From Methanolinea sp. (GTDB lineage: Archaea; Halobacteriota; Methanomicrobia; Methanomicrobiales; Methanospirillaceae), in the NCBI GenBank assembly GCA_018262855.1, contig JADFDO010000006.1, forward strand, positions 1-64,000: a DNA stretch of 64,000 bases. The letters are read 5' to 3'. Position numbers and translations under genes: made by a program. This document shows, in pieces, positions 1 to 64,000 of this stretch. Within the stretch, counting starts at the first letter, position 1; every line of letters starts with the position of its first letter. The notes beneath the pieces are model-generated. The model saw only the letters and a program-made list of their open reading frames with translations, searched no databases and was not told where the DNA came from.

Positions 1-146
1 TCATCCTGGTCCGGCTCCTGGTACTCGGGATTCGCCTGGCAGTGGGGGTTCGGGCATGGCTGGCCTGCCGGGAGAGTGCAGACCATTGTGGTCCACTTCC
101 CGTTTCTCCGTGTGGAGAAATACGGGCACTTCTTCTTTTTCGCCAT
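1..146 (-). CDS. Small Cys-rich protein, 3' end cut by window edge
   Basis: The minus strand is open from an ATG at 146 to the left edge with no stop, giving at least 48 residues. The product starts MAKKKKCPYFSTRR and has cysteines near residues 7, 25, 33 and 38, which suggests a small metal-binding fold. A purine-rich GGGAGGG lies about 6 nt before the ATG. It faces the same way as the TPR protein and the integrase, so it may belong to the same accessory island. No family is recognised. Plus-strand ORFs across this stretch look like shadows. The call rests on the SD, the open frame and the Cys pattern only. Confidence 0.45.
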   Translation of the reverse strand, partial: MAKKKKCPYFSTRRNGKWTTMVCTLPAGQPCPNPHCQANPEYQEPDQD

Positions 147-339
147 CACTGGCCCTCCCAGGTGCCGCGGTTTTGGTTCAAAACCTCCCGGTGCACGAAG
201 AAAATGAAAATTCGGGCACGCATCTCCTTTCACCCCATTACCCTGGACGTAACCTTTTTAGTCCCTGGGGGGAAGGATAAGCTAAGCTCCCTCGTGATGT
301 CATAGCTGTGGAAGGCGGTGTCATTTATGGGGGAGCCCA

Positions 340-516
340 CTATTCTGCGCATGCTCTCTCCTCGTCGATGATTGTGATCAGTCCCTGCTCTGCGAAGTAA
401 TCGCCAAGCCCGGTAAACCCGGTGTGGCGCTCATAGGCTTCAATAGCCCTGCGTCGAGTGCGAAGCACGTTGGTATGCAATATATCACCTGTATGCCAGC
501 CATTATCGAGGATGAA
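340..516 (-). pseudogene. Remnant ORF without a start codon
   Basis: Between a stop at 517-519 and a TAG at 340-342 one minus-strand frame encodes about 58 residues of protein-like composition (contains GDILHTNVLRTRRRAIEAYE), but it has no ATG, GTG or TTG near its 5' end. It looks like the C-terminal piece of a decayed gene in the integrase-associated island. I do not recognise the parent family. Nothing further is seen in 147-339 or 520-697. Confidence 0.35.
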
Positions 517-697
517 TCAAAGAGGGAGTCGGCGGCATACAAGAGAGAAGAGGATGATGGTGTTTAAAAATTTTTACCAGGGGGACTGAATGTAGCCCTG
601 CAGATCCCTCCCGGACCGAACGGGACCGATAGAGGATGAATGGGAATGAAAAGGTAGTATGTTGTAAAAATTACCAAGTCCTAAAAGTGTAGTCATA

Positions 698-2437
698 TCA
701 ATAAAGATGGCATAAACCATCTGCACCACACGTCCCTCTCAAGCAATATTGATTAGACCCAATCGGGCATTCCTGATGACATTGGTAATCAGTTCCAAAA
801 ATGTATCCACTCGGACAGCTGCGACATTCACCATTAATGCAGATACTATCTCCCGTGCAGTAGGTCTTGGTAGAGCCACATGGTTGATGACATTTCAAGT
901 CATTTCCCATTATGGATCCTTCAGGACAGGTGCGGCATTCACCATTGACACACACACTATCTCCTGTGCAATACGACCGGGTTGAGCCGCATTGTTTATG
1001 GCACTGAAGATCATCGCCGAGGATATATCCTTCATCACATGCAACACATTCGCCGTTGACGCAAATGCTATCACCGATGCAGTAATGACTTCCTCCACAG
1101 GCGGGGTGGCATTTTTGATCTTCTCCAAATACGTATCCAGTCGGACAGGGATGTTTCAATAATTCGATTGCATCATTCAATAACTTCGGATTTGCAAACT
1201 TCCATCCCGTAAAATAGCGAGGATTTGAAACGGGACAAATTTTCGGATCGTCGCATACAAGATATCCTCCGGTTGTTTCTAACGCAATCCAACTGTTGGG
1301 ATCGACTTCTGCAATAACCCAGGCATGATCAGCATCTTCAATTTTAGTGATATCTCTCTCAACATTTCCGATGACAATCATTGCATTGATATTTTGAGTT
1401 TCAACCATGTTCCAGACATCCGACGCCATATCACCGCAGACATAGATGCTATCCCCCATGTAGGTATGAGTCTGATGATACTCTCGTACTATCTTTTCCA
1501 AGGTGGCGATTTTTGAAGTCTTTCCAATAATAGGGAGTGCATTATTTTTTGAGGGATTAGCAAAATATGAGTATCCAGCAGCAGCTACCCCAGAAATAAT
1601 AAGCAATAAAAGAATATAGCCAACGATTAATTTTACACTTGTATTTTTAAATGGAATATCCCCATAATTCATTTTTTTAGCAGTTCGATATGAATCATAA
1701 ATTCCGAAAATCCACACAATTATGCCGGGAAATACCAATAAAAGTAAACCAATGCCTGTGGCAAAAAAGAATAACAATCCTCGTAGAATCTGTCCGTTAT
1801 AGGCCTGGCCCAGCCCCGGGATAATTGAGAGAATTGCTGCAATAGTGGGATTTTTTAGCGATTCGCTGTGTGTTCTTCCCTGACCCGCACGACTGCCATA
1901 TCGAAACGGGTCTTTTATTCTGACGCCACAATTCGGACATAATTTTGGAAGACTTGGTGGCCATTCTCCCTGGCGATAGGGAAGTTCTTCACCACAATTT
2001 CTACAATATTCCTTTTCACCAGCTTCAATATTGCTTGAGGAAGTAACTTCTTTTTCTTTATCGGTTTGTATTACAGGAGGGCCAATTGAAAAATCAGGCA
2101 ATCCTTCTTTTTCCTGAGGTGGGGTTGGATAAAAGTCATCTTTTGAAGCGACGCTATATGACGTATCGGGAATGGATGACCCTTTATTTTTGAGTTTTAA
2201 TTCCTTGACTTTTTCATTGCATTTTTTCGCTTCATCAGTTTTACCAAGTTTAATGAGGGCATATCCAATATTATTCCAGGCATCTAAATATTCTGGATCA
2301 ATTTCAATGGCACGAGCATAACATTTTATTGCATCTTCGTATTGTCCCTTCGAAAAGAAATCATTGCCTTTCTCTTTCCATGTCGTTGGATTATTTATGT
2401 CATCGTCTGAGAGTGGTAATTTTGCCATGAATGACAA
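698..2437 (-). CDS. TPR / zinc-ribbon / membrane / transglutaminase-like / Cys-repeat protein
   Basis: Predicted 579-residue membrane protein. In order: a TPR pair at about 20-80; a double-CxxC zinc ribbon (C145, C148, C167, C170); a hydrophobic TM2-like block at 197-250; a transmembrane helix at about 269-291; a transglutaminase-like segment with a plausible Cys-His-acid set (C334 in YVCGDMA, H371 in DHAWVI, E387); then from about 430 four Cys-rich repeats of 38-40 residues (pattern C..G-Y..G.D..CH..C) resembling EGF/VWC-type repeats. The inferred topology places TPR and zinc ribbon inside and the Cys-rich part outside. The gene is clearly more A+T-rich than its neighbours and lies beside an integrase, suggesting horizontal gain. 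Function is unknown; adhesion or protein cross-linking at the surface is only a guess. Confidence 0.75.
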   Translation of the reverse strand: MSFMAKLPLSDDDINNPTTWKEKGNDFFSKGQYEDAIKCYARAIEIDPEYLDAWNNIGYALIKLGKTDEAKKCNEKVKELKLKNKGSSIPDTSYSVASKDDFYPTPPQEKEGLPDFSIGPPVIQTDKEKEVTSSSNIEAGEKEYCRNCGEELPYRQGEWPPSLPKLCPNCGVRIKDPFRYGSRAGQGRTHSESLKNPTIAAILSIIPGLGQAYNGQILRGLLFFFATGIGLLLLVFPGIIVWIFGIYDSYRTAKKMNYGDIPFKNTSVKLIVGYILLLLIISGVAAAGYSYFANPSKNNALPIIGKTSKIATLEKIVREYHQTHTYMGDSIYVCGDMASDVWNMVETQNINAMIVIGNVERDITKIEDADHAWVIAEVDPNSWIALETTGGYLVCDDPKICPVSNPRYFTGWKFANPKLLNDAIELLKHPCPTGYVFGEDQKCHPACGGSHYCIGDSICVNGECVACDEGYILGDDLQCHKQCGSTRSYCTGDSVCVNGECRTCPEGSIMGNDLKCHQPCGSTKTYCTGDSICINGECRSCPSGYIFGTDYQCHQECPIGSNQYCLRGTCGADGLCHLY

Positions 2438-2529
2438 GGGATGTATCTGGGACGATAGATAAAATTTACCAAATTCAAAAATGGAAAGTGAATTGGAATC
2501 CAGTTATACCCGAAATACACCAGTGATAC

Positions 2530-3756
2530 CTAATGACTATTGGTCGAGGAAGCCTGCTGTTCCCTCTCAACCTTGTCCAGGTATTTCCTAAAAGTTGAGA
2601 AATTCTTCAACACGAACCGCTGCACGGTCGCTTCCTCTGCGATTGCTTTGGGAGTGAGAGGCTCCATGCAGTTCCGGCAGTACTCCTCGCCGGGAGGCAT
2701 AATCTGTGCACAGGACGGACAGACAATAGGAGTGAGACGGTTCTGAACCGTTTCCTTGGTTTCAACCTCTATCCCATACAGTTTCCCTATCTCCGTGTCG
2801 ATGTCCCTGCCAGTGAGGTGCCCGTAGGTACTGAGCATGTCGGTGCTGAGTGTTCCCCACATCATCAATTTGACCGTGCTCTCCGGAACTCCTTCCTGGA
2901 GGAGGTGAGTGATCCGGGAATGCCGGAAGAGATGTGGTGTGATTTTCTTGGTTATCTGTGCTTTTTTTGCAATTCGTTTAATTTGCATGGCAACCCCGGC
3001 TCGTGTCAGTGGACCCCTGCGTTCGTTGAGAAACACAGACGAGTCAAGCGTCACTTCACCGGGATAATCAGCCTTCCATTCCGCGAGGTATTCCTTCGCC
3101 ATGACGAGCCGGATATAGCGGGGATATGATGTCTTGAACTTGACATTGACGGCAATCCCCTTCGAGTCCGCTTTGAGATCTCCCCAGGTAAGCTGGGCGA
3201 TCTCGCCGACCCTGAATCCTCCTTCGTAAAGGGTCATCAATAACGCCCTGTCCCTGCTCCATATGCAGGCGTCCAGGAGCATCTGGATCTCTTTGGGAGT
3301 CAGCAGGTCGGCGGCCCTCTTGGTCATCGTATCCCTGGGCGGGCTCTTTATCCTCCGAATCTTCTTCTCAGGCAGATCGAGATATTCGCTCTCGATCATC
3401 CAGAAAAGGAATCCTTTGAGGATGACGACGTGATCGGCAATGGTGTTCTGTTTGAATGGCCTTCCTCGTATGCTATGGCCGGACCGGAGCGATTCGATGC
3501 CGGAGTAAATCGAGCCTATGGTGAGGTCCTGGAAGGGTGGGATAAAACGTCGCCAGCTAATGAGTGTGCAGGTGATTTTGTTGCAGCGGGTGATGCTTAT
3601 TCCTGCGGTCGCCCGCTTTTCGGCTAGGTATTCTCTGATGAGTTGCAGGTCTCTGTTGTTGATCTGTCCGGTCGTGAGCCCCCGGTTGATGGCGGCATCA
3701 GCATATTCAGATTTGATACAACCGAACGTCTCAGCTGTCACAGTTGTGGAAGGCAT
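2530..3756 (-). CDS. Tyrosine recombinase (integrase) with C-terminal zinc ribbon
   Basis: 408 residues. The catalytic set of phage-type integrases is visible: R182 (EGGFRVGEI), a likely Lys near 208, H275-x-x-R278 (HLFRHSR), W300 in the second His position, and the nucleophile Y311 (STYGHL). An N-terminal SAM-like core-binding domain spans about 30-130. A CxxC..CxxC zinc ribbon (C346, C349, C360, C363) follows the catalytic domain, an addition common in methanogen integrases. The gene points away from tRNA-Met, whose 3' end is 66 bp from its start, the usual position for an element integrated in a tRNA. A TATA box about 30 bp upstream implies a leaderless mRNA. No second copy of the tRNA 3' end was found inside the window, so the far boundary lies off the left edge or has decayed. 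Confidence 0.92.
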   Translation of the reverse strand: MPSTTVTAETFGCIKSEYADAAINRGLTTGQINNRDLQLIREYLAEKRATAGISITRCNKITCTLISWRRFIPPFQDLTIGSIYSGIESLRSGHSIRGRPFKQNTIADHVVILKGFLFWMIESEYLDLPEKKIRRIKSPPRDTMTKRAADLLTPKEIQMLLDACIWSRDRALLMTLYEGGFRVGEIAQLTWGDLKADSKGIAVNVKFKTSYPRYIRLVMAKEYLAEWKADYPGEVTLDSSVFLNERRGPLTRAGVAMQIKRIAKKAQITKKITPHLFRHSRITHLLQEGVPESTVKLMMWGTLSTDMLSTYGHLTGRDIDTEIGKLYGIEVETKETVQNRLTPIVCPSCAQIMPPGEEYCRNCMEPLTPKAIAEEATVQRFVLKNFSTFRKYLDKVEREQQASSTNSH

Positions 3757-3779
3757 ACAAAAGAGAGTTTCAGGCCACC

Positions 3780-3790
3780 CTATATAAAGG
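3780..3790 (-). promoter_or_regulatory. TATA box of the integrase
   Basis: The minus-strand motif CCTTTATATA lies about 25-30 bp before the ATG at 3756, so transcription should begin at or within a few bases of the start codon (leaderless). Confidence 0.6.
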
Positions 3791-3822
3791 GGGAACCTTG
3801 AGCACGTAACATGGTGTTCGAA

Positions 3823-3936
3823 TGCTGCGGGTGGGATCCGAACCCACGACCTCCAGATGTCTCAGATGATGGGCGCGATAGTTCTATGCTCAAAACCCTA
3901 TGAGTCTGGCGCCCTAACCAGCTAGGCCACCGCAGC
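3823..3936 (-). tRNA. tRNA-Met (CAU), elongator type, with intron
   Basis: The acceptor arms GCTGCGG and CCGCAGC pair perfectly and are followed by discriminator A. The anticodon stem is CCAGA/TCTGG with anticodon CAT. A 40-nt intron (about 3859-3898) interrupts the anticodon loop directly after position 37, the canonical archaeal site. The mature tRNA is about 74 nt. The intron in the Met anticodon loop suggests the elongator isoacceptor. The adjacent integrase makes this tRNA the likely attachment site. Confidence 0.92.
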
Positions 3937-4017
3937 GCACAAAAGTGCATAATAAAAACGCATCCTACGGTCTTAAAGATTCTGATTTACAGTAAAAAAG
4001 CCGTGGGGCTCTCTTTT

Positions 4018-5496
4018 TCACTGCTTTTTCTGGCTGTTGACATAGACGTTCACAGCCCCGGTGATTGCCGCGATCTGCTTGCCGTGGCGTAGCGACGCTG
4101 CAAGCGTCTGCATCCTTGTCTCCTCCTCACGCACGTACCGGGCAAGGGTCTTCTGGATATGCTCCTCCTGGAGGAAGTGGGTGTGGGTATCGCCCTCGGA
4201 GAATTGCCGGTTGTGCATGATTGCATGATGGAGGGGGAGCGTGGTCTTGACACCTATGATCACGTACTCGTAAATTGCCCGGCGCATCCTCGCGATCGTC
4301 TCCTTCCGGTCAGCACCCCATGCGCAGAGCTTGGAGATCATGGAGTCGTACGTGGGGGGGATGGCATACCCCATGTGGATCCCGGAATCAACCCTTATCC
4401 CGGGTCCACCCGGAGAACGGTACCTGAGAATCTTCCCTGGATCCGCGGTGAAATTGTTGAGAGGGTCTTCCGCGTTGATCCGGCACTCTATGGCGTGGCC
4501 CCTGATGGAGACATCCTCCTGATCGAAGGGGAGTGTTTCACCCGCGGCAACGGCAATCTGCTTCTTGACGATGTCCCGCCCGGTGATCATCTCGGTGACC
4601 GTGTGTTCAACCTGAAGGCGGGTATTCATCTCCATGAAATAGAAATTCCCGTCAGAGTACAGGAACTCCACGGTACCCGCATTGGTATAGTCGGATGCCT
4701 TGACGACCGCGATGGCAGCAGCGGCCATCTTCTCCCGGAGTTCGGGGGTCATGATGGGGCAGGGAGCCTCTTCAACGAGTTTCTGGTGTCTCCGCTGGAT
4801 CGAGCATTCACGGTCAAAGAGGTGGACTGCGTGGCCGTGTTCGTCGGCAAGGACCTGGAACTCGATGTGCCTCGGCTTGTCGAGATATTTTTCTATGAAG
4901 ACCGTTGCATCTCCGAATGCGGACTGTGCAATCCTTCTTCCGGCCTCGAGTGCTTCTTCAAGGCCTTTCTCATCGCGGACGATGTGCATGCCTATGCCCC
5001 CGCCACCTGCGCTGGCCTTGACAATCACGGGATACCCGACGTCTGCGGCAACCTTTTTTGCCTCTTCGGGGTCCTGTATTCCCCCAGGGGTTCCAGGGAG
5101 AACCGGGACACTCGCGTCCCGCATCATCTGCTTGCTCTCGATCTTCGACCCCATGGCACGGATAGTCTTCCAGGAGGGGCCTATGAAGACGACGCCCTCA
5201 TCCTGGCAGAGCTTGGAGAACCGGTAGTTCTCGGCAAGGAACCCGTATCCCGGGTGGATGGCCTCGGACCCGGATTTCTTTGCGAGGTCGATAATCCTCT
5301 CCATATTGAGGTAACTCTTGGCCGGAGGAGCTTCTCCCACAAGGAACGCTTCATCTGCATACTTCACATGCAGGGCATCGGAGTCAACAGATGAAAAGAT
5401 GGCGACTGTCTCGATATCGAGCTCCCTGCAGGCCCTCATGACCCGGATTGCGATCTCACCCCGGTTTGCGATGAGGATCTTCTCGAAGTATTTCAT
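4018..5496 (-). CDS. pycA: Pyruvate carboxylase subunit A (biotin carboxylase)
   Basis: 492 residues, the normal size of an archaeal/bacterial biotin carboxylase subunit. It uses ATP and bicarbonate to carboxylate the biotin of PycB. Visible are the N-terminal LIANRGEIAIRV motif, the ATP-grasp Gly-rich loop (KASAGGGGIGMHIV), the catalytic MEMNTRLQVEH segment and the C-terminal biotin carboxylase domain. The start overlaps the pycB stop by 4 nt, so the two are translationally coupled. In methanogens this two-subunit enzyme makes oxaloacetate for the incomplete reductive TCA branch and aspartate-family synthesis. Acetyl-CoA carboxylase is the family alternative, but the PycB partner decides. 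Confidence 0.95.
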   Translation of the reverse strand: MKYFEKILIANRGEIAIRVMRACRELDIETVAIFSSVDSDALHVKYADEAFLVGEAPPAKSYLNMERIIDLAKKSGSEAIHPGYGFLAENYRFSKLCQDEGVVFIGPSWKTIRAMGSKIESKQMMRDASVPVLPGTPGGIQDPEEAKKVAADVGYPVIVKASAGGGGIGMHIVRDEKGLEEALEAGRRIAQSAFGDATVFIEKYLDKPRHIEFQVLADEHGHAVHLFDRECSIQRRHQKLVEEAPCPIMTPELREKMAAAAIAVVKASDYTNAGTVEFLYSDGNFYFMEMNTRLQVEHTVTEMITGRDIVKKQIAVAAGETLPFDQEDVSIRGHAIECRINAEDPLNNFTADPGKILRYRSPGGPGIRVDSGIHMGYAIPPTYDSMISKLCAWGADRKETIARMRRAIYEYVIIGVKTTLPLHHAIMHNRQFSEGDTHTHFLQEEHIQKTLARYVREEETRMQTLAASLRHGKQIAAITGAVNVYVNSQKKQ

Positions 5497-7229
5497 TCCA
5501 CCACCAGGAGCACGTCACCGCTCTTGACGGTGTCCCCTGTTTCCACGAAAATATCTGATACCCTTCCATCAACCGGGCTCTGGATGGGGTTTTCCATCTT
5601 CATAGCCTCGAGCACAAGCAGAACGTCGCCTTTCGCTACCTTTTCACCCCGGTTGACAAGGATCTTCAGCACCATCCCCTGCATGTTGGACTTGATGCCG
5701 CCCTGGATGTCCCCACGCGGTATCTTCTCATGGGCCGGGGCGGCACTGGTGACAGCACTCCCTCCAACTGAGACGATCCGGACACTGAATACCTCGCCAT
5801 CGACCTCAACCTCCATCGAAGAAGGTAACGGTGAGGGTTCAGATATCCTGGTCTTCTTCTGCGGGATATCCTCGGGTTTCCGCTCCCCCTTCAGGAACGA
5901 GGGGGCAATGGCCGGGTACAGGATGTAGGTGAGGACATCCTCCTCCTTCCTGATCAACCCCTCTGCCGTTGCCTGGGCCTTCATCTTCTCGTAGACAGGT
6001 TCCAGCAGATCTGCGGGACGGACCGTGATGACCGGTTCGTCACCGATGATCAGCTTCCTGATCTCGTCGCTGATAGGTCCCGGGGGTTTCCCGTACAGGC
6101 CTCGCACGTAGTCCTTGACCTCGGTCGTGACATTCCGGTACCGTTCACCTCCGATAAGGACATTGAAGACCGCCTGGGTGCCCACAATCTGGGATGTGGG
6201 CGTGACAAGAGGAGGGTATCCGAGATCCTTCCTCACCCTGGGCACCTCCTCGAACATTGCATTCACCTTGTCAAGCGCGTCCTGCTCCTTTAACTGGGAT
6301 ACAAGGTTCGAGATCATGCCACCAGGGAGCTGGTAGAGGAGGACATCGCTGTCAACTCTTTCAGAGATGGGATCGACGAGTCCTTCGTACTTCTCCCTTA
6401 TCTTCATGCATCCGTTGCGAACATCCCTGAGTGCAAGGAGATCGATACCGGTATCGCGGGATGTGCCTTTCAGCGAGGCGACCACGCTCTCGGTCGGAGG
6501 CTGGGATGTCCCGAGTGCGAAGGGAGACATTGCGGTATCGAGGATGTCAACCCCTGCATTGATTGCCGACTGGTAGCTCATGATGGCAATGCCGCTGGTC
6601 GAGTGGGAGTGAAGATCGACCAGGGTATCAATCTCGTCCTTGATGCCCGACACCAGCGCCGCTGCAGCATCCGGCATGATGAGCCCTGCCATGTCCTTGA
6701 TGCAGATGGAATCACAGTCCATCGAATGGAGTTCCTTCGCCATCTCGACGAATCCATGGATGGAGTGGACCGGGCTCGTCGTGTAGCAGATGGCTCCCTG
6801 GAGGTGTGCACCGACATCCTTCACCCTCTCCATGGACCGCTTCATGTTCCTGATATCGTTCAGTGCATCGAACACCCGGAAAATCCCCACACCGTTGGCG
6901 TGGGCCCGATCCACGAAATGGTCGACCACATCATCGGGATAGTGCCGGTATCCCACCAGGTTCTGTCCCCGCAGCAGCATCTGTATGGGGGTCCGTTTGA
7001 GTTCCTCTTTCAGCACGCGGAGCCGCTCCCAAGGATCCTCGTTCAAGAACCGGATGCTCGAATCGAATGTTGCCCCACCCCAGGCCTCCACCGAGAAGAA
7101 TCCAACCTTATCGATCTGCCGGGCAAGGGGGACCATGTCTTCAGTCCGGAGCCGCGTCGCTATCAGGGACTGGTGGGCATCTCTGAGTGTGGTGTCGGTG
7201 ATGGCAATGTTCTTATGGGCAGCACACAT
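5493..7229 (-). CDS. pycB: Pyruvate carboxylase subunit B (carboxyltransferase with biotin carrier)
   Basis: About 578 residues from the ATG at 7229; a TTG at 7259 would add 10 residues but the family homology begins at ITDTTLRDAHQSLIATRL just after the ATG. Domain order: HMGL-like carboxyltransferase TIM barrel (about 8-270) with metal-binding DLHSHST, the conserved carboxylase domain (about 280-480), and a C-terminal biotinyl domain whose EAMKMEN motif carries the biotinylated lysine (about K544). It transfers CO2 from biotin to pyruvate. Oxaloacetate decarboxylase alpha subunits share this layout, but the adjacent biotin carboxylase and lack of OadB/G favour pyruvate carboxylase. BirA encoded about 3 kb upstream should biotinylate it. 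Confidence 0.95.
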   Translation of the reverse strand: MCAAHKNIAITDTTLRDAHQSLIATRLRTEDMVPLARQIDKVGFFSVEAWGGATFDSSIRFLNEDPWERLRVLKEELKRTPIQMLLRGQNLVGYRHYPDDVVDHFVDRAHANGVGIFRVFDALNDIRNMKRSMERVKDVGAHLQGAICYTTSPVHSIHGFVEMAKELHSMDCDSICIKDMAGLIMPDAAAALVSGIKDEIDTLVDLHSHSTSGIAIMSYQSAINAGVDILDTAMSPFALGTSQPPTESVVASLKGTSRDTGIDLLALRDVRNGCMKIREKYEGLVDPISERVDSDVLLYQLPGGMISNLVSQLKEQDALDKVNAMFEEVPRVRKDLGYPPLVTPTSQIVGTQAVFNVLIGGERYRNVTTEVKDYVRGLYGKPPGPISDEIRKLIIGDEPVITVRPADLLEPVYEKMKAQATAEGLIRKEEDVLTYILYPAIAPSFLKGERKPEDIPQKKTRISEPSPLPSSMEVEVDGEVFSVRIVSVGGSAVTSAAPAHEKIPRGDIQGGIKSNMQGMVLKILVNRGEKVAKGDVLLVLEAMKMENPIQSPVDGRVSDIFVETGDTVKSGDVLLVVE

Positions 7230-7292
7230 CGGAATTCTCTCTGCCTGGCGTAAGCTCAACGTGTAGACACACGAGCTAAACCTCTAAAACCT

Positions 7293-7946
7293 TCATTGTA
7301 TAAGTATAAAAAATTCTCTTACTGGTAAAAAACCAAGAATAAAAAAGAATATCGCGATTCCCGAGACAAAAATGTCAGAACGGGACCGGGAGAACCTGGG
7401 ACATGCCATCCCTCCCCGCACATAGCCCCTTGTGAGCAGGAGATCCGCCTGGTCTTCAGATCTCCGGAGCAGGCCGAACACCAGTCCGGCGGAGACCGGG
7501 ATCACGCTTTGTATTCCAAACGGTATTCCCTTCACGAAAAAAGCCTGTCTCACCCTCTCAATCTCACCTTCAAGGAAGCGGAGAGACCCTAAAGCCATCT
7601 CTCCCGCAAGTCCAAGATCAAATCCCCTAACTGGTCCAAACGCCCAGCTACAGACCTTCATGAACTCTCCTGGCCTCTGGTCCTGGTACGCAAAAATGGC
7701 GATGAGAAGCACCACTCCCAGCCTCACCAGGTAGGAGATCCAGTCCCCAGACGTGATCCAGAGCGCAATGGTGACAAGCAGCAGGGGTATGAATGCAAGG
7801 AGCGGCCACGATGATCGTCTGAGGAGACCTAGGCCATTCGTGCAGAACAGCCACCAGAGAAACGCCAGGGAGGCACCCGTGAGGGAGGAGAATGCAGTGA
7901 TCGAGATGACTATCACCGAGAAGAGCCTTAACCGTGGATCCTGCAT
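7293..7946 (-). CDS. ECF transporter T component for biotin (EcfT/BioN)
   Basis: About 217 residues from the ATG at 7946, chosen because GGAGG lies 3 nt upstream of it and overlaps the end of the preceding ATPase gene; upstream codons in frame are not needed. Several hydrophobic segments (e.g. SVIVISITAFSSL, LAFIPLLLVTIAL, VLLIAIFAYQ) and a C-terminal coupling-helix region with RS(E/R)-type Arg motifs (RRSEDQADLLLTRG) are typical of EcfT/CbiQ proteins. It is the transmembrane scaffold linking two ATPases to the substrate-binding S protein. Last gene of the birA-bioY-ecfA-ecfA-ecfT run. Confidence 0.85.
   Translation of the reverse strand: MQDPRLRLFSVIVISITAFSSLTGASLAFLWWLFCTNGLGLLRRSSWPLLAFIPLLLVTIALWITSGDWISYLVRLGVVLLIAIFAYQDQRPGEFMKVCSWAFGPVRGFDLGLAGEMALGSLRFLEGEIERVRQAFFVKGIPFGIQSVIPVSAGLVFGLLRRSEDQADLLLTRGYVRGGMACPRFSRSRSDIFVSGIAIFFFILGFLPVREFFILIQ
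7303..7313 (-). promoter_or_regulatory. TATA box for pycBA
   Basis: The minus-strand motif TTTTTTATACT lies at the end of ecfT, about 75 bp before the pycB ATG. It suggests pycBA has its own promoter in addition to any read-through from the biotin-uptake operon. Confidence 0.45.
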
Positions 7947-8638
7947 GCTGCCTCCAGGATATCTTCTTCGGATATATTCGCCGGGACAATGCCTCGTGCC
8001 AGCAGGGTTTTCATTCCAAAGGGTGCCAGCTTCCATGAACAGAGGGAATCAGGCACTTTTCCCCTGCACACAAGATGATGATGCTCAAATTCCCAGAGGG
8101 TGTCAATACGGGGGAGGATATACTGTTCGTGGGTGCAGAGTATAATTATCCGGGATCTCTTCTGATTGATCCATCGGCACATCTGCCTCTTCCCTTCACA
8201 GTCCATTGCTCCAAACGGCTCATCGAGGATGAGAAGATCCCAGGTCTTCCCCATCACGCAGGCCAGGGTGAGTTTTTTCAACTCCCCCCTGGAGAGCGAG
8301 AGCGGATCGTCCCTCTCCCGCCCCAATAATCCTGCTCCCGCGAGTATCTCAGCCGGAGGAAGCCCATACGATGCTATCTCCTCGCCGAGTGTATTCCCGG
8401 TGAGCGCCCATTCCGGAAACTGGAATGAGAGCATCGAGGTGTTCACTCCCTTTCTTTTTACCACCCCTTCCATCGGGGAGAGAAGGCCTGCTGCCAGAGC
8501 TGCCAGGGTCGACTTTCCTGACCCTACCGCTCCGCTGACCAGGTGGAGGCCCGGCCCGAAACTGCCGGATACCCGGATTTCAGTTGTTCCACGCCGGACC
8601 GCTACACCGTCAAACGAGATCTCTATTCTCTCCACCTC
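7928..8638 (-). CDS. ECF transporter ATPase, second subunit
   Basis: About 236 residues from ATG 8638 (product starts MEVERIEISF); the longer open frame back to 8785 would overlap the preceding ATPase by more than 160 bp and adds non-family sequence. Walker A is GAVGSGKSTLAA, the ABC signature is the variant LSRGELKKL, and Walker B is LLILDEPFGAMD. The gene overlaps both neighbours. It should form the heterodimeric motor of the biotin ECF transporter with the 8623-9294 product. Confidence 0.88.
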   Translation of the reverse strand, partial: EVERIEISFDGVAVRRGTTEIRVSGSFGPGLHLVSGAVGSGKSTLAALAAGLLSPMEGVVKRKGVNTSMLSFQFPEWALTGNTLGEEIASYGLPPAEILAGAGLLGRERDDPLSLSRGELKKLTLACVMGKTWDLLILDEPFGAMDCEGKRQMCRWINQKRSRIIILCTHEQYILPRIDTLWEFEHHHLVCRGKVPDSLCSWKLAPFGMKTLLARGIVPANISEEDILEAACRIHG

Positions 8639-9294
8639 CATCGCGGGGGATACCAGCAGGATTTTTCGCAGGTGAAAAACACCTCTTCCGGAGTCCCGAT
8701 TGCTCTTATCCTGCCTGAAGAGAGGAAGATCACCGAATCTGCTGTTGCGGCGAGATCCATATCCAGCGTACACTGCACAAGGCACCGGACTTGAAGATCC
8801 AACAACTGCTCCTGCAGGGCTTCAGTGGTCCGCGAATCGAGGTGCGAATCACATTCGTCAAGAACCAGGATCTCGGGTTCGGAGATCATGGCAGTCGCCA
8901 GCGCCACAAGAACCTGCTCTCCTCCCGAGAGTGTAGCTAGGTCACGGTCCAGAAGATGGGAGATCCCCATCTTTTCAGAGATCTCGCTCACCCTTCCGGA
9001 TATGTCGTCGCACGGCAGGTGTCGGAAACGCAGAGGCGAGGCTAATTCCTCGTACACAGAGAGAAAGAGTGCATTTCTGGCGGGATACTCGTGCACCCAT
9101 CCCGTAGCCATCCCTCCAGGAGATCCCTCACCGATACGTATGTTCCCGAATGCAGGCTCTTCCATCCCGGCAAGGAGCCTCAAAAGTGTCGTTTTTCCGC
9201 TCCCGTTCGGGCCGGTCACCGCGATATGTCCAAGTGGTACTTCGCATACTGGGATATCGAGTATCCCGTGCCGAAGTCCCTGGATCCGGATCAC
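8623..9294 (-). CDS. ECF transporter ATPase, first subunit
   Basis: 223 residues. Walker A GPNGSGKTTLLR, Q-loop region, canonical signature LSGGEQVLVALA and Walker B ILVLDECDSHLD with Cys where Pro is usual. Start is GTG overlapping the bioY stop (GTGA) with GGTGAGG just upstream, indicating translational coupling. It pairs with the next ATPase; the two are diverged, as in EcfA1/EcfA2 sets. Substrate assignment to biotin comes from bioY and birA. Confidence 0.9.
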   Translation of the reverse strand: MIRIQGLRHGILDIPVCEVPLGHIAVTGPNGSGKTTLLRLLAGMEEPAFGNIRIGEGSPGGMATGWVHEYPARNALFLSVYEELASPLRFRHLPCDDISGRVSEISEKMGISHLLDRDLATLSGGEQVLVALATAMISEPEILVLDECDSHLDSRTTEALQEQLLDLQVRCLVQCTLDMDLAATADSVIFLSSGRIRAIGTPEEVFFTCEKSCWYPPRWRWRE

Positions 9295-9857
9295 CCCTCA
9301 CCACCAGGCCCCTTCCCGGGTTCACCATTCCGGCTCCAACCCTTCATGCCTTTTATGCGATCCGTGACCGCATACGCAAGCGCAGATTTTAAAATATCGC
9401 CGGGTATGAAGGGGACCACCCCGAGCAGGAGAGCCATCGGAAATGAGAGCCCGGAAGAGAACGAGAGCCACGCTACACCGCACGCATAGAGAGAGAGAAG
9501 CCCTGCCGCCATGCCGCCACACCTGATTACCCGTGAGGAATGTTCAAAACCGATCCCTGACAGGAGTGCGGCAGGGAGAAATCCCAGGAGATACCCTCCT
9601 GTCGGCCCGAGGAACACACCAATACCGGCACTGCCGCCATGAAACACCGGGAAATTCAACGCTCCCATCACAAGATAGAGGGCTACGGGAGCCACCGCAT
9701 ATCGTCCCATGACCCCCCCGGCAATGAAGAGAAAAAGAGTCTGCAGGGTAATGGGGACGGGGATGAAGGGGATTGAGATCCATGAACCGGCTGCAAGGAA
9801 TGCAGAAAAAGCCCCTGTCTGGGCAATACGCAGTGCACGCTGCCGGCGGATATCCAT
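9291..9857 (-). CDS. bioY: BioY, biotin-binding S component
   Basis: 188 residues from ATG 9857; a TTG at 9863 is the only longer option and lies inside the inverted repeat upstream. The PVPITLQTLFLFIAGGVMG stretch is the BioY hallmark, and six hydrophobic segments fill the protein. It binds biotin at the membrane and hands it through the ECF module encoded immediately downstream with 4-nt overlap. No biotin synthesis genes are seen here, so uptake may be the main supply. Confidence 0.93.
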   Translation of the reverse strand: MDIRRQRALRIAQTGAFSAFLAAGSWISIPFIPVPITLQTLFLFIAGGVMGRYAVAPVALYLVMGALNFPVFHGGSAGIGVFLGPTGGYLLGFLPAALLSGIGFEHSSRVIRCGGMAAGLLSLYACGVAWLSFSSGLSFPMALLLGVVPFIPGDILKSALAYAVTDRIKGMKGWSRNGEPGKGPGGEG

Positions 9858-9887
9858 CGTCAACCAGGAATAAATGAATGGTTGACG
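9858..9887. promoter_or_regulatory. Inverted repeat, probable BirA operator of bioY
   Basis: Perfect 9-bp inverted repeat, arms cgtcaacca (9858-9866) and tggttgacg (9879-9887), spaced by 12 bp and ending directly at the bioY ATG. The GTCAACC...GGTTGAC form resembles the known biotin operator (TTGTNAACC with a 14-16 bp spacer and GGTTNACAA). A T-rich TATA-like stretch (about 9888-9897) lies just upstream, so a bound repressor would cover the transcription start. BirA with a helix-turn-helix is encoded right before it. Binding is inferred. Confidence 0.65.
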
Positions 9888-9896
9888 AAAAAATAC

Positions 9897-10874
9897 TTAC
9901 TGCTGAACGCAGTCACCCGCGATAACCCGCTCGATCTTCCCGTTATCCTTCCGGATCATCAGGGCACCGTATTCATCGATATCTATGGCCTCCCCTTCAA
10001 AGCTGTTCTTCAGGGTATTGACCCTGACACGGTGCTCGAGGGTACAGGAGAGGCTCTTCCACTCTCTTACGATCGCCTCGTATTCCCCCGCCTCAAGGAG
10101 AAGGTACCTGCTCTCGAACTCCTTCAAGATCCTTGCGAGCAGTTCCGGGCGATCCACATCGTGGCCAAACTCGATGCTGACTGAGGTGACTGTACTCGGA
10201 ACCCCCGAAAGGTCCGTGTGGGTCACATTCACGTCCACACCGATACCTAGGAGGGCATAATGAACACGGTCTGCCTCGGCTGAGAGTTCGAGAAGAAGGC
10301 CTGCGACCTTGCTGTCGCCGAGGTAGATATCGTTTGGCCACTTGATCAGGGCACCCAGGTCATACTCTTTCCGCAGCGACCTCGCGATAGCGATAGCACC
10401 AGCCATGGTGATCATGAACACCCGTTCGATCGGGATCTTCGGCTTGAGCACGACCGTTGCCCAGATACCCCCACGGGGAGAGATCCATGATCTCCCCAGC
10501 CTCCCGATACCCCCGGTCTGCTGTTCGGCGATAATAACCAGGCCATGGAGTTCCTCAGGGTCATGCTCGTGTGTCATCTGTTTCCCGACCCAGTTGGTCG
10601 AGGTGGTACTCTCGAAGTACCGCATCTTTTTTCCCATGAAGGAAGTGCGGAGCTTTTTATGCACTTCGTACGGGAGCAGCCTGTTGCTGCTCTTGTTCAG
10701 GCGGTATCCCTCCTTGTGCGAGGTGGTGATCTCGTACCCCATGTTGATGAGTTCCTTGATGTGCTTCCAGACCGCAGAACGGGAGATCCCGAGGGAGTTA
10801 CTGATCACTTCTCCAGAGACCGGACCTTCCCGGGTCTCCAGAACCTCAAGAACCCTGAACGCTGCCTCGTACAT
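9897..10874 (-). CDS. birA: BirA, biotin-protein ligase and biotin-operon repressor
   Basis: 325 residues, bifunctional E. coli-like layout. N-terminal winged helix (about 5-65: VISNSLGISRSAVWKHIKEL), catalytic ligase domain with GRLGRSWISPRGGIW and KWPNDIYLGDSKVAGLL, and a C-terminal SH3-like domain. It makes biotinyl-AMP and transfers biotin to the PycB lysine; the HTH suggests it also represses bioY through the adjacent inverted repeat. It follows the DUF2111 gene by 8 bp and precedes bioY by about 40 bp. Confidence 0.95.
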   Translation of the reverse strand: MYEAAFRVLEVLETREGPVSGEVISNSLGISRSAVWKHIKELINMGYEITTSHKEGYRLNKSSNRLLPYEVHKKLRTSFMGKKMRYFESTTSTNWVGKQMTHEHDPEELHGLVIIAEQQTGGIGRLGRSWISPRGGIWATVVLKPKIPIERVFMITMAGAIAIARSLRKEYDLGALIKWPNDIYLGDSKVAGLLLELSAEADRVHYALLGIGVDVNVTHTDLSGVPSTVTSVSIEFGHDVDRPELLARILKEFESRYLLLEAGEYEAIVREWKSLSCTLEHRVRVNTLKNSFEGEAIDIDEYGALMIRKDNGKIERVIAGDCVQQ

Positions 10875-10882
10875 GAGAAAAA

Positions 10883-11305
10883 CTACCTTTTCGCCACTAT
10901 CTGCTCACCAGGCAGTGGGCAGGGATCCTTTCCACATACCTGCCTGAGTATCTCTGACTGGTGCTCCATGAGGGTGGCCAGGTCAAAAATCCCGGTGATG
11001 TCTACTATTCCGATCGCGGCAATGGCTTCTCCCGATGAATCCCGTACCGGGCCCACGACAACCGGCACTCCCCTGTATTCACCACTCGCAGGGGTAACCT
11101 TCAGGACCCTGTTCTCCGCAAGAACGCGCTCGAGGACCGGCCCGGAATAATTCCTGTCCACTACTCGCCCATCTTCAATCCGTATTCCCATCCGGTCACG
11201 GGATCGCGCGGTGATGGGAAGCCTGTTCAGGAGATCGTGGAGGGCGAGACCCAGCGGTTCGAGATCATCTGCCCCCGAATCTCCGGAGAGAATGTAGCGG
11301 TTCAT
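10883..11305 (-). CDS. DUF2111 protein
   Basis: 140 residues, matching the methanogen-restricted DUF2111 family as I recall it (LGLALHDLLNRLPITARSRDRMGIRIEDG, then VVVGPVRDSSGEAIAAIGIVD). The fold suggestion is a PAS/GAF-like sensory domain with no catalytic motif. It lies 33 bp after the GATase-like gene and 8 bp before birA, so it is probably cotranscribed, but a role in biotin control is not shown. Function unknown. Confidence 0.75.
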   Translation of the reverse strand: MNRYILSGDSGADDLEPLGLALHDLLNRLPITARSRDRMGIRIEDGRVVDRNYSGPVLERVLAENRVLKVTPASGEYRGVPVVVGPVRDSSGEAIAAIGIVDITGIFDLATLMEHQSEILRQVCGKDPCPLPGEQIVAKR

Positions 11306-11338
11306 GAACGAATCCCTTAGTAAATCCCTGATTTCCAG

Positions 11339-11914
11339 TCACAAGAATGTTTCTCTAGAATCCTGGCAGAACTCGTTGAGAAAATCCCGGGACGGGTACT
11401 CGTGGATGGTTGTCGCAATGACCTCGCCATCCCCGACCAAGGCATGGATCAGGACATCCCGATCGCCAATTCTGGCGACAACCCCACCCGCATGGACAGG
11501 AAAGAAACCATCGCATTCTATCGAACTTGGATCGTATTCGGCAAAGAGGGTGGAGCACCAGTGGGACCCTGAACATTCCAGGACACCCTTCTGCTTCTCG
11601 TGCCTATACGTCACCGGGAAGGGCATCCAGTCGTAGGCATCATGACGATCGATTCCTGCGCCGAATACGAGGATCCGGCCTCCACCAGAGACATACTTCC
11701 GTATCCGGCCCGATGATGCACGAAGTGCAGGGAGAAGCCGTGAGTACGAGGGGTTGGCAAATCCTGCGGGAATGATGAGAGCCGAATACCTTCCGCGGAA
11801 GAAGGGTGCCGCCAGGAGATGAGGAGTCACCTGTTCGCAGGTGAGGCCGCATCCCTCGAGGAACCGGGAAAACACGACCTTTTCGTCCCAGAGGAGCCCG
11901 CAACGCCCGGTCAT
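11339..11914 (-). CDS. Class I glutamine-amidotransferase-like protein
   Basis: 191 residues. The N-terminal half (LLWDEKVVFSRFLEGCGL, then SALIIPAGFANPSYSRLLPALR, then IRKYVSGGGRILVFGAG) fits a flavodoxin-like GATase1 fold such as the biotin-ligase N-terminal-like or ThuA-like families. The nucleophile elbow has GAG with no Cys, so a canonical glutaminase is unlikely. The start overlaps the rtcB stop (ATGA), indicating coupling. Substrate unknown. Confidence 0.6.
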   Translation of the reverse strand: MTGRCGLLWDEKVVFSRFLEGCGLTCEQVTPHLLAAPFFRGRYSALIIPAGFANPSYSRLLPALRASSGRIRKYVSGGGRILVFGAGIDRHDAYDWMPFPVTYRHEKQKGVLECSGSHWCSTLFAEYDPSSIECDGFFPVHAGGVVARIGDRDVLIHALVGDGEVIATTIHEYPSRDFLNEFCQDSRETFL

Positions 11915-13344
11915 CCCTTGATCACCCCGAGAGGCTCGAGCCGGGCAACCATCCTGGATAGTCCGACTTCATGGACCACCCGCACCACTTCTGCACTTGG
12001 TTTATACACACTCGGAGCCTCATCTGCAATCGCCGCATCGCTCGGGGCTCTGACAATAATTCCCCTCTGTGCAAGTGTCTCCCTGACCTCCTTGCCCGAT
12101 ACACGTTTCTTAGCCTGGGTTCGGCTCATGATCCTCCCTGCGCCGTGGCAGGTGCTCCCAAAGGTCTTCTCCATTGCAGTCATGGTACCGCGGAGGAGGA
12201 AGGAGGGTGATCCCATGCTTCCCGGGATAATCACAGGTTGCCCTGTTGTTTCGTATTCAGGCGGGAGATCAGGCGCCCCGGGACCATACGCTCTGGTTGC
12301 CCCTTTCCTGTGCACACATACCTTCATCCTGGATCCTCCCCAAGAGTGCTCCTCGATCTTTGCGACGTTGTGTGCGACATCGTACACAAGGTGCATCTCG
12401 CCGTAGGGAATCCCATAGAGATCTTCCATCACTTTTCTTGTGTAGTGCATGATCATCTGGCGGTTCGCCCACGCATAATTTGCCGATGCTGCCATTGCCC
12501 CGAAATACGCCTTTCCTTCAGGAGAGTCAAGAGGGGCACAGGCCAGCTGGCGGTCAGGGAGCGCGATCCGATACTTTTTTGTTGCAGATTCCAGGATGCT
12601 TAAGTGATCCGTGCATACCTGGTGCCCGAGGCCTCTTGACCCGCAGTGGATCATGATGCAGATTTGCCCTGGAAAGACTCCGAATACACGGGCAGCGTCC
12701 TGATCGTACACTTCCCTGACCACCTGGATCTCGAGGAAGTGGTTCCCCGACCCGAGGGTCCCGCTCTGCGGCATGCCCCGCTGCCGGGCTTTCTGGGAGA
12801 CCGAAGAAGGATCCGCTTCTTTCATGCACCCTGCCTGTTCGCACATGAGGATATCCCGGTCGAGCCCGTATCCCTCACGAACTGCCCACGATGATCCTCC
12901 CTCAAGTATCCCGTCAAGACTCTTCGCCGAGAGCCTGAGTGTGCTCTTTCCGCCAACGCCGGTAGGAACTGCCCTGAACAGGCGTTCTATGAGTTCCCTC
13001 TTCTTCGCGAGCTCGGGCTCCCTCAGTGGAGTGGAGAGGAGCCTGACCCCGCAGTTGATGTCAAAACCAACTCCACCGGGTGAGATGACCCCTTCTTCAA
13101 GGGAGAACGCAGCCACTCCTCCGATGGGGAACCCGTATCCCCAGTGGATATCCGGCATAGCCAGGGATCTCCCCACGATTCCCGGCATGGTAGCCACGTT
13201 TGCCAGCTGCTGGACGGCCCCTGGCTCGAGATCCTCTGCCAGCGCCTCTGACAGGAAGAAATTCGCCGGCACCCGCATCCCGGGGACAAATCCCACCGGT
13301 ACCTCCCATTCATATGGCCCTGTCCGCGATATCCCCTGCAGCAT
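11911..13344 (-). CDS. rtcB: RtcB, tRNA-splicing RNA ligase
   Basis: About 477 residues from ATG 13344 (a TTG two codons earlier abuts the archease stop). Joins 2',3'-cyclic phosphate and 5'-OH ends with GTP and Mn2+, completing tRNA splicing. Metal and guanylylation motifs are all present: GVGFDINCGVRLL, GSGNHFLEIQ, HCGSRGLGHQV, YDVAHNVAKIEEH, and SCHGAGRIMSR with the GMP-accepting His. No intein is present. Archease lies directly upstream. A natural substrate, the intron-containing tRNA-Met, is encoded 8 kb away. Confidence 0.96.
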   Translation of the reverse strand: MLQGISRTGPYEWEVPVGFVPGMRVPANFFLSEALAEDLEPGAVQQLANVATMPGIVGRSLAMPDIHWGYGFPIGGVAAFSLEEGVISPGGVGFDINCGVRLLSTPLREPELAKKRELIERLFRAVPTGVGGKSTLRLSAKSLDGILEGGSSWAVREGYGLDRDILMCEQAGCMKEADPSSVSQKARQRGMPQSGTLGSGNHFLEIQVVREVYDQDAARVFGVFPGQICIMIHCGSRGLGHQVCTDHLSILESATKKYRIALPDRQLACAPLDSPEGKAYFGAMAASANYAWANRQMIMHYTRKVMEDLYGIPYGEMHLVYDVAHNVAKIEEHSWGGSRMKVCVHRKGATRAYGPGAPDLPPEYETTGQPVIIPGSMGSPSFLLRGTMTAMEKTFGSTCHGAGRIMSRTQAKKRVSGKEVRETLAQRGIIVRAPSDAAIADEAPSVYKPSAEVVRVVHEVGLSRMVARLEPLGVIKG

Positions 13345-13350
13345 GATCAA

Positions 13351-13758
13351 TCACACATCAAAGATGACATCAAGTATATAAGATCCCTGTTCATGGACTA
13401 TGCAGAAGCCCGAAAACGAGATTCCCTTGACACCCTGGCCTCCGGAATGTACTTCTGGTGAAAAGGGCTCCCCCTTCACGGTTCCTTCGAGAGCATTCCC
13501 CCCGACTATGACTTCTGCACCCGAGAAGACCATGCCTTCCACTTCAGAGAGGAAGAGGAGCTCTGAGAGGAAGGCGTGCATGAGCGATTCGATGTCATGA
13601 CCTTGTGCACTGACATTCATGGATTTTCCTCCCACTCCCGGGCATCCGTACATGACTATCATGAGCGCCCTGGCAGCTTCGGAAAAGAGTTCCTCGAGGG
13701 TAGGTGCACTCACCCTCATCCTGATATCGGCGGTATGCTCCAGTTCCTCAATACTCAT
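13351..13758 (-). CDS. Archease, RtcB activator
   Basis: 135 residues, full length. The N-terminal EELEHTADIRMRV and C-terminal SYILDVIFDV are characteristic, carrying the conserved acidic metal ligands. Archease speeds RtcB guanylylation and multiple turnover. The gene ends at the rtcB start with no gap and overlaps the end of the upstream zinc-motif gene by 11 bp. Confidence 0.94.
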   Translation of the reverse strand: MSIEELEHTADIRMRVSAPTLEELFSEAARALMIVMYGCPGVGGKSMNVSAQGHDIESLMHAFLSELLFLSEVEGMVFSGAEVIVGGNALEGTVKGEPFSPEVHSGGQGVKGISFSGFCIVHEQGSYILDVIFDV

Positions 13759-14053
13759 GACCGGTGGAGAGATCCTCCATGTGGTCCAGGAACGCAGGCA
13801 GCATCCCCCGGTGGATGGAATGCAGGTACCTCGCCTGGTGAATGGAGATATAGATGGTATGGTCCCCTGTCCTGACCTTGAGGTCCGTCGATTTTGGTGG
13901 CTTCATGCTGATGGGAAGGAGAATCGGCCCTCCGCAGGAGGTGCAGATCCTGAAATCGCATCCCCTCCTCTCGATATACTCTGCGACGTCTTCATTCACT
14001 GCGATATCTTCAGGGAGCGGGGGAGCATCAGGCCTCACGTACATGATTCTCAC
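13748..14053 (-). CDS. Conserved small protein with CxxCGG motif
   Basis: 101 residues from a GTG; an ATG three codons later (14044) is equally possible. A C-x-x-C-G-G motif (CTSCGGPILLP) around residue 37 may be half of a zinc site, followed by a TDLKVRTGDHTIYISIHQARYL segment. Overlap with archease places it in the RNA-repair operon. No function recognised. Confidence 0.65.
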   Translation of the reverse strand: MRIMYVRPDAPPLPEDIAVNEDVAEYIERRGCDFRICTSCGGPILLPISMKPPKSTDLKVRTGDHTIYISIHQARYLHSIHRGMLPAFLDHMEDLSTGHEY

Positions 14054-14094
14054 ACATCGACCGGTAACGGTAAAATAATTATGCTGTCTGCGGC

Positions 14095-14409
14095 TCAGAC
14101 TGCGCCAACAATTCCGGCAACAAGATCTGCATACTGCTCCTTGATCTGGTAGACACTGTGGGTCCCCTCCTTGTTCTTCATCACGTGGAGGATACCGATA
14201 CGGGATGCAATGATTCCTACCATTGCAGCAACAGAGTGATAACTGATTTTGAACCGTCTGTTGAGGAGCTCACAAATCTTTGCGATGGTGAGGGTTTTAA
14301 TTTTAAGGAAGAGTTTAAGCATGGCATGCCTGACACCCGTCTGGTCTCTTGACAGGTACATTCGCAGGCGGCCCTCAATGACAGCCTTGATCTCGTGCGG
14401 AGATCTCAT
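14095..14409 (-). CDS. DUF2551 winged-helix protein
   Basis: 104 residues. It resembles the methanogen DUF2551 family: basic N-terminal helix (MRSPHEIKAVIEGRLRMYLS), then an HTH-like core (TIAKICELLNRRFKISYHSVAAMVGIIASRIGIL) with a wing (VMKNKEGTHSVYQI). Likely a small DNA-binding regulator. First gene of the minus-strand run, with its own TATA box at 14431-14440 that would give a leaderless transcript. Confidence 0.8.
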   Translation of the reverse strand: MRSPHEIKAVIEGRLRMYLSRDQTGVRHAMLKLFLKIKTLTIAKICELLNRRFKISYHSVAAMVGIIASRIGILHVMKNKEGTHSVYQIKEQYADLVAGIVGAV

Positions 14410-14430
14410 GAAGTGGTACTCGCCACCGGA

Positions 14431-14440
14431 TTTATATAAG
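14431..14440 (-). promoter_or_regulatory. TATA box of the DUF2551 gene
   Basis: Minus-strand CTTATATAAA centred about 26 bp before the ATG at 14409; predicts a leaderless mRNA. Confidence 0.55.
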
Positions 14441-14600
14441 GATTTTCATTTTTTCCCACTCATTGGGGACCGTGGAATACAAACCGGAAGATCGTTCTTT
14501 TTTTGTCGGAAAAGATCTCGCGCGAGGTCACTATCTGGATTGAAGAGTGAACGCTGAAATCCCGAAGGGTTTTACCCTTGAATAACGATAGTACTGGGCT

Positions 14601-15455
14601 ATGGGACTCATTCAGTATGATGTGAACAAATACTCCCCCGGGCAGATGGTGGTGATCCCGATGATCATCCTCATCTTTTCCCTGGCTATCCTTGGGTATA
14701 ACCTTGCCACCACAGGGATGCCAGTCCGCCCGGGGATTGACTTCTCCGGGGGTACTGCGGTTACCCTTTTCTCAACCGATACTCCCGACCAGCTGAAGTC
14801 TGCATTTTCAGGGTATCCGCTACTCTCTGTGGGAGAAGGGGTGAACAATGGAAAATACTTGAGATTCGGACCTATGGATGATACCAGCCTCCAGTCTCTC
14901 GCCACATCGATCACCTCTCAGTATCCGGATGCCAAGATAGACCAGATTGGCGCGTCATTCGGACAGACTCTCCAGCAGCAGGCAATAATTGCACTGATCA
15001 TCTCGTTCATCGGCATGACCATCGTGGTCTTCCTCGCTTTCCGCTCGTTTGTTCCTTCAGCAGCCGTGATCCTCTCTGCATTTACGGATATCGCGATGAC
15101 GGCTGCAGCGATGAGTCTCGTCGGGATCGATCTCTCACTTCCCACCACCGCAGCACTCCTGATGCTTATCGGTTACTCGGTAGACTCTGACATCCTCCTG
15201 ACTATGCGTGTGTTAAAACGCCAGGGGAAACTTGAAGAGAAACTCTCCGGGGCTTTTAAGACCGGCATCATCATGACCACCACCACGATTGCCGCGGTTG
15301 CTGCGATGTGGATGGTCGCATTTGCCTCACAGATCACGGTGATCTGGGAGATTGCGACAGTGCTCCTCATCGGCCTTGTTGTTGACATGATGAATACCTG
15401 GCTCACGAATGCCGGGATAATAAAATGGTTCGTCCTGAAGAGAGGTGGAAAATGA
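14601..15455 (+). CDS. secF: Protein-export membrane protein SecF
   Basis: 284 residues. The archaeal SecF pattern is clear: a first helix (MVVIPMIILIFSLAILGYNLA), PGIDFSGGTAVTLF (the D-x-x-G-G-T motif), a periplasmic-type loop, and five helices at the C-terminus (e.g. ALIISFIGMTIVVFLAF, LMLIGYSVDSDILL). With SecD it uses the ion gradient to assist protein translocation through SecY. It precedes secD as is usual in archaea, and its stop overlaps the secD ATG. Confidence 0.95.
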   Translation: MGLIQYDVNKYSPGQMVVIPMIILIFSLAILGYNLATTGMPVRPGIDFSGGTAVTLFSTDTPDQLKSAFSGYPLLSVGEGVNNGKYLRFGPMDDTSLQSLATSITSQYPDAKIDQIGASFGQTLQQQAIIALIISFIGMTIVVFLAFRSFVPSAAVILSAFTDIAMTAAAMSLVGIDLSLPTTAALLMLIGYSVDSDILLTMRVLKRQGKLEEKLSGAFKTGIIMTTTTIAAVAAMWMVAFASQITVIWEIATVLLIGLVVDMMNTWLTNAGIIKWFVLKRGGK

Positions 15456-16906
15456 GCAGCAGCAAGCTGAAGGCCTGCCTTTCACACTGGCAGGTCGTCC
15501 TCATGCTCATTCTTATCGCCGGGGCTGTTATTGCAATCGCCCCCCGCTTTGAGGATGGCAAGTTTACTACCAATCTCCAGTACGGCCTCGATCTGCAGGA
15601 GGGCACCTGGCTCCAGATGGAGTTCAAGGCAGAGGTGGTCGGATTCGAGACCGATCTTTCCGCCGAACAGTTCGTTGACAACCTGCACAAGCAGCTTGAT
15701 TCCGAGATGTATATCATCGAGGATGGCAAGCTGGAGATTCGAAGCTACTTCCCACGTGAGACCCTCGAGACTGCATTCACCGCGTCAGGTGGCAGGCTCA
15801 CTTCATACGAACAGGGTGTGACGAGGTCGACCGCAGATGATGTGAAGAGGATCCTCGAGAATAAGCTGAATGCTCTCGGTACCAAGGATGCAAGGGTCAA
15901 CCCGCTCACGAGTTTCTCCGGGGTAACGCACTATATCCGCGTCGAACTTGCAGGAGTCAGCCTGGCCCAGGCCAAGGAGATCGTCGGGAAACAGGGGAAA
16001 TTCGAGATCCGCATCCATACGACTGGAAACGAGACCGAGCATATCCTCTACGGTGACAGGATTACTACCGTAGGAGTACCGAGCCATGCTCAACCGGGCA
16101 GCAGCACATGGGGTGTAGAATTCTCGCTCGATGAAGAGGGTGCAACGTTATTCCAGCAGGGCGCAATTGCCACCGGAGCAACCGATAATCCCGAGGCCCA
16201 TTTCCTCGATATGATCCTTGACGACAACGTGGTATATAGTGCCCCGCTGTCGAAAGAACTGGCAGCAAACCTTGAAAAAGAACCAATCCGGCAGCTCTAT
16301 GCATCGACAGGAGTAGGAAACGAGGGCCTCGAAGCAGCAAAGACCCTTGAGATCCACCTCAGAGCCGGAGCGCTGCCAGTCGATGTTGCCGTTGCTGGAT
16401 CGGGGTATGTGCCGGCAGAACTCTCCGATTATTTCAAGCTGATGTGTGGAATCGCCTTTATTGTTGCTGCGATTGCAGTGGGTATCGTCATCTTCTACCG
16501 GTACCGGGAAGCGAGCATTGTGCTCCCGATGATAGGGACAAACCTGTCGGAGATTGTCATCCTCCTCGGAATCGCCACACTCATCCAGCAGCTCGACCTT
16601 GCAGGTATTGCGGCACTTATAGCAGTCATGGGAACAGGAATCGACCAGCTGGTTATCATCACCGACGAAGTCCTCCATGAAGGAAAAGTCCCATCCCCCT
16701 CCCTCTACAAGAAGCGCCTCACGAGAGCTCTTGGGATTATTCTCGTCTCGGCCGCAACCGTGATCATCGCGATGATCCCGCTGGCGCTGATGGATCTCTC
16801 CAGCCTTCGGGGATTCGCCATCATCACAATCCTTGGTGTAATCATAGGAGTAGGGGTCACCCGGCCCGCATATGGAGAAGTTATCAAGGAGATCCTCTCG
16901 AAATAA
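15452..16906 (+). CDS. secD: Protein-export membrane protein SecD
   Basis: About 484 residues from ATG 15452, which overlaps the secF stop (ATGA) and follows a GAGGTG SD; the open frame extends 9 codons further upstream inside secF. It has one N-terminal helix, the YGLDLQEGTWLQMEF motif (the SecD D-L-x-G-G site appears as DLQEG), a large external domain (about 60-320) and five C-terminal helices. Acts with SecF at the membrane. Confidence 0.94.
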   Translation: MSSSKLKACLSHWQVVLMLILIAGAVIAIAPRFEDGKFTTNLQYGLDLQEGTWLQMEFKAEVVGFETDLSAEQFVDNLHKQLDSEMYIIEDGKLEIRSYFPRETLETAFTASGGRLTSYEQGVTRSTADDVKRILENKLNALGTKDARVNPLTSFSGVTHYIRVELAGVSLAQAKEIVGKQGKFEIRIHTTGNETEHILYGDRITTVGVPSHAQPGSSTWGVEFSLDEEGATLFQQGAIATGATDNPEAHFLDMILDDNVVYSAPLSKELAANLEKEPIRQLYASTGVGNEGLEAAKTLEIHLRAGALPVDVAVAGSGYVPAELSDYFKLMCGIAFIVAAIAVGIVIFYRYREASIVLPMIGTNLSEIVILLGIATLIQQLDLAGIAALIAVMGTGIDQLVIITDEVLHEGKVPSPSLYKKRLTRALGIILVSAATVIIAMIPLALMDLSSLRGFAIITILGVIIGVGVTRPAYGEVIKEILSK

Positions 16907-16964
16907 GTCCTTTACAAAAACCTTTATCTCCCTTTTTCTTCCACTAAGCTTCTTGGGATATTAG

Positions 16965-17237
16965 ATGAGCAGACCGGTTTTACTTGACTTTTTTGCAGAT
17001 TGGTGCGGGCCGTGCCGGAGGCAGGGGCCTATCCTCGAAGACCTGAAGAGAACGATGGGTGACAAGGTGGAGATCAGAAAGATTGACGTCGATGAGCATA
17101 TGGAGATGGCCAATAAGTACGGTATCCGTGTGGTGCCCACCCTCATCATAGAGAAAGACGGAAAAGTGATCAGGAGCCTTGAAGGGGTCACCAGTGCCGA
17201 GACCCTCGAATCCCTGTTAAGCCCGCTGGTGGAATAA
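16965..17237 (+). CDS. Thioredoxin
   Basis: 90 residues, short archaeal thioredoxin/glutaredoxin-like size. Active site WCGPC (DWCGPCRRQGP) near residue 12-16 and the cis-Pro segment VVPTLII near residue 53. Dithiol reductant in the cytosol; in methanogens possibly reduced by F420- or ferredoxin-dependent reductases. npdG starts directly after its stop. Confidence 0.93.
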   Translation: MSRPVLLDFFADWCGPCRRQGPILEDLKRTMGDKVEIRKIDVDEHMEMANKYGIRVVPTLIIEKDGKVIRSLEGVTSAETLESLLSPLVE

Positions 17238-17888
17238 GTGAAAGTAGGAATCGTAGGCGGAACCGGCGATATCGGCGAGGGGATTGCCATGCGCCTCTCG
17301 TCCCATCACGACGTCATCATCGGTTCTAGAGAGGCGGAAAAAGCAGTCCAGAGCAGCGTGTGCTGCTTCGATCTGTTGAAAAAGCGGGGGCTTCCATGCA
17401 CCTGCCAGGGCCACACGAACCAGGAGGCGGTGGACAGATCCGATGTGATCATCCTTGCGATCCCCTTCAGGCATGTCGAACCCACCCTGGCCACACTGAC
17501 CGGGCTCTCAAATAAGATTGTGGTATCACCTGTGAATCCGATGGAGAAGCGCGATTATTTCGTGTTCGTTCCTCCTCCCGAGGGATCGGCAGCCCTGATG
17601 ATAAAGCGTCTCCTTCCTCCCGATGCACGTCTGTGCACGGCGTTCAATACGGTCGCTGCCAACAAGTGGAGGGCTCTCGATGAGGAACTCGATCTGGCAA
17701 TACCTGTTTGTGGCGATGACGCTGAAGCAAAGGCCGTCGTCATGGAGTTGATCAACAGCGTATCCAAGGTCAGGGCATACAATGCCGGGCCCCTCGCCGC
17801 TTCCAACATGGTGGAATGCTTAACCCCCCTGCTGCTGAACATTGCACGGTTCAACAAGATGCGTGATGTCGGGGTCCAGTTCAAATAG
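17238..17888 (+). CDS. npdG: F420H2:NADP+ oxidoreductase
   Basis: 216 residues, usual size. Start is GTG immediately after the thioredoxin TAA. The N-terminal Rossmann motif VGIVGGTGDIGEGIA and IIGSREAEKA (NADP phosphate-binding S-R), together with the F420-site region around VVSPVNPMEK, fit the Fno/NpdG family. Transfers hydride between F420H2 and NADP+, making NADPH for biosynthesis in methanogens. Its coupling with thioredoxin suggests a redox operon. Confidence 0.92.
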   Translation: MKVGIVGGTGDIGEGIAMRLSSHHDVIIGSREAEKAVQSSVCCFDLLKKRGLPCTCQGHTNQEAVDRSDVIILAIPFRHVEPTLATLTGLSNKIVVSPVNPMEKRDYFVFVPPPEGSAALMIKRLLPPDARLCTAFNTVAANKWRALDEELDLAIPVCGDDAEAKAVVMELINSVSKVRAYNAGPLAASNMVECLTPLLLNIARFNKMRDVGVQFK

Positions 17889-17908
17889 CTTTTTTTCACC
17901 TTCACTTC

Positions 17909-18490
17909 ATGACCTCGCTTCTCGAAGAATTCCAAAAAGTGGGCAAGAGGCTCCGCGAAGAAGGACTCGTGGATGCAAATTTCGGGAATATGAGCGTCCG
18001 TGAGGAGGATGGATTCTCAATAACACGCACCGGATCGTTTCTGGATTCCCCCGGCAAACTTGTTTTTGTTCCTTTTGATGGAGAAGCCCCCAAGCAAGCG
18101 TCGAATGAACACCAGGCACACCGGGAAATATACCGTATCACGCCACATCGCGCTGTCGTGCATGCACACCCTCCCCATGCAGTCGCATTGTCCCTTCATC
18201 ATGAGAGGATAATCCCCGCCGATTGCGAGGGAGAGATGTTCTGCCCCGAGATCCAGGTGGTAACTGGGGCGCCGGGGAGTATCGGGATGGCACAGAACGT
18301 CGCAAAGGCACTCGTTGAGCACAGGGTTGTTATTGTCAGGGGGCATGGGACTTTCGCAGCAGGAAAGACTCTTGAAGAGGCATATATCATGACGTCCCTC
18401 GCCGAACACAGTTGCCAAGTGTTGATCCTCTCCGGCAAGGAATGTCATGATACTATCAATTCCTGCCAACCAGGGAATCAAAGAGAATAA
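17909..18490 (+). CDS. Class II aldolase family protein (fuculose-1-phosphate aldolase-like)
   Basis: 193 residues. Zinc ligands of the AraD/FucA family are visible: HAHPPHA (two His) and the later RGHG, with an acidic residue in ADCEGEMF as candidate catalytic Glu. The N-terminal NFGNMSVRE corresponds to the phosphate-binding loop. In methanogens such proteins are annotated as L-fuculose-1-phosphate aldolase and have been linked to sugar or lactaldehyde (F420 side-chain) metabolism. Nearness to npdG is suggestive only. Confidence 0.85.
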   Translation: MTSLLEEFQKVGKRLREEGLVDANFGNMSVREEDGFSITRTGSFLDSPGKLVFVPFDGEAPKQASNEHQAHREIYRITPHRAVVHAHPPHAVALSLHHERIIPADCEGEMFCPEIQVVTGAPGSIGMAQNVAKALVEHRVVIVRGHGTFAAGKTLEEAYIMTSLAEHSCQVLILSGKECHDTINSCQPGNQRE

Positions 18491-18534
18491 AACGAGGAAG
18501 ATCATAGACTATTCAGGAGAGTCCCGTTTCACAT

Positions 18535-18873
18535 ATGGAAGGAATTGCCGAGAAGATCTCAAGACTTCCTCCAGCACTTCAGCGTGAGGTTGAAGACTAT
18601 GTCGATTTTTTACTCTCACGCAAGCCTCCAAAGGAAAAACCCAGTGATACTCCTGACTTCCTTACTCCGCCGTCAACATCAGAACCCTCAAAGCCGATCA
18701 TCCTTGCTGATGAGATTCCCTTTAAAAGTAATCCGGATATCCTCCCGGGGTACAAGGATCTGGAGCATCTTGCGGGTCCGGAAAATGATGAGAGTCCGAG
18801 TGATCCCCCGGTCAGGATAAGGAAAACCCCTTCAACCAGTTCAGGAACGAAACTTCTTGACTGGATTGATTGA
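18535..18873 (+). CDS. DUF2281 domain protein
   Basis: 112 residues. The N-terminal EKISRLPPALQREVEDYVDFLLSR matches the short DUF2281 helix often found in toxin-antitoxin-like or structural proteins. The rest is Pro/Ser-rich and of low complexity. No partner toxin lies beside it. The following 300 bp (18874-19174) show no gene. Confidence 0.65.
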   Translation: MEGIAEKISRLPPALQREVEDYVDFLLSRKPPKEKPSDTPDFLTPPSTSEPSKPIILADEIPFKSNPDILPGYKDLEHLAGPENDESPSDPPVRIRKTPSTSSGTKLLDWID

Positions 18874-19174
18874 AAAATCATTCAATTTACCCGTCACAGG
18901 CAGATCCCATTATACACTGTTTTTCTCCTCTTCTTAATGGGCATTGGGAAAAATTCCAAGGGATTATATCAAATATTTTCTTCCATCCTGAGGATTCAGG
19001 AACCGGGATTCTTAATCAGAGAAATGGATAAAGGGTTCATTATACCTCTGGACCATGATGAACGTCGCCGACCCCATAGGGCGCCCCTGCAGTGAGTCAA
19101 TGACTGTTCATGATTTATTGAGAGTAAAAATGTACTCAAAACCACACAGTGAGGACTTGTCAATAAAATTACAA

Positions 19175-19270
19175 TGGACTCGACGGGATTCGAACCCGTC
19201 TTTTCGCGGGGCTCCCGCCCTCGACCTGGAGGCGACCTTCGGTCACCATCTATTTTACCTTAAAACAGGA
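19175..19270 (-). repeat. 96-bp unit B ending in a tRNA-Ala 3' end
   Basis: Second of two tandem 96-bp units downstream of tRNA-Ala(UGC), about 92 of 96 bases identical to unit A. Read on the minus strand: T/A-rich start, a GGTGACC-GAA-GGTCGCC hairpin, a GC-rich hairpin (GCGGG/CCCGC), then the T-arm and acceptor 3' strand of the tRNA (GGGTTCGAATCCCG...CGAGTCCA). There is no anticodon arm and no matching 5' acceptor strand, so it is not a tRNA gene. Confidence 0.85.
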
Positions 19271-19366
19271 TGGACTCGACGGGATTCGAACCCGTCTTTT
19301 CGCGGGGCTCCCGCCCTCGACCCGGAGGCGACCTTCGGTCACCACCTATTTTTCCTTAAAACAGAA
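19271..19366 (-). repeat. 96-bp unit A ending in a tRNA-Ala 3' end
   Basis: First unit directly after tRNA-Ala(UGC), same layout as unit B with four or so base differences. Its last 30 nt copy the T-arm and acceptor end of the neighbouring tRNA, including the 3' half of the G3:U70 pair. Open frames translated across it contain the WTRRDSNP pattern and are artefacts of tRNA sequence. Confidence 0.85.
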
Positions 19367-19438
19367 TGGACTCGACGGGATTCGAACCCGTGGCCTTCAC
19401 GTTGCAAACGTGACGATCTACCCCTGATCTACGAGCCC
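19367..19438 (-). tRNA. tRNA-Ala (UGC)
   Basis: Full cloverleaf of 72 nt: acceptor GGGCTCG/CGAGTCC with the alanine identity pair G3:U70, discriminator A, anticodon stem TCACG/CGTGA and loop TTTGCAA giving anticodon TGC. No intron and no encoded CCA. Followed downstream by repeat units A and B. Confidence 0.96.
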
Positions 19439-19611
19439 TTCAAGCACATCAGGAAGTGTGCCTTATTCTGTTCTTCTCCGTACCACATATGTCTTGCTGA
19501 ATGAATGCTTCAAATGAAAACTGCTCTAATCTCCAGCCATCTCATGCCTGCCTTCAGTCAGGGATGCATTCCTGTAAAATTTTAAAAAAATAGATGCAGA
19601 TGAGACTTCCA

Positions 19612-19696
19612 TGGACTTGGCGGGATTCGAACCCGCGGCCTTTCCTTTTCCGGACCGGGGGTTCCACCCCTCGACCCCGGGCACGACCTTCGGTCT
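19612..19696 (-). repeat. tRNA-Ala 3'-end unit at the second Ala locus
   Basis: Related unit downstream of tRNA-Ala(CGC), its 3' end 130 bp from the 3' end of that tRNA. It shares the GACCGAAGGTCG hairpin and GGTCGAGGG core with units A/B, has a different GC-rich stem (CCGGGG/CCCCGG), and ends with the T-arm and acceptor strand CAAGTCCA of its own neighbour tRNA rather than that of the UGC gene. No 5' half of a tRNA is present. Confidence 0.8.
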
Positions 19697-19741
19697 TGAA
19701 TTCATCCAAGAAAAGTGAAAGATATTTGATTAAAATGTCCA

Positions 19742-19813
19742 TGGACTTGGCGGGATTCGAACCCGCGGCCTTTACGTTGCGAACGTAACGATCTACCCCT
19801 GATCTACAAGCCC
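19742..19813 (-). tRNA. tRNA-Ala (CGC)
   Basis: 72-nt cloverleaf: acceptor GGGCTTG/CAAGTCC with G3:U70, discriminator A, anticodon stem TTACG/CGTAA and loop TTCGCAA giving anticodon CGC. No intron. Lies 375 bp from tRNA-Ala(UGC) on the same strand. Confidence 0.96.
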
Positions 19814-19979
19814 GAATGCGGTAGTAATGTTCTCTGTTTTTGGGTATTAGTTGTTGCTGATCCAATGATTGCGGTATTCTTGAGTCTTAGATGATAGGCC
19901 TGAAAGCAACGCAAGAGATATCCTGGGAACACAGGCGTATCACGTGAAAATGGCAAGGCCATTTTCGTATAAAAAAAGA

Positions 19980-20999
19980 TCAGAGAATGATCTCGATATC
20001 AAGTTTCTCTGCAAGTTCCTTGTAGCGGTTCCTGATTGTGACCTCGGTCACACCGGCCACTTCTGCAACCTCGCGCTGGGTGCGCCGTTCGCCGCCGAGA
20101 ATGGATGAGATGTAGATCGCAGCGGCGGCAACACCAGTCGGCCCTCGCCCGCTTGTGAGTTCCCGTTCTCCTGCCTGCCGGAGGATCTCGACAGCCCTGC
20201 TCTGGACTTCTCCCTTCAGGTTAAGGCCTGAACAGAACCTCGGTACGTAATCGATCGGCGAGGTGGGCAAGAGTTTGAGGCCAAGCTCTCTTGAGATGAA
20301 GCGGTAGGTTCTCCCGATCTCCTTCCGGGATACACGGGATACTTCCGCAATTTCATCGAGGGTCCTCGGGACACTGCACTGGCGGCATGCTGCATAGAGA
20401 GCGGCGGCTGCGACACCCTCAATACTCCGGCCGCGGATGAGGTTCTTGTCCACCGCATCACGGTACACCACTGCAGCCGTCTCCCTGACGTTCCTCGGTA
20501 GGCCGAGGGCAGATGCCATCCTGTCAAGCTCTGAAAGCGCAAATGCGAGGTTACGCTCCGTCGCATTGCTCACCCTGATGCGCCGCTGCCACTTTCTCAA
20601 CCGGTAGAGCTGGGCACGGTTCTTGCTGGAGATCGCCCTACCATAGGAATCACGGTTTCTCCAGTCGATCATGGTGGAAAGGCCCTTGTCGTGGATAGTA
20701 AAGGTCATCGGAGCTCCAACCCTTGACCTCTTCATGCGCTGGTCGTGGTCGAAGGCCCTCCATTCAGGCCCGCGGTCGATAAAGTCATCATCGATCACCA
20801 GCCCACAGTTCTGGCACACGAGCTCCGCCCGCTCGTAGTCATGCACGAGCTGGCGGCTTCCGCATTCCGGGCATACCGTCTCGGTATGGTCCTCTGCCTT
20901 CTTTTCGTGCTCTTTCACCCGCTCTTTCAGCCTGTTCCTTAAGGCTTCCCGCTCCGTCTGGAGTATTTTCAGCTTCTCGACTTCCTGCACGATCATCAC
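19980..20999 (-). CDS. tfb: Transcription initiation factor TFB
   Basis: 339 residues, typical. N-terminal zinc ribbon ([20 protein letters not shown] then CGLVIDD), the B-finger region ([22 protein letters not shown]), and two cyclin-like repeats (about 145-230 and 240-335) that bind TBP and the BRE. Recruits RNA polymerase to TATA promoters. GAR1 is encoded just upstream, a common archaeal gene pair. Confidence 0.97.
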
Positions 21000-21005
21000 A
21001 CCTTG

Positions 21006-21230
21006 TTATCTGATGAATAACCTCTCCCCAGCCTGCACCGCGCATGGCCCCCTACAGAGAACAGCGGCTTTTGGTCTGGATACATTCCCGAATATATCCA
21101 CGACCTTTCCAACCGGTTTTAATCGCCTGTCCACGACATCGCAATAAAGCCGTGGGAGCTGGGCCGCATCACATTGCACCACAAGGATGCGGGACCCTAG
21201 AGCATGAATTGCGAGTCCAATGAATTTCAC
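21006..21230 (-). CDS. gar1: H/ACA RNP component GAR1
   Basis: 74 residues; small beta-barrel with LVVQCDAAQLPRLYCDVVDRR and VGKVVDIFGNVSRPKAAV, matching archaeal Gar1. It binds Cbf5 and promotes turnover of RNA-guided pseudouridylation. Located 6 bp before tfb, a conserved archaeal order. Confidence 0.88.
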   Translation of the reverse strand: MKFIGLAIHALGSRILVVQCDAAQLPRLYCDVVDRRLKPVGKVVDIFGNVSRPKAAVLCRGPCAVQAGERLFIR

Positions 21231-21284
21231 GCGAAAAACCTCTTGTTCTTCTGCCTGGGAGATCAGACTGAAGAAGTTAGTAAT

Positions 21285-21315
21285 CTATATATATAGAAAA
21301 CAATAGTATATAAAC
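21285..21315 (-). promoter_or_regulatory. TATA elements upstream of gar1-tfb
   Basis: Two TATA-like elements on the minus strand: a 12-bp palindrome ctatatatatag (21285-21296) about 55-65 bp before the gar1 ATG, and GTTTATATAC (21306-21315) further up. Either may drive gar1-tfb. Which is used cannot be decided by eye. Confidence 0.45.
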
Positions 21316-21335
21316 TTATTGTGAAGATATAAATA

Positions 21336-21986
21336 TTATTTTTGGCGTAAAAGCCATTCCTGGATATTTAAACCCATAATACGGTTGCATTGCTCCTGAT
21401 CGAGCCCGGCCCCCAGTCCCACCAGCATTTTTGCGCGCGTGTCAAGCAGGTCCCCGGGAGCGTGGGAATCGGAGTCGATGACAATCTGGGATCCGGATGC
21501 AATCGCGGTCCTCACCACATGACCGTTGGTCCTGTTATGTCCGCCACGGGATGTTATCTCGAGAGCTACCCCGTTCGAGCTGGCCAGTTGTGCGTCGTCG
21601 ATCGTGATGAGCCCCGGGTGAGCCAGGACATCCACATCGCGGCACCCGCATGCGGCGCGGTTTGTCCCGGGGGCCACCGGCTCTACAGGCGTCTCCCCAT
21701 GGACGATCACAATCGCTGCCCCGATCTCTTTCGCTTCCCTTGCAAGACCGGGAATCTCAATGGGAGGGACATGGGTAAGTTCAACTCCCGGGAGAAGTGT
21801 CACGCCGTATTCGCGGGAAGAGACGGTAAGTTTTTTGAGGGCTTTGATCAGTTCATGCAGGTTCGTGGTATCTGCGTGGTCGGTGATCGCAACCGTGGTA
21901 TAACCAAGAACTGACATTCTCCGGATGAGCTCGATGGGAAGCATCTCCCCGTCTGTCATGGTGGTATGGGTGTGGAGATCGTACAT
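21336..21986 (-). CDS. PHP-domain phosphoesterase
   Basis: About 216 residues from ATG 21986, where the PHP motif MYDLHTHTTMTDGE begins; the frame upstream lies within the SRP19 gene. Metal-binding His/Asp motifs: DLHTHT, ITDHAD, ELTHV, IVHGET, DVLAHPG and DSDSHAPG. Belongs to the histidinol-phosphatase-like PHP family of archaea. It shares fold features with Rpp30 of RNase P but lacks that context. Substrate unknown. Five bases separate it from SRP19. Confidence 0.85.
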   Translation of the reverse strand: MYDLHTHTTMTDGEMLPIELIRRMSVLGYTTVAITDHADTTNLHELIKALKKLTVSSREYGVTLLPGVELTHVPPIEIPGLAREAKEIGAAIVIVHGETPVEPVAPGTNRAACGCRDVDVLAHPGLITIDDAQLASSNGVALEITSRGGHNRTNGHVVRTAIASGSQIVIDSDSHAPGDLLDTRAKMLVGLGAGLDQEQCNRIMGLNIQEWLLRQK

Positions 21987-21991
21987 CAGTC

Positions 21992-22264
21992 TCACTTCCC
22001 CGTCGCAAGATTCGATGCAACCTTCTTCAGGAGTTTCTCCTTGCTCTCGCTCCATTCTACAAGGATCCTCCCTTCCTTCATCCACCATCGTGCGGGGAAA
22101 TGCTTCTGTTCCACCCGGAAACGAAGCCCCGTTCTCTTCACCGCCCTTTCAAGGTCTGCGAGGGACGGATCCCGGACTGCTCCGGAGATTGCAACTCTCC
22201 GGCCTTCGTTCCTTTTCAGGGCAGCGTTGAAGTAACAGGGGTAGAGAATGCGCTCACCTTTCAT
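21992..22264 (-). CDS. srp19: Signal recognition particle 19 kDa protein
   Basis: 90 residues; the signature RILYPCYFNAALKRNEGRRV near the N-terminus and the DLERAVKRTGLRFRVEQKHFPARWW region fit archaeal SRP19. Binds helices 6 and 8 of 7S RNA and prepares the SRP54 site. Cotranscribed with the PHP gene. Confidence 0.92.
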   Translation of the reverse strand: MKGERILYPCYFNAALKRNEGRRVAISGAVRDPSLADLERAVKRTGLRFRVEQKHFPARWWMKEGRILVEWSESKEKLLKKVASNLATGK

Positions 22265-22320
22265 CCCTACTATTGTATGATGGTGAACCTATAAACTCTC
22301 CAGCATCCAATGATAATAGC

Positions 22321-22968
22321 ATGCATCATATCGACGTCAGGATCGAGAAGGATATTTATGACGTCAACCGGCGGATTGCCGAGTCGAACGCCCACCATCT
22401 AAAGGCTCACGGTGTGAGGGCCTTTGACCTTCTGGGAGCCATAGGATCGGGTAAGACTGCACTCATAGAAAAGGTAGTGCCTCTCCTTAAACAACGCGGT
22501 CTCCAGGCAGGGGCCATTGCGGGAGATGTATTTGGCGACGATGACTACCAGAGGATCAGGGCACTTGGAATCCCTGCGGTCAATGCCAACACGGGAAAGG
22601 AATGCCATCTCGATGCACACCTTGTTGAACACTCCCTGGAGGATCTCGACCTTGAGAGTATCGATATCCTGTTCATTGAGAACGTCGGGAACATGGTATG
22701 TCCCACCGATTTCCTTCTTGGTGCAGAGAAGCGCGTGGTCATCGTCAGCTCAACGGAGGGTGATGATGTGGTGAACAAGCACCCCATGATGTTCAGGGGT
22801 TGCGACATAGGGATCATCAACAAGATCGATCTTGCTCCCCTTGTCGGCGCAGACCTGGACCGGATGGAGAACGACATGCGCCGCTATCACCCGGGAATGG
22901 GCATCTTTCGCACCAACCTGAAGACCGGTGAAGGGATTCCCGCTTTTCTCGACGCCCTCCTGAAATAG
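22321..22968 (+). CDS. hypB: Hydrogenase/urease nickel-incorporation GTPase HypB
   Basis: 215 residues from ATG 22321; a longer frame back to 22273 would start before the likely TATA (CCTATAAAC, about 22288-22296). P-loop GAIGSGKTALIEK, the metal-site motif TGKECHLDAHLVEHSL, ENVGNMVCP, and NKIDLAP. It inserts Ni into [NiFe] hydrogenase precursors with HypA; the Eha large subunit encoded at 45.5 kb is a client. No N-terminal His-rich stretch. Confidence 0.95.
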   Translation: MHHIDVRIEKDIYDVNRRIAESNAHHLKAHGVRAFDLLGAIGSGKTALIEKVVPLLKQRGLQAGAIAGDVFGDDDYQRIRALGIPAVNANTGKECHLDAHLVEHSLEDLDLESIDILFIENVGNMVCPTDFLLGAEKRVVIVSSTEGDDVVNKHPMMFRGCDIGIINKIDLAPLVGADLDRMENDMRRYHPGMGIFRTNLKTGEGIPAFLDALLK

Positions 22969-23070
22969 TGGGTGAAATTTTATTAGGTGAAAGTGTAAAT
23001 ATTAAAGAACTCCGGCAGGATTCATTCCTGCTGAACAAGGTTTTATCTGGACATACCAAGGGGAAATGAC

Positions 23071-23448
23071 ATGCTCTGGCAAGGAAGATCTGTAAGACAG
23101 CCCACGGGTGGCCGCTACCGGCTGACCCTAGTGAAGCGGCGATCCGAGATCGGGTCAGCACCGACCGACAGCCACATCGGCAAGGAAAGGAGAATGATCA
23201 TCCGCACGACAGGTGGGGATCGGAAGGTCCGTACCATGCGTGGTGAATTTGCAAATGTTGCTGACCCGCGGTCAGGTACTGTTCGCAAGGTCAGGATAGA
23301 GACAGTTGAGGCAAATGGTGCGAACCCGAACTACGTGAGGCGTAATCTCCTTACGAAGGGTGCAGTCGTCAGGACTGAACTCGGAAAAGCCCGTATTCTC
23401 AGCCGACCCGGCCAGGAAGGCGTCATTAACGCGATATTGATCGAATAA
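23071..23448 (+). CDS. rps8e: 30S ribosomal protein S8e
   Basis: 125 residues, archaeal size. MLWQGRSVRQPTGGRYR at the start and the VRRNLLTKGAVVRTELGKARILSRPGQEGVINAILI tail are characteristic. SD AAGGGGA lies upstream; T-rich sequence follows the stop as a likely terminator. The next 499 bp to 23947 are A+T-rich and show no gene. Confidence 0.95.
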   Translation: MLWQGRSVRQPTGGRYRLTLVKRRSEIGSAPTDSHIGKERRMIIRTTGGDRKVRTMRGEFANVADPRSGTVRKVRIETVEANGANPNYVRRNLLTKGAVVRTELGKARILSRPGQEGVINAILIE

Positions 23449-23947
23449 AAATTCCTTTTTTGTGTCGCATCTTGATTCATGAGAAGTGATGCCTCTCTTT
23501 TCCCCCTATTTGCAGAAGAGAACGCATATGTCCCCATTGTGGTGCAAGTATGCGATCCCTGCACCAGAATTTCATGAAATTTCGGGAAAAGTGGCGGTCC
23601 AAAAGTCGTATCCATGAAAGAAATCCCGGTGTAGGAGGATGGCACCGGCAGATACGACTCTTGTCGCATAAAATATTCTATTCATAACGATATATAGATT
23701 ACGATAGATGTAATAATTATTCGTGAGAGCAGCTTACTGACACGGTAATGAATACCCGGTTTCCTGCGAGTAAAACCTCATAAAATCCCCTTTCCCCGGG
23801 CAACCCGATTCTTCGAATAAGTAATCATATCCAATGGCAGCGAGGTAGATCATCCGGAAGTTACTTAAAAGCTCGGTTCTCGATCATTGGATCTCATTTG
23901 GGAGCATTGATACGGTCACATGGAGATTCTTATCGTGAGAGTGAGAG

Positions 23948-24412
23948 ATGAGCCTCACAATCACCATCGCTGCGCCATTCCGGCATGCCCGAAAGGACCA
24001 GCTGAAGAAGAACGAGATCGTGTATTACCTCGCTTTTAAGCAGCACTGGATGAATATCAACGAGGCCAATATTCTCATCGCAAGAGCGGGGGAAGAAGGG
24101 CTTATTGAAATGGATGGAGATATGATACGGCCCCTCTTCGATGTCTCCACCATCGAGATTCCACTCGGTTATAAACCGGGTTCGGCGGTGTTTGAACGAT
24201 CTGACCCGGTCGATGACCTCCTCTCCAGGGTCTCGAAGCACACAGGTATCGCTCTGGCAGAGATTGTGGCAGAGCAGAACCAGATTGTCATGGAACAATT
24301 CAGGGGAAATCTTCGCTCTGAAGCCGCAGTGGTGATACTGGCCAGGCGGCACGGAGTGGAATTCCAGGACCTGCTCCCTGCCCTGAGGGAACACCTGCTG
24401 AAAAATGAGTGA
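23948..24412 (+). CDS. DUF2240 protein
   Basis: 154 residues, resembling the archaeal DUF2240 family: an N-terminal helical/winged segment (KDQLKKNEIVYYLAFKQHW), then AEQNQIVMEQFRGNLRSEAAVVILARRHGVE. Possibly nucleic-acid-associated. It converges on rps6e with stops adjacent. No catalytic motif seen. Confidence 0.75.
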   Translation: MSLTITIAAPFRHARKDQLKKNEIVYYLAFKQHWMNINEANILIARAGEEGLIEMDGDMIRPLFDVSTIEIPLGYKPGSAVFERSDPVDDLLSRVSKHTGIALAEIVAEQNQIVMEQFRGNLRSEAAVVILARRHGVEFQDLLPALREHLLKNE

Positions 24413-24817
24413 TTAAGCCTTTTTCTCTTCTGCGACTGGTTTTGCGAAGTATTCGTCCAGCGCCTTGTCACCATATTCAGTCACTCGGGCGTTGATCTGG
24501 ACAAAATCGGCAGTGATCTCGTTTCCCCTCACAGCCTTGCGCTTGCGCTGTCCTTCCATGACAGGCTTGAATCCCGCACCGCTTGAGAGCAGAAGACGCC
24601 TTCTCCCTGACATGGGAAGGTTCCGTTTTGCGGGGGTTCCATTCCTGTCCGATCCACCAGTAATCTGCATCCTGTAACCAGGAAGACCGAAAGATCCTGC
24701 GTCTATTTCATCCCCAATCTTCCTGCCGATAAGGGCACCTGCAGCCCCCCCGGTCACATCAACCTTGTATGCCCTTCCTGTCTTCTGGTCAGACAGCACG
24801 ATTTTAAACTCTGCCAT
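24413..24817 (-). CDS. rps6e: 30S ribosomal protein S6e
   Basis: About 134 residues from ATG 24817, preceded by AAAGGAGGG; the open frame runs 12 codons further with no support. MAEFKIVLSDQKTGRAYKVD, then GRKIGDEIDAGSFGLPGYRMQITGGSDRNGTPAKR are hallmarks of S6e. It follows the aIF5B gene. Confidence 0.95.
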   Translation of the reverse strand: MAEFKIVLSDQKTGRAYKVDVTGGAAGALIGRKIGDEIDAGSFGLPGYRMQITGGSDRNGTPAKRNLPMSGRRRLLLSSGAGFKPVMEGQRKRKAVRGNEITADFVQINARVTEYGDKALDEYFAKPVAEEKKA

Positions 24818-24945
24818 TGTTTCATTCCCTCCTTTGGAAAAGACCGGTACCATCCACCGGCATATGCCCGGATGCCAGTTCGCTCCCCGGGATGAATACC
24901 CGGGAGATATATTCTCCGGCCCCGGAACTTACTCCATGAAGTACC

Positions 24946-24968
24946 TATACCATTGGGTGAATGGTATA
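24946..24968. promoter_or_regulatory. Inverted repeat at the S6e promoter
   Basis: Perfect 9-bp arms tataccatt and aatggtata around a 5-base loop, between the aIF5B stop (24976) and S6e. A TATA-like TTTAATATA (minus) overlaps its upstream arm. It may be an operator or an mRNA hairpin for S6e; it lacks the G+C content and T-run of a classical terminator. Confidence 0.5.
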
Positions 24969-24975
24969 TTAAAGT

Positions 24976-26751
24976 CTACTTACCCCAGAAAGGATTCTCC
25001 TTTCGCCGCATTGAGGTGTATTCGGCAAGGATCTCCTGGGTATGCATGGGGAGGTGTGAAAGCATCTCCTTTTCGAGGACCTTCACGTGCCGCTCCGGAA
25101 TGTCGACAAACAGGTCATCGTCGACGTTGAGCTGCCTTCCCACTGTCGCACCTTCGATCGAGATTGCGACCTCCGCACCAGTCTGAGCTTCCCTTATTGT
25201 CTCCTGGTTCAGCTGGATGGACTTCAGGTGACCGACCTTCTTTCCGTCGAGGTGGATGAGGTTCACATCGGTCCTGAGTGTTCCGCCAAGAACACGGACC
25301 CCCACTACCGCGGGATTGCTCTGGCGGAAAATGCAGTGCGGGAGGATCCGAATCTTTGCCGGGTGAATGATCTGTTCAAACCTTTGCTGCTCGCTCTTCC
25401 TTTTGAGATCATCCCTCCACTGGATGTATTCATCAACCAGCTTGTAGATCACCCTGCCCTCAAGAATCTTGACCGGGAATCCCGGTTCTTTCACCATATC
25501 CGCTGCATCCGGGAGAAGCGGAGTCGAGAATGCGATGAGTGCGCGGTAATACGGGTTCTTGATGGTCTCTGCATCGATCAGATCATGACGGCTCACCGAT
25601 CCCACCTCTGCACGCATCACGCCAATTTCTTTCTCCTCGAGTTCCTTGCAGATGGCTTCAAGGGCACCGATTGTGTCGGCTTTGATGATCACCCCTTCGG
25701 GGGAAAGGGTGACATTGATCTCTTCCATCTCTTTCCGTATCCTCTCGATGACCTCCTCTGGATTCCCCCTGATCACCTGGACGGGAGATCCTGCGATCGC
25801 ACCCTCAAGGCTTGGAGCACTGACCTTGATCCCTGCTGCCGCGGTGACAGACCGTACACGTTCGAACCGGTCCTCCACCAGTATCTCCTTCAGGGGACGT
25901 GGCTGGAGGAGTGCCCGGACCTTGGTGATCGTGATACCCTCCTGCCTGGCCACGGCGAGTTCATCACCCACAGAGAGCCGGCCATCAAACAGGATAACAT
26001 CAAGCGTGGTCCCGAGCCCCTTCTCTTCCTTCACCTCGAGGATGGTACCGAGACCCGGGCCATTGGCCGAGAGCGAGAGATCCTGCTCCATGTATCTCTG
26101 TGCAAGCCCGATCATCACCATCAGAAGTTCCGCGATTCCCTCTCCGGTGTGGGCACTGACCGGAACGATGGCAAGGTTCCTGCGGAAATCCGAGACCCGG
26201 TCAAAGCGTTCTCCCGAAAAACCAAGATCTGAGAGTTCCCCAACAATTTCATAGAGTTTGGTCTCTACAATTTCCTTAACCCGGTCATTCTGTTTTGAAA
26301 AACTCGCAAGGATCCCCTCATTCTTATGCACCCTCCACCCATGCAGGCGATCGATCTTTGTAGCCGCAATCACAAAAGGTGTCTTGTACGTGCGTAGAAT
26401 CTGGAGAGCTTCTATGGTCTGAGGCTGGAAACCCTGGTTAATATCAACGACAAGGATGGCCATGTCCGCGAGCGCACCGCCACGGGCACGCAATGTCGTG
26501 AACGCATGGTGTCCTGGTGTATCGATAAAGAGAAGCCCGGGGACATTGAGGGGAATCTTCTCCATGCTCCCGCTCATCTTCCGGATCGCATCAATTGGAA
26601 CCACAGTCGCCCCAATATGCTGGGTGATAGCGCCGTCCTCCGTGCTTACAACAGAGGATCCCCTGATGCGATCGAGGAGTGATGTCTTACCGTGGTCAAC
26701 GTGACCAAGGACACAGACAATCGGTGTCCTGATATGCTTCTTCTCTGTCAT
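24976..26751 (-). CDS. infB: Translation initiation factor aIF5B (IF-2)
   Basis: About 591 residues from ATG 26751, preceded by GGAGTGAGG; a GTG three codons earlier lies inside that SD. G1 VLGHVDHGKTSLLDRI, G3 DTPGHHAF, G4 region AATKIDR, then EF-Tu-like domain II, domain III and a long C-terminal domain IV. GTPase promoting subunit joining. No intein. Confidence 0.96.
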   Translation of the reverse strand: MTEKKHIRTPIVCVLGHVDHGKTSLLDRIRGSSVVSTEDGAITQHIGATVVPIDAIRKMSGSMEKIPLNVPGLLFIDTPGHHAFTTLRARGGALADMAILVVDINQGFQPQTIEALQILRTYKTPFVIAATKIDRLHGWRVHKNEGILASFSKQNDRVKEIVETKLYEIVGELSDLGFSGERFDRVSDFRRNLAIVPVSAHTGEGIAELLMVMIGLAQRYMEQDLSLSANGPGLGTILEVKEEKGLGTTLDVILFDGRLSVGDELAVARQEGITITKVRALLQPRPLKEILVEDRFERVRSVTAAAGIKVSAPSLEGAIAGSPVQVIRGNPEEVIERIRKEMEEINVTLSPEGVIIKADTIGALEAICKELEEKEIGVMRAEVGSVSRHDLIDAETIKNPYYRALIAFSTPLLPDAADMVKEPGFPVKILEGRVIYKLVDEYIQWRDDLKRKSEQQRFEQIIHPAKIRILPHCIFRQSNPAVVGVRVLGGTLRTDVNLIHLDGKKVGHLKSIQLNQETIREAQTGAEVAISIEGATVGRQLNVDDDLFVDIPERHVKVLEKEMLSHLPMHTQEILAEYTSMRRKENPFWGK

Positions 26752-26955
26752 TCGCCTCACTCCGGGGGTTTGTCGGATCGGGGGTTGAGCCTGGATTCCC
26801 GCATACTTGAATTCAGTGATGGGTCATCCTGCAATACGCGTGCTATGTAATGTATCACCAGAAATTAAATACGCACCGGACGTTTGACTGGTGATGAGGA
26901 TGAGGATGGAGATATATTAAAGTGTATCGGGGTGAAATGTGAGAGGGTACATTCT

Positions 26956-27028
26956 GCCAGGGTGGGGTAGTTGGTTATCCTAGGGGACTGTGGATCCCCC
27001 GACCCGGGTTCGAGTCTCGGCCCTGGCC
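26956..27028 (+). tRNA. tRNA-His (GUG)
   Basis: 73 nt: acceptor GCCAGGG/CCCTGGC with discriminator C typical of tRNA-His, anticodon stem GGGGA/TCCCC and loop CTGTGGA giving anticodon GTG. The base before position 1 is T, so G-1 must be added after transcription. TATA-like gatatatta at 26911-26919. The 215 bp after it show no gene. Confidence 0.95.
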
Positions 27029-27243
27029 TTATTCCATTATTCGAACAACGTTCCTGTTCTTTGGATGGTTTTCTTTCGTACTGCTTCTGGTGAATTCTTC
27101 TCTGTTCGCAATCATTGTATCATTTCAGCAGGCTGAACTTTTCACATGCACTCTGTATAAATCCTGGAGCTCACGATCCCTGTTGAGAGAAAAAGATGAA
27201 AAAAGAAAGACAGGGAACCGACTCCCCGGTTCCAGGAATCCCA

Positions 27244-27513
27244 TCACTTCTTCATTTTAGCTTCTACGACGTCCCCTATGTAGACACCGATAATGAAGAC
27301 AATCAGGTAGATAAGGAATGCCCAGAAGCCGAAGCCGCCAAGACCCCCGATGAAGAATCCTATTATCCAGAAGACAATCGCCAGGATAATCCCGATGATC
27401 ACGCCCCATTTGAGGAGGCCCCACTTGTCTTCCTTTCCCTTCCGCATGTATCCAAACGCAATACCAAGAATGAATACAATGATGGTAAACGGTAGTGTAA
27501 GTTCGATAGCCAT
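27244..27513 (-). CDS. Small membrane protein
   Basis: 89 residues, nearly all hydrophobic, with three predicted helices: ELTLPFTIIVFILGIAFGY, WGVIIGIILAIVFWIIGFFI and FWAFLIYLIVFIIGVYIG, separated by a charged loop (MRKGKEDKWG). The short spacing and Gly-rich turns resemble DUF-type small integral proteins of methanogens. No known function. Confidence 0.7.
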   Translation of the reverse strand: MAIELTLPFTIIVFILGIAFGYMRKGKEDKWGLLKWGVIIGIILAIVFWIIGFFIGGLGGFGFWAFLIYLIVFIIGVYIGDVVEAKMKK

Positions 27514-27607
27514 ACAAATCTCCTTGTATGACCACTGTTGGTCCTGATCTATAAAAAATTTGTGGGTAAAAAACTATAATAATGGCTTAAAATCAAATTT
27601 CCCTTTT

Positions 27608-27766
27608 TTATATCCCTTCGACCATCATTGATTCGCAGCGTGGGCACCGGACCGCATAACAGGGAACAGGGGGAGTCTCTTCCACCCTGTAACCACAGAG
27701 AGGGCAGATGCATATCCTCCGCGGTACCCGCCTCCATTCATCCGGACCACGGGCGTGGCGCTTCAT
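27608..27766 (-). CDS. Small zinc-ribbon protein
   Basis: 52 residues from ATG 27766 (a longer frame exists but adds sequence without support). Two CxxC knuckles, CPLCGY and CPRCES, indicate a zinc ribbon. The basic N-terminus (MKRHARGPDEWRRVPRR) would suit nucleic-acid binding. Function unknown. Confidence 0.5.
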   Translation of the reverse strand: MKRHARGPDEWRRVPRRICICPLCGYRVEETPPVPCYAVRCPRCESMMVEGI

Positions 27767-27995
27767 GCGATCACCACATTCTCCACGACCACAGTCGCTC
27801 AGGGGGACTATTAAAGTATGCAACGAGGATACACGCTTCACCATACAATCTCATTTTTTTGCTGCACCGGTACATGAGAAGAGCCGGCGTATACTCACGA
27901 AATCGAAAAAAAACAAGCCACGACGCCATCGGACTGATACATTTATCTCTCGTCACTTCCCCCAGTTATATATAAACAATCGGTTGGTGGAGTGT

Positions 27996-28868
27996 ATGCA
28001 TCGTTCATATCTTAACTGTCTTGTTCTCCTCATCATCCTGGCCTTTTTGATCCCGTTCTCCTGCCAGGCTGAAACCAGTACTGCCGGAAACACAGGTATA
28101 TATCGGTTCCATGGAAACGTCGAAGGGGCCGAGGTCTATGTCGACGGAATTCTCAAAGGTGCCATCTTTGAAGGCATTCTGGATGTTCCCGTTGATGTAG
28201 CAGGGGCATCCTACCATACCTACTCTCTTCAGAAAGAGGGATATGAGACCTATAACGGCACCATCAATTCGGTGCCTGCCAGGGGACAGGTTATCAGCAT
28301 TTACGTCCCGATGAGTGCGAAGCCCCTGGTGGAATACAGCAGGGTTCACCTACTCATCAGTCCACCTCTCGCCGAGGTGACCTGGGATGGCGTTTCTGCA
28401 GGGACCGTCCCTGATACAGGGATTTTGATCCTTCGTGAGGTGGTCCCGGGATCTCACCGGCTCACCGTCACAAAGGAAGGCTATGAGACCCTGAGTGAAA
28501 TCCTCTCAGTACCCCGGAACGACATCATGAAGGTCCCCCTTACTTTAAAGCCGGTCGCAAAGGGTTCGATCACCATCGATTCGGTCCCGGCAGGAGCATC
28601 GGTGTATCTGGATGACAGGAATGTGGGGGTCTCTCCTCTTACTGTTCATGATATCCCGGCCGGCCCCCATGCTGTCAGGATCAGCGGGGAAGGATTTCAG
28701 GATTCGATCTCTTCCGTTGATGTAACCGCAGGCGGCACAGCGGCCGTGAGCGTGACTCTCCTCCCTGCAACAGGATCAGCGGGAAAAACCTCTGCCAGCC
28801 TGTCCCCCCTTGTGATGATTGCGGGCCTTGCCGTTGCTGCGCTCTGTGTGGCATGCAGGAGAATCTGA
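27996..28868 (+). CDS. Exported PEGA-domain protein
   Basis: About 290 residues from ATG 27996, supported by a TATA box at 27967-27976 and GGTGGAG just upstream; the open frame extends 96 codons further without reason. Signal peptide (LNCLVLLIILAFLIPFSCQAE), then three PEGA-type repeats (about 35-115, 118-185 and 190-255; e.g. GASVYLDDRNVGVSPLTVHDIPAGPHAVRI, here split as GASVYLDDRNVG and SPLTVHDIPAGPH) and a C-terminal anchor helix. PEGA proteins are abundant surface proteins in Methanomicrobiales. No enzyme motif. Confidence 0.85.
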   Translation: MHRSYLNCLVLLIILAFLIPFSCQAETSTAGNTGIYRFHGNVEGAEVYVDGILKGAIFEGILDVPVDVAGASYHTYSLQKEGYETYNGTINSVPARGQVISIYVPMSAKPLVEYSRVHLLISPPLAEVTWDGVSAGTVPDTGILILREVVPGSHRLTVTKEGYETLSEILSVPRNDIMKVPLTLKPVAKGSITIDSVPAGASVYLDDRNVGVSPLTVHDIPAGPHAVRISGEGFQDSISSVDVTAGGTAAVSVTLLPATGSAGKTSASLSPLVMIAGLAVAALCVACRRI

Positions 28869-28879
28869 TCCAGCCACCG

Positions 28880-28914
28880 AATTTTTTCAATCTCGATACC
28901 CCGTTGAAAAAATT
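28880..28914. terminator. Bidirectional terminator between convergent genes
   Basis: Perfect 11-bp inverted repeat, arms aattttttcaa (28880-28890) and ttgaaaaaatt (28904-28914), loop 13 bp. Each strand has a T-run, and it lies just where two convergent genes end. Confidence 0.6.
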
Positions 28915-30208
28915 ATTCTCGGACGAGGGAAGACACCGGCGCAATGCCAATCTTCGCTTTGCGTATCCTTGTCTCCCCAGTGAGGTGCCGCATGTCCACA
29001 AATTCCGCATTACCGAGTATCTTCTTCACCTGTGCTTCAAACGCCGCACCCGGGTCATACGAAACATTCCTGAACACCACCCCATTCGTCTGGGAGGTGG
29101 TTTCCCCCTTTCCATCCCCTGGATGAATCGGAACGAGGCTATCCAGAAAATTTTTGTCAAAAGAGCGTCCTGCCTCTTCCCGATTAATGACAACACCGAA
29201 TCCCACCAGGGTATCTCCGCGGTACTTTAGGGGTGTTACCTGTTCAAACCACGAATCGGCCATGGCCGGGTCCATAATGGAAACACCCCCGGGAGGTGCA
29301 TGTTCAGGTATCGGTGATTGCCTGATGCCCTGGCTCTGCAGGCCCTCAAGGACAGCCCACCAGGCTGCTGCGAGGATTCCCTGGTAATCCCTGTAATGCT
29401 CTCTCGCCCAGCGAACCAGGATATCATAGATCTCCCCAATTGTCATCCCATCCCTTGAAAGGCTCTCAAAAATGATATATTCGCGGAACGGTCCTTCGAG
29501 CGAGATCGCATATCCCGCATAGATCTTCAACTCGCCCGTGTCCTTGACCGGTGTGAAGAAATCTGGCGTATCATTCCCATCCGTGGGCAACCAGACGAGG
29601 GATCCATGCAGGACGACCATCTCGCCGAGGAACGGGAGGACCTCTTCGGGGTTCCTGCCGGGGGCACCCAGTCCGATTGCATACCCGGATCCGCTGAACG
29701 GGAGGACTGCGATTTGACGTGCGTCAACATGTGAATAGACGATAGCCCTGGGATCACCCCATACCTTAAGCGAAGCCGGCTTCTGCGATCCCGATTCAGC
29801 ATTCATCCGTGCGCCGTCCTTCTCGACACTTTGAGAACGGAGATCGGCAAGGAGCAGGGAACGCTCCTCTGCCCTTCCAAGCACCCGGACCGCTTCCCCG
29901 GCCGTAGCATAATGTGGAAAGATGGAGAGGAACCCAGCCATGTCCAGGACTTTCCGGGTGAAATCGCCAGCTCCCGCAAGCGCCACTTTCCCCCCTCTCT
30001 CTCGGAGCCTTTTCTGCAATGCGAGCATAACCCTGATTCCCGCGCTCGAGAGATAGGGCACTTCCTGGATATCTAGCACAAGTGATCTGTCATCATCATG
30101 AAGTGCCTCTTTTGCGGCCTGTTCCAGGATACCCGCACCATATCCATCAAGCCTCCCCTTACAGACGAGAACTACTACACCACTCTCTTTCCTCTCCGTT
30201 ATCTCCAT
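28913..30208 (-). CDS. STAS-domain protein with large uncharacterised C-terminal region
   Basis: About 431 residues from ATG 30208, which follows GGAGGAGAG at 8 nt; a GTG at 30226 lies within that SD. Residues 1-105 are a STAS domain of the anti-anti-sigma type (LVLDIQEVPYLSSAGIRVMLALQKRL), with Ser-Ser-Ala at the site phosphorylated in SpoIIAA. The remaining 320 residues (e.g. KVWGDPRAIVYSHVDARQIA) match nothing I know. Archaea lack sigma factors, so STAS probably serves protein-protein signalling. The Ser/Thr kinase encoded at 31.7 kb is a candidate partner. Confidence 0.8.
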   Translation of the reverse strand: MEITERKESGVVVLVCKGRLDGYGAGILEQAAKEALHDDDRSLVLDIQEVPYLSSAGIRVMLALQKRLRERGGKVALAGAGDFTRKVLDMAGFLSIFPHYATAGEAVRVLGRAEERSLLLADLRSQSVEKDGARMNAESGSQKPASLKVWGDPRAIVYSHVDARQIAVLPFSGSGYAIGLGAPGRNPEEVLPFLGEMVVLHGSLVWLPTDGNDTPDFFTPVKDTGELKIYAGYAISLEGPFREYIIFESLSRDGMTIGEIYDILVRWAREHYRDYQGILAAAWWAVLEGLQSQGIRQSPIPEHAPPGGVSIMDPAMADSWFEQVTPLKYRGDTLVGFGVVINREEAGRSFDKNFLDSLVPIHPGDGKGETTSQTNGVVFRNVSYDPGAAFEAQVKKILGNAEFVDMRHLTGETRIRKAKIGIAPVSSLVRE

Positions 30209-30325
30209 AAAAGATCTCTCCTCCACTCTGTAGGATAGGAATGAGATTCTTATTCAAATTAATGCCTGATTTGATGCCACGATCTCGCCTATTATGGGGA
30301 TCAAGGGGACCAGTGTACCTGACCA

Positions 30326-30811
30326 ATGACTGTTCCCCAAAATCCTGCCTCCAGTCAGGTTCTTATCTACCATGCATCAACAGGCAAATTGGAACCGGTG
30401 CCCAGGATCCAGAGGTCCCTGGAAGAATGGAAACGAGTGCTTCCTCCTCTCCAGTTCCAGATTGCAAGGCTGGGAGATACAGAGCCGCCGTTTTCGGGTG
30501 AATATTATTCTTTCCATGAACCGGGAATCTACCATTGTGTCTGTTGCGGCACAGATCTCTTCTCTTCGGAGGCCAAATTCGATTCCGGAACCGGATGGCC
30601 GAGTTTCTCGGAACCGGTCCACGGGAATAATATTACTGTGAAGGAGGATCTCAGGTTCGGCATGGTGAGGACTGAAGTACTCTGTGCCCGATGCGGTGCG
30701 CACCTTGGGCATGTGTTTGATGATGGGCCTCCACCTCGCGTCACACGGTATTGTATGAACGGTGCATCGCTCTCATTCCTGCCAGGAAAGCCGGAGGGGA
30801 ACATCCCGTAA
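30326..30811 (+). CDS. msrB: Peptide-methionine (R)-S-oxide reductase MsrB
   Basis: 161 residues. Two zinc knuckles (CVCCGTDLF, CARCGAHLGH) and the catalytic motif RYCMNGASLSF with the nucleophilic Cys; FDSGTGWPSF is the substrate site. Repairs methionine-R-sulfoxide in the cytosol. Stands alone between the divergent STAS gene and the FHA gene. Confidence 0.96.
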   Translation: MTVPQNPASSQVLIYHASTGKLEPVPRIQRSLEEWKRVLPPLQFQIARLGDTEPPFSGEYYSFHEPGIYHCVCCGTDLFSSEAKFDSGTGWPSFSEPVHGNNITVKEDLRFGMVRTEVLCARCGAHLGHVFDDGPPPRVTRYCMNGASLSFLPGKPEGNIP

Positions 30812-30943
30812 ATCATCATTCGCCTGGGCGGTGTTACCCGGCCAATTATACTCTTTTATTGAATATCATCGCCAGACCGGCACCCTATTAACAGCACCAG
30901 TTAAAGTGTATTCTGCCACATGGTCATTAGGAGTTGAGCGTGC

Positions 30944-31741
30944 ATGGACGAAGGCCCCGGCACCATACTGACTGCAGATGACGAGGAATTCCTCTCGGAA
31001 CTCTCCGATTACCTGGAGATTCTTGGAAACAGCTCCCGTCTCCGGATCCTCCGGCTCCTTGAGAGACGCCCACTTGATGCCCGGTCCATTTCGCTTGAGA
31101 TCGAGACCAGCTATGAAAATACCAAAAAACATCTCGAAAAGCTTCTCAATTCGGGTCTGATCGTCCGGCGCCCGGGCCTTGGGAGGGAAACCTCCAAAGG
31201 AGTGCATCCTGCATGGGAATACTCACCTGCACCGGGCATCATCCAGAGAATCCAGAGGGATCTCGGTGTCTTCTCGGCACTTCCTGTCCATCTCAAAGCA
31301 GCCAGCCTCAATGACCGGATCTCTGCAGTCAGGCAGAGGGTTACGGCCGAGCTACAGGCCACTGAAAAAACCCTCCTTGTTCTCGGAGGCGAGTGGGACG
31401 GGAAGTTGATTCCCCTGCCTGCGCCATGCACAGTCCTTGGAAGGGGCGGAGGTGCAGTCCCGCAGGTGATGCCCGGATGCGATGCAGTATCATTCCCGGA
31501 ATCCTACAGATCCCTGACACGGATCACAAGACCCCATGCGGTCATCAGGACAAGGGAGGGTGCGTGCTTTATCGAGGACAGGGAGAGTACTGGTGGAACA
31601 TACATCAACAGCAAGAGGATGGCCGACAGGGAACAGATTGCACTGAGGGACGGGGATCGTATCTCGCTCTCCATGGGGGAGTTTGCCCTCCACATGGTCT
31701 TTCTGGATCCGGTTACACCGGGTGAGAAAAAGGATGCGTAA
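30944..31741 (+). CDS. Winged-helix regulator fused to an FHA domain
   Basis: 265 residues. N-terminal ArsR-like wHTH (about 15-90: LEILGNSSRLRILRLLERR, then TSYENTKKHLEKLLNSGLI); C-terminal FHA domain (about 165-255) with ITRPHAVI, DRESTGGTYINSKRM and LRDGDRISL, covering the phosphothreonine-binding residues. SD AGGAG. It overlaps the next gene, a Ser/Thr kinase, by 8 bp, so the kinase or its targets probably control this regulator through phosphothreonine binding. The FHA-DNA-binding fusion is unusual in archaea. Confidence 0.88.
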   Translation: MDEGPGTILTADDEEFLSELSDYLEILGNSSRLRILRLLERRPLDARSISLEIETSYENTKKHLEKLLNSGLIVRRPGLGRETSKGVHPAWEYSPAPGIIQRIQRDLGVFSALPVHLKAASLNDRISAVRQRVTAELQATEKTLLVLGGEWDGKLIPLPAPCTVLGRGGGAVPQVMPGCDAVSFPESYRSLTRITRPHAVIRTREGACFIEDRESTGGTYINSKRMADREQIALRDGDRISLSMGEFALHMVFLDPVTPGEKKDA

Positions 31742-33476
31742 GGTCGGGTATTCCTATCTTCTTATCATCCTGGTTTGTTTCTCGGTTCTGTTGATTGCGG
31801 GGACCCTCTGCCAGGCAGCAATACCGGATGCCCCCAATATCTCCAGGACCATTCCTGTGGATCTTTTCGGACGGGAAAAGGTGAATCTTGATAAGTACAG
31901 GGATATGTACGGCAAGAAGACAGACCAGGTCCCAACCCTGAATCGCCCGTCTCCTTCCCCAACCACCATCATCACTGTTCTTCCCACTGACTCAGGGGCA
32001 CCATCTTCAACCTATCCGACTACGATAGCACTGGAACCACAGATGCCGGAAGTACCGGGTTCAACAGAATCTGAGCCCCCGGGCATCCTGGAGACGCTGT
32101 CTGGGAACCTCTTCATTTCTGCGTTGCTCATCTTCACCCTGGAAGGGGGGGGGACCCTCATTACCCTTGGATTCCTCTCCAGGGATATCAGGAGACCGGG
32201 CGGTGAAATCCCCTGGTGGCATGCTGTGCGCCGGGTCTTCCTGGGCGCTCACACATTTATGGCCGCCCTCTTCTTCATGGAGGCGGTATTGTTCGTCGTA
32301 TCCGTCCTCCTCTGGAATGGTCTTTCTGTGCTTGTTCTTGCAGAGATCATTCTCACGGGGTTCCTCCTGGCATACGGGGCGGCTTCTTCGGCAGGTATGG
32401 CCTACCTCTCCCACGCAGGAACGGCGATGAAGACCACCACTCTAGGGCATATGGTACTCACCGGAGCAGGTGCCGTGGTATCTCTCCTCCCCTGGGGAAG
32501 CGTCCTTCCCTTCTCACCCCTGATTATAGCAGCAACATTCATCATCAGCCTCTGCATCGTCGCCGCCCAGGTATGGACTCCAAAAGCCCAGGCCAGGAGA
32601 AGAGCTGTAACCTTTCCTGACACCCTGCTCTTTGAGAGCAAACCAACACCGTACGCCCCACCATTTCCCCCTGAACTTGGGCAGCGTTATTCGGATGGAA
32701 AGTTCATCCACCAGGGGGGTATTGCCCGAGTCTTTCTTGCCCGGCGGAGAGAAGACGGGGTTGAAGTCGCCGTCAAGGTACCCATAAAAACCGATGAGCA
32801 GACCGGGAAATCGCTTCTCCGGGAGATGGGCGTCTGGCGGACACTCGTCCATCCCGGGATCGTCCAGGTGCATGCCGCAAACATTCTCCCCGTACCATAT
32901 GTCGAGATGGAATACATGCCCAGAAACCTCGCGGAAATTCCGGTCCCGATGGAACCATGCGATGCCGCACGAATGATAAGGAAAATTGCTCTTGCTCTCG
33001 CATTTGCCCATGAACGGGGCGTAATCCACCGCGACCTCAAACCTGGAAACATCTTGATCTCGCCGGATGGAGAACCCAAGATTGGTGACTGGGGTCTCTC
33101 ACGGGACAACAACTCCCCGAACGAGCCTTCCCTTCATGGATTTTCGCTCTCGTACGCTGCCCCTGAACAACTGGATCCCTCCAGGTATGGGAGCACGACC
33201 GGCAAGACCGATATCTACCAGATGGGTATCATTTTCTATCAGCTCATCACTGGTGTCCTGCCGTTACCCGGGGAGAGTATTGCCGAGATTACCAGGGAGA
33301 GGCTTGGCGGAACGATCAAGGTCCCCTCCCTGATAGTCCCCTCTGCGGGAGGGTTTGACGCGATTATCCAGAGATGTTTGACAACAGATCCTTCGGGCCG
33401 GTACGATTCTGTTCGAGATTTCATCACTGATCTTGATACCTGCATGCGGGAGCAATGCAGGGATACAGGAGAATAG
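31734..33476 (+). CDS. Membrane-bound eukaryote-like Ser/Thr protein kinase
   Basis: About 580 residues from ATG 31734. An N-terminal helix (SYLLIILVCFSVLLIAGTL), a Pro/Ser/Thr-rich extracytoplasmic segment (about 30-125), four or five helices (about 130-300), then a C-terminal kinase domain (about 325-575): Gly-loop, VAVKVPIK (Lys), HRDLKPGNILI, DWGLSR in place of DFG, and YAAPEQ. The order sensor-membrane-kinase is the reverse of PknB. Coupled to the wHTH-FHA gene; the DUF362 gene follows after 24 bp. Confidence 0.9.
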   Translation: MRKVGYSYLLIILVCFSVLLIAGTLCQAAIPDAPNISRTIPVDLFGREKVNLDKYRDMYGKKTDQVPTLNRPSPSPTTIITVLPTDSGAPSSTYPTTIALEPQMPEVPGSTESEPPGILETLSGNLFISALLIFTLEGGGTLITLGFLSRDIRRPGGEIPWWHAVRRVFLGAHTFMAALFFMEAVLFVVSVLLWNGLSVLVLAEIILTGFLLAYGAASSAGMAYLSHAGTAMKTTTLGHMVLTGAGAVVSLLPWGSVLPFSPLIIAATFIISLCIVAAQVWTPKAQARRRAVTFPDTLLFESKPTPYAPPFPPELGQRYSDGKFIHQGGIARVFLARRREDGVEVAVKVPIKTDEQTGKSLLREMGVWRTLVHPGIVQVHAANILPVPYVEMEYMPRNLAEIPVPMEPCDAARMIRKIALALAFAHERGVIHRDLKPGNILISPDGEPKIGDWGLSRDNNSPNEPSLHGFSLSYAAPEQLDPSRYGSTTGKTDIYQMGIIFYQLITGVLPLPGESIAEITRERLGGTIKVPSLIVPSAGGFDAIIQRCLTTDPSGRYDSVRDFITDLDTCMREQCRDTGE

Positions 33477-33500
33477 GAATAACACGGGGGGATAGCCGAG

Positions 33501-34733
33501 ATGACACCCGGTGCTGATCAGACCATACCATCTCATGGAACAGAGAATGTTCTTCCCATCGTTCCTGTGGCGCTTGTATCGTGCCCGGATTATGAACCCT
33601 CCCGTGTGAATGATGCGCTGAGGCGGGGGGTATCCCTCATCGGGGGATTGGAGAGATGGGTATCTCCAGGGACGAGGGTGCTCGTGAAACCCAATCTTCT
33701 CCAGGGACTCGGCCCTGAGAAAGCGGTATGTACACATCCGGTGGTTATGGGTGCAGTCATCCGGCTCATAAATGAGCATGGATGCAAAGTGACCCTTGCT
33801 GATAGTCCCGGGGGCGGGATCCGTTATACTGAGAAGAACCTGATGAAGCAGTACAGGGAGGCAGGGTACTCCCAGCTTGCCGAGGACCCAGGATGCACGC
33901 TCAACAGGGATACTGGCTTTCAGTTGCTGAAGTACAAGGAGGGAAAGGTCTGCAGGGAATTTCCGGTCATCAATCCATTCTTCTCGTCAGATCACATCGT
34001 GGTCGTCTCCAAGGCCAAGGCTCATATTTTGACCCTCATGACAGGAGCCACCAAGAACCTCTTCGGGCTGATTCCCGGCCTTGAAAAGCCCCTCATCCAT
34101 TCACGTTTCCAGACTGGGGAGAACTTTGGGAACATGCTGATTGATCTGAACCTGGCGGTCCGCCCCTCACTTCATGTTGCCGATGCAATCCTTGCAATGG
34201 AGGGAGACGGCCCGACATCCGGTACCCCGAGGCACCTTGGAGTCCTCCTTGTAAGTCCAAGCCAGCTTGCTCTCGATACAATCCTGTGCAGGCTCATGTC
34301 AATAGACCCGCTGGATGTTCCCTACCTGTCGTGTGCAGTCCGGAGAGGTCTCTGTTCTGCGGACGGCAAGGAGATCATGCTTCTTGGAGATCCCCCCGAG
34401 GCTTTCATTGCAAGGGATTTCAGAACGCCGCGTACATTCCGCGGCAGCCGCAGGGGGATAAAAGTATCCCCTCTCTTCAGAGCGGTGCACAGGCTTGGCA
34501 GAATCTACGGCGTGCGACCTCACGTAGAAATCTCCCGATGCACAGGATGCGGGAAATGCATCGCAATCTGCCCAGCCCGGGCAATCAAACTTATCGGGGA
34601 TCATGCCGTTATCACCACAGGGGAATGCATTCGGTGTTTCTGCTGCCACGAGATGTGCAGCGATGGGGCCATAGCCCTGAAAAGGAGTCTTGCGGGATCC
34701 ATCCTTCACATGGGTCTCGGCTGGTACGAATAA
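33501..34733 (+). CDS. DUF362 protein with two [4Fe-4S] clusters
   Basis: 410 residues. DUF362 core (about 20-300: VLVKPNLLQGL, then KAKAHILTLMTGATKNLFGLIPG) followed by a 2[4Fe-4S] ferredoxin domain (about 345-395: CTGCGKCIAICPA and CIRCFCCHEMC). Methanogens carry many such iron-sulfur proteins of uncertain redox role. Probably in the operon with the FHA and kinase genes. Confidence 0.85.
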   Translation: MTPGADQTIPSHGTENVLPIVPVALVSCPDYEPSRVNDALRRGVSLIGGLERWVSPGTRVLVKPNLLQGLGPEKAVCTHPVVMGAVIRLINEHGCKVTLADSPGGGIRYTEKNLMKQYREAGYSQLAEDPGCTLNRDTGFQLLKYKEGKVCREFPVINPFFSSDHIVVVSKAKAHILTLMTGATKNLFGLIPGLEKPLIHSRFQTGENFGNMLIDLNLAVRPSLHVADAILAMEGDGPTSGTPRHLGVLLVSPSQLALDTILCRLMSIDPLDVPYLSCAVRRGLCSADGKEIMLLGDPPEAFIARDFRTPRTFRGSRRGIKVSPLFRAVHRLGRIYGVRPHVEISRCTGCGKCIAICPARAIKLIGDHAVITTGECIRCFCCHEMCSDGAIALKRSLAGSILHMGLGWYE

Positions 34734-34827
34734 ATGCAGCCGGTAAAGCAAATCCCCCTTCAATGAACCGGGAGTATCCAGCTATTTTTTATGCAGATCT
34801 CAACCACAAGTGCACAGGAGCACACCC

Positions 34828-35514
34828 ATGCGTGAGAAGGTCATGATGATCCTGGCAATCGTCGCATTTTCCTGTGTCCCCATGGTTCAGCTGGTCGCAG
34901 CAGACAGCGCTGTCACCCCATTGGACCAGGAAATCACCGCGGTAAAACTCAACTCGCTGAATTCTGGTTTCACCCTTGATGCATTGAAGAACCGTTTCAA
35001 TCCATCCGCCATCCGCAGCCTGCCAAGATTGCCGGGCAACCAGGCAATCCAGAATTCTGAGAAGAAACTCCCTGACTGGAGCGCACTGAAGAACAGAACT
35101 GCTTCCACCCCGAAACTGCTCCCCGACTTTTCCAACCCGGTATTCCCGGTCCCAACCCCTACCCCGACAACTCAACCAGGCACAACCCAGTCGCCAGTCT
35201 ACTTAAGCGCTCTGGATGTTACGGCGGAATACCTGAAGATCACCAACAGTGGGAATGAAAAGATCATCATGACCGGCTGGAAGATCAGCAACAGAGAAGG
35301 GAGGAGTTTCTCCTTTATCGATTACCCTCTCGGCAACGGTGCGATCTTTACATACACCCTGATGCCCCACAGCACGGTGACCGTCCATACCGGTATTGAG
35401 GGAAATCCCTCGAGCCTCCATCTCTACTGGCCTGAAGAGATGTGGAATGATGCCGGGGATACTGCATATCTCTATAACCCGGAGGGTGTGCTAGTCAGCA
35501 CACTCTCACGGTAA
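34828..35514 (+). CDS. Exported protein with lamin-tail-like domain
   Basis: About 228 residues from ATG 34828, which follows ACAGGAG; an upstream GTG at 34810 precedes the SD. Signal peptide (VMMILAIVAFSCVPMVQLVAA), a low-complexity Thr/Pro linker (PTPTPTTQPGTTQSP), then a beta-rich C-terminal domain (about 135-228) with EYLKITNSGNEKIIMTGWKI and WNDAGDTAYLYNPEG, the lamin-tail pattern seen in archaeal surface proteins. Role unknown. Confidence 0.75.
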   Translation: MREKVMMILAIVAFSCVPMVQLVAADSAVTPLDQEITAVKLNSLNSGFTLDALKNRFNPSAIRSLPRLPGNQAIQNSEKKLPDWSALKNRTASTPKLLPDFSNPVFPVPTPTPTTQPGTTQSPVYLSALDVTAEYLKITNSGNEKIIMTGWKISNREGRSFSFIDYPLGNGAIFTYTLMPHSTVTVHTGIEGNPSSLHLYWPEEMWNDAGDTAYLYNPEGVLVSTLSR

Positions 35515-35540
35515 TTTTCTTTCCAGGATCATTCCCGATA

Positions 35541-35741
35541 CTATTCTATAATCCCGAGGGCAACTTCATTCCTGATGATCATCTCTCCTGACGCATCCAG
35601 GCTCATCCGGAAGTACATGGTACGAAAGCCTCCGGTAAGGATCGTCATGGATGCGCGGAGAGCCTGGAGGAATGCCATCTCGGCAAACAGGTGGCGTGCA
35701 CGGTGACCGTTTCTGTGAAATGTAGCTGACGGTATTTTCAC
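35541..35741 (-). CDS. Possible small protein
   Basis: Open frame of 66 residues between two plus-strand genes, composition protein-like (FAEMAFLQALRASMTILTGG, then MIIRNEVALGIIE). A TATA-like CTATAAT lies just upstream on the minus strand. No family recognised and no clear SD; may be spurious. Confidence 0.35.
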   Translation of the reverse strand: MKIPSATFHRNGHRARHLFAEMAFLQALRASMTILTGGFRTMYFRMSLDASGEMIIRNEVALGIIE

Positions 35742-35779
35742 ACATTATCATTCATTATAGATCAGGTGATACTCCAAGT

Positions 35780-36583
35780 ATGACTTCCTGGCAGGATTCC
35801 TGTCCTATCCTCAGAGCCTTTGTGTGTATTTCATTAGTCCTGCTTCCATTGTTTGGGTTTGCAGCTGCAGGCACTATCACTGCAACGATTGGCGAGAGTA
35901 TTCCCCTGAACGGTACCGTGCAACTTGTGGATACCGTGTATCTCTTTGTGACCGGTCCGGGCATACCCGTGAACGGAGCCCGCATGGAGAACAGCAACGC
36001 CCCGGTGGTGACCGGGGATCCCGGCACCTTTACCCAGGTTATGGTCGAAAACGAGCGCTGGTCCTATACGTGGAATACCGGGAGAGTTTCAGGCGGGCTT
36101 GCACCCGGGAGCCATACCGTGTATATATCTACGGAACCCGTTGCAAAGAATGCCCTTTCCAGTGTGAAATATGCGGAAGTTGAGATCATCCTGAAAAAGG
36201 CGGTGACGACCGGAAAACTCGAAATCGAGACAGATCCCGAGGATGCCGAGATCTACCTGAATGAAAAATATTCCGGCAACAGCCCCAGGGTATTCGAAAA
36301 CCTTGCCCCGGGGGAGTATGCAATACGGCTGGAAAAGGCAGGGTATGCAACCGAGACGGGATCTGCAACCCTTACTGCAGGGGGTGTTGTGAAGTTTACA
36401 CGGACGCTTTCTCCGGCAGGAACGCCTGGGAGCCCTGCTTCCACCTCAAAAGCTGCATCTCCATCACCGACAACAGTGCCTGCAGGATCCCCTGTCCCGC
36501 CCGCCACGACGGCGCCTCTTTCTGCCGGTTGCATAACGGCCATATTCATCCTGGCAGGAATTCTGTGTGGGAGAAGGGCTTGA
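35780..36583 (+). CDS. Exported DUF3821/PEGA protein
   Basis: 267 residues. Signal peptide (LRAFVCISLVLLPLFGFAAAG), DUF3821-like domain (about 30-145: TATIGESIPLNGTVQLVDTV, then WSYTWNTGRVSGGLAPGSH), one PEGA domain (about 150-215: DPEDAEIYLNEKYSGNSPRV), a Ser/Pro/Thr-rich stalk, and a C-terminal helix with RR end. Cell-surface protein of Methanomicrobiales type. Confidence 0.85.
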   Translation: MTSWQDSCPILRAFVCISLVLLPLFGFAAAGTITATIGESIPLNGTVQLVDTVYLFVTGPGIPVNGARMENSNAPVVTGDPGTFTQVMVENERWSYTWNTGRVSGGLAPGSHTVYISTEPVAKNALSSVKYAEVEIILKKAVTTGKLEIETDPEDAEIYLNEKYSGNSPRVFENLAPGEYAIRLEKAGYATETGSATLTAGGVVKFTRTLSPAGTPGSPASTSKAASPSPTTVPAGSPVPPATTAPLSAGCITAIFILAGILCGRRA

Positions 36584-36770
36584 AAAACAGTCCTCAGATA
36601 TTTTTTTCATCGCTTGTTCACCATTGCCGGAGGTGTGTGCATCACCGCCCCGACCCTTCGCCGGGTCAGCGATTGCAGTCCCTTGAATATTCCTGTTTTC
36701 CCGGCGGAACCGTTGAGAGTTAACCTTATATCCTGTCCTCACAATCCCAGATAGTGAGGTGAACAAACAT

Positions 36771-36926
36771 ATGTGTACAGTTGGAGGCCCGGTGGACATG
36801 GAGATTCCCCCGGATCGCGTGAAAGGCAAGAATTACCGGTGCAAGGAATGCGGCGAGAAGTTCAAGGCTGTGGGGAAACATCCCATGTGTCCTTCCTGCC
36901 AGTCGGAAGATGTTGAAGAGATCTAG
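36771..36926 (+). CDS. 51-residue zinc-ribbon protein
   Basis: Short gene: TATA CCTTATATCC (36723-36732), GAGGTGAAC before the ATG at 36771, stop TAG at 36924. The product starts MCTVGGPVDMEIPPD and has two knuckles, CKECGEKFKA and CPSCQSED, the spacing of rubredoxin/rubrerythrin-like zinc ribbons of methanogens. Function unknown; may bind Fe or Zn. Confidence 0.75.
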   Translation: MCTVGGPVDMEIPPDRVKGKNYRCKECGEKFKAVGKHPMCPSCQSEDVEEI

Positions 36927-37134
36927 ATAAGAACTCCGCAATCCCTTTTTTTGGGCCTATTCAACCTTTCGAAAGCCAGGAAAAACATGCCAGTGATAAA
37001 AATCAGTGGCGAACGATTATCGCAGTATATGGGGTCTGATCTCGAAATTCTAAGCCCTCTTCCCGCTGATTTCCTCCATTTGGCCCCATGATGACCGCCG
37101 GGGCCGAATCTGGATGGAATGCCCGGATCTCACT

Positions 37135-40100
37135 TTAAGCCTTTGAGAACCTGAAGGAACCTGCGGGCACCCTTATCTCGAACCTGGCCCCTTTCCCATG
37201 GATACCTGTCTCCCTGATTGAAAATCCGGTCATTGACAGGATCTCACGTACGAGGAAAAGACCATACCCGGGATTCTGACCCCCTCCGAGCACAAAGACA
37301 GCCTCCTTCTGATCAGGGGGTATCCCGGCTCCGTCATCTTCACAGATCAGGAGAAGTCCGTCGGCATCTTCCTTGTATGAGAAGGAGATCTGGGAGAGGG
37401 GCCCTCCATACCGGATCGCGTTCTCAATGAGCGAGAAGAAGACCTTCTCGAGCATCGAATCTGCATGGAGTTCCAGGCCTTCACAATCCATGTAAATTGT
37501 AACGCTGTCAAGATCCTGGAGTTCTGCACTCTTCCGGATTGCACCACTGACATCCTGCCACGACGGTGAGGCCATCCCCACGTTCTGATAACTCTCTGTG
37601 AAGGCAAGGAGATCGCTCAGTGCGTTGATACCGCGCTCTTCCTTGTGCATATAGGTAAGAAGGAGCGGATCATCCGTCTGCGCTTTCATGAGATCAAGAT
37701 AGCCTTTCAGGGTTGTGATCCTGTTGAGTGCATCATAACGGGTGATACGCGAGAGGAGGGAGAGTTTCTTGTTGAGCAGGGAGAGAACCTCCTGGGCTCT
37801 TTTGTGATCCGTGATGTCGAAAGACAAGACCCCGAGACGAACCACGTTACCCGCTAAATCGCGTATAGGATACAGATCGTATAATAAAATCCTTCCTTCA
37901 TGGGTTTTTTCAAACCGTATCTCCCGCCCTGTCGAGACCACTTCCTGAACGCTTCCGGAGATCGCACTTCCAATACTTGCGTCGAGAAGTGAGTATATAT
38001 TCAATCCCGGGGCATCTCCCTCACCTAAAGAATAGTGTGTGCAGAATGCCGCATTGGCAGAGATTATGGTTCCATCGGGATCCATCAGATATGCAGGCTG
38101 CGAGATTGCATCGATGAAGGATCGGAGAAGGTTTTCACTCTCAATCAGTCCTGCTTCAAACCTTTTTTTATCGGTGATATCAGATACCGTGAAAATTATC
38201 GGAGAGTTGATATCATCAGGGTTCAGAGGGGATGAACTTATCAGGACCTCGATCACGCTGCCATCCTTCCTCACCCAGCGGCTCTCAACAGAACCAACAC
38301 CCTTCTCCCACATCACGGGATATTTCTCCTGCCCTACCCTGAGAAATTCTTCCTCGCTCGCGTAGAGAACGCGTGCACTCTTTCCGACAAGTTCCTCCTG
38401 GGAATATCCGGTCATTGCGATTATAAGGGGATTGACCCACATGAAGATACGATCCTTTACCATTCCTATGCCGATCGGTGCAGCTCTGAATATTCCCTGG
38501 AGGAGGGCTTCACGATCCCGGATATCTTCCAGTGCTCGCCGGCGGTCCTGTATGTCAGTGAGTGTCCCGGTACATCCCGTATGATGATCATCATCTGCCG
38601 GCATCCGGAGTGCAATCCTCACATATCGGGTATCACCGGTCCTGGTCTTCACACGCCAGTCCACAGTAAGGGGCCCTTTCTCATCTCCCTCCCGGAGGTC
38701 TGCATATCCCCGAACTGCCTTATGAATATCCTCAGTGAGTAAAAAATCAGTAAACACGTGATCTTTGACCTCTTCAGTCCGGTATCCCAGTATTCTCGTG
38801 ACTGCAGGGCTCACGTACCTGATGATGCCCATCTCATCAAGTGAAAACACCACTTCATCGATATTTTCCACGAGTTCCCGGTACTTCTCCTCGCTCTCCT
38901 TGAGAGCCTCCTCAGTGCTTCTCCGGGATGTGATATCCATGGTCTGAATCAGGTATCCAAGGATGATTCCCTGGGGATCGCGAAGGGGCTCGATGGAACT
39001 CGATGCACACCACTGGGTGCCATCCTTTCTGACCGCCCTGAACTCGATGTTCCCCACACCTCGCTGTTCCCTGAACACCTGCCCGACAATTTCCCTGATG
39101 CGATCCCTGTCCTCCTGGTGGACCAGCGAGAGTGTTTCTGCAGGAAGGTCCGCAGCGGTATACCCTGTGAATGCCAGTGTGTTGGGGCTTGCATACGTGA
39201 TGCCGCCTTTGAGATCCGTGATGACGAGCATCCCAGGTGCGGATTCTACCATCGTCCTGAACTTCTCTTCGCTCTGGCGAAGTGCCATCTCTTCCCTCTC
39301 CAGACGGTGGTAGTACTCGTTCATCGAATCCTGTGTTGCCCGTAGTTCCTCGAGGGTGGCTGCCATATGCTGGTTTGATACCTCGAGTTCCTCTTTGGTT
39401 TGCTTCAGGCTGGAGATGTCCTGGATGAGTGCCACAAAATATTCGACTCCGCCATTCTCCCTCATGACGGGGATGGTGGAGAGCTCAACGTTGATGATCT
39501 GGCCATCTTTCCTGACATATCGTTTCTCGAGGGTATGGGATTCCTTTTCTCCTGCGAGGAGTTTCTGATATTCAGAGAGCTCCTTCTCAAGATCCTCCTT
39601 TGGCGTCAGATCGGTCCATCTCAATGCTTTGAGCTCATCCATGCTGTACCCGAGCATCTGGCAGAGCTTCTGGTTTGCCATGATCCAGTGATAATCAGGC
39701 GACAGGATCGCGATTCCCACCAGCGGGAGTTCGAAATACGACCTGAACCTCTTCTCGCTCTCCACGAGCTCGGCCTCAGTTCGCTTGCGTTTGAGGATCT
39801 GCCATAACCCCCCCATGAGGTGCGTGACCTGCCTGATATCATCATCAGTATATTCGGAGGCCTTGTTCCCGAGGCCTGCGAGCATGACGATCCTGCCGTC
39901 ATCGATCACCGGGACTCCCATGTGCCGTGAGATCCTGACGTGCCCTTCTGGATATCCTCTCTTCGCGGGATTGGGTGCACGGTAATCATTGGTGATGATG
40001 GGACGACGCTGTCGCACGGGTTCTCCCCAGAGTCCGGTCTTTTCCACCTGGTACTCGAATGGTGTATCTCTGATCTGGCAGACCTCGGCAGCTGACCTTG

Positions 40101-40668
40101 ACCAGGCATACATCGAAAGACGGGTCTCCTCTTCATTCAGAAAGGCTATGTATCCCTGGGTACTTCCTGTAAGGTCGATAGCCTTCTCCATCGCATACAT
40201 GCAGAGTTCATGTTCATCCGACCCGGACATCTGATGGAGATCAATCATGGTCTGGAGCCGGGCCTGATTCAGGAGGACTTCCCCTTCCGCCTTCTTCCGC
40301 TGGACCGCCTGCATGATCATATTGCGGAGCTCCGCAAACTGCGCTTTCGGATCACCACCCTTCTGGAGATAGAACGATGCACCGAGGTTTAAAGCCTCAA
40401 TGGCTACATGCTCCCTGCCTCTCCCGGTAAAGATGATGAAAGGAATATCGAGATCCTGCGCTTTTACCGCCTTCAAAAACTCGATCCCGTTCATAAGCGG
40501 CATCTCGTAGTCAGAGATGATGATATCAAATGACCTCTCCCCAAGAAGCGCCAGTGCATCCTTTGCCGATTCTGAAAGGGTGACGGACATTTTCCCGTCT
40601 TTTTCGAGGAAGATCTGGGTGATATCGAGGAGAGCGGGTTCATCATCAACAAGGAGCACAGAGATCAT
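37135..40668 (-). CDS. Multi-PAS sensor kinase-like protein with N-terminal receiver; H-box His is Tyr
   Basis: 1177 residues, soluble. Receiver domain 1-125 (VLLVDDEPALLD, IISDYEMPLMNG with phosphoacceptor Asp, FTGRG, QKGG), GAF domain (about 145-300), five PAS/PAC domains (about 310-960), then a HisKA-like helix and HATPase. The ATPase boxes look intact: IENAIRYGG (N), DDGAGIPPDQ (G1), NPGYGLFLVREI (G2). In the H-box, SRITRYDALNRI has Tyr978 (TAT at 37735-37737) where related methanogen kinases have His (RHDILNQ). Autophosphorylation is therefore doubtful. It may work as a phosphorylated-receiver-controlled scaffold. Confidence 0.88.
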   Translation of the reverse strand: MISVLLVDDEPALLDITQIFLEKDGKMSVTLSESAKDALALLGERSFDIIISDYEMPLMNGIEFLKAVKAQDLDIPFIIFTGRGREHVAIEALNLGASFYLQKGGDPKAQFAELRNMIMQAVQRKKAEGEVLLNQARLQTMIDLHQMSGSDEHELCMYAMEKAIDLTGSTQGYIAFLNEEETRLSMYAWSRSAAEVCQIRDTPFEYQVEKTGLWGEPVRQRRPIITNDYRAPNPAKRGYPEGHVRISRHMGVPVIDDGRIVMLAGLGNKASEYTDDDIRQVTHLMGGLWQILKRKRTEAELVESEKRFRSYFELPLVGIAILSPDYHWIMANQKLCQMLGYSMDELKALRWTDLTPKEDLEKELSEYQKLLAGEKESHTLEKRYVRKDGQIINVELSTIPVMRENGGVEYFVALIQDISSLKQTKEELEVSNQHMAATLEELRATQDSMNEYYHRLEREEMALRQSEEKFRTMVESAPGMLVITDLKGGITYASPNTLAFTGYTAADLPAETLSLVHQEDRDRIREIVGQVFREQRGVGNIEFRAVRKDGTQWCASSSIEPLRDPQGIILGYLIQTMDITSRRSTEEALKESEEKYRELVENIDEVVFSLDEMGIIRYVSPAVTRILGYRTEEVKDHVFTDFLLTEDIHKAVRGYADLREGDEKGPLTVDWRVKTRTGDTRYVRIALRMPADDDHHTGCTGTLTDIQDRRRALEDIRDREALLQGIFRAAPIGIGMVKDRIFMWVNPLIIAMTGYSQEELVGKSARVLYASEEEFLRVGQEKYPVMWEKGVGSVESRWVRKDGSVIEVLISSSPLNPDDINSPIIFTVSDITDKKRFEAGLIESENLLRSFIDAISQPAYLMDPDGTIISANAAFCTHYSLGEGDAPGLNIYSLLDASIGSAISGSVQEVVSTGREIRFEKTHEGRILLYDLYPIRDLAGNVVRLGVLSFDITDHKRAQEVLSLLNKKLSLLSRITRYDALNRITTLKGYLDLMKAQTDDPLLLTYMHKEERGINALSDLLAFTESYQNVGMASPSWQDVSGAIRKSAELQDLDSVTIYMDCEGLELHADSMLEKVFFSLIENAIRYGGPLSQISFSYKEDADGLLLICEDDGAGIPPDQKEAVFVLGGGQNPGYGLFLVREILSMTGFSIRETGIHGKGARFEIRVPAGSFRFSKA

Positions 40669-40783
40669 GGCATATCACGGTGAAATTGCGGGGGAATTCT
40701 GATAAAATAGATGTTTTTTCAAATAAAAAAGGATATGGGAGCAGACTTGCGAGGATTTTCCTTTCAGCTGCGATACAGATGGC

Positions 40784-41548
40784 TTATTGACGGACCATCA
40801 GGGTCCCTTTTCCCCTGTTGGCCACATCGCCCCTGAAAAGGTTCATCAAGTAATGTTTTCCTGCATACACTATATCGTCCGTACCGTTCTTTCTGAATGT
40901 CGGGAGGAATTTATGTGCCTCCCCGAAGATCATGCAAGTGCCTCCTGTCATATTCCCGCAGGGGCGTGAGCAGTCCCCTCCAATCACCAGCGTCCCACCT
41001 CTCATCTCCACTCCGGGGAGATCCCCGCAGTCCCCATGGATGATCACTTCGCCACCTGAGAGGTACTCTGCCGTGAAGTCTCCGGAGTTCCCCCTCACCT
41101 CAACAATGCCTCCTCTCATACCCCGTTTCTCTCCCCGGTACCCTGCTGCGCAGTAATGGCCGGAATTCCCCTCGCAGAGGATATGACCACCCCTCATCTC
41201 GCGCCCAAGCCAGGCATCTGCGTTCCCCCTGATCAGTATCTCTCCTGCGCTCATGAAATTCCCGCAGTGCATGCCGATATCCCCTTCGATGATGATACGG
41301 CCTGCATTCATGTACTCCCCTACCCTCTTGATGACCCCCGTATCTCCTGTCAGTACGATCTCGACCTGGTCTGGCGAGACTGCAGGCCCTTCATACGTGA
41401 CAAAGAAGAGATCATCGAGAGCCCTCTCCTTGTTCCCTTCGTAGACCCTGATATCATTCTTCCGCAGGAAATTCTGCGGGATGATCTCCTCAGCCTCGAT
41501 GGGGATCTTCGGCTTTGCACGTGGTCTTGTCTTTAAGATAACCCTCAT
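40784..41548 (-). CDS. fwdC: Formylmethanofuran dehydrogenase subunit C
   Basis: 254 residues. Repeating G-x-x-G-x-x-x-x-G units of a right-handed beta-helix (e.g. GDTGVIKRVGEYMNAGRIII, GDIGMHCGNFMSAGEI), as in FwdC/GltB C-terminal. Scaffold that binds FwdA and FwdB/D. Last gene of the eha-fwd run; its start overlaps the fwdA stop by 4 nt. A T-run near 40725 may terminate the transcript. Confidence 0.95.
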   Translation of the reverse strand: MRVILKTRPRAKPKIPIEAEEIIPQNFLRKNDIRVYEGNKERALDDLFFVTYEGPAVSPDQVEIVLTGDTGVIKRVGEYMNAGRIIIEGDIGMHCGNFMSAGEILIRGNADAWLGREMRGGHILCEGNSGHYCAAGYRGEKRGMRGGIVEVRGNSGDFTAEYLSGGEVIIHGDCGDLPGVEMRGGTLVIGGDCSRPCGNMTGGTCMIFGEAHKFLPTFRKNGTDDIVYAGKHYLMNLFRGDVANRGKGTLMVRQ

Positions 41549-43245
41549 AAGAAAGCCTCAGACGCGATCATTTTCCCCCTCGGCAGGTAGACCTCCTGAA
41601 CCGGGTAATTCCTCATCCTGACGGTATAATACTGCTCGAATTTTCTGGTAAACTCGGGGTCACTGCCCATGTCGTACTCGGCCGGGACGTTGGATTTCGA
41701 CCAGATTGTACTGTTTGCGCCTTCGACAACGACCTCTCCATCTCTTGCCACCACACGCCCTCGTTTTATCGTATAGAGCGTGCGGGAGAATCCGGCCACA
41801 ACCTGCTGGTACTCAACAGATGGATCGATCTCACCCGGCTTGATCGGATAGATCGCGACATCAGCCTCCGCCCCGGGAGTCAGATATCCCTTTCCGATAC
41901 GTGTTATCCCGAGCGCTTTTGCCTGGCCGGCACGGGTCATCACCGCGATATCGTACCATTCAAGTTCCCTGTCGATGGCAAAAAGAGGGACAAAATGTTC
42001 TGTCCTCGGGTCGATCATCTTTCTCTCGTTCTCACGGAACCTACGGCTCATGAGGAGCCCGATAATCTCAGGGTATTTTATAAAAGGTGCCCCGTTGGGG
42101 CTGTCGGTGGAGAGCAGGCATTGCCAGGGGTTTTTCGTGAGGAGGGCAAGCTCGAGCCCTATAGCCCACATTACGCAATTCACGAGGCTTTTCCGGCTGT
42201 AATAGACCGGGATGATTCCTGACCCGGTCTCGAGCTCGACATCGTGGTTGCTCCATTTGTTGTGGTGGAGCATGTAGAGCTTGAACTCCATTGGGCCGTC
42301 GGCGGTCATGGTGGTGGTCCGCCCGAACATGATCTGCCCCATATCCATGACAACGTGCGGTGTGCTGTTGATCGTTCTCGTGATATCCTCGGATTTTGAA
42401 CAGATATCCCTCCATGTAGTCCCCCCGTACGAGTGGAACTGGACGTGGGTGAGGTACAGGCTCTGGCGATCCTTATTCAGGTCAGGGACAAGGCTGATGG
42501 TGTCGAGCGTGGTCCGGTAGTTACCAGGAACGCCCAGGTTATTGCAGTGGAGGTGAACCGAGTGCGGAAGGTTCAGCAACTCGTTTGCCCTGATCATGGT
42601 GCCGATGATCTCGGCCGGTGTCACTTCAAAGTTCGGGACCACATCATGGATTGTGCTCATATCCCGTCCCCAGCCCCAGGCCTCGGTTCCCCCGGGATTT
42701 GTCAGCTTGATAGCAAAGCCCTTTACCGCTGAGAGTGTCCATGCCACGACCGCCGCGGCCCTCTTCACATCCTTCTCTCTCACCGCTTCCATGACAGACC
42801 AGTTGCCGTCAAAAAGGGTATTTGCCAGCATATCCTGGTGAGGTGTTGCAGTGAACTCCTCGTGGGTATGGCGGGCTTCAAGAGGTGCCATGGCTCCTTC
42901 GAGCACAGTGGTGTACCCCATCGTACTGTACCGGTATGAGTTCCCGAAGGTCGTGGGGACACTGTATCCCGATGTTACGTGCATGACGCCCTTTCGGGCG
43001 GTTCTTCCGGCCCTCATATCCTCTGGGCTCATGTAGCGGCCGAAATTCACCTTGGTACCGCAGACGTGGGAGTGCGAATCTATTCCACCGGGGAGGGTCA
43101 GGTGTCCCTTTGCATCGATGATCTCGGCATCCCGCGGCGCTTCCTCAACGATCTTTCCATCGCAAATCGCGATGTCCATGATCTCCCCCTTCACTCCTGA
43201 TATGGGATCGATGACAAACGCGTTTTTGATCAGAAGTCCGGACAT
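41545..43245 (-). CDS. fwdA: Formylmethanofuran dehydrogenase subunit A
   Basis: 566 residues; amidohydrolase-like subunit that condenses formate, delivered through an internal tunnel from FwdB, with methanofuran. Binuclear zinc motifs: GGIDSHSHV, HLHCNNLGVP and LLSTDSPNGAPF. Normal length. Abuts fwdB and overlaps fwdC. Confidence 0.96.
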   Translation of the reverse strand: MSGLLIKNAFVIDPISGVKGEIMDIAICDGKIVEEAPRDAEIIDAKGHLTLPGGIDSHSHVCGTKVNFGRYMSPEDMRAGRTARKGVMHVTSGYSVPTTFGNSYRYSTMGYTTVLEGAMAPLEARHTHEEFTATPHQDMLANTLFDGNWSVMEAVREKDVKRAAAVVAWTLSAVKGFAIKLTNPGGTEAWGWGRDMSTIHDVVPNFEVTPAEIIGTMIRANELLNLPHSVHLHCNNLGVPGNYRTTLDTISLVPDLNKDRQSLYLTHVQFHSYGGTTWRDICSKSEDITRTINSTPHVVMDMGQIMFGRTTTMTADGPMEFKLYMLHHNKWSNHDVELETGSGIIPVYYSRKSLVNCVMWAIGLELALLTKNPWQCLLSTDSPNGAPFIKYPEIIGLLMSRRFRENERKMIDPRTEHFVPLFAIDRELEWYDIAVMTRAGQAKALGITRIGKGYLTPGAEADVAIYPIKPGEIDPSVEYQQVVAGFSRTLYTIKRGRVVARDGEVVVEGANSTIWSKSNVPAEYDMGSDPEFTRKFEQYYTVRMRNYPVQEVYLPRGKMIASEAFL

Positions 43246-44531
43246 TATCCTTTCGCCTCCTTCACTATTGCGTAAATTTTTTCGAGGACCTCGAAGTCGT
43301 CAGGATACTGCCCCTGAAAGAGTTTCCTGGTTCTGATCGGCACGCCATCCATGCGGTATGCCGTTCCTTCTGCATCTATCCCTGCGACTGCCACGGGTAT
43401 CTGGATACGTGACAGATGTGTGGTGACATTCACGTGCGGATCGATCTGGACCGTCGGGATACGGGCGAGGTGCTCGGCACACTCCTTTGGGAAGTGGGCA
43501 CCAGGATCGCTTGCAACGACAAGGCATGCATCGCATTCTCCCCGCTTGAGGATATCAACACTCGTGGTCTCACCCGGGTTGTAGAATGCGATTCCCCTCG
43601 CAAAGTCCACTGCATAGGGGTACCCGCTGATCCAGGTGAATACTTCGTTCGAACCGTATACGTTCCAGTGGCCTCGCATTGGGGAGATGGTGAACTTGGT
43701 ATGGCGGCTTAGCTCCTCAGTGAATTCGATAGCATTCCTGATGTTCTTGTTCTTGCCGGGAGCCATGGTCAGTCCCACACCGAAAAAGACTGCACCGAAT
43801 TTCGCGGACATGCAGATGTCTGCAACCCTGAAGAGTTGCTCACGTGATACGCCTTCAACTTCGGGGGGGATGATACCACGTTTCCCCCTTACGATCGCTC
43901 TCAGCGCCGACAGGACCGCATAATCGCCGCCAGGATTGACTTTCACGAATTCATCGGCGAGGATCGAGGATTCCGTATCACGAACGTCAACGACGATTAC
44001 TTTGCGGTCCTTGAAGGCATCTTTACGGAAAAATCCATCGCAATAGGTTGTGTACCTGCTCATGTGGCGGGGGTGGGCATCGACAGGATTCGCCCCCCAG
44101 TAGACCACGACGTCCGCCCTGTTCTTGACCTGGCCGAGAGTACATCCGGGGTGTCCGACCTCCTGGATTGCCAGGATCGAGGGGCCGTGGCAGACCGTGG
44201 AGGTATTGTCGATGACCGCTCCCAGGATCTCAGCAAGGTGAACGCCTACGCTCTGTGCTTCGCCAAAGGTCCCGCTCCACCCGTAGAGGAGAGGACGGTC
44301 TGCATCAAGCAGGATTTCTGCAGTCTCGGCTATCGCCTCATCATAAGAGATCTTCGTCCATGAGTTCCCGTCTCTCCTGATGGGCGTCTTTAGCCGGTGG
44401 TCCCCCAGGAACTTCTCGCTTGCGAGCGTGCAGCCATTTTCCACGCTTATGACCCTGGTTCCTTCGACCTCAACCACGAGATCGTCGCAGAGGCACCCGC
44501 AAAACGAGCAGACAACGTCCTCAATCTTCAT
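43245..44531 (-). CDS. fwdB: Formylmethanofuran dehydrogenase subunit B (Mo/W)
   Basis: About 428 residues from ATG 44531, following GGAGGGG; a GTG five codons earlier lies in that SD. N-terminal [4Fe-4S] motif (CSFCGCLC), molybdopterin-binding fold, and the metal-ligand residue Cys114 in STVCHGPSIL. It is Cys rather than selenocysteine. Reduces CO2 to formate with reduced ferredoxin. Starts within the end of fwdD. Confidence 0.95.
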   Translation of the reverse strand: MKIEDVVCSFCGCLCDDLVVEVEGTRVISVENGCTLASEKFLGDHRLKTPIRRDGNSWTKISYDEAIAETAEILLDADRPLLYGWSGTFGEAQSVGVHLAEILGAVIDNTSTVCHGPSILAIQEVGHPGCTLGQVKNRADVVVYWGANPVDAHPRHMSRYTTYCDGFFRKDAFKDRKVIVVDVRDTESSILADEFVKVNPGGDYAVLSALRAIVRGKRGIIPPEVEGVSREQLFRVADICMSAKFGAVFFGVGLTMAPGKNKNIRNAIEFTEELSRHTKFTISPMRGHWNVYGSNEVFTWISGYPYAVDFARGIAFYNPGETTSVDILKRGECDACLVVASDPGAHFPKECAEHLARIPTVQIDPHVNVTTHLSRIQIPVAVAGIDAEGTAYRMDGVPIRTRKLFQGQYPDDFEVLEKIYAIVKEAKG

Positions 44532-44910
44532 AGGGTACCCCTCCACAGAGCCCCATCAATGTACCTACCGGCAGCACGGGATCATCGGTAGGCTCGATGC
44601 TTACAGGGGTGACCTTGAAATCAGGCATGCCTGTCCCGTGGGTCTCCGCACTGACGATATGGTTTGAGTATGGCCCGAGACTGACGAATACCCGCCATCT
44701 TGGAAGGCCGACATCAGGGCTGACCTGCATCACCACTTCCCCCACATCACTCCGCACCCTGACATGGTCCCCCTCCTCGACCATGATCTCCAGCATATCG
44801 ACAGGGTTCATGAAGATGGTCGCTGCGGCCGTCTGATAGGAAGGGCTGTTCTTACGCTCCACGAACGACCCCTGCCTGATTGTCCGGCCGGTGTTGAGAA
44901 GAAATTTCAT
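44521..44910 (-). CDS. fwdD: Formylmethanofuran dehydrogenase subunit D
   Basis: 129 residues; molybdopterin dinucleotide-binding domain (MNPVDMLEIMVEEGDHVRVRS region, then VFVSLGPYSNHIVSAETHGTGMPDFK). Completes the pterin site of FwdB. Overlaps the polyferredoxin gene by 4 nt. Confidence 0.93.
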   Translation of the reverse strand: MKFLLNTGRTIRQGSFVERKNSPSYQTAAATIFMNPVDMLEIMVEEGDHVRVRSDVGEVVMQVSPDVGLPRWRVFVSLGPYSNHIVSAETHGTGMPDFKVTPVSIEPTDDPVLPVGTLMGLCGGVPYED

Positions 44911-45518
44911 AATTCCTCCTCGGGTGCGTGGACTGCCTCGAGCAACCGGGCAACCCTGATTGCTTCATTTGGGCAATGGTGCTCGCATGTCTTGCACCCC
45001 GTGCATTTCTCGACGTGAAGAACCTGGCATTTGCCCTCGCTCACCTTGAGGAGGAGTTCGTCGGTTGATGCCCGGCCGCCGTGGGACATCTGGGCATCGA
45101 TCAACTTGTTGACCGGGCAGGCAACCGCGCAGTTCCCGCATCCCATGCACTTGTCAGTATCCACATCGATACGGAATGAGAACGAGAGCTTTGTGTTGTC
45201 GTAGAACATTGATTCGAGGATTCGCCCGCTTGTAAGTACGCCGTTTGGGCAGGCCTCGACGCAGAGACCGCACCTGATGCAATGGCCGACGTGGATGCGT
45301 GGCATCCACCCATCGGGTGTCATGACCACATCGATCGCACCCGGGGCCGGGCATGCCATCATGCAGTAGAGCTGGTGGGTGCATGTCTTTCCTGTTAGCT
45401 CGGGATAGTTCCTGAAGTAAGTGGGGATTTGAAGGGGAGCGGTTTTTGCAGCGAGGAACTTTTTCACCCACTCCCCCCGCAGGAACTCCTGGGCATAGTA
45501 AAGAAGAGAGATGGCCAT
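44907..45518 (-). CDS. Polyferredoxin linking Eha and Fwd genes
   Basis: 203 residues with about four iron-sulfur motifs: a variant CTHQLYCMMACP, then CIRCGLCVEACP, CMGCGNCAVACP and CTGCKTCEHHCP. The N-terminus (LYYAQEFLRGEWVKKFLAAK) resembles NuoI/EhaP-type adaptors. It lies one base after ehaO and overlaps fwdD, so it is placed to carry electrons from hydrogenase to formylmethanofuran dehydrogenase. EhaP/EhaQ versus FwdG naming is open. Confidence 0.88.
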   Translation of the reverse strand: MAISLLYYAQEFLRGEWVKKFLAAKTAPLQIPTYFRNYPELTGKTCTHQLYCMMACPAPGAIDVVMTPDGWMPRIHVGHCIRCGLCVEACPNGVLTSGRILESMFYDNTKLSFSFRIDVDTDKCMGCGNCAVACPVNKLIDAQMSHGGRASTDELLLKVSEGKCQVLHVEKCTGCKTCEHHCPNEAIRVARLLEAVHAPEEEL

Positions 45519-45519
45519 C

Positions 45520-46608
45520 TCATCGCTCCGTGCAGGCTATGCAGGGATCAGAGGAGACGAAAGTCGAAGGGACATCCGCCATCGATGCAACACCTGTCAG
45601 CATGTAGTGGCAGCAAGCCTCGATGTTCATAATGGACGGGGTCTGGATAGCGATGTCAATCACCCGCCCAGCCGCATCTGTCCTGATAAAATAGGAGAGT
45701 TCTCCGCGTGGCGCTTCGCCCGAATAGGCGATCTCCCCTGCACCAGGAATTCCTCCGCCACGGATGGGCCCCACGGGGAGGATATCGAGACATTTCCGGA
45801 TCAATGAGATGCTCTGGAGCATTTCCTGAAACCGCATCATGATCCGTGCAAAGTTGTCTCCCTCTTCACGGGATATCGGGGTGAAACCCAGCTTCCGGTA
45901 GGTGGGGTGATGAAGCCTCCGGTCTGATTCAGGAAGACCGCTTGCGCGGGCCGTTGGGCCGACCGCACATGCTTCTCTCGCTGCATCCCTGGTGAGGATG
46001 CCGATTCCGCGGCTCCGGAGTGCGATGAGGGGGCCGTGCTCAAACATGCCTGTATACCGGGTAATCTCTTTCTCCAGCATATCCATGCTGGCCCGAAGAT
46101 GGAGAGCATCCTCGGACCGGAGGTCAAACCGTACTCCTCCGGGAACCATGTAGGCGCAGGTAATCCGGGCTCCGGTGATCCGTTCCAGCTCGTCCAGGAC
46201 CTTTTCCCGGCTGTCGAGGAGATACATTCCAAGGGTTTCATGCTCGATAGTATAGCAGTACGAAAAGTTCGCAAGAATATGGCTCTGCATCCTGTCAAGT
46301 TCGTTGACAATTACTCTCAGCAGGGCTGCCCGTTCCGGCACCTCTATGCTGCTCATTTTTTCGAGCGCCTCGATAAAGACCATGTTGTGAATAACCGAGC
46401 AAATCCCACAGACGCGCTCGGCCAGGAACATCACCTCCTGCCAGGGCCTTCCCTGCATGATCCTTTCGATACCCTTCTTCATGTAGCCAAGCTCTACCTC
46501 GGCAGAAAGGACGAATTCTCCCCTGGTCTCGCATTTGACCCGGGTGGGCTCCTTCCAGCAGGGATGCACTGGGCCTACAGGGATAGAGACATCGACCGTC
46601 CGCTTCAT
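45520..46608 (-). CDS. ehaO: Eha hydrogenase large subunit
   Basis: 362 residues. Group 4 [NiFe] large subunit: L1 motif RVCGICS (C67, C70) and L2 motif DPCIACTER (C356, C359) supply all four Ni-Fe ligands, so it is a true hydrogenase and not a complex I NuoD. It ends very shortly after L2, as group 4 enzymes lacking a C-terminal processing extension do. Start overlaps the ehaN stop (TAATG). Confidence 0.94.
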   Translation of the reverse strand: MKRTVDVSIPVGPVHPCWKEPTRVKCETRGEFVLSAEVELGYMKKGIERIMQGRPWQEVMFLAERVCGICSVIHNMVFIEALEKMSSIEVPERAALLRVIVNELDRMQSHILANFSYCYTIEHETLGMYLLDSREKVLDELERITGARITCAYMVPGGVRFDLRSEDALHLRASMDMLEKEITRYTGMFEHGPLIALRSRGIGILTRDAAREACAVGPTARASGLPESDRRLHHPTYRKLGFTPISREEGDNFARIMMRFQEMLQSISLIRKCLDILPVGPIRGGGIPGAGEIAYSGEAPRGELSYFIRTDAAGRVIDIAIQTPSIMNIEACCHYMLTGVASMADVPSTFVSSDPCIACTER

Positions 46609-47060
46609 TATTTTCTCACCTCGTAATCCCGGTATACCAGCGGGGCCACCGAGAGGATAGCAGAGAGTATCTCAGTTGGCCTTGGAGGACAGCCCGGTAC
46701 CTGTGCGGCAATTGGTATATGCTTGGATACGGGCGGATCGACCAGTGTGTGGGGACGGTTGAAGAGGCAGCCGGAGATTGGGCAGTTCCCGATGGCGACG
46801 GCCACCTTGGGATCCGGGATCTTTTCCCAAAGGCCCTCCAGTTTCCCTTCCCATCCGGGGGTGTAGGCACCGATTACGAGAAGAACATCGGCCTCCCTGG
46901 GATTGTTATGGACAAAGATGCCATACTGCTCGATATCATACCTGGGTGCAAGACATGCGAGGACCTCGACGTCGCAGCCATTGCAGGAGCCCACATCAAC
47001 GTAGGCGACGTGGATGGACTTTGACCGGACAAAGTTCTTCAGTGACTGGAGAAGGGTCAT
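46608..47060 (-). CDS. ehaN: Eha hydrogenase small subunit
   Basis: About 150 residues from ATG 47060, overlapping the ehaM stop; the longer frame upstream lies inside ehaM. NuoB-like: SCNGCDVEVL, GNCPISGCLF and VPGCPPRPTEIL give the proximal [4Fe-4S] ligands. Transfers electrons between the Ni-Fe site and the ferredoxin subunit. Confidence 0.92.
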   Translation of the reverse strand: MTLLQSLKNFVRSKSIHVAYVDVGSCNGCDVEVLACLAPRYDIEQYGIFVHNNPREADVLLVIGAYTPGWEGKLEGLWEKIPDPKVAVAIGNCPISGCLFNRPHTLVDPPVSKHIPIAAQVPGCPPRPTEILSAILSVAPLVYRDYEVRK

Positions 47061-47446
47061 GGGGCTATTGCCTCCCTCAACCTGCTCTTTCCGGAGAGCA
47101 CCGCCTGGTCCATGGAAGTCCCGCCGCGTATCATCTCTTTTACCCCGGAAATTATCTCGTCCATACAATCCTCTCCGATAAGGGGAACCGCATGCGTGTA
47201 GAGGTATGCTCCCAGATACCGTTCTGGTTCGGGGGCCTCCTCCTGCACTCTCTTCCCCTGTTCATACCTTGCGGGCAGGTTCTCCATGAGGATCATATCG
47301 AAATGGTCCATGATGTAGCGCCGTACTTTGAGCTGGGGAACACCGAGGTCTGCTGCAATCTCACGCACCATCCGGTCATGCCTCTGGCTCACAAGGATAT
47401 CATATTTCATGGTCGTGAGGTCCTTTTCATAGAGCGGCTCCTTCAT
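47057..47446 (-). CDS. ehaM: EhaM-like protein (DUF1959)
   Basis: About 129 residues from ATG 47446, overlapping the upstream stop (ATGA). LVSQRHDRMVREIAADLGVP, then KVRRYIMDHFDMILMENLPARYEQG match the DUF1959 (EhaM) soluble subunit as I recall it. Role in the complex is unknown. Confidence 0.82.
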   Translation of the reverse strand: MKEPLYEKDLTTMKYDILVSQRHDRMVREIAADLGVPQLKVRRYIMDHFDMILMENLPARYEQGKRVQEEAPEPERYLGAYLYTHAVPLIGEDCMDEIISGVKEMIRGGTSMDQAVLSGKSRLREAIAP

Positions 47447-47685
47447 AACAGGCCCCCTAACTTTACCAGCCCATAGACGACGAACAGGAGTATCACAGAC
47501 CAGAGTGCCAGTGCCTCCCAACGGCTGATGCGGATTTCGTCACGGAACCAGTATAACGCTGTAGCGAGTGCAAGGGCTCCACAAATGAGAAGGCTCTGCA
47601 GCAACAGGGAAGGTCGGTCGATCCACTGCACGGCGATAATCAGGATATAGATCAGGGTCCCAATCACCAATACTTCTCTGATCAT
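47443..47685 (-). CDS. Eha small membrane subunit (EhaL/K type)
   Basis: 80 residues with three hydrophobic segments (VLVIGTLIYILIIAVQWI, LLLQSLLICGALALATALYW, ALALWSVILLFVVYGLVKL). Position between ehaJ and ehaM fits EhaK or EhaL (DUF2104); I favour EhaL. Overlaps both neighbours. Confidence 0.8.
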   Translation of the reverse strand: MIREVLVIGTLIYILIIAVQWIDRPSLLLQSLLICGALALATALYWFRDEIRISRWEALALWSVILLFVVYGLVKLGGLL

Positions 47686-48524
47686 GACATCACCCCAAGG
47701 AGAGCCACATACGCCACCATGATCCCTGCGATGAGGGTCTGGACCGTCACGCTATCATAGGGGGAGAGCATGGGGGAGAGGGCGCACACGAACGAGAGCG
47801 TGACGAGAATGAGCACCATCACAATGAGTATCAGCCAAATCGGGAGACCCCCGATAAAGACAAGGATAAATGTCAGCAGGAGGACGTACGTCTTCAGGCC
47901 GTTGCATACCTCGAGCCCCGCCCTCCACAAGCCGAAGTGCTCAGTCTTGTACCCGCTGACCAGTTCCTTGCTCTCAACAATAGAGAACGGGCCAAACGGC
48001 ATCTTGGAGAGGAGGACCACATACATGGCTACCGCCGCGAGCGGGATGGTGAAGAGAAGCGGCCCATTGAGCGCCTGGTAGGCTATGATATCCGAAATAA
48101 GAAGTGAGTGGGTGAATATGGCAATCGCGGCCACGCTCACGAAGAGAGGGATCTCTGATGCCGCCGAGATGACGGAACGGACCCCACCGAATTTCCCATA
48201 TGGTGAACCGGAAGAGAGCCCGAACCCATGCTCCACGATCTTGTGGAGCATGTATATGGCAAACAGGATAAGAAGGCTCCCCCCTGAAAGTACCACGAAA
48301 AGCGCCGCCGTCCATATCCCGATAGCGACCAGGACAACCCCCACGAAGAGAATGGCGCTCGCGGTCTTCGGCACCCAGGTTGTCTTGAAGGAGAATTTCA
48401 GCATGTGCAGAATCTCCTGCCATACCGGGGGACCGGGTCTCCTCTGTATGCGGGCAATCACCTTCCGGTGAATCCCCAGGAGGAGGAGCCCGAAGAACAC
48501 GGCAAAGAGGAGTTGGGCGATCAT
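47682..48524 (-). CDS. ehaJ: Eha membrane subunit J (NuoH-like)
   Basis: 280 residues, seven or eight helices. The NuoH-type cytoplasmic loop is seen in MPFGPFSIVESKELVSGYKTEH, with the conserved Glu pair. It anchors the hydrogenase module and takes part in ion translocation. Gap to ehaI is 2 bp. Confidence 0.9.
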   Translation of the reverse strand: MIAQLLFAVFFGLLLLGIHRKVIARIQRRPGPPVWQEILHMLKFSFKTTWVPKTASAILFVGVVLVAIGIWTAALFVVLSGGSLLILFAIYMLHKIVEHGFGLSSGSPYGKFGGVRSVISAASEIPLFVSVAAIAIFTHSLLISDIIAYQALNGPLLFTIPLAAVAMYVVLLSKMPFGPFSIVESKELVSGYKTEHFGLWRAGLEVCNGLKTYVLLLTFILVFIGGLPIWLILIVMVLILVTLSFVCALSPMLSPYDSVTVQTLIAGIMVAYVALLGVMS

Positions 48525-48526
48525 CG

Positions 48527-48730
48527 CTAGTACCCCAAGAACGGTATATCCGCCTCACCCTCGCGGGCCATCCAGTACAACCCGAGCCCCAGCACGAAGA
48601 GCGGAAACGCGATCACAAGCACTCCCATGTAAGCCCAGTCAGGGAGGGTATGTACCATGTTGAGCGCCATGGCTGCGATACCCGATCCTGCTGCGACAAG
48701 CGCTAGTGCAAGGGCATACTGTTTTTTCAT
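48527..48730 (-). CDS. ehaI: Eha small membrane subunit I
   Basis: 67 residues, two helices (ALALALVAAGSGIAAMALNMV and AYMGVLVIAFPLFVLGLGLYW). Position and size fit EhaI. Confidence 0.75.
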   Translation of the reverse strand: MKKQYALALALVAAGSGIAAMALNMVHTLPDWAYMGVLVIAFPLFVLGLGLYWMAREGEADIPFLGY

Positions 48731-48739
48731 TCCATCACC

Positions 48740-49393
48740 TCACAGGAGAAGGATCACCTCAGCCACCCTCAGGAAGATGAGGAGCGATGAGAGTGAGCAC
48801 ATGATCACATACGGTGCACCCGGAGCCCGGAACATCTCGGCTTTGGCGGCATAGAATGGTGCCATGCCCTCACCCATCACACCAAGAACGAGAAGCGCCC
48901 GGGCAGCGAGCGGGATTTCGACCGCGTTTTTTGCCAGTTCGAGCATTGAGAGGGTCCCCGTCGTCGCAGCGACCATCGCAGCTGCAGAGAAGAGAGGCAC
49001 GGTTCCCGCGAGCGCGACCAGGCCATACTGGTAGGCAGCATTCTGGACATGCCGGCTCTTGACCGCAGCCACGATCCCGACGTTGCAGATGCCCACCAGG
49101 GAGACAAAGAGGGTAAAATCGAAGACGTCCCCGGTTACCATGGCCCCCATGCAGGCAAGGCCACATGCGATCGACATGAACCGGCGGAACCGCAGTTCAG
49201 AGAGGGAGATCACCTTGTCGTAGAATGCATCTCCCCCGAATGCGATGTCGATCTGCCGTTCAGGGCGGCTCACCAGCACGAACACGGTGAAGATCAGCGC
49301 CAGTATAAAAAGAGTAAGGGTGAAGGGGGTGAAATATACCACGATGTCCCCGAACTCCAGGAAAAAAAGGGGAGTACCGCCTATCTCGTTCAT
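48740..49393 (-). CDS. ehaH: Eha membrane subunit H
   Basis: 217 residues, about six helices. Contains LFVSLVGICNVGIVAAVKSRHVQNAAYQYG-type sequence (split here: FVSLVGICNVGIVAAVK and NAAYQYGLVALAG) and internal Lys residues in hydrophobic surroundings as in antiporter-like subunits. Overlaps ehaG by 4 nt. Confidence 0.82.
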   Translation of the reverse strand: MNEIGGTPLFFLEFGDIVVYFTPFTLTLFILALIFTVFVLVSRPERQIDIAFGGDAFYDKVISLSELRFRRFMSIACGLACMGAMVTGDVFDFTLFVSLVGICNVGIVAAVKSRHVQNAAYQYGLVALAGTVPLFSAAAMVAATTGTLSMLELAKNAVEIPLAARALLVLGVMGEGMAPFYAAKAEMFRAPGAPYVIMCSLSSLLIFLRVAEVILLL

Positions 49394-50010
49394 TCGGGTT
49401 CACCCCACATGGCCCCGACAAGAGACATCTTGGTGATCACCTTGAGAAGGATACCGATTGCAGATCCCATCAGGGCAAGGTACCACCATTCAGGGAAGAA
49501 CATGAAGACAAAGAACGACGCAACCCAGAGTGCCCATGAGACCCCGCTTGCGATCTCCAGAACATGGAAATCTCCTGTAAAGCTCCTGCTCATGAGGAAG
49601 AATACGATGCCAAGGCCGGCGATTCCTCCTCCGGTAAATCCGGAGAGTATGATACCATACACCACAAGAATCGTTGAGATAATGACAGGGGCCGGCGATA
49701 TCATCATCACCTCGATGTTCAACCTCTTCACCGGGTTGTGCTGGTATCCCTCCTTGGTGAGGTAGATCTGGGAGAGTGCCAGCAGTTCTGCGATTCCTAC
49801 CACCAGCCCGGGCAGGATGAGGGCTTCGGCAAGATCGGTCCCTACCAATGCAATTACTGCAAGTGATGCAGTCTCCACGAGATCGATCAAAAGGAGTTTG
49901 TGGAGGTCATCCCGTTCAATGGTGAGGGCGGCAAAGCCGATGAGAGCGCAGGTGAATGCGACGGCAAGCCCGACGGAGTACTCGTTCCAGATCGCCCCGT
50001 CCCAGATCAT
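49390..50010 (-). CDS. ehaG: Eha membrane subunit G (DUF2105)
   Basis: 206 residues, about five helices; LLIDLVETASLAVIALVGTD and IYLTKEGYQHNPVKRLNIEV fit EhaG (DUF2105). Overlaps ehaF and ehaH. Confidence 0.82.
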   Translation of the reverse strand: MIWDGAIWNEYSVGLAVAFTCALIGFAALTIERDDLHKLLLIDLVETASLAVIALVGTDLAEALILPGLVVGIAELLALSQIYLTKEGYQHNPVKRLNIEVMMISPAPVIISTILVVYGIILSGFTGGGIAGLGIVFFLMSRSFTGDFHVLEIASGVSWALWVASFFVFMFFPEWWYLALMGSAIGILLKVITKMSLVGAMWGEPE

Positions 50011-50459
50011 CTGTGCTCCTCCCTCCTGAAGATATATGCCGCGATTGCAAATGCCACAAAAAGGATGCTCGGCTCGACGACAGTGTCCAGGCCTCGTGTG
50101 TTATAGAGTATCTCATCAAGGATTCCCCCGGGGTGTGCAACAATGGTCGTCCCCATGTAAAGGGTCTGCTTGGAAAGGAAGAGAGAGAATGGCGTCAGAT
50201 ATGCCGTCACGAACCCGGCAGATGGCGAATTTTCAGGGTACTGGGATACTATCTCTGCCTGGACAAATGGCGGTCCCCCTCTGTCATAGGGGTTGAGCGT
50301 GCTCCCGGCAACGATCTTCTTTGGATAGAGCTGGTCCTCACTGTACACAAACGGGAGGAAGAGGAGGGTTATTACCGACATCACCGCGCATGCCGCGGCA
50401 AATACCGGCAGTATATTATCGAAGTTTGAGAGGACCCGCGAGATCTTCTGGATGATCAT
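50007..50459 (-). CDS. ehaF: Eha subunit F (DUF2106)
   Basis: 150 residues with a helix at each end and a central loop (YPKKIVAGSTLNPYDRGGPP, then GTTIVAHPGGILDEILYNTR) that fits EhaF (DUF2106). ATG overlaps the ehaE stop (ATGA). Confidence 0.82.
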   Translation of the reverse strand: MIIQKISRVLSNFDNILPVFAAACAVMSVITLLFLPFVYSEDQLYPKKIVAGSTLNPYDRGGPPFVQAEIVSQYPENSPSAGFVTAYLTPFSLFLSKQTLYMGTTIVAHPGGILDEILYNTRGLDTVVEPSILFVAFAIAAYIFRREEHR

Positions 50460-50695
50460 CCTGAAGCCTCCTTCTTCTGGAGTACCCTGACGAAGATGTA
50501 GACTGTAAGCGCTGATACACCTCCAAATGTCAGCAGGGCGAGAGCTTCGTTATAGGAGAGCATCAGGAGAAGGAGTCCCCATGACGAGATCTCCAGGTTT
50601 ATAAGCCGGTTCAGGTAGGTCCTTGGCCTTGGAAAAGCCGCGGCGATCGTCCCCGAAATGAGGAGAAAGGCACCCAGGATGAGTTCGGGGTTCAG
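50456..50695 (-). CDS. ehaE: Eha subunit E (DUF2107), CTG start
   Basis: 79 residues, missed by ATG/GTG/TTG searches. The frame starts at CTG 50695-50693, overlapping the ehaD TGA, with GGAGGGGAG 3-4 nt further upstream, and ends at a TGA overlapping the ehaF ATG. Product begins (M)NPELILGAFLLISGTI and has two helices (ELILGAFLLISGTIAAAF; WGLLLLMLSYNEALALLTFG). Size, position between D and F, and the perfect fit to both neighbours support EhaE. Confidence 0.82.
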   Translation of the reverse strand: MNPELILGAFLLISGTIAAAFPRPRTYLNRLINLEISSWGLLLLMLSYNEALALLTFGGVSALTVYIFVRVLQKKEASG

Positions 50696-50922
50696 GGCTC
50701 TCCCCTCCTGCAGATCATCAACGTAAAGATTGTGGAGAGGGGAGCAATGAGGGCCACAGCGATTGCGACATCAAGGAGCCCCCGGTCCACGATGAAGGGC
50801 ATCACGCCGCCGATCATGATACCAAGCGAGATGAGTTTCCTGAATGGATCGGCTTCCTTGATAGTGAGCATGGTTCCAATGACGATCAGGACTCCACATG
50901 CTCCGACAATCAGGTCATTCAC
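50692..50922 (-). CDS. ehaD: Eha subunit D (DUF2108)
   Basis: About 76 residues from GTG 50922, which overlaps the ehaC stop by 8 nt; ATG 50943 would add 7 residues. Two or three helices (LIVGACGVLIVIGTMLTI, VAIAVALIAPLSTIFTLMI) and the motif ADPFRKLISLGIMIGGVMPF, as in EhaD-type MnhB/MrpC-like small subunits. Confidence 0.8.
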   Translation of the reverse strand: MNDLIVGACGVLIVIGTMLTIKEADPFRKLISLGIMIGGVMPFIVDRGLLDVAIAVALIAPLSTIFTLMICRRGEP

Positions 50923-51172
50923 GGCGATCCAGCCCCCCGACATATGTGCTGGCGATGGCATTCGATTCAAGCGTCGAGCCCACGAAGTAGGCAGCGGCGG
51001 CAACAATACCCAAGGGGTGAGGTAGGATGAGTGCGATGACACCTGTTATCGCAAATGAGAGGACATTGAGGAATGGCAGCTTTCTTAAGGTGTCCTGTTC
51101 CATGGCTAGCCTTACGGCGGCATAGACTGCGATGATCCCGCACACGGCAAGGGCGGCCTCCTGGGGTGTCAT
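50915..51172 (-). CDS. ehaC: Eha subunit C (DUF2109)
   Basis: 85 residues from ATG 51172, overlapping the ehaB stop by 4 nt. Three helices ([55 protein letters not shown]). The TLESNAI end fits the EhaC family as recalled. Confidence 0.8.
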
Positions 51173-51666
51173 CCTCTTCGCACCTCCCATAACCGGGACA
51201 AGAGACGACTGGCACGGGGATGAGAGATTCCCTGGATGGTTGCGATCGCGAGAACCATCCCTGCTATGAACTCTGCAGGAGAGAATCCGAGAAAGGTGAA
51301 TCCATACACAATGAACGTGGCGGAAATGCACCCGGTCGTTCCTGCGTACCCCGGATCATGGCAGATGCGGTTGCCTATATAGACGAGGAGTGCCGCGAGC
51401 AGTCCTCCGGGAATCCCCGCGATGAATACCCCGCAGGAGGCGAGCAGTGTTCCTGCAGATGCGTCGGGGGAGGAGACGATGTTTCCCATCATGTATCCTC
51501 CGTGGAGGGCGCCCCCCTTTGCCTCGATATGCTTCCCAATCGCAGTTGCCCCGACAACACCCCCTGCCTCAGGGAGTCTGAAAAATATGTCTATGACTAT
51601 GAAATTGAGCCAGCAGACGGCTGCTGCAACCAGGATATGGGCAAACGCCAGGAGAGAAATATCCAT
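51169..51666 (-). CDS. ehaB: Eha subunit B-like membrane protein, first gene of the eha-fwd run
   Basis: 165 residues, five helices. Contains [21 protein letters not shown]-like N-terminus (here starting [16 protein letters not shown]) and [20 protein letters not shown]. By order (B-C-D-E) and size it fits EhaB; an EhaA homologue is not seen upstream. A short inverted repeat caacc/ggttg (51673-51689) lies just before its start. Confidence 0.72.
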
Positions 51667-51815
51667 CGGGCCGTCAACCTACACGTGGTTGGGTTGGAAG
51701 GAGAAGAATCTTTTCTTTTTGGTAATTCGGGAAAATTGAGCGATGCAATGCCAGGATTTGGATCAGGGGGCATATGCTGGATTCTGTGCTTTGTTCACAT
51801 GGAGGTTTGAAATAT

Positions 51816-53288
51816 TTATTTCGCTCTCACGCGGGCTTCGAATCCGCTTAAGAGTCCCATGAACAGTATCAGCACAGGGATAATCTCGAGCCTCCCTATC
51901 CACATAAGGAAAATGAAGATCAACTTTATTTCATGTGGACTGTCGGGGGTCATGTATCCTACGCTCATCCCGTTGTTCCCCATCGCCGAGACCTCCTCGA
52001 ACACCACCTCGTGCGTGTCAAAAGTGGTGGATGCGAGATGAAGGGCAAGAATGGTGGCGACGAAAATAGTCAGGACCCAGAGTACGATGATCAGCATGTT
52101 CTTTGAGAGCTCCACCTCTGAGATCTTCTTCGGGATGATTCTCCCTTCATGTCTGAAGGGGATCACCATCTTTCCTCTCGAAAAAAAGCGCCTGAACCAC
52201 CATACAAGTCCTTCATAGCCGAGGATGACCCGGTTGGCCTTGACACCTCCGGCAGTGCTTCCCGATGCCCCACCAATCATCATCAGTATCGTGATAATGA
52301 TCAGGGGGCCCGCAAACCAGTGAAGGTCAGAGTTCTGCAGACCTGTGCTGGTGACGGCCGACACCGTGCAGAAGAAACCCTGCCTGACTGCCGTTGCGAG
52401 GGGAAGGCTGTTGAAAATATGAAGGTCGAGGGATACCACGAGAGAACCGAGAATCGCAAGCGCCAGAATGAGCTGGACAACCCTGTCCTGGAAGAAGGGT
52501 TTGATCTTACCCATGTACATGAAAAAATAGAGCTTAAAAGGCAGTGCCCCAACGATCATGACAGGGATGAGAAGAGCCTCGAGAAGGGCATTGTCATAAA
52601 ACGAGATGCCTTCGCTGTGCATGGTGAAGCCACCGGTTGAGATGCTCACCATGGTCAGGTTGAAAGCATCCCAGAGGGGAATTCCTGAAAGCATGACAAT
52701 AGCAGTGAAAAGGATGGTGAGGAAGACATAAATGACCCACATCCTCCTGCCGGTTGAGACCACGCTCGGCATGAGTTCCTCGGATCGCCCTTCAGACCGG
52801 TACAGCTGGTGCTGCATCAGGCTGGAACGGGAGAGCATCGCGATGCCGAATGCAATCACCCCCATCCCGCCTATCCATTGCATGAACGACCGCCAGAAAA
52901 GCAAAGTTTTCGGTGTGGAATCGACAGTGCGTAGCATTGTGAATCCCGAATCTGTCCAGCCAGACATCGCCTCAAAGATGCTGTCAGTCCAGCTCATCTG
53001 GAGACCGAGAACAAACGGGACGCTTCCGACGAGGGCAATGGCAACCCAGATCAACGCGGCTGCCGCAAGGGCAACAGACAGCTGCGGCACATATTCGCGA
53101 GTCGGGATACGGGATATTAGGAGACCGAGGAGGATGAATATGATGGGTACGGAGACCATTGGGACCAGCATGTCCCACTCCCGGAATATGAGGAGCACAA
53201 CAAGTGGAACCAGGGTGATCACCCCAAGGTACTCGAAGATGATTCCCATGTCATGGGCTATGATGGCCAGGGTCTCCAGCCGCTTCAT
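51816..53288 (-). CDS. trkH: TrkH-family potassium transporter
   Basis: 490 residues, about ten helices in four M1-P-M2 repeats with pore-loop glycines: SGWTDSGFT, SISTGGFT, VTSTGLQN and AMGNNGMS. The GGASGSTAGGVKANR loop is typical. K+ uptake across the membrane; the TrkA partner is not in the window. It precedes the eha genes by 150 bp on the same strand. A hairpin-like GGGAGAAT...ATTCTC lies about 20 bp before the start. 53289-53547 holds no clear gene. Confidence 0.94.
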   Translation of the reverse strand: MKRLETLAIIAHDMGIIFEYLGVITLVPLVVLLIFREWDMLVPMVSVPIIFILLGLLISRIPTREYVPQLSVALAAAALIWVAIALVGSVPFVLGLQMSWTDSIFEAMSGWTDSGFTMLRTVDSTPKTLLFWRSFMQWIGGMGVIAFGIAMLSRSSLMQHQLYRSEGRSEELMPSVVSTGRRMWVIYVFLTILFTAIVMLSGIPLWDAFNLTMVSISTGGFTMHSEGISFYDNALLEALLIPVMIVGALPFKLYFFMYMGKIKPFFQDRVVQLILALAILGSLVVSLDLHIFNSLPLATAVRQGFFCTVSAVTSTGLQNSDLHWFAGPLIIITILMMIGGASGSTAGGVKANRVILGYEGLVWWFRRFFSRGKMVIPFRHEGRIIPKKISEVELSKNMLIIVLWVLTIFVATILALHLASTTFDTHEVVFEEVSAMGNNGMSVGYMTPDSPHEIKLIFIFLMWIGRLEIIPVLILFMGLLSGFEARVRAK

Positions 53289-53547
53289 GATCAGGTCATT
53301 TGGAGGGAGAGAATATCTTCATTCTCCCTAACCCTGTGCTTTTTTTGCATTTTCACCCAGGAAAAGGTCACCCTTTCGCGAAGAGTAAGGGGAATTTGAG
53401 TGATACAATCTGACTGTAGATCTCTCTATTCTTCCTTCAAAAGGGGAGTTTTGAGGGTCATATGAATGCGACACGGGCTTTTTGGCTGCTGTGACACCCG
53501 TCCCGCTCTTTTCTGCATAAAAAGCAGAAAAGATACCATATATGAAG

Positions 53548-53736
53548 TTACAAAGGCCTGGCGTTCAAGCCTGAGAGTGCATCCCGTACGTCCTCATCAT
53601 CCAGTTTGGCAAGAATCTTCGCTCGTAGGAGGGAATAATCGCCATCGGGCAGGCGCTGGCCGAAAGGTGGCGAACGGCCAGACTCATCACCACACCCAAT
53701 CTTCTCCATGATGGTTTCTCTTACCATATTACTCAC
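53548..53736 (-). CDS. Possible small protein
   Basis: 62 residues from GTG (or 59 from ATG 53727). Acidic C-terminal helix (YSLLRAKILAKLDDEDVRDA). No family recognised and no strong SD, so it may be non-coding. Confidence 0.35.
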   Translation of the reverse strand: MSNMVRETIMEKIGCGDESGRSPPFGQRLPDGDYSLLRAKILAKLDDEDVRDALSGLNARPL

Positions 53737-53856
53737 GCGGTGGTCGGGATGCCATGACCCTGCTGGTGCTGAGATGACAAGGTCCTTGGCCCGGTTTATT
53801 TACCAGACCTTCATATATGGCACATTTCTATTAAATCTCCACGTATATAATAATTG

Positions 53857-53876
53857 CGCAAAATAATAATTTTGCG
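53857..53876. promoter_or_regulatory. 20-bp palindrome at a putative promoter
   Basis: Arms cgcaaaat and attttgcg (8 bp, perfect) around 4 bases, directly after a TATA-like tatataata (53844-53852). An ATG at 53877 opens a 22-codon ORF, which would be leaderless. Coding status unproven. Confidence 0.4.
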
Positions 53877-54023
53877 ATGAAAAATTGGGATCAATCACAT
53901 ATTATTCTCTGTTCACGAAACCCAAACCGGAACAAAGAGAACTGAGAGCGCAAAAAAGTTCTTACAAACGGTCTCCCTGAATGGAGGTATGTTTTTTCCC
54001 CCGCCAGTCCCATTAAAATGAGA

Positions 54024-54106
54024 GCGAGGGTTGCCGAGCGGTCAAAGGCGATGGATTTAGGGTCCATTCTCGCAGGAGTTCAGGGGTTCGAATCCCTTCC
54101 CTCGCA
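54024..54106 (+). tRNA. tRNA-Leu (UAG)
   Basis: 83 nt with the long variable arm of class II tRNAs: acceptor GCGAGGG/CCCTCGC, discriminator A, anticodon stem ATGGA/TCCAT with loop TTTAGGG giving anticodon TAG, variable stem TCTCGCAGGAG, T-arm GGGGTTCGAATCCC. No intron. Confidence 0.96.
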
Positions 54107-54209
54107 TGTCTTGGTGTTCCTGGCACCCGCAGCCGGGAACCAATCCCTGCTGCTCACACCCCGGGACAATGGAAAGATTTTTTCTGGATCGGGTTCCCTC
54201 ACTCCCGTA

Positions 54210-54716
54210 ATGGACATTTACATACTCAGGCACGGCAAGGCAGGTATCGCGGACCATGGCAGTGCTGATGATCACATGAGACACCTTACGCCCCGGGGGG
54301 TGGAGGAGATCAAGGTTATAGGAGAATGGATCCGGGAGAGAGCCATAGATTTCTCCGTCATTGCCTCAAGCCCGCTTGCTCGGGCCAGGGAGACTGCTTC
54401 AATTGTATCCGGAATCCTCTCCGGTTCCGAGAATGTGCAGATGTGGGAAGAGCTCACACCCGGTGTGCCACCGGGTGCAGTCGTTCAGAAGATAAAACGC
54501 CTCACGCCGGGAAGTTGCATACTGCTCGTGGGGCACGAGCCGCAGCTCTCGTCACTCATCTCCCTGCTTGTATGCAACTGCCCTGATTGTGATATTACCA
54601 TGAAAAAAGGAGGGATTGCACGAATACGCCTTGAGGAAGGGTTGGTTTCTGGAACTCTCCTGTGGCTCCTCCCTCCCGGGCTCATACGGGATCTGGTATC
54701 GGATGGGAAAGGATGA
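54210..54716 (+). CDS. SixA-like phosphohistidine phosphatase
   Basis: 168 residues from ATG 54210; the longer open frame runs through tRNA-Leu and is excluded. Histidine-phosphatase RHG motif (YILRHGKAG), SSPLARARETA and GHEPQLSSL provide the two catalytic His and two Arg. SixA removes phosphate from His in phosphorelay proteins; this window encodes several PAS sensors. Confidence 0.88.
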   Translation: MDIYILRHGKAGIADHGSADDHMRHLTPRGVEEIKVIGEWIRERAIDFSVIASSPLARARETASIVSGILSGSENVQMWEELTPGVPPGAVVQKIKRLTPGSCILLVGHEPQLSSLISLLVCNCPDCDITMKKGGIARIRLEEGLVSGTLLWLLPPGLIRDLVSDGKG

Positions 54717-54722
54717 GATAGT

Positions 54723-55496
54723 TCACCGGGCATTCCATATCTCGAACCGGCAGAGATTGCTCCCCATCGCGTAGCAATGGGTCTCCACCGCTTCCTTCTT
54801 TTCCCCATAATACGTTGAAAAGAGTGCGGAGAGGATGCCGGCATCGAAAGCACATTCGGGCTTTCCGGTAATCGGCAGGTCCATGCACTCGAAGCACTCC
54901 CTGATCACCATGGTGACCGGATCTTCCCTTTCAAAATCTACCCTGCCAAGGCCCGAACGGGACCAGAAGTCACCGATATTTTTGATAAACGAATGAAGAT
55001 CGGTATCCTGGACGAGAGGATATATTGCCGCTCCTGCCTTTAACCCTGCCCGTGTCAGGATGGGATGAATGCTGATACCCTCAGAAAGAAGACTCACACG
55101 GAGCGATGTGAGGATGAAAGAGAAGACATCCCTCTGGGTAGCATTCTCAGGGAGCGAGTCAGGGAAGAACCTATCCGCCCAGAGCATCTCTGCATCCCCT
55201 GCATCTGCCCTGACAATGACCCGGCCATTCAGCGATATGATCCGCCTCCTCGCATCTTCAGGGTCCGGCCGGGATGTGATGATCCCTGCCTCTGCGAGGG
55301 ATTTAATGTGGACAGAAATTGTGGACTTCACCCGTTCGGATCTCAAGACAATCTCTTCGAAATCCTTGTCACCGTCCTGCAGCATCTCAATTATCTTTCC
55401 TTTGAGGGGACTGTCAATGGCTTTTAATCCCTGCTCAGAGGCGATGATCTGAATGAATGGTTCATTCTCCTGAGATGACCTTTCAGGGGTGCTCAT
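54723..55496 (-). CDS. MsvR-like redox regulator (ArsR wHTH plus V4R domain)
   Basis: 257 residues. N-terminal ArsR-type winged helix (about 25-95: VKSTISVHIKSLAEAGIITSR), linker, and a C-terminal V4R domain (about 110-255) with a cluster of Cys (CFEC, ECAF, HCYAMGSNLCRFE). This combination is that of MsvR, a methanogen redox-responsive regulator that binds near TTCG-containing boxes. TTCGTATA boxes occur in its own upstream region, next to its TATA at 55532-55542. Confidence 0.78.
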   Translation of the reverse strand: MSTPERSSQENEPFIQIIASEQGLKAIDSPLKGKIIEMLQDGDKDFEEIVLRSERVKSTISVHIKSLAEAGIITSRPDPEDARRRIISLNGRVIVRADAGDAEMLWADRFFPDSLPENATQRDVFSFILTSLRVSLLSEGISIHPILTRAGLKAGAAIYPLVQDTDLHSFIKNIGDFWSRSGLGRVDFEREDPVTMVIRECFECMDLPITGKPECAFDAGILSALFSTYYGEKKEAVETHCYAMGSNLCRFEIWNAR

Positions 55497-55547
55497 GAAT
55501 GTCCTTATCCATAAATAAATGTGGGCAAAAAGTATTTATAACTATAG

Positions 55548-55581
55548 TTCGTATATAGTAGATTGTTCGTATAGGTTCGAA
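55548..55581. promoter_or_regulatory. TTCGTATA direct repeats in the divergent promoter region
   Basis: TTCGTATA at 55548-55555 and again at 55566-55573 (18 bp apart), then TTCGAA at 55576-55581. They sit between the MsvR-like gene's TATA and the divergent wHTH gene, and overlap a plus-strand TATATAG. Likely sites for autoregulation by the MsvR-like protein, by analogy with known MsvR boxes. Confidence 0.6.
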
Positions 55582-55704
55582 CAAAGAGGCGGACCGGTGC
55601 ACCTTTCCCGGTGGGGATGGGTCGGGACGTCTTCCGAGAACCACCCTCTGTCAGGGTGAAAGCCCCGGACGAGCTGCCCAACGGACAACAAATGGAGAAA
55701 TATC

Positions 55705-55977
55705 ATGACACTGGCATCGACCCCGGCCCAGACAAATGGGCTCGAGATGAGGGGGCCAGTCACAAGAACCGACTGCCTCCCTTCCTCCGCACAAGCAGTG
55801 TTCTCACTGCTCGGTGATGGAAAAGAGCGGACTCTGAATGAGATCATCGGCCAGGTAGCGTTCTCGCCGAGGACCATCAGAAATGCGCTGAACAAACTCA
55901 GGAAAAGCGGGCTTATTATCGCGAAGTTCAATTTCAAGGATGCACGAAAACCCCTCTATAAATTAAAGACCGCCTGA
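55705..55977 (+). CDS. Winged-helix DNA-binding protein
   Basis: 90 residues; ATG follows GGAGAAATATC. The C-terminal two thirds is a MarR/BlaI-like wHTH: AVFSLLGDGKERTLNEIIGQ, FSPRTIRNALNKLRKSGLI, with wing DARKPLYKLK. Divergent from the MsvR-like gene across the TTCGTATA boxes. Targets unknown. Confidence 0.78.
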   Translation: MTLASTPAQTNGLEMRGPVTRTDCLPSSAQAVFSLLGDGKERTLNEIIGQVAFSPRTIRNALNKLRKSGLIIAKFNFKDARKPLYKLKTA

Positions 55978-56257
55978 ATCTGGCAGCAGCAGGTAAGCAA
56001 TAATTCACCAGTTTGCGGCCCCTGGTGTTGCCGGCATCTGTTTTTAAGCCGGGAGAAGAGAGTGCTTCTGTTCCTGTGAAGCCCCTCATTTCCGGTTCAA
56101 CCTGATCAGTCAGTTGTATTACATCTGGAGAAATCAGCATCTACCCTGGCGCAAATTCTGGTTTATCCAGGGGATACTCAGTATCTCTCCTTTCAGTGCA
56201 TGCACGGTTCTCGGTCACGAATTGATACTCATGCTTCAGTATGGGTATATTTTCAGG

Positions 56258-57157
56258 TCACACATCAACCTGGAAAAACATCCTTATCATGAGCCCGATT
56301 AAGAATGATACTCCCGCAATACCAAGTGAGAGCGCAGCCATCTCGAGGAATCTCCTGCCGAACGGGAGATCCTGTGCCACTGACGTATAAAAAGTGAAGC
56401 AGAGAATGATACCTACCGCGAAGAGAAGAGTGACGGCAAGTGCTGTAAAGGGATTCCCTATAAGGAGAAACGGCACCACAAGGATGAAGACCGTCAGAAT
56501 ATAGGCAATGCCCGTATAGAGAGCAGCTTTTATTGGTTTCTGTCCTCCGGGATCTGCTTTCTGCGAGAGGTATTCCGATGCTCCCATGGAGAGGGCTGCC
56601 GCGACACCCATGATACTTCCAACTGCCGCAATGATCCGTGTATCCTGGAGTGCAAAAGTAAATCCTGCAAGGCTTCCTGTGAACTCAACAAGTGCATCGT
56701 TCAATCCAAGAACAATGGATCCAAGGTAGTGAAGCCTCTCTTCTTTGAGGAGCGCAATGATCTCCATCTCATGACGTTCCTCGTCGGCAATGATCTTGTC
56801 GATATCGATGATCCGGCCGGTCAGGTCCCTGTATGTCCTGATCGCATCCTCTTCCCTTCCCTCCATCAGCTTTATGGCGAAGGTGAGCCCGAAAATTCGG
56901 GCAGTCAGGTAATAACTCCAGACTTTAAGGAGAGAGGGACTTGCATCGATCCCGGTATGGGATCTCCAGAACCGGTAATGGCCAAGCTCCTGATCTGCCA
57001 TCTTTGAGAGGACCTGACCATTTGGATCGTTGCCTGATGCTCTTGCAAGCATGCGATAGATTCGGTACTCTGTCACCTCATCGCGCTGGAAGCCTTCGAT
57101 TCGCTCCTTCAGTTCTGCCGAAAGAAGTGCAGAGGATTCGGCACCTGCCAGACTCAC
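56258..57157 (-). CDS. Ferritin-like/VIT1 (CCC1) metal transporter
   Basis: 299 residues from GTG, preceded by GAAGGAG. N-terminal ferritin-like domain (about 20-145) with Glu/His ligands DEVTEYRIYRML, ADQELGHYRFWR and DEERHEMEI, then a VIT1/CCC1 membrane domain of five helices (GLNDALVEFTGSLAGFTFAL, SMGASEYLSQKA). This is the MbfA/Er-VIT1 layout: export of Fe2+/Mn2+ with metal sensing. Nearby MsvR-like regulator suggests redox/iron control. Confidence 0.88.
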   Translation of the reverse strand: MSLAGAESSALLSAELKERIEGFQRDEVTEYRIYRMLARASGNDPNGQVLSKMADQELGHYRFWRSHTGIDASPSLLKVWSYYLTARIFGLTFAIKLMEGREEDAIRTYRDLTGRIIDIDKIIADEERHEMEIIALLKEERLHYLGSIVLGLNDALVEFTGSLAGFTFALQDTRIIAAVGSIMGVAAALSMGASEYLSQKADPGGQKPIKAALYTGIAYILTVFILVVPFLLIGNPFTALAVTLLFAVGIILCFTFYTSVAQDLPFGRRFLEMAALSLGIAGVSFLIGLMIRMFFQVDV

Positions 57158-57320
57158 AACTCCTTCTTCGTCTATTTTCAGTATGCGGGAGGTTTAATGA
57201 TTCCCTTTTCATCAAAAAAACCGCAGAATAAGTTACGAATGCATCCCTTTTCAATGACATCCCGGCCAAATGACCGGACCGGAGTGAGGAGCGAGGATCT
57301 TTCGATATGGATAGATCATC

Positions 57321-58505
57321 TCAAAGAGATCGAGTATTGCCGTGTGAACCAGGGTTATGCCTTGAGAGATTCTCTTTCCGCCGGGTTCCCGGAAAAGAGT
57401 CAGGAACCCTGGCTTCTGCCCTGAGCAGGATCTCGTGGGGGAGGCCTGAGAGGGCAACTGCCGCAAGTGCACCGACTACCCCAAATCCACCGTAGATCTC
57501 TATGCCATGTTCCGTGGCGATTGCTTCAGCCTCTTCCCTCGTTATCACCTCCCGCCTCGCCCTTTCTCCATAGGCCCGGAGCGATGGAGGTATGATGAAA
57601 CCCTGCTTGAATGCCATTCCCCATTCTGGCGACAGTGACTCATCCTCGACAAAGTTGAGGGCCCGTTCCTTCACCCGGGTATATGATCCCTTTGGCATCG
57701 CAATCTCTATGTAACTGCAGGAGTTCCCGGCAGTTTTCCGGGTCACCGCCGGGTTGAGCATTGCCACGTGATGGCTGATGGGGAGTACGCCTTTCATGGT
57801 CTCCAGGTGCTGGAGGAGAGCAAGGGAAAGGGCAAAGGTCGCACCCCTTTCCCTGTTGTCTGTATCATCAATCCCTGCAATCACGTGGGTAAGCGCCTTT
57901 GTCCTGACACTGCCCTCGACAATATCGCCGGATCTCTGGATACTCACGTCGCAGACCCCCCCTGCATGGGACATCATGTCGGTGAGCGAGTATGCCGGAC
58001 CACCTATACACCTGATATGCTGAACGAGATCTTCACCGTCCCTTTCGATACCTGCAACTCCAACTGCTGCCGCAGGGTGGAGCCCGATATCGACATCCCG
58101 GTGCCCGAGATGGGCCCATTCCCGGATCAGGGTCCCGTCACGGCGAACGTTCTCGATGACACCCCCTGCATGGGTATGATGGTAGGCACAGAATGCCGCG
58201 TTTGCACTGCTCAGGCAGTCATGGTGGATCTCGACCCTGTCACCATCGATGGTGGTGAATATCCTCCTGCAGGCACTTGAAGGGATGGCACTGATCGCGG
58301 CATACTTCGCAGGATTCCGGCCCATCTTTCTCTCGCGGATCACGACACACCCCTCATCGAGCAGCCTGTTGATCCAGTCCTGGGCGGTACTTCTTGGAAC
58401 AGAGGTCCCCCTCTGGATGTCCGTGATCGTGAAAAATCCGTGTTCAAGCGTGCAGGCCCGCATGAGGTGCAGGTATTCACGCCGTTTCTGGATGACTCCC
58501 CTCAT
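57321..58505 (-). CDS. Methanogenesis marker protein 11-like, with N-terminal winged helix
   Basis: About 394 residues from ATG 58505 (a GIDDTD-type protein). Residues about 8-75 form a wHTH (FFTITDIQRGTSVPRSTAQD). The remainder has VIAGIDDTDNRERGATFALS and AVTRKTAGNSCSYIEIAMPKG, which I associate with methanogenesis marker 11/DUF1743-like proteins. TiaS shares GIDDTD but would have OB and zinc-ribbon domains, not seen. Its start overlaps the homoserine dehydrogenase gene by about 29 bp. Role unknown. Confidence 0.68.
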   Translation of the reverse strand: MRGVIQKRREYLHLMRACTLEHGFFTITDIQRGTSVPRSTAQDWINRLLDEGCVVIRERKMGRNPAKYAAISAIPSSACRRIFTTIDGDRVEIHHDCLSSANAAFCAYHHTHAGGVIENVRRDGTLIREWAHLGHRDVDIGLHPAAAVGVAGIERDGEDLVQHIRCIGGPAYSLTDMMSHAGGVCDVSIQRSGDIVEGSVRTKALTHVIAGIDDTDNRERGATFALSLALLQHLETMKGVLPISHHVAMLNPAVTRKTAGNSCSYIEIAMPKGSYTRVKERALNFVEDESLSPEWGMAFKQGFIIPPSLRAYGERARREVITREEAEAIATEHGIEIYGGFGVVGALAAVALSGLPHEILLRAEARVPDSFPGTRRKENLSRHNPGSHGNTRSL

Positions 58506-59475
58506 GGATATCGCGAATACACAGGAGATCACCGAGAATGGCGCTTGCCGTCTCGACGGAGCCGGCCCCCTTCCCGATCAGCGTGATCTCTCCTGCCATG
58601 TCTGTCTCGATGGTGATTGCATTGAGGGTCCCTTCCACGACAAGGGGGTGAGTTATCGGGAGGAGCCTCGGGGCAACCCTGAGGATGCCACGGCCCGGGA
58701 TCGCCTCAGCGATCAGCCGTATAGTGCAGTGCTGCTCCTCTGCAAGCCGGAGAGCATTGTTGGTGAGCTTGTTGATCCCGGTGATATCGACATCCTCGAG
58801 TCTTACAGTCTCTTTCCAGAATTTGTTCGCCAGGATCACAAGCTTAATCGCCGGATCGATCCCCTTCACGTCATAGGTTGGATCTGCCTCTGCATACCCC
58901 ATCTCCCGCGCCTCGAGAAGCGCCTGCTCGTAGGTAAGTCCCTCATCGGCCATCCTGGTGAGGATGAAATTACATGTCCCGTTCAGGACACCGAATATCG
59001 CCAGGATCCTGTTGCCTGCGAGCCCCTGGTCGAGCGTATGCATGATGGGGATAGCCCCTCCCACTGTTGCTTCATACCGGATCTGCACTCCCTTCTCCCG
59101 GGCTTTTGACATGAGGAGCGAGAACTCCCGTGAGATGGGACCTTTGTTCGAGGTGACGATATCGTGTCCCCTGTCGATGGCCTCAAGAATATGGGTGAGC
59201 GCTGGCTCGCCTGTGATGGCATTCGTCGGGGTTACTTCGACGAGGACATCATAGTCAGCCTTTTTGACAACGTCCAATGCACCAAGAGACCTGTCGCCAC
59301 AGAAACCACTCTTCTGCTTTACCCTGAGTATATCCGCGATGCTGATGCCGTTCTTATCGATGAGGGCACTCTTCGAATCGGCCACCGCAGTCACATCGAT
59401 ACCAAGGTCTTTTTCCCCGAGCATACGCAGTACTCCTTTTCCCACGGATCCCATGCCGAGTATGGCGACCTTCAT
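58477..59475 (-). CDS. hom: Homoserine dehydrogenase
   Basis: 332 residues. NAD(P)-binding GMGSVGKGVLRML, VEVTPTN, SNKGPIS, the substrate region YEATVGGAIPIM and catalytic-Lys segment DPTYDVKGIDPAIKLVILANKF (split: DPTYDVKGID and AIKLVILANKF). Converts aspartate semialdehyde to homoserine for Thr and Met. No ACT domain itself; the upstream gene, overlapping by 4 nt, supplies a separate ACT protein. Confidence 0.95.
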   Translation of the reverse strand: MKVAILGMGSVGKGVLRMLGEKDLGIDVTAVADSKSALIDKNGISIADILRVKQKSGFCGDRSLGALDVVKKADYDVLVEVTPTNAITGEPALTHILEAIDRGHDIVTSNKGPISREFSLLMSKAREKGVQIRYEATVGGAIPIMHTLDQGLAGNRILAIFGVLNGTCNFILTRMADEGLTYEQALLEAREMGYAEADPTYDVKGIDPAIKLVILANKFWKETVRLEDVDITGINKLTNNALRLAEEQHCTIRLIAEAIPGRGILRVAPRLLPITHPLVVEGTLNAITIETDMAGEITLIGKGAGSVETASAILGDLLCIRDIHEGSHPETA

Positions 59476-59963
59476 TCGACCTCCTCCAGCGGTTCGACGA
59501 GAAGGAAATCCTTCTCTTTTGCCACCCTTCGCAGGATATCCATTGCCTGTTCCATATCCTCTTTATTCACCGATTTGATCAGGAGGCGGGCTGATGAGAC
59601 CTCAGTGATAGCCGGCATACTGATGTTGAGCTCGGTCACCTCAGCAAACCCTGTGCGATCGATCCGGTCAACGGTGTCCCCGAGATCGGTATGGATGAGG
59701 TGCCCTATCATCATCACTGCTTTCTGATAAAGAAGGCGTTCGTGCCCGATCCGCTGGATATTGACTCCCTGTTCGCGAAGGAGCCTGGTGAGGTCCTTCA
59801 TGCGATGATCTGGGAGTTCCAGCACGATCTGGACAGAGAGCATCTTGCCCCTCTGTTTGTCATCGCGCTGATGGATCACTGCGATGATATTGCCACCCAC
59901 CTCCGAGATAGGCTTGAGGGCGGCCACCAGCTGCCCGGGGGCATCCTTGATCTCGAGTTTCAT
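59472..59963 (-). CDS. Stand-alone ACT-domain protein
   Basis: About 163 residues from ATG 59963 (GTG 59975 possible). N-terminal ACT domain (about 1-80: LEIKDAPGQLVAALKPISEVGGNIIAVIHQ), then a second ACT-like half. Coupled to hom; probably a regulatory subunit sensing threonine or another amino acid. Conserved neighbour of hom in methanogens. 59976-60141 shows no gene. Confidence 0.82.
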   Translation of the reverse strand: MKLEIKDAPGQLVAALKPISEVGGNIIAVIHQRDDKQRGKMLSVQIVLELPDHRMKDLTRLLREQGVNIQRIGHERLLYQKAVMMIGHLIHTDLGDTVDRIDRTGFAEVTELNISMPAITEVSSARLLIKSVNKEDMEQAMDILRRVAKEKDFLLVEPLEEVE

Positions 59964-60141
59964 GGATACCTGCACAGGTTCACCCGTATTGTTAGGTTAG
60001 CACTCCGGTGAAGATAAGCCTTTTACCCGGGGCGTTCTCCCAGATCCGCAGGCATTTCGTGCATCAGAGGCGGCAGAGGGCCCTGATAGCATCTTCATTA
60101 CTCATATTGAGGCGGATCTCCCCACTCTTTTTCCACACCAG

Positions 60142-62202
60142 TTATTTCCCGATCCCGTAATATTTCCGGATGAACTCCCGTATCTTCTCTGATTCGATCC
60201 AGCCCCGGTCAAGCTGGGTGATTGTTTTATCTATCTCTTTGGTCTGCAGGTGGATCTTTGTTGCAAGCGGCCCTCCCTCGAGATCAGCAAGGCCGACGAT
60301 GACCTGGACAGGATTTCTCAAATGATCGCCAAGGATGGCAAATTGCTCGATGTTCTTCTCGATCTGCTCGTAGGCCAGCCTCTTCTCCTCTTCCATCATT
60401 CTTGCACGTGTGATGTCACGTATGATGGTGAGAACCTGTATCACCCTTTTCTCCTCGTAGACAGGGATGTGCCGGGTCTCGAAGATGCGTTCCTTATCTC
60501 CGGCGTGGAAACTGGCGGTAGCCACCACGCTCTCTCCTGTCTCAAAGACCTTTCTGATGCCATCCAGGCACGGTGCGGCAAGACCGGGCAGGGCATATTC
60601 AAGTTTCATCCCGATGATACTCCCGGTTCTCCCGATCTTTTCCAGCCATCGCTCGAGTATCGAATTGACAAGGACAATGTGATACTCCCGGTCTACGAGA
60701 AAGATCCCATCGATCATTGCATTGAGGGTGGTCACGTACTGGTCTTTCGAGGCTGCCAGCCTATCTTCCGCCACTTTTCTCTCTGTAATATCGGTCAGCA
60801 CCGTCAGGGTGGCGTTCTGGTTCTTGTAGACAATCGGGACAGCGTTTACAAGAACCGTCCGGGTAGCGCCACCCTTTGCAACAATGGCAATCTCATATGG
60901 ATCGACATGCTTTCCAAGAGCCCGTTCGAGGCTGAATTTTTTCACCTTCTCCCAGCAGGGCTTGTCAATATACTGGAAGATCGAAGTCCCAATTATTTCG
61001 TCGATGGTTCTTCCCACCGTGTGTGCCGCGGAAGGATTTGCATAGAGGATTTTGTCCTGCCCGTAGACAATGACATAATCCGGGAGGTTGTCCACCAGTT
61101 TCCTGTACCTCTCCTCGCTCTCGTCAAGGGCCATGTGCGAGTGCTTCTCTTCCGTGACATCGGTGAATACCTCCTCGATATATCCCTTCTCGGGTACTAT
61201 CCTGGCAAAGAATCTTGCCCAGAAGATTGTCCCGTCTTTCCGGGTAAAACGTGCATCGAAATTAGAAACCATCCCGCTGTCATCGAGGATCGATATCAGC
61301 TGCTCCCTGACACCTGCATCGGCATAGTGCTCTGTGAACCGGAATTCATGCTTGAAGTTCTCCACCGAGGAGTACCCGAACATGCCTGCCATGTGCTGGT
61401 TGGCGTCAATGATGCTGCCGTCACCAATACCGGCACGCGCAAGGCCGACCTGGGCATTGTTATAGAGCCCCTGATACCGCTCCTTGCTCTCCCGGAGGGC
61501 CTCTTCGGCTTTTTTCCTCCCCGTGATGTCGACCAGGGTGAACACAAACCTTCTTCCCGGGAGGGGGCCTGCCGATACGAGGCCGTTGAGGATAACCCCG
61601 TCAGTCCTCTTGAGGTGGCATTCAAAATCCGCCACTGCCCCTTGGGGTGAGATCCGGGCCATTAACTCGGACTTTTGCCGTTCTTCGGTGAAAAAGTCAA
61701 GAAGGTTCCTCCCGGCAAGTTCCCTCGCCCGCAGTCCCAGGAGATCCGCTCCACGCTCGTTCACTTCGTCAATGATAAACCCGGTCCGGAGGTTCATGAC
61801 GAGGAAGATCCCGGCTTCCGAGTAATCGAAGATCCCGTGGTAACGGTCTTCCTGCTCTTTCAGGTTATTGGAGAGGGAGGCTACAATTACCCCGATTGAG
61901 ACAAACACGTAAAAACTCGCTGTTGACTGGGTGATGATATCGATATCCGGGTACCCCACGATGTAGGCCATCGCAAGATAGCCCATCGAGATGGCGACAG
62001 TATATAGCACTCCGCTTCTGGGGAACCAGTACGCAGCAATTACAATAGGGATGTAAAAAAGCTGGGGGGTGATGAGGTTGAACCCGCGGTCAAGACTGAA
62101 GAGGTTCAAAAGAAATGCAAAGAACGTGCTGAAGAGAAGGATCACCATCCAGAAATCTTTCTCTTCGAGAATCGCCGGGATCCGGTTCTTCAGCATTCCC
62201 AT
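60142..62202 (-). CDS. Membrane multi-PAS protein with DHp-like tail and no ATPase
   Basis: 686 residues; ATG 62202 or 62196 (GAGG spacing favours the second). Four or five N-terminal helices (about 15-110), four PAS/PAC domains (about 115-600), then a helix pair with an H-box-like GDHLRNPVQVIVGLADL. No HATPase follows; it ends in ITQLDRGWIESEKIREFIRKYYG. Similar GWIESEK endings recur in Methanomicrobiales PAS proteins as I recall, so it is probably intact and not truncated. May be phosphorylated by another kinase, or act as a scaffold. Confidence 0.85.
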   Translation of the reverse strand: MGMLKNRIPAILEEKDFWMVILLFSTFFAFLLNLFSLDRGFNLITPQLFYIPIVIAAYWFPRSGVLYTVAISMGYLAMAYIVGYPDIDIITQSTASFYVFVSIGVIVASLSNNLKEQEDRYHGIFDYSEAGIFLVMNLRTGFIIDEVNERGADLLGLRARELAGRNLLDFFTEERQKSELMARISPQGAVADFECHLKRTDGVILNGLVSAGPLPGRRFVFTLVDITGRKKAEEALRESKERYQGLYNNAQVGLARAGIGDGSIIDANQHMAGMFGYSSVENFKHEFRFTEHYADAGVREQLISILDDSGMVSNFDARFTRKDGTIFWARFFARIVPEKGYIEEVFTDVTEEKHSHMALDESEERYRKLVDNLPDYVIVYGQDKILYANPSAAHTVGRTIDEIIGTSIFQYIDKPCWEKVKKFSLERALGKHVDPYEIAIVAKGGATRTVLVNAVPIVYKNQNATLTVLTDITERKVAEDRLAASKDQYVTTLNAMIDGIFLVDREYHIVLVNSILERWLEKIGRTGSIIGMKLEYALPGLAAPCLDGIRKVFETGESVVATASFHAGDKERIFETRHIPVYEEKRVIQVLTIIRDITRARMMEEEKRLAYEQIEKNIEQFAILGDHLRNPVQVIVGLADLEGGPLATKIHLQTKEIDKTITQLDRGWIESEKIREFIRKYYGIGK

Positions 62203-62247
62203 GGTCCTCTTAACCCCTTCCTTCTCTCAACCGGTTGATGCCTGTGC

Positions 62248-62931
62248 TCATAAATGATCCCATAAAGGACTTTTCCCCCGGCTGGTATCCTTCCCGTCTT
62301 CCGTGTTGCGGGCATCCTGGGGTGTGTTCATCCCCGATCCTTCCCCAGATCCCTCTTCTCTCTTCACCAGAATTTCCGTTGCTGCATCATCCGGGGTCAC
62401 ACCGCAATCAAGGTAATAACGGTCCATGAAATGGTGAAAAGAACGGTTTTTCCTGCATGCAGAGGAGATTGAAAACCGGGACAGGATCTCGATCATGTAC
62501 GCGATCCGGGAGGTATACTGGGGCGGGATGCTCGTGTTGAAGATCTCTTTGGTGACCTGATCGGTGGAATGCAGGGGGCGGACACCGAGCCTCTGTGCAT
62601 CCTCAAGTTCGAGCCCGGCAAGGTACCAGCTCTCGATCTCCTGGATAATGACCATAATCTCGCCTTGCTGTATGACGCCAAACCTCTCCATAATAATGTG
62701 TTTTTTTGCCGCCACACCGGGTGCCTTGTCGATGTCCGTGACCAGAAGGAGTTCGTCCCCTGCCCGGTGAATGCTGCGGATAAACCGGCATACCCTGTTG
62801 CTCCTCATGCAGGCATACTTAATCAGCCTGACAGCCCTGTATCTTGGGGAGAGCAGTGGGATTATGATGCTTGTGAAGAACCGTTCGTCGTCGTTTCCTT
62901 CCACAAGGATAAATAGCCGCCGTTCGCTCAT
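62248..62931 (-). CDS. TOPRIM-like protein (DUF4276/OLD-type partner)
   Basis: 227 residues. TOPRIM-type acidic motifs: FILVEGNDDERFF (Glu) and LLVTDIDKAPG (DxD), then IIQEIESWYLAG, a feature of DUF4276/DUF4435-like proteins. ATG overlaps the stop of the AAA ATPase gene by 4 nt. ATPase+TOPRIM pairs occur in OLD, Gabija, PARIS and AbiL-type defence systems. Nuclease activity is inferred. Confidence 0.75.
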   Translation of the reverse strand: MSERRLFILVEGNDDERFFTSIIIPLLSPRYRAVRLIKYACMRSNRVCRFIRSIHRAGDELLLVTDIDKAPGVAAKKHIIMERFGVIQQGEIMVIIQEIESWYLAGLELEDAQRLGVRPLHSTDQVTKEIFNTSIPPQYTSRIAYMIEILSRFSISSACRKNRSFHHFMDRYYLDCGVTPDDAATEILVKREEGSGEGSGMNTPQDARNTEDGKDTSRGKSPLWDHL

Positions 62932-64000
62932 TCAATCCCTAAAAAATTCTGGATGAATAGTTCTTCGATTCCAATCTCATCCTCAAGGAACTCCCTGATC
63001 TCCTTCTCATCGGAGGGGAGTCTTAACCGGGAGAATCCGTCATTATCCCTTGTAATGAGGATGATGTCACTGAGGTCCACGTGCTTGACCATCTCGGGGT
63101 TGTGGGTTGTGACAATGACCTGTTTCGAACGTGCAGCATCCTTGAGCATCTCCACCAGCCGGGAGATCAGAAACGGATGGATGTTTCGTTCAGGTTCCTC
63201 GATGATGGTCACGGGCCTTTCTTCAAAGTAGAGCGCGATCACAAGGGCACAGATATTGATGGTCCCGTCGGAGATCATCGATGCGGGGAGATATTTCTCC
63301 TTGCTGTACACCTCCTTTAATTTCAGGAACATTGAGAGGTCCATGAACTTTTCGACCGCAACATCATCGATGAAAGGAAGCACGTCCCTGAGCAACCTCG
63401 TGAAATTCTCTTTCCTTGCCGGATCCTCGATGATATTCTTGATCACGATGGCGAGGTTACTCCCATCTTTCTCAAGATCTGTCTTTCCCATGATCGGGAC
63501 CGCTCTTTTGAGGAGGCGTGGGTCGAAATCGTATACCTTCATCCCCCTGAAGACCCACTCCAGGGAAGGGATGCCCGGGACAAAGACCGGAAGCGTCATG
63601 ATCAGGGTTCCTGCGGGTATGTCCTTCTTCTGGAAATAATAGGGAAAGAGATCATCCTCCTTCAAATTGAGTCCCTCTGGGGGACAGATGCAGTACTGGA
63701 TAGGGCCACCGGTTCTGACGAGCGCTATGGTCCCTTCGCCCATATTCTTCTGGCTGGCGCCTTCCTGGCAGAGGAAATGGCCCTTCACTTCGAGTGTATC
63801 GGACGCAATATCGTAACTCTCTCCCGTCTCCGCGAATGAGAGGGAGAACGAGTAACAGACCTCCTCCGGATGGAAATATACGGCGATTCCCCCCCTCATC
63901 CCCACGATATCCGTCTTTTCCTCTTCAAGCACGTATGCGATCCTGATCGAGAACGGTTCTTTCGGGCCAATGATGGTATTCCGGAGATACTCGACTCCTC
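62928..64000 (-). CDS. AAA (AAA_21-type) ATPase, 5' end outside window
   Basis: The frame stays open to the right edge (at least 356 residues), so the start and Walker A are outside; a GTG at 63932 is internal. C-terminal part has the ABC/SMC-like signature PASMISDGTINICALVIAL, Walker B VTIIEEPERNIHPF and the His switch VIVTTHNPEMV, as in OLD-family/RecF-like ATPases. Coupled to the TOPRIM-like gene. Confidence 0.85.
   Translation of the reverse strand, partial: GVEYLRNTIIGPKEPFSIRIAYVLEEEKTDIVGMRGGIAVYFHPEEVCYSFSLSFAETGESYDIASDTLEVKGHFLCQEGASQKNMGEGTIALVRTGGPIQYCICPPEGLNLKEDDLFPYYFQKKDIPAGTLIMTLPVFVPGIPSLEWVFRGMKVYDFDPRLLKRAVPIMGKTDLEKDGSNLAIVIKNIIEDPARKENFTRLLRDVLPFIDDVAVEKFMDLSMFLKLKEVYSKEKYLPASMISDGTINICALVIALYFEERPVTIIEEPERNIHPFLISRLVEMLKDAARSKQVIVTTHNPEMVKHVDLSDIILITRDNDGFSRLRLPSDEKEIREFLEDEIGIEELFIQNFLGIE

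What the first reader, a model, noticed from the sequence alone, without database searches (positions are those of the whole stretch)
19175..19813. Structured units copying the 3' end of their own neighbouring tRNA-Ala
Seen directly: tRNA-Ala(UGC) is followed by two nearly identical 96-bp units and tRNA-Ala(CGC) by a related unit. Each unit carries the GACCGAAGGTCG hairpin, a GC-rich stem and then the T-arm and acceptor 3' strand of a tRNA. The terminal part matches the adjacent tRNA (CGAGTCCA versus CAAGTCCA), while the internal core is shared across loci. The units have no 5' tRNA half or anticodon arm. From the hairpin to the end they are about 73 nt, tRNA-sized. Options: a small mobile cassette that targets tRNA-Ala 3' ends, a tRNA-like non-coding RNA family processed through the T-arm, or duplication with gene conversion. 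I know of no description of this.
Basis: partly seen in the sequence, partly recalled or inferred. Interest (0 to 1): 0.75.

Follow-up and report, generated by a model that had tools for sequence, protein, structure and literature searches.

The report
Hairpin repeat flanked by tRNA-tail copies
The odd units behind the two alanine tRNA genes are copies of a tiny two-hairpin DNA repeat, known so far only from one order of methane-producing archaea, that sits just past gene ends and comes with a second copy of whatever gene end lies upstream; the tRNA tails are by-products of that duplication and most likely not a new tRNA-like RNA.

Summary
tRNA-Ala(UGC) is followed by two 96-bp units and tRNA-Ala(CGC) by a related one, each made of hairpin A, hairpin B, an A-rich tail and a copy of the tRNA 3' end. 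A covariance model shows that both hairpins are conserved with compensatory changes (65 double-change cells against 20.8 in shuffles). The pair 'AB' recurs in 33 of 232 genomes of the order, often 14-61 nt downstream of tRNA-Ala. The tRNA part is not intrinsic: at five protein genes (polB-like, TFS, TiaS and two others) AB is followed by a copy of that gene's 3' end. Two loci have empty sites in relatives. I conclude that AB is a small non-autonomous palindromic repeat whose insertion or expansion duplicates about 35-90 bp of upstream flank, and that tandem growth builds the arrays. No conserved partner for the acceptor strand exists and many tails decay, so a tRNA-like RNA is disfavoured. The agent is unknown: this genome has no detectable RVT_1, Y1_Tnp or DDE_Tnp_1 domain. 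Whether the duplication is a true long target-site duplication or hairpin-driven template switching is unresolved. About 24 further AB copies in this genome ride inside a ~390-bp MITE.

The parts
19742..19813 (-). tRNA-Ala(CGC); its 3' end plus TGGA (19738-19773) is the upstream copy X of the duplicated 36-nt segment
   Evidence: ARAGORN, Rfam, sequence
19646..19698 (-). AB hairpin pair of the unit behind tRNA-Ala(CGC) (GACCGAAGGTCG at 19684-19695)
   Evidence: CM R1, 50.7 bits
19608..19643 (-). Copy X' of the tRNA-Ala(CGC) 3' end (AAAGGCCGCGGGTTCGAATCCCGCCAAGTCCATGGA), 36/36 identical to X
   Evidence: sequence
19367..19438 (-). tRNA-Ala(UGC), upstream copy X for the 96-bp array
19271..19366 (-). 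96-bp unit 1: spacer 19344-19366, hairpin A 19327-19343, hairpin B 19301-19323, A-rich tail 19296-19300, tRNA-tail copy 19271-19295
   Evidence: 49.7 bits
19175..19270 (-). 96-bp unit 2: spacer 19248-19270, hairpin A 19231-19247, hairpin B 19205-19227, A-rich tail 19200-19204, tRNA-tail copy 19175-19199
   Evidence: 44.1 bits

Best explanation
AB, about 50-55 bp of two adjacent hairpins (GGCGACC-loop-GGTCGCC, then GGGTCGA-GGGGC-loop-GCCCC-CGGTCCG) ending in an A-rich tail, is a small non-coding, non-autonomous palindromic repeat of Methanomicrobiales. It comes to rest in sense orientation just past gene 3' ends, most often tRNA-Ala, and the segment upstream (X, about 35-90 bp, including the gene end) is present again immediately after the tail (X'). 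SHOWN: two structured hairpins with compensatory changes; X-AB-X' at tRNA-Ala in many genomes and at five unrelated protein-gene loci; two empty sites; tandem arrays in which [X-AB] repeats. INFERRED: the net event is insertion of AB with a long direct duplication of the target, followed by tandem expansion and partial homogenisation. INFERRED and undecided: whether X' arises as a true long target-site duplication or by template switching at the hairpins back to A-rich microhomology before X. The tRNA tails are therefore duplicated target, not a functional tRNA-like domain.
For: Covariation: 65 distinct sequences, 91.3% of cells paired, 65 double-change cells against 20.8 +/- 3.3 in shuffles and at most 20 in slid structures. 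X-AB-X' outside tRNA: polB-like gene in G000 (58 nt, 56 identical), TiaS in G205, a membrane-protein gene in G012 (34/34), a gene in G150/G151 (X-AB-X'-B-X''), and TFS in G000/G004/G011. Control: 9 of 1000 random window positions reach a repeat score of 18. Empty sites: the polB-like gene in G007 and TiaS in G203/G204/G030/G016 have a single gene end and no AB. X can abut AB directly and X' its tail (G002 57/57, G204 48/48, G230 74 nt, G121 90 nt). The A-rich tail resembles the bases before X at several loci. Distribution: 33 of 232 genomes of the order.
Against: No mobilising enzyme was found: no RVT_1 or Y1_Tnp in any genome of the genus, and G000, G004, G012, G021, G038 and G052 lack DDE_Tnp_1. 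AB has no terminal inverted repeat. Several free AB copies show no X'. At the polB-like locus 26 nt between X and AB are not in X', and at TFS X is about 130-140 nt upstream of AB, so a clean duplication flanking AB needs later changes there. The tRNA-Ala association across four families could mean function or vertical inheritance rather than repeated insertion.
Confidence: 0.66

Rival explanations
1. A tRNA-like or tRNA-processed non-coding RNA family: hairpins A and B replace the 5' half, and the T-arm with the acceptor 3' strand guides processing.
For: Hairpins A and B covary; units are conserved next to tRNA-Ala over several families; the tail is often identical to the tRNA.
Against: The same architecture occurs with protein-gene ends that contain no T-arm. 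No conserved partner for the acceptor strand: the alternative pairing with hairpin B needs TCGA and is absent behind CGC tRNAs. Whole-unit folding z-scores are -0.1 to -1.8. Tails are decayed in G021, G026, G035, G216 and G225.
Confidence: 0.12
2. Plain tandem duplication: AB is an old 3'-flanking hairpin of these genes, and hairpin-driven replication slippage copies the gene end repeatedly, with no mobility of the free form.
For: Perfect 110-bp tandem repeats in G002 and 96-bp arrays here; A-rich microhomology at the joints; no mobilising enzyme found; decayed AB at orthologous TFS and membrane-protein loci in relatives.
Against: Empty sites at the polB-like gene and TiaS show that AB itself was gained, or lost in every compared relative. 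AB copies sit at many unrelated loci of one genome.
Confidence: 0.14
3. Remnants of tRNA-targeting integrative elements: X' is the attR tRNA fragment of a tyrosine-recombinase element and AB its residual end.
For: Tail copies begin at the variable loop of the tRNA, a plausible att location (established knowledge); cassette-like transfer between isoacceptor loci in G033.
Against: Nothing but AB lies between the repeats in the units seen; protein-gene loci behave the same; no AB in viral contigs except one chance coding hit. Tyrosine integrases were not searched for.
Confidence: 0.05
4. AB is an RNA scaffold followed by a guide (X') directed at the neighbouring gene, in the manner of an omegaRNA or CRISPR-like RNA.
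For: X' follows a structured element at a fixed position and tracks its own genome's gene: at TFS it carries CTTGCATTCT in G000 and the gene's CGCGTTCTGG version in G004 and G011.
Against: No effector gene was recognised among the neighbouring ORFs looked at (not systematically annotated); X' extends to 90 nt and is often decayed. TnpB and Cas effectors were not searched for genome-wide.
Confidence: 0.03

Closest known systems
REP / REPIN elements mobilised by RAYT (Y1) transposases (PMC3116915, PMC2817692)
   Same: Tiny extragenic palindromes, non-autonomous, dispersed, often paired or tandem
   Different: No Y1_Tnp in the genus or in any sampled genome of the family; AB is two unlike hairpins in direct order, and is flanked by long direct repeats
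IS1549 / IS1634 (IS1634 family), which make long, variable direct repeats of 8-514 bp on insertion with no mechanism proposed (PMC2266710)
   Same: Unusually long, variable direct repeats around an insertion; family favoured in Euryarchaeota
   Different: These are full insertion sequences with a transposase; AB is about 53 bp without inverted repeats, and six AB-bearing genomes lack any DDE_Tnp_1
Prokaryotic MITEs (PMC10969869)
   Same: Short non-coding mobile repeats; AB is carried inside one in this genome
   Different: Free AB has no terminal inverted repeats and is flanked by long rather than short direct repeats
rtT repeats of E. coli tyrT (Rfam RtT; from memory, not found in the paper library)
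   Same: Tandem units downstream of a tRNA gene, each containing a copy of the tRNA 3' end
   Different: Bacterial, 178-bp units as recalled; no Rfam match here and no dispersed hairpin core known to me

Membership tests
tRNA-like RNA | Closed acceptor stem joining 5' and 3' strands | tested here: not met
   No conserved 5' partner; folds differ between units
tRNA-like RNA | Compensatory change in the helices | tested here: met
   Hairpins A and B covary, but this does not tell RNA from DNA hairpins
REP/REPIN | RAYT/Y1 transposase in the host lineage | tested here: not met
   PF01797 absent from all sampled genomes of the genus and family
REP/REPIN | Short extragenic palindrome, many copies | tested here: met
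   About 30 copies in G000
SINE-like retroposon | Reverse transcriptase available | tested here: not met
   PF00078 absent from the whole genus
SINE-like retroposon | A-rich 3' tail followed by target duplication | tested here: met
   Tail GNAAAA(G) directly before X' at most loci
MITE | Terminal inverted repeats | tested here: not met
   Free AB has none by inspection; only the ~390-bp long form has GGGTATAGTG...CACTATACCC ends
IS1634-type insertion | DDE transposase in the genome | tested here: not met
   No PF01609 in G000, G004, G012, G021, G038, G052
Integrative element remnant | Integrase gene next to the att site | not tested
   No integrase search was made; AB is absent from IMG/VR apart from one chance hit
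Known Rfam family | Score at or above gathering threshold | tested here: not met
   Only the tRNAs reach threshold in the window

The most novel reading that the evidence does not exclude
A hairpin pair that, with no transposase or reverse transcriptase of the tested kinds in the host, makes the cell's replication or repair machinery re-copy the adjacent gene's 3' end behind it again and again, so that the copy keeps tracking the gene: a self-spreading element driven by host template switching.
Probability: 0.2. Interest if true: 0.78.

Novelty: new variant of a known kind. Interest (0 to 1): 0.5.

Why it matters
It explains tRNA-tail arrays that could be mistaken for pseudo-tRNAs or a new RNA class (ARAGORN calls false tRNA-Cys and tRNA-Ser in two of them). 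It adds to Methanomicrobiales a mini-element with exceptionally long flanking duplications and no obvious mobiliser. Long variable direct repeats are an unexplained oddity of IS1549/IS1634 (PMC2266710); here many natural cases, with decayed, fresh and empty sites, make the question testable.

Tried and rejected
Rfam at a permissive threshold gave only T-arm matches to tmRNA and weak chance matches. Viral contigs: one hit, a chance match in a coding region, and none for the tail-proximal pattern. A direct-repeat scan of the MITE-embedded copies found no long flanking duplication. The class-level search held the same number of genomes (232) as the order, so distribution outside it is untested. 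Shared proteins next to dispersed copies: mainly vertically shared neighbours. A conserved tRNA-like fold across units was looked for and not found. Paper searches found no description of these units; the library lacks most subscription journals. One alignment script timed out.

Full report
OBSERVATION. On the minus strand, tRNA-Ala(UGC) (19367-19438) is followed by two 96-bp units (19271-19366, 19175-19270) and tRNA-Ala(CGC) (19742-19813) by a related unit. Each unit has hairpin A (GACCGAAGGTCG), hairpin B (GGGTCGAGGGCGG...GCCC), an A-rich tail and then a copy of the tRNA from the variable loop or T-arm to the discriminator. The copy behind tRNA-Ala(CGC) is 36/36 identical to its tRNA and the following bases.

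FAMILY. A BLAST search with the unit in 61 related genomes found further tRNA-tail units and, separately, copies of the hairpin core alone. Marking T-arms that belong to no complete tRNA gave units behind tRNA-Ala in many genomes of the same genus, the same family and other families of the order. A covariance model of the two hairpins (R1) recovers all three window units and about 35 copies in the window's genome. Across the order 33 of 232 genomes have strong matches. On 65 distinct sequences, 91.3% of pair cells are standard pairs, with 65 double-change cells against 20.8 +/- 3.3 in shuffles and at most 20 in slid controls. Both hairpins are therefore conserved as structures; this does not tell RNA from single-stranded DNA.

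NOT A tRNA MODULE. At G000:C11 the same AB lies behind a DNA polymerase B-like gene (my reading of the protein, not tested against a library) and is followed by a 58-nt copy (56 identical) of that gene's 3' end. The same occurs at a TiaS-like gene in G205, at a membrane-protein gene in G012 (34/34), at a gene in G150 and G151, where the order is X-AB-X'-B-X'', and at a TFS-like gene in G000, G004 and G011. Gene names are my reading of the translations. So X' is whatever lies upstream, and at tRNA-Ala that is the tRNA tail. A comparable flanking repeat is rare by chance: 9 of 1000 random window positions reach a score of 18.

EMPTY SITES. In G007 the polB-like gene end runs straight into sequence that aligns, without gaps by eye, with what follows X' in G000; AB and the duplicate are absent. 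The TiaS-like gene ends without AB or X' in G203, G204, G030 and G016. The membrane-protein and TFS loci carry AB or decayed AB in several relatives, hence older events.

BOUNDARIES. Where copies look fresh, X reaches the first base of hairpin A and X' starts at the end of the A-rich tail (G002 57/57; G204 48/48; G230 74 nt with 70 identical; G121 90 nt with 81 identical). The bases before X often resemble the tail (AAGAAGG against GAAAAGG; GCATAAC against GCAAAC). This fits either an insertion with a long direct duplication or replication that, after copying the hairpins, re-primes upstream on microhomology. The polB-like locus has 26 unmatched nt between X and AB, and at TFS X lies about 130-140 nt upstream, so later rearrangement or the second mechanism is needed there.

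ARRAYS AND TRACKING. Tandem [X-AB] arrays occur in the window and in G002, G011, G019, G230 and others. X' usually matches its own tRNA; in G033 units behind tRNA-Ala(UGC) carry the CGC tail, so units can move between the two loci. Several genomes carry decayed tails (G021, G026, G035, G216, G225), which argues against general selection on the tail. At TFS the short X' shows CTTGCATTCT in G000 and the CGCGTTCTGG version in G004 and G011, as the gene does in each; I have no settled explanation.

ncRNA READING. The acceptor strand has no conserved partner. An alternative pairing with hairpin B appears mainly where the acceptor contains TCGA, i.e. behind UGC-type tails. Folding z-scores of whole units are -1.2, -1.8 and -0.1. 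Nothing here shows a transcript, and expression could not be tested.

AGENT. RVT_1 and Y1_Tnp are absent from all 13 genomes of the genus. DDE_Tnp_1 is absent from G000 and from five other AB carriers. AB is not in viral contigs apart from one chance coding hit. Other enzyme classes were not searched.

SECOND HOME OF AB. About 24 of the 27 non-tRNA matches that I inspected in this genome lie inside a ~390-bp MITE with ends GGGTATAGTG...CACTATACCC; 20 were caught by a pattern and four more by eye. These show no long flanking duplication, so the MITE moves by another route and merely carries AB.

COMPARISON. REPINs are similar in size and palindromic nature but are tied to a Y1 transposase (PMC3116915). 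IS1549 and IS1634 make direct repeats of 8-514 bp by an unexplained route (PMC2266710) but are full insertion sequences. The E. coli tyrT rtT repeats look alike in layout (memory only). I file AB as a member of none of these and call it a new variant of the palindromic mini-repeat kind.

Noticed in passing
L007-L026, L076-L103 (G000, e.g. C27:6917-6968 and C29:53806-53857): A ~390-bp MITE with terminal repeats GGGTATAGTGnCA.../...TGACACTATACCC, about 24 copies seen, carries AB inside a further stem (CCGCCG...CGGCGG). Similar copies occur in other species of the family. No partner transposase was identified.
   Followed up: partly
L078, L139, L149 (downstream of the TFS-like gene): A 13-22 nt copy of a coding segment of TFS after AB follows the synonymous differences of its own genome's gene, although it is very short for gene conversion.
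   Followed up: partly
L134, L135, L138: AB directly upstream of an orthologous gene (protein starting near MPVHTSLMKRTILQVALD) conserved in three species without X'; possible 5' UTR structure.
   Followed up: no
L031:1517-1584; L041:384-524: ARAGORN calls false tRNA-Cys and intron-bearing tRNA-Ser genes in AB units, an annotation trap.
   Followed up: yes
window 3823-3936 (-): A tRNA with a probable intron scores 56.8 bits in Rfam but was not reported by ARAGORN; conversely ARAGORN's tRNA-Asp at 50253-50331 does not reach the Rfam threshold.
   Followed up: no
L038:1370-1473, L202, L041: Hairpin B alone is tandemly repeated (three times in L038), so B can multiply without A.
   Followed up: no
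L147 after X': A second palindromic repeat (GGGGAGCAGGAGTGGGCTATACGCCCACTCCTGCGGGGGATAC) occurs twice directly downstream.
   Followed up: no
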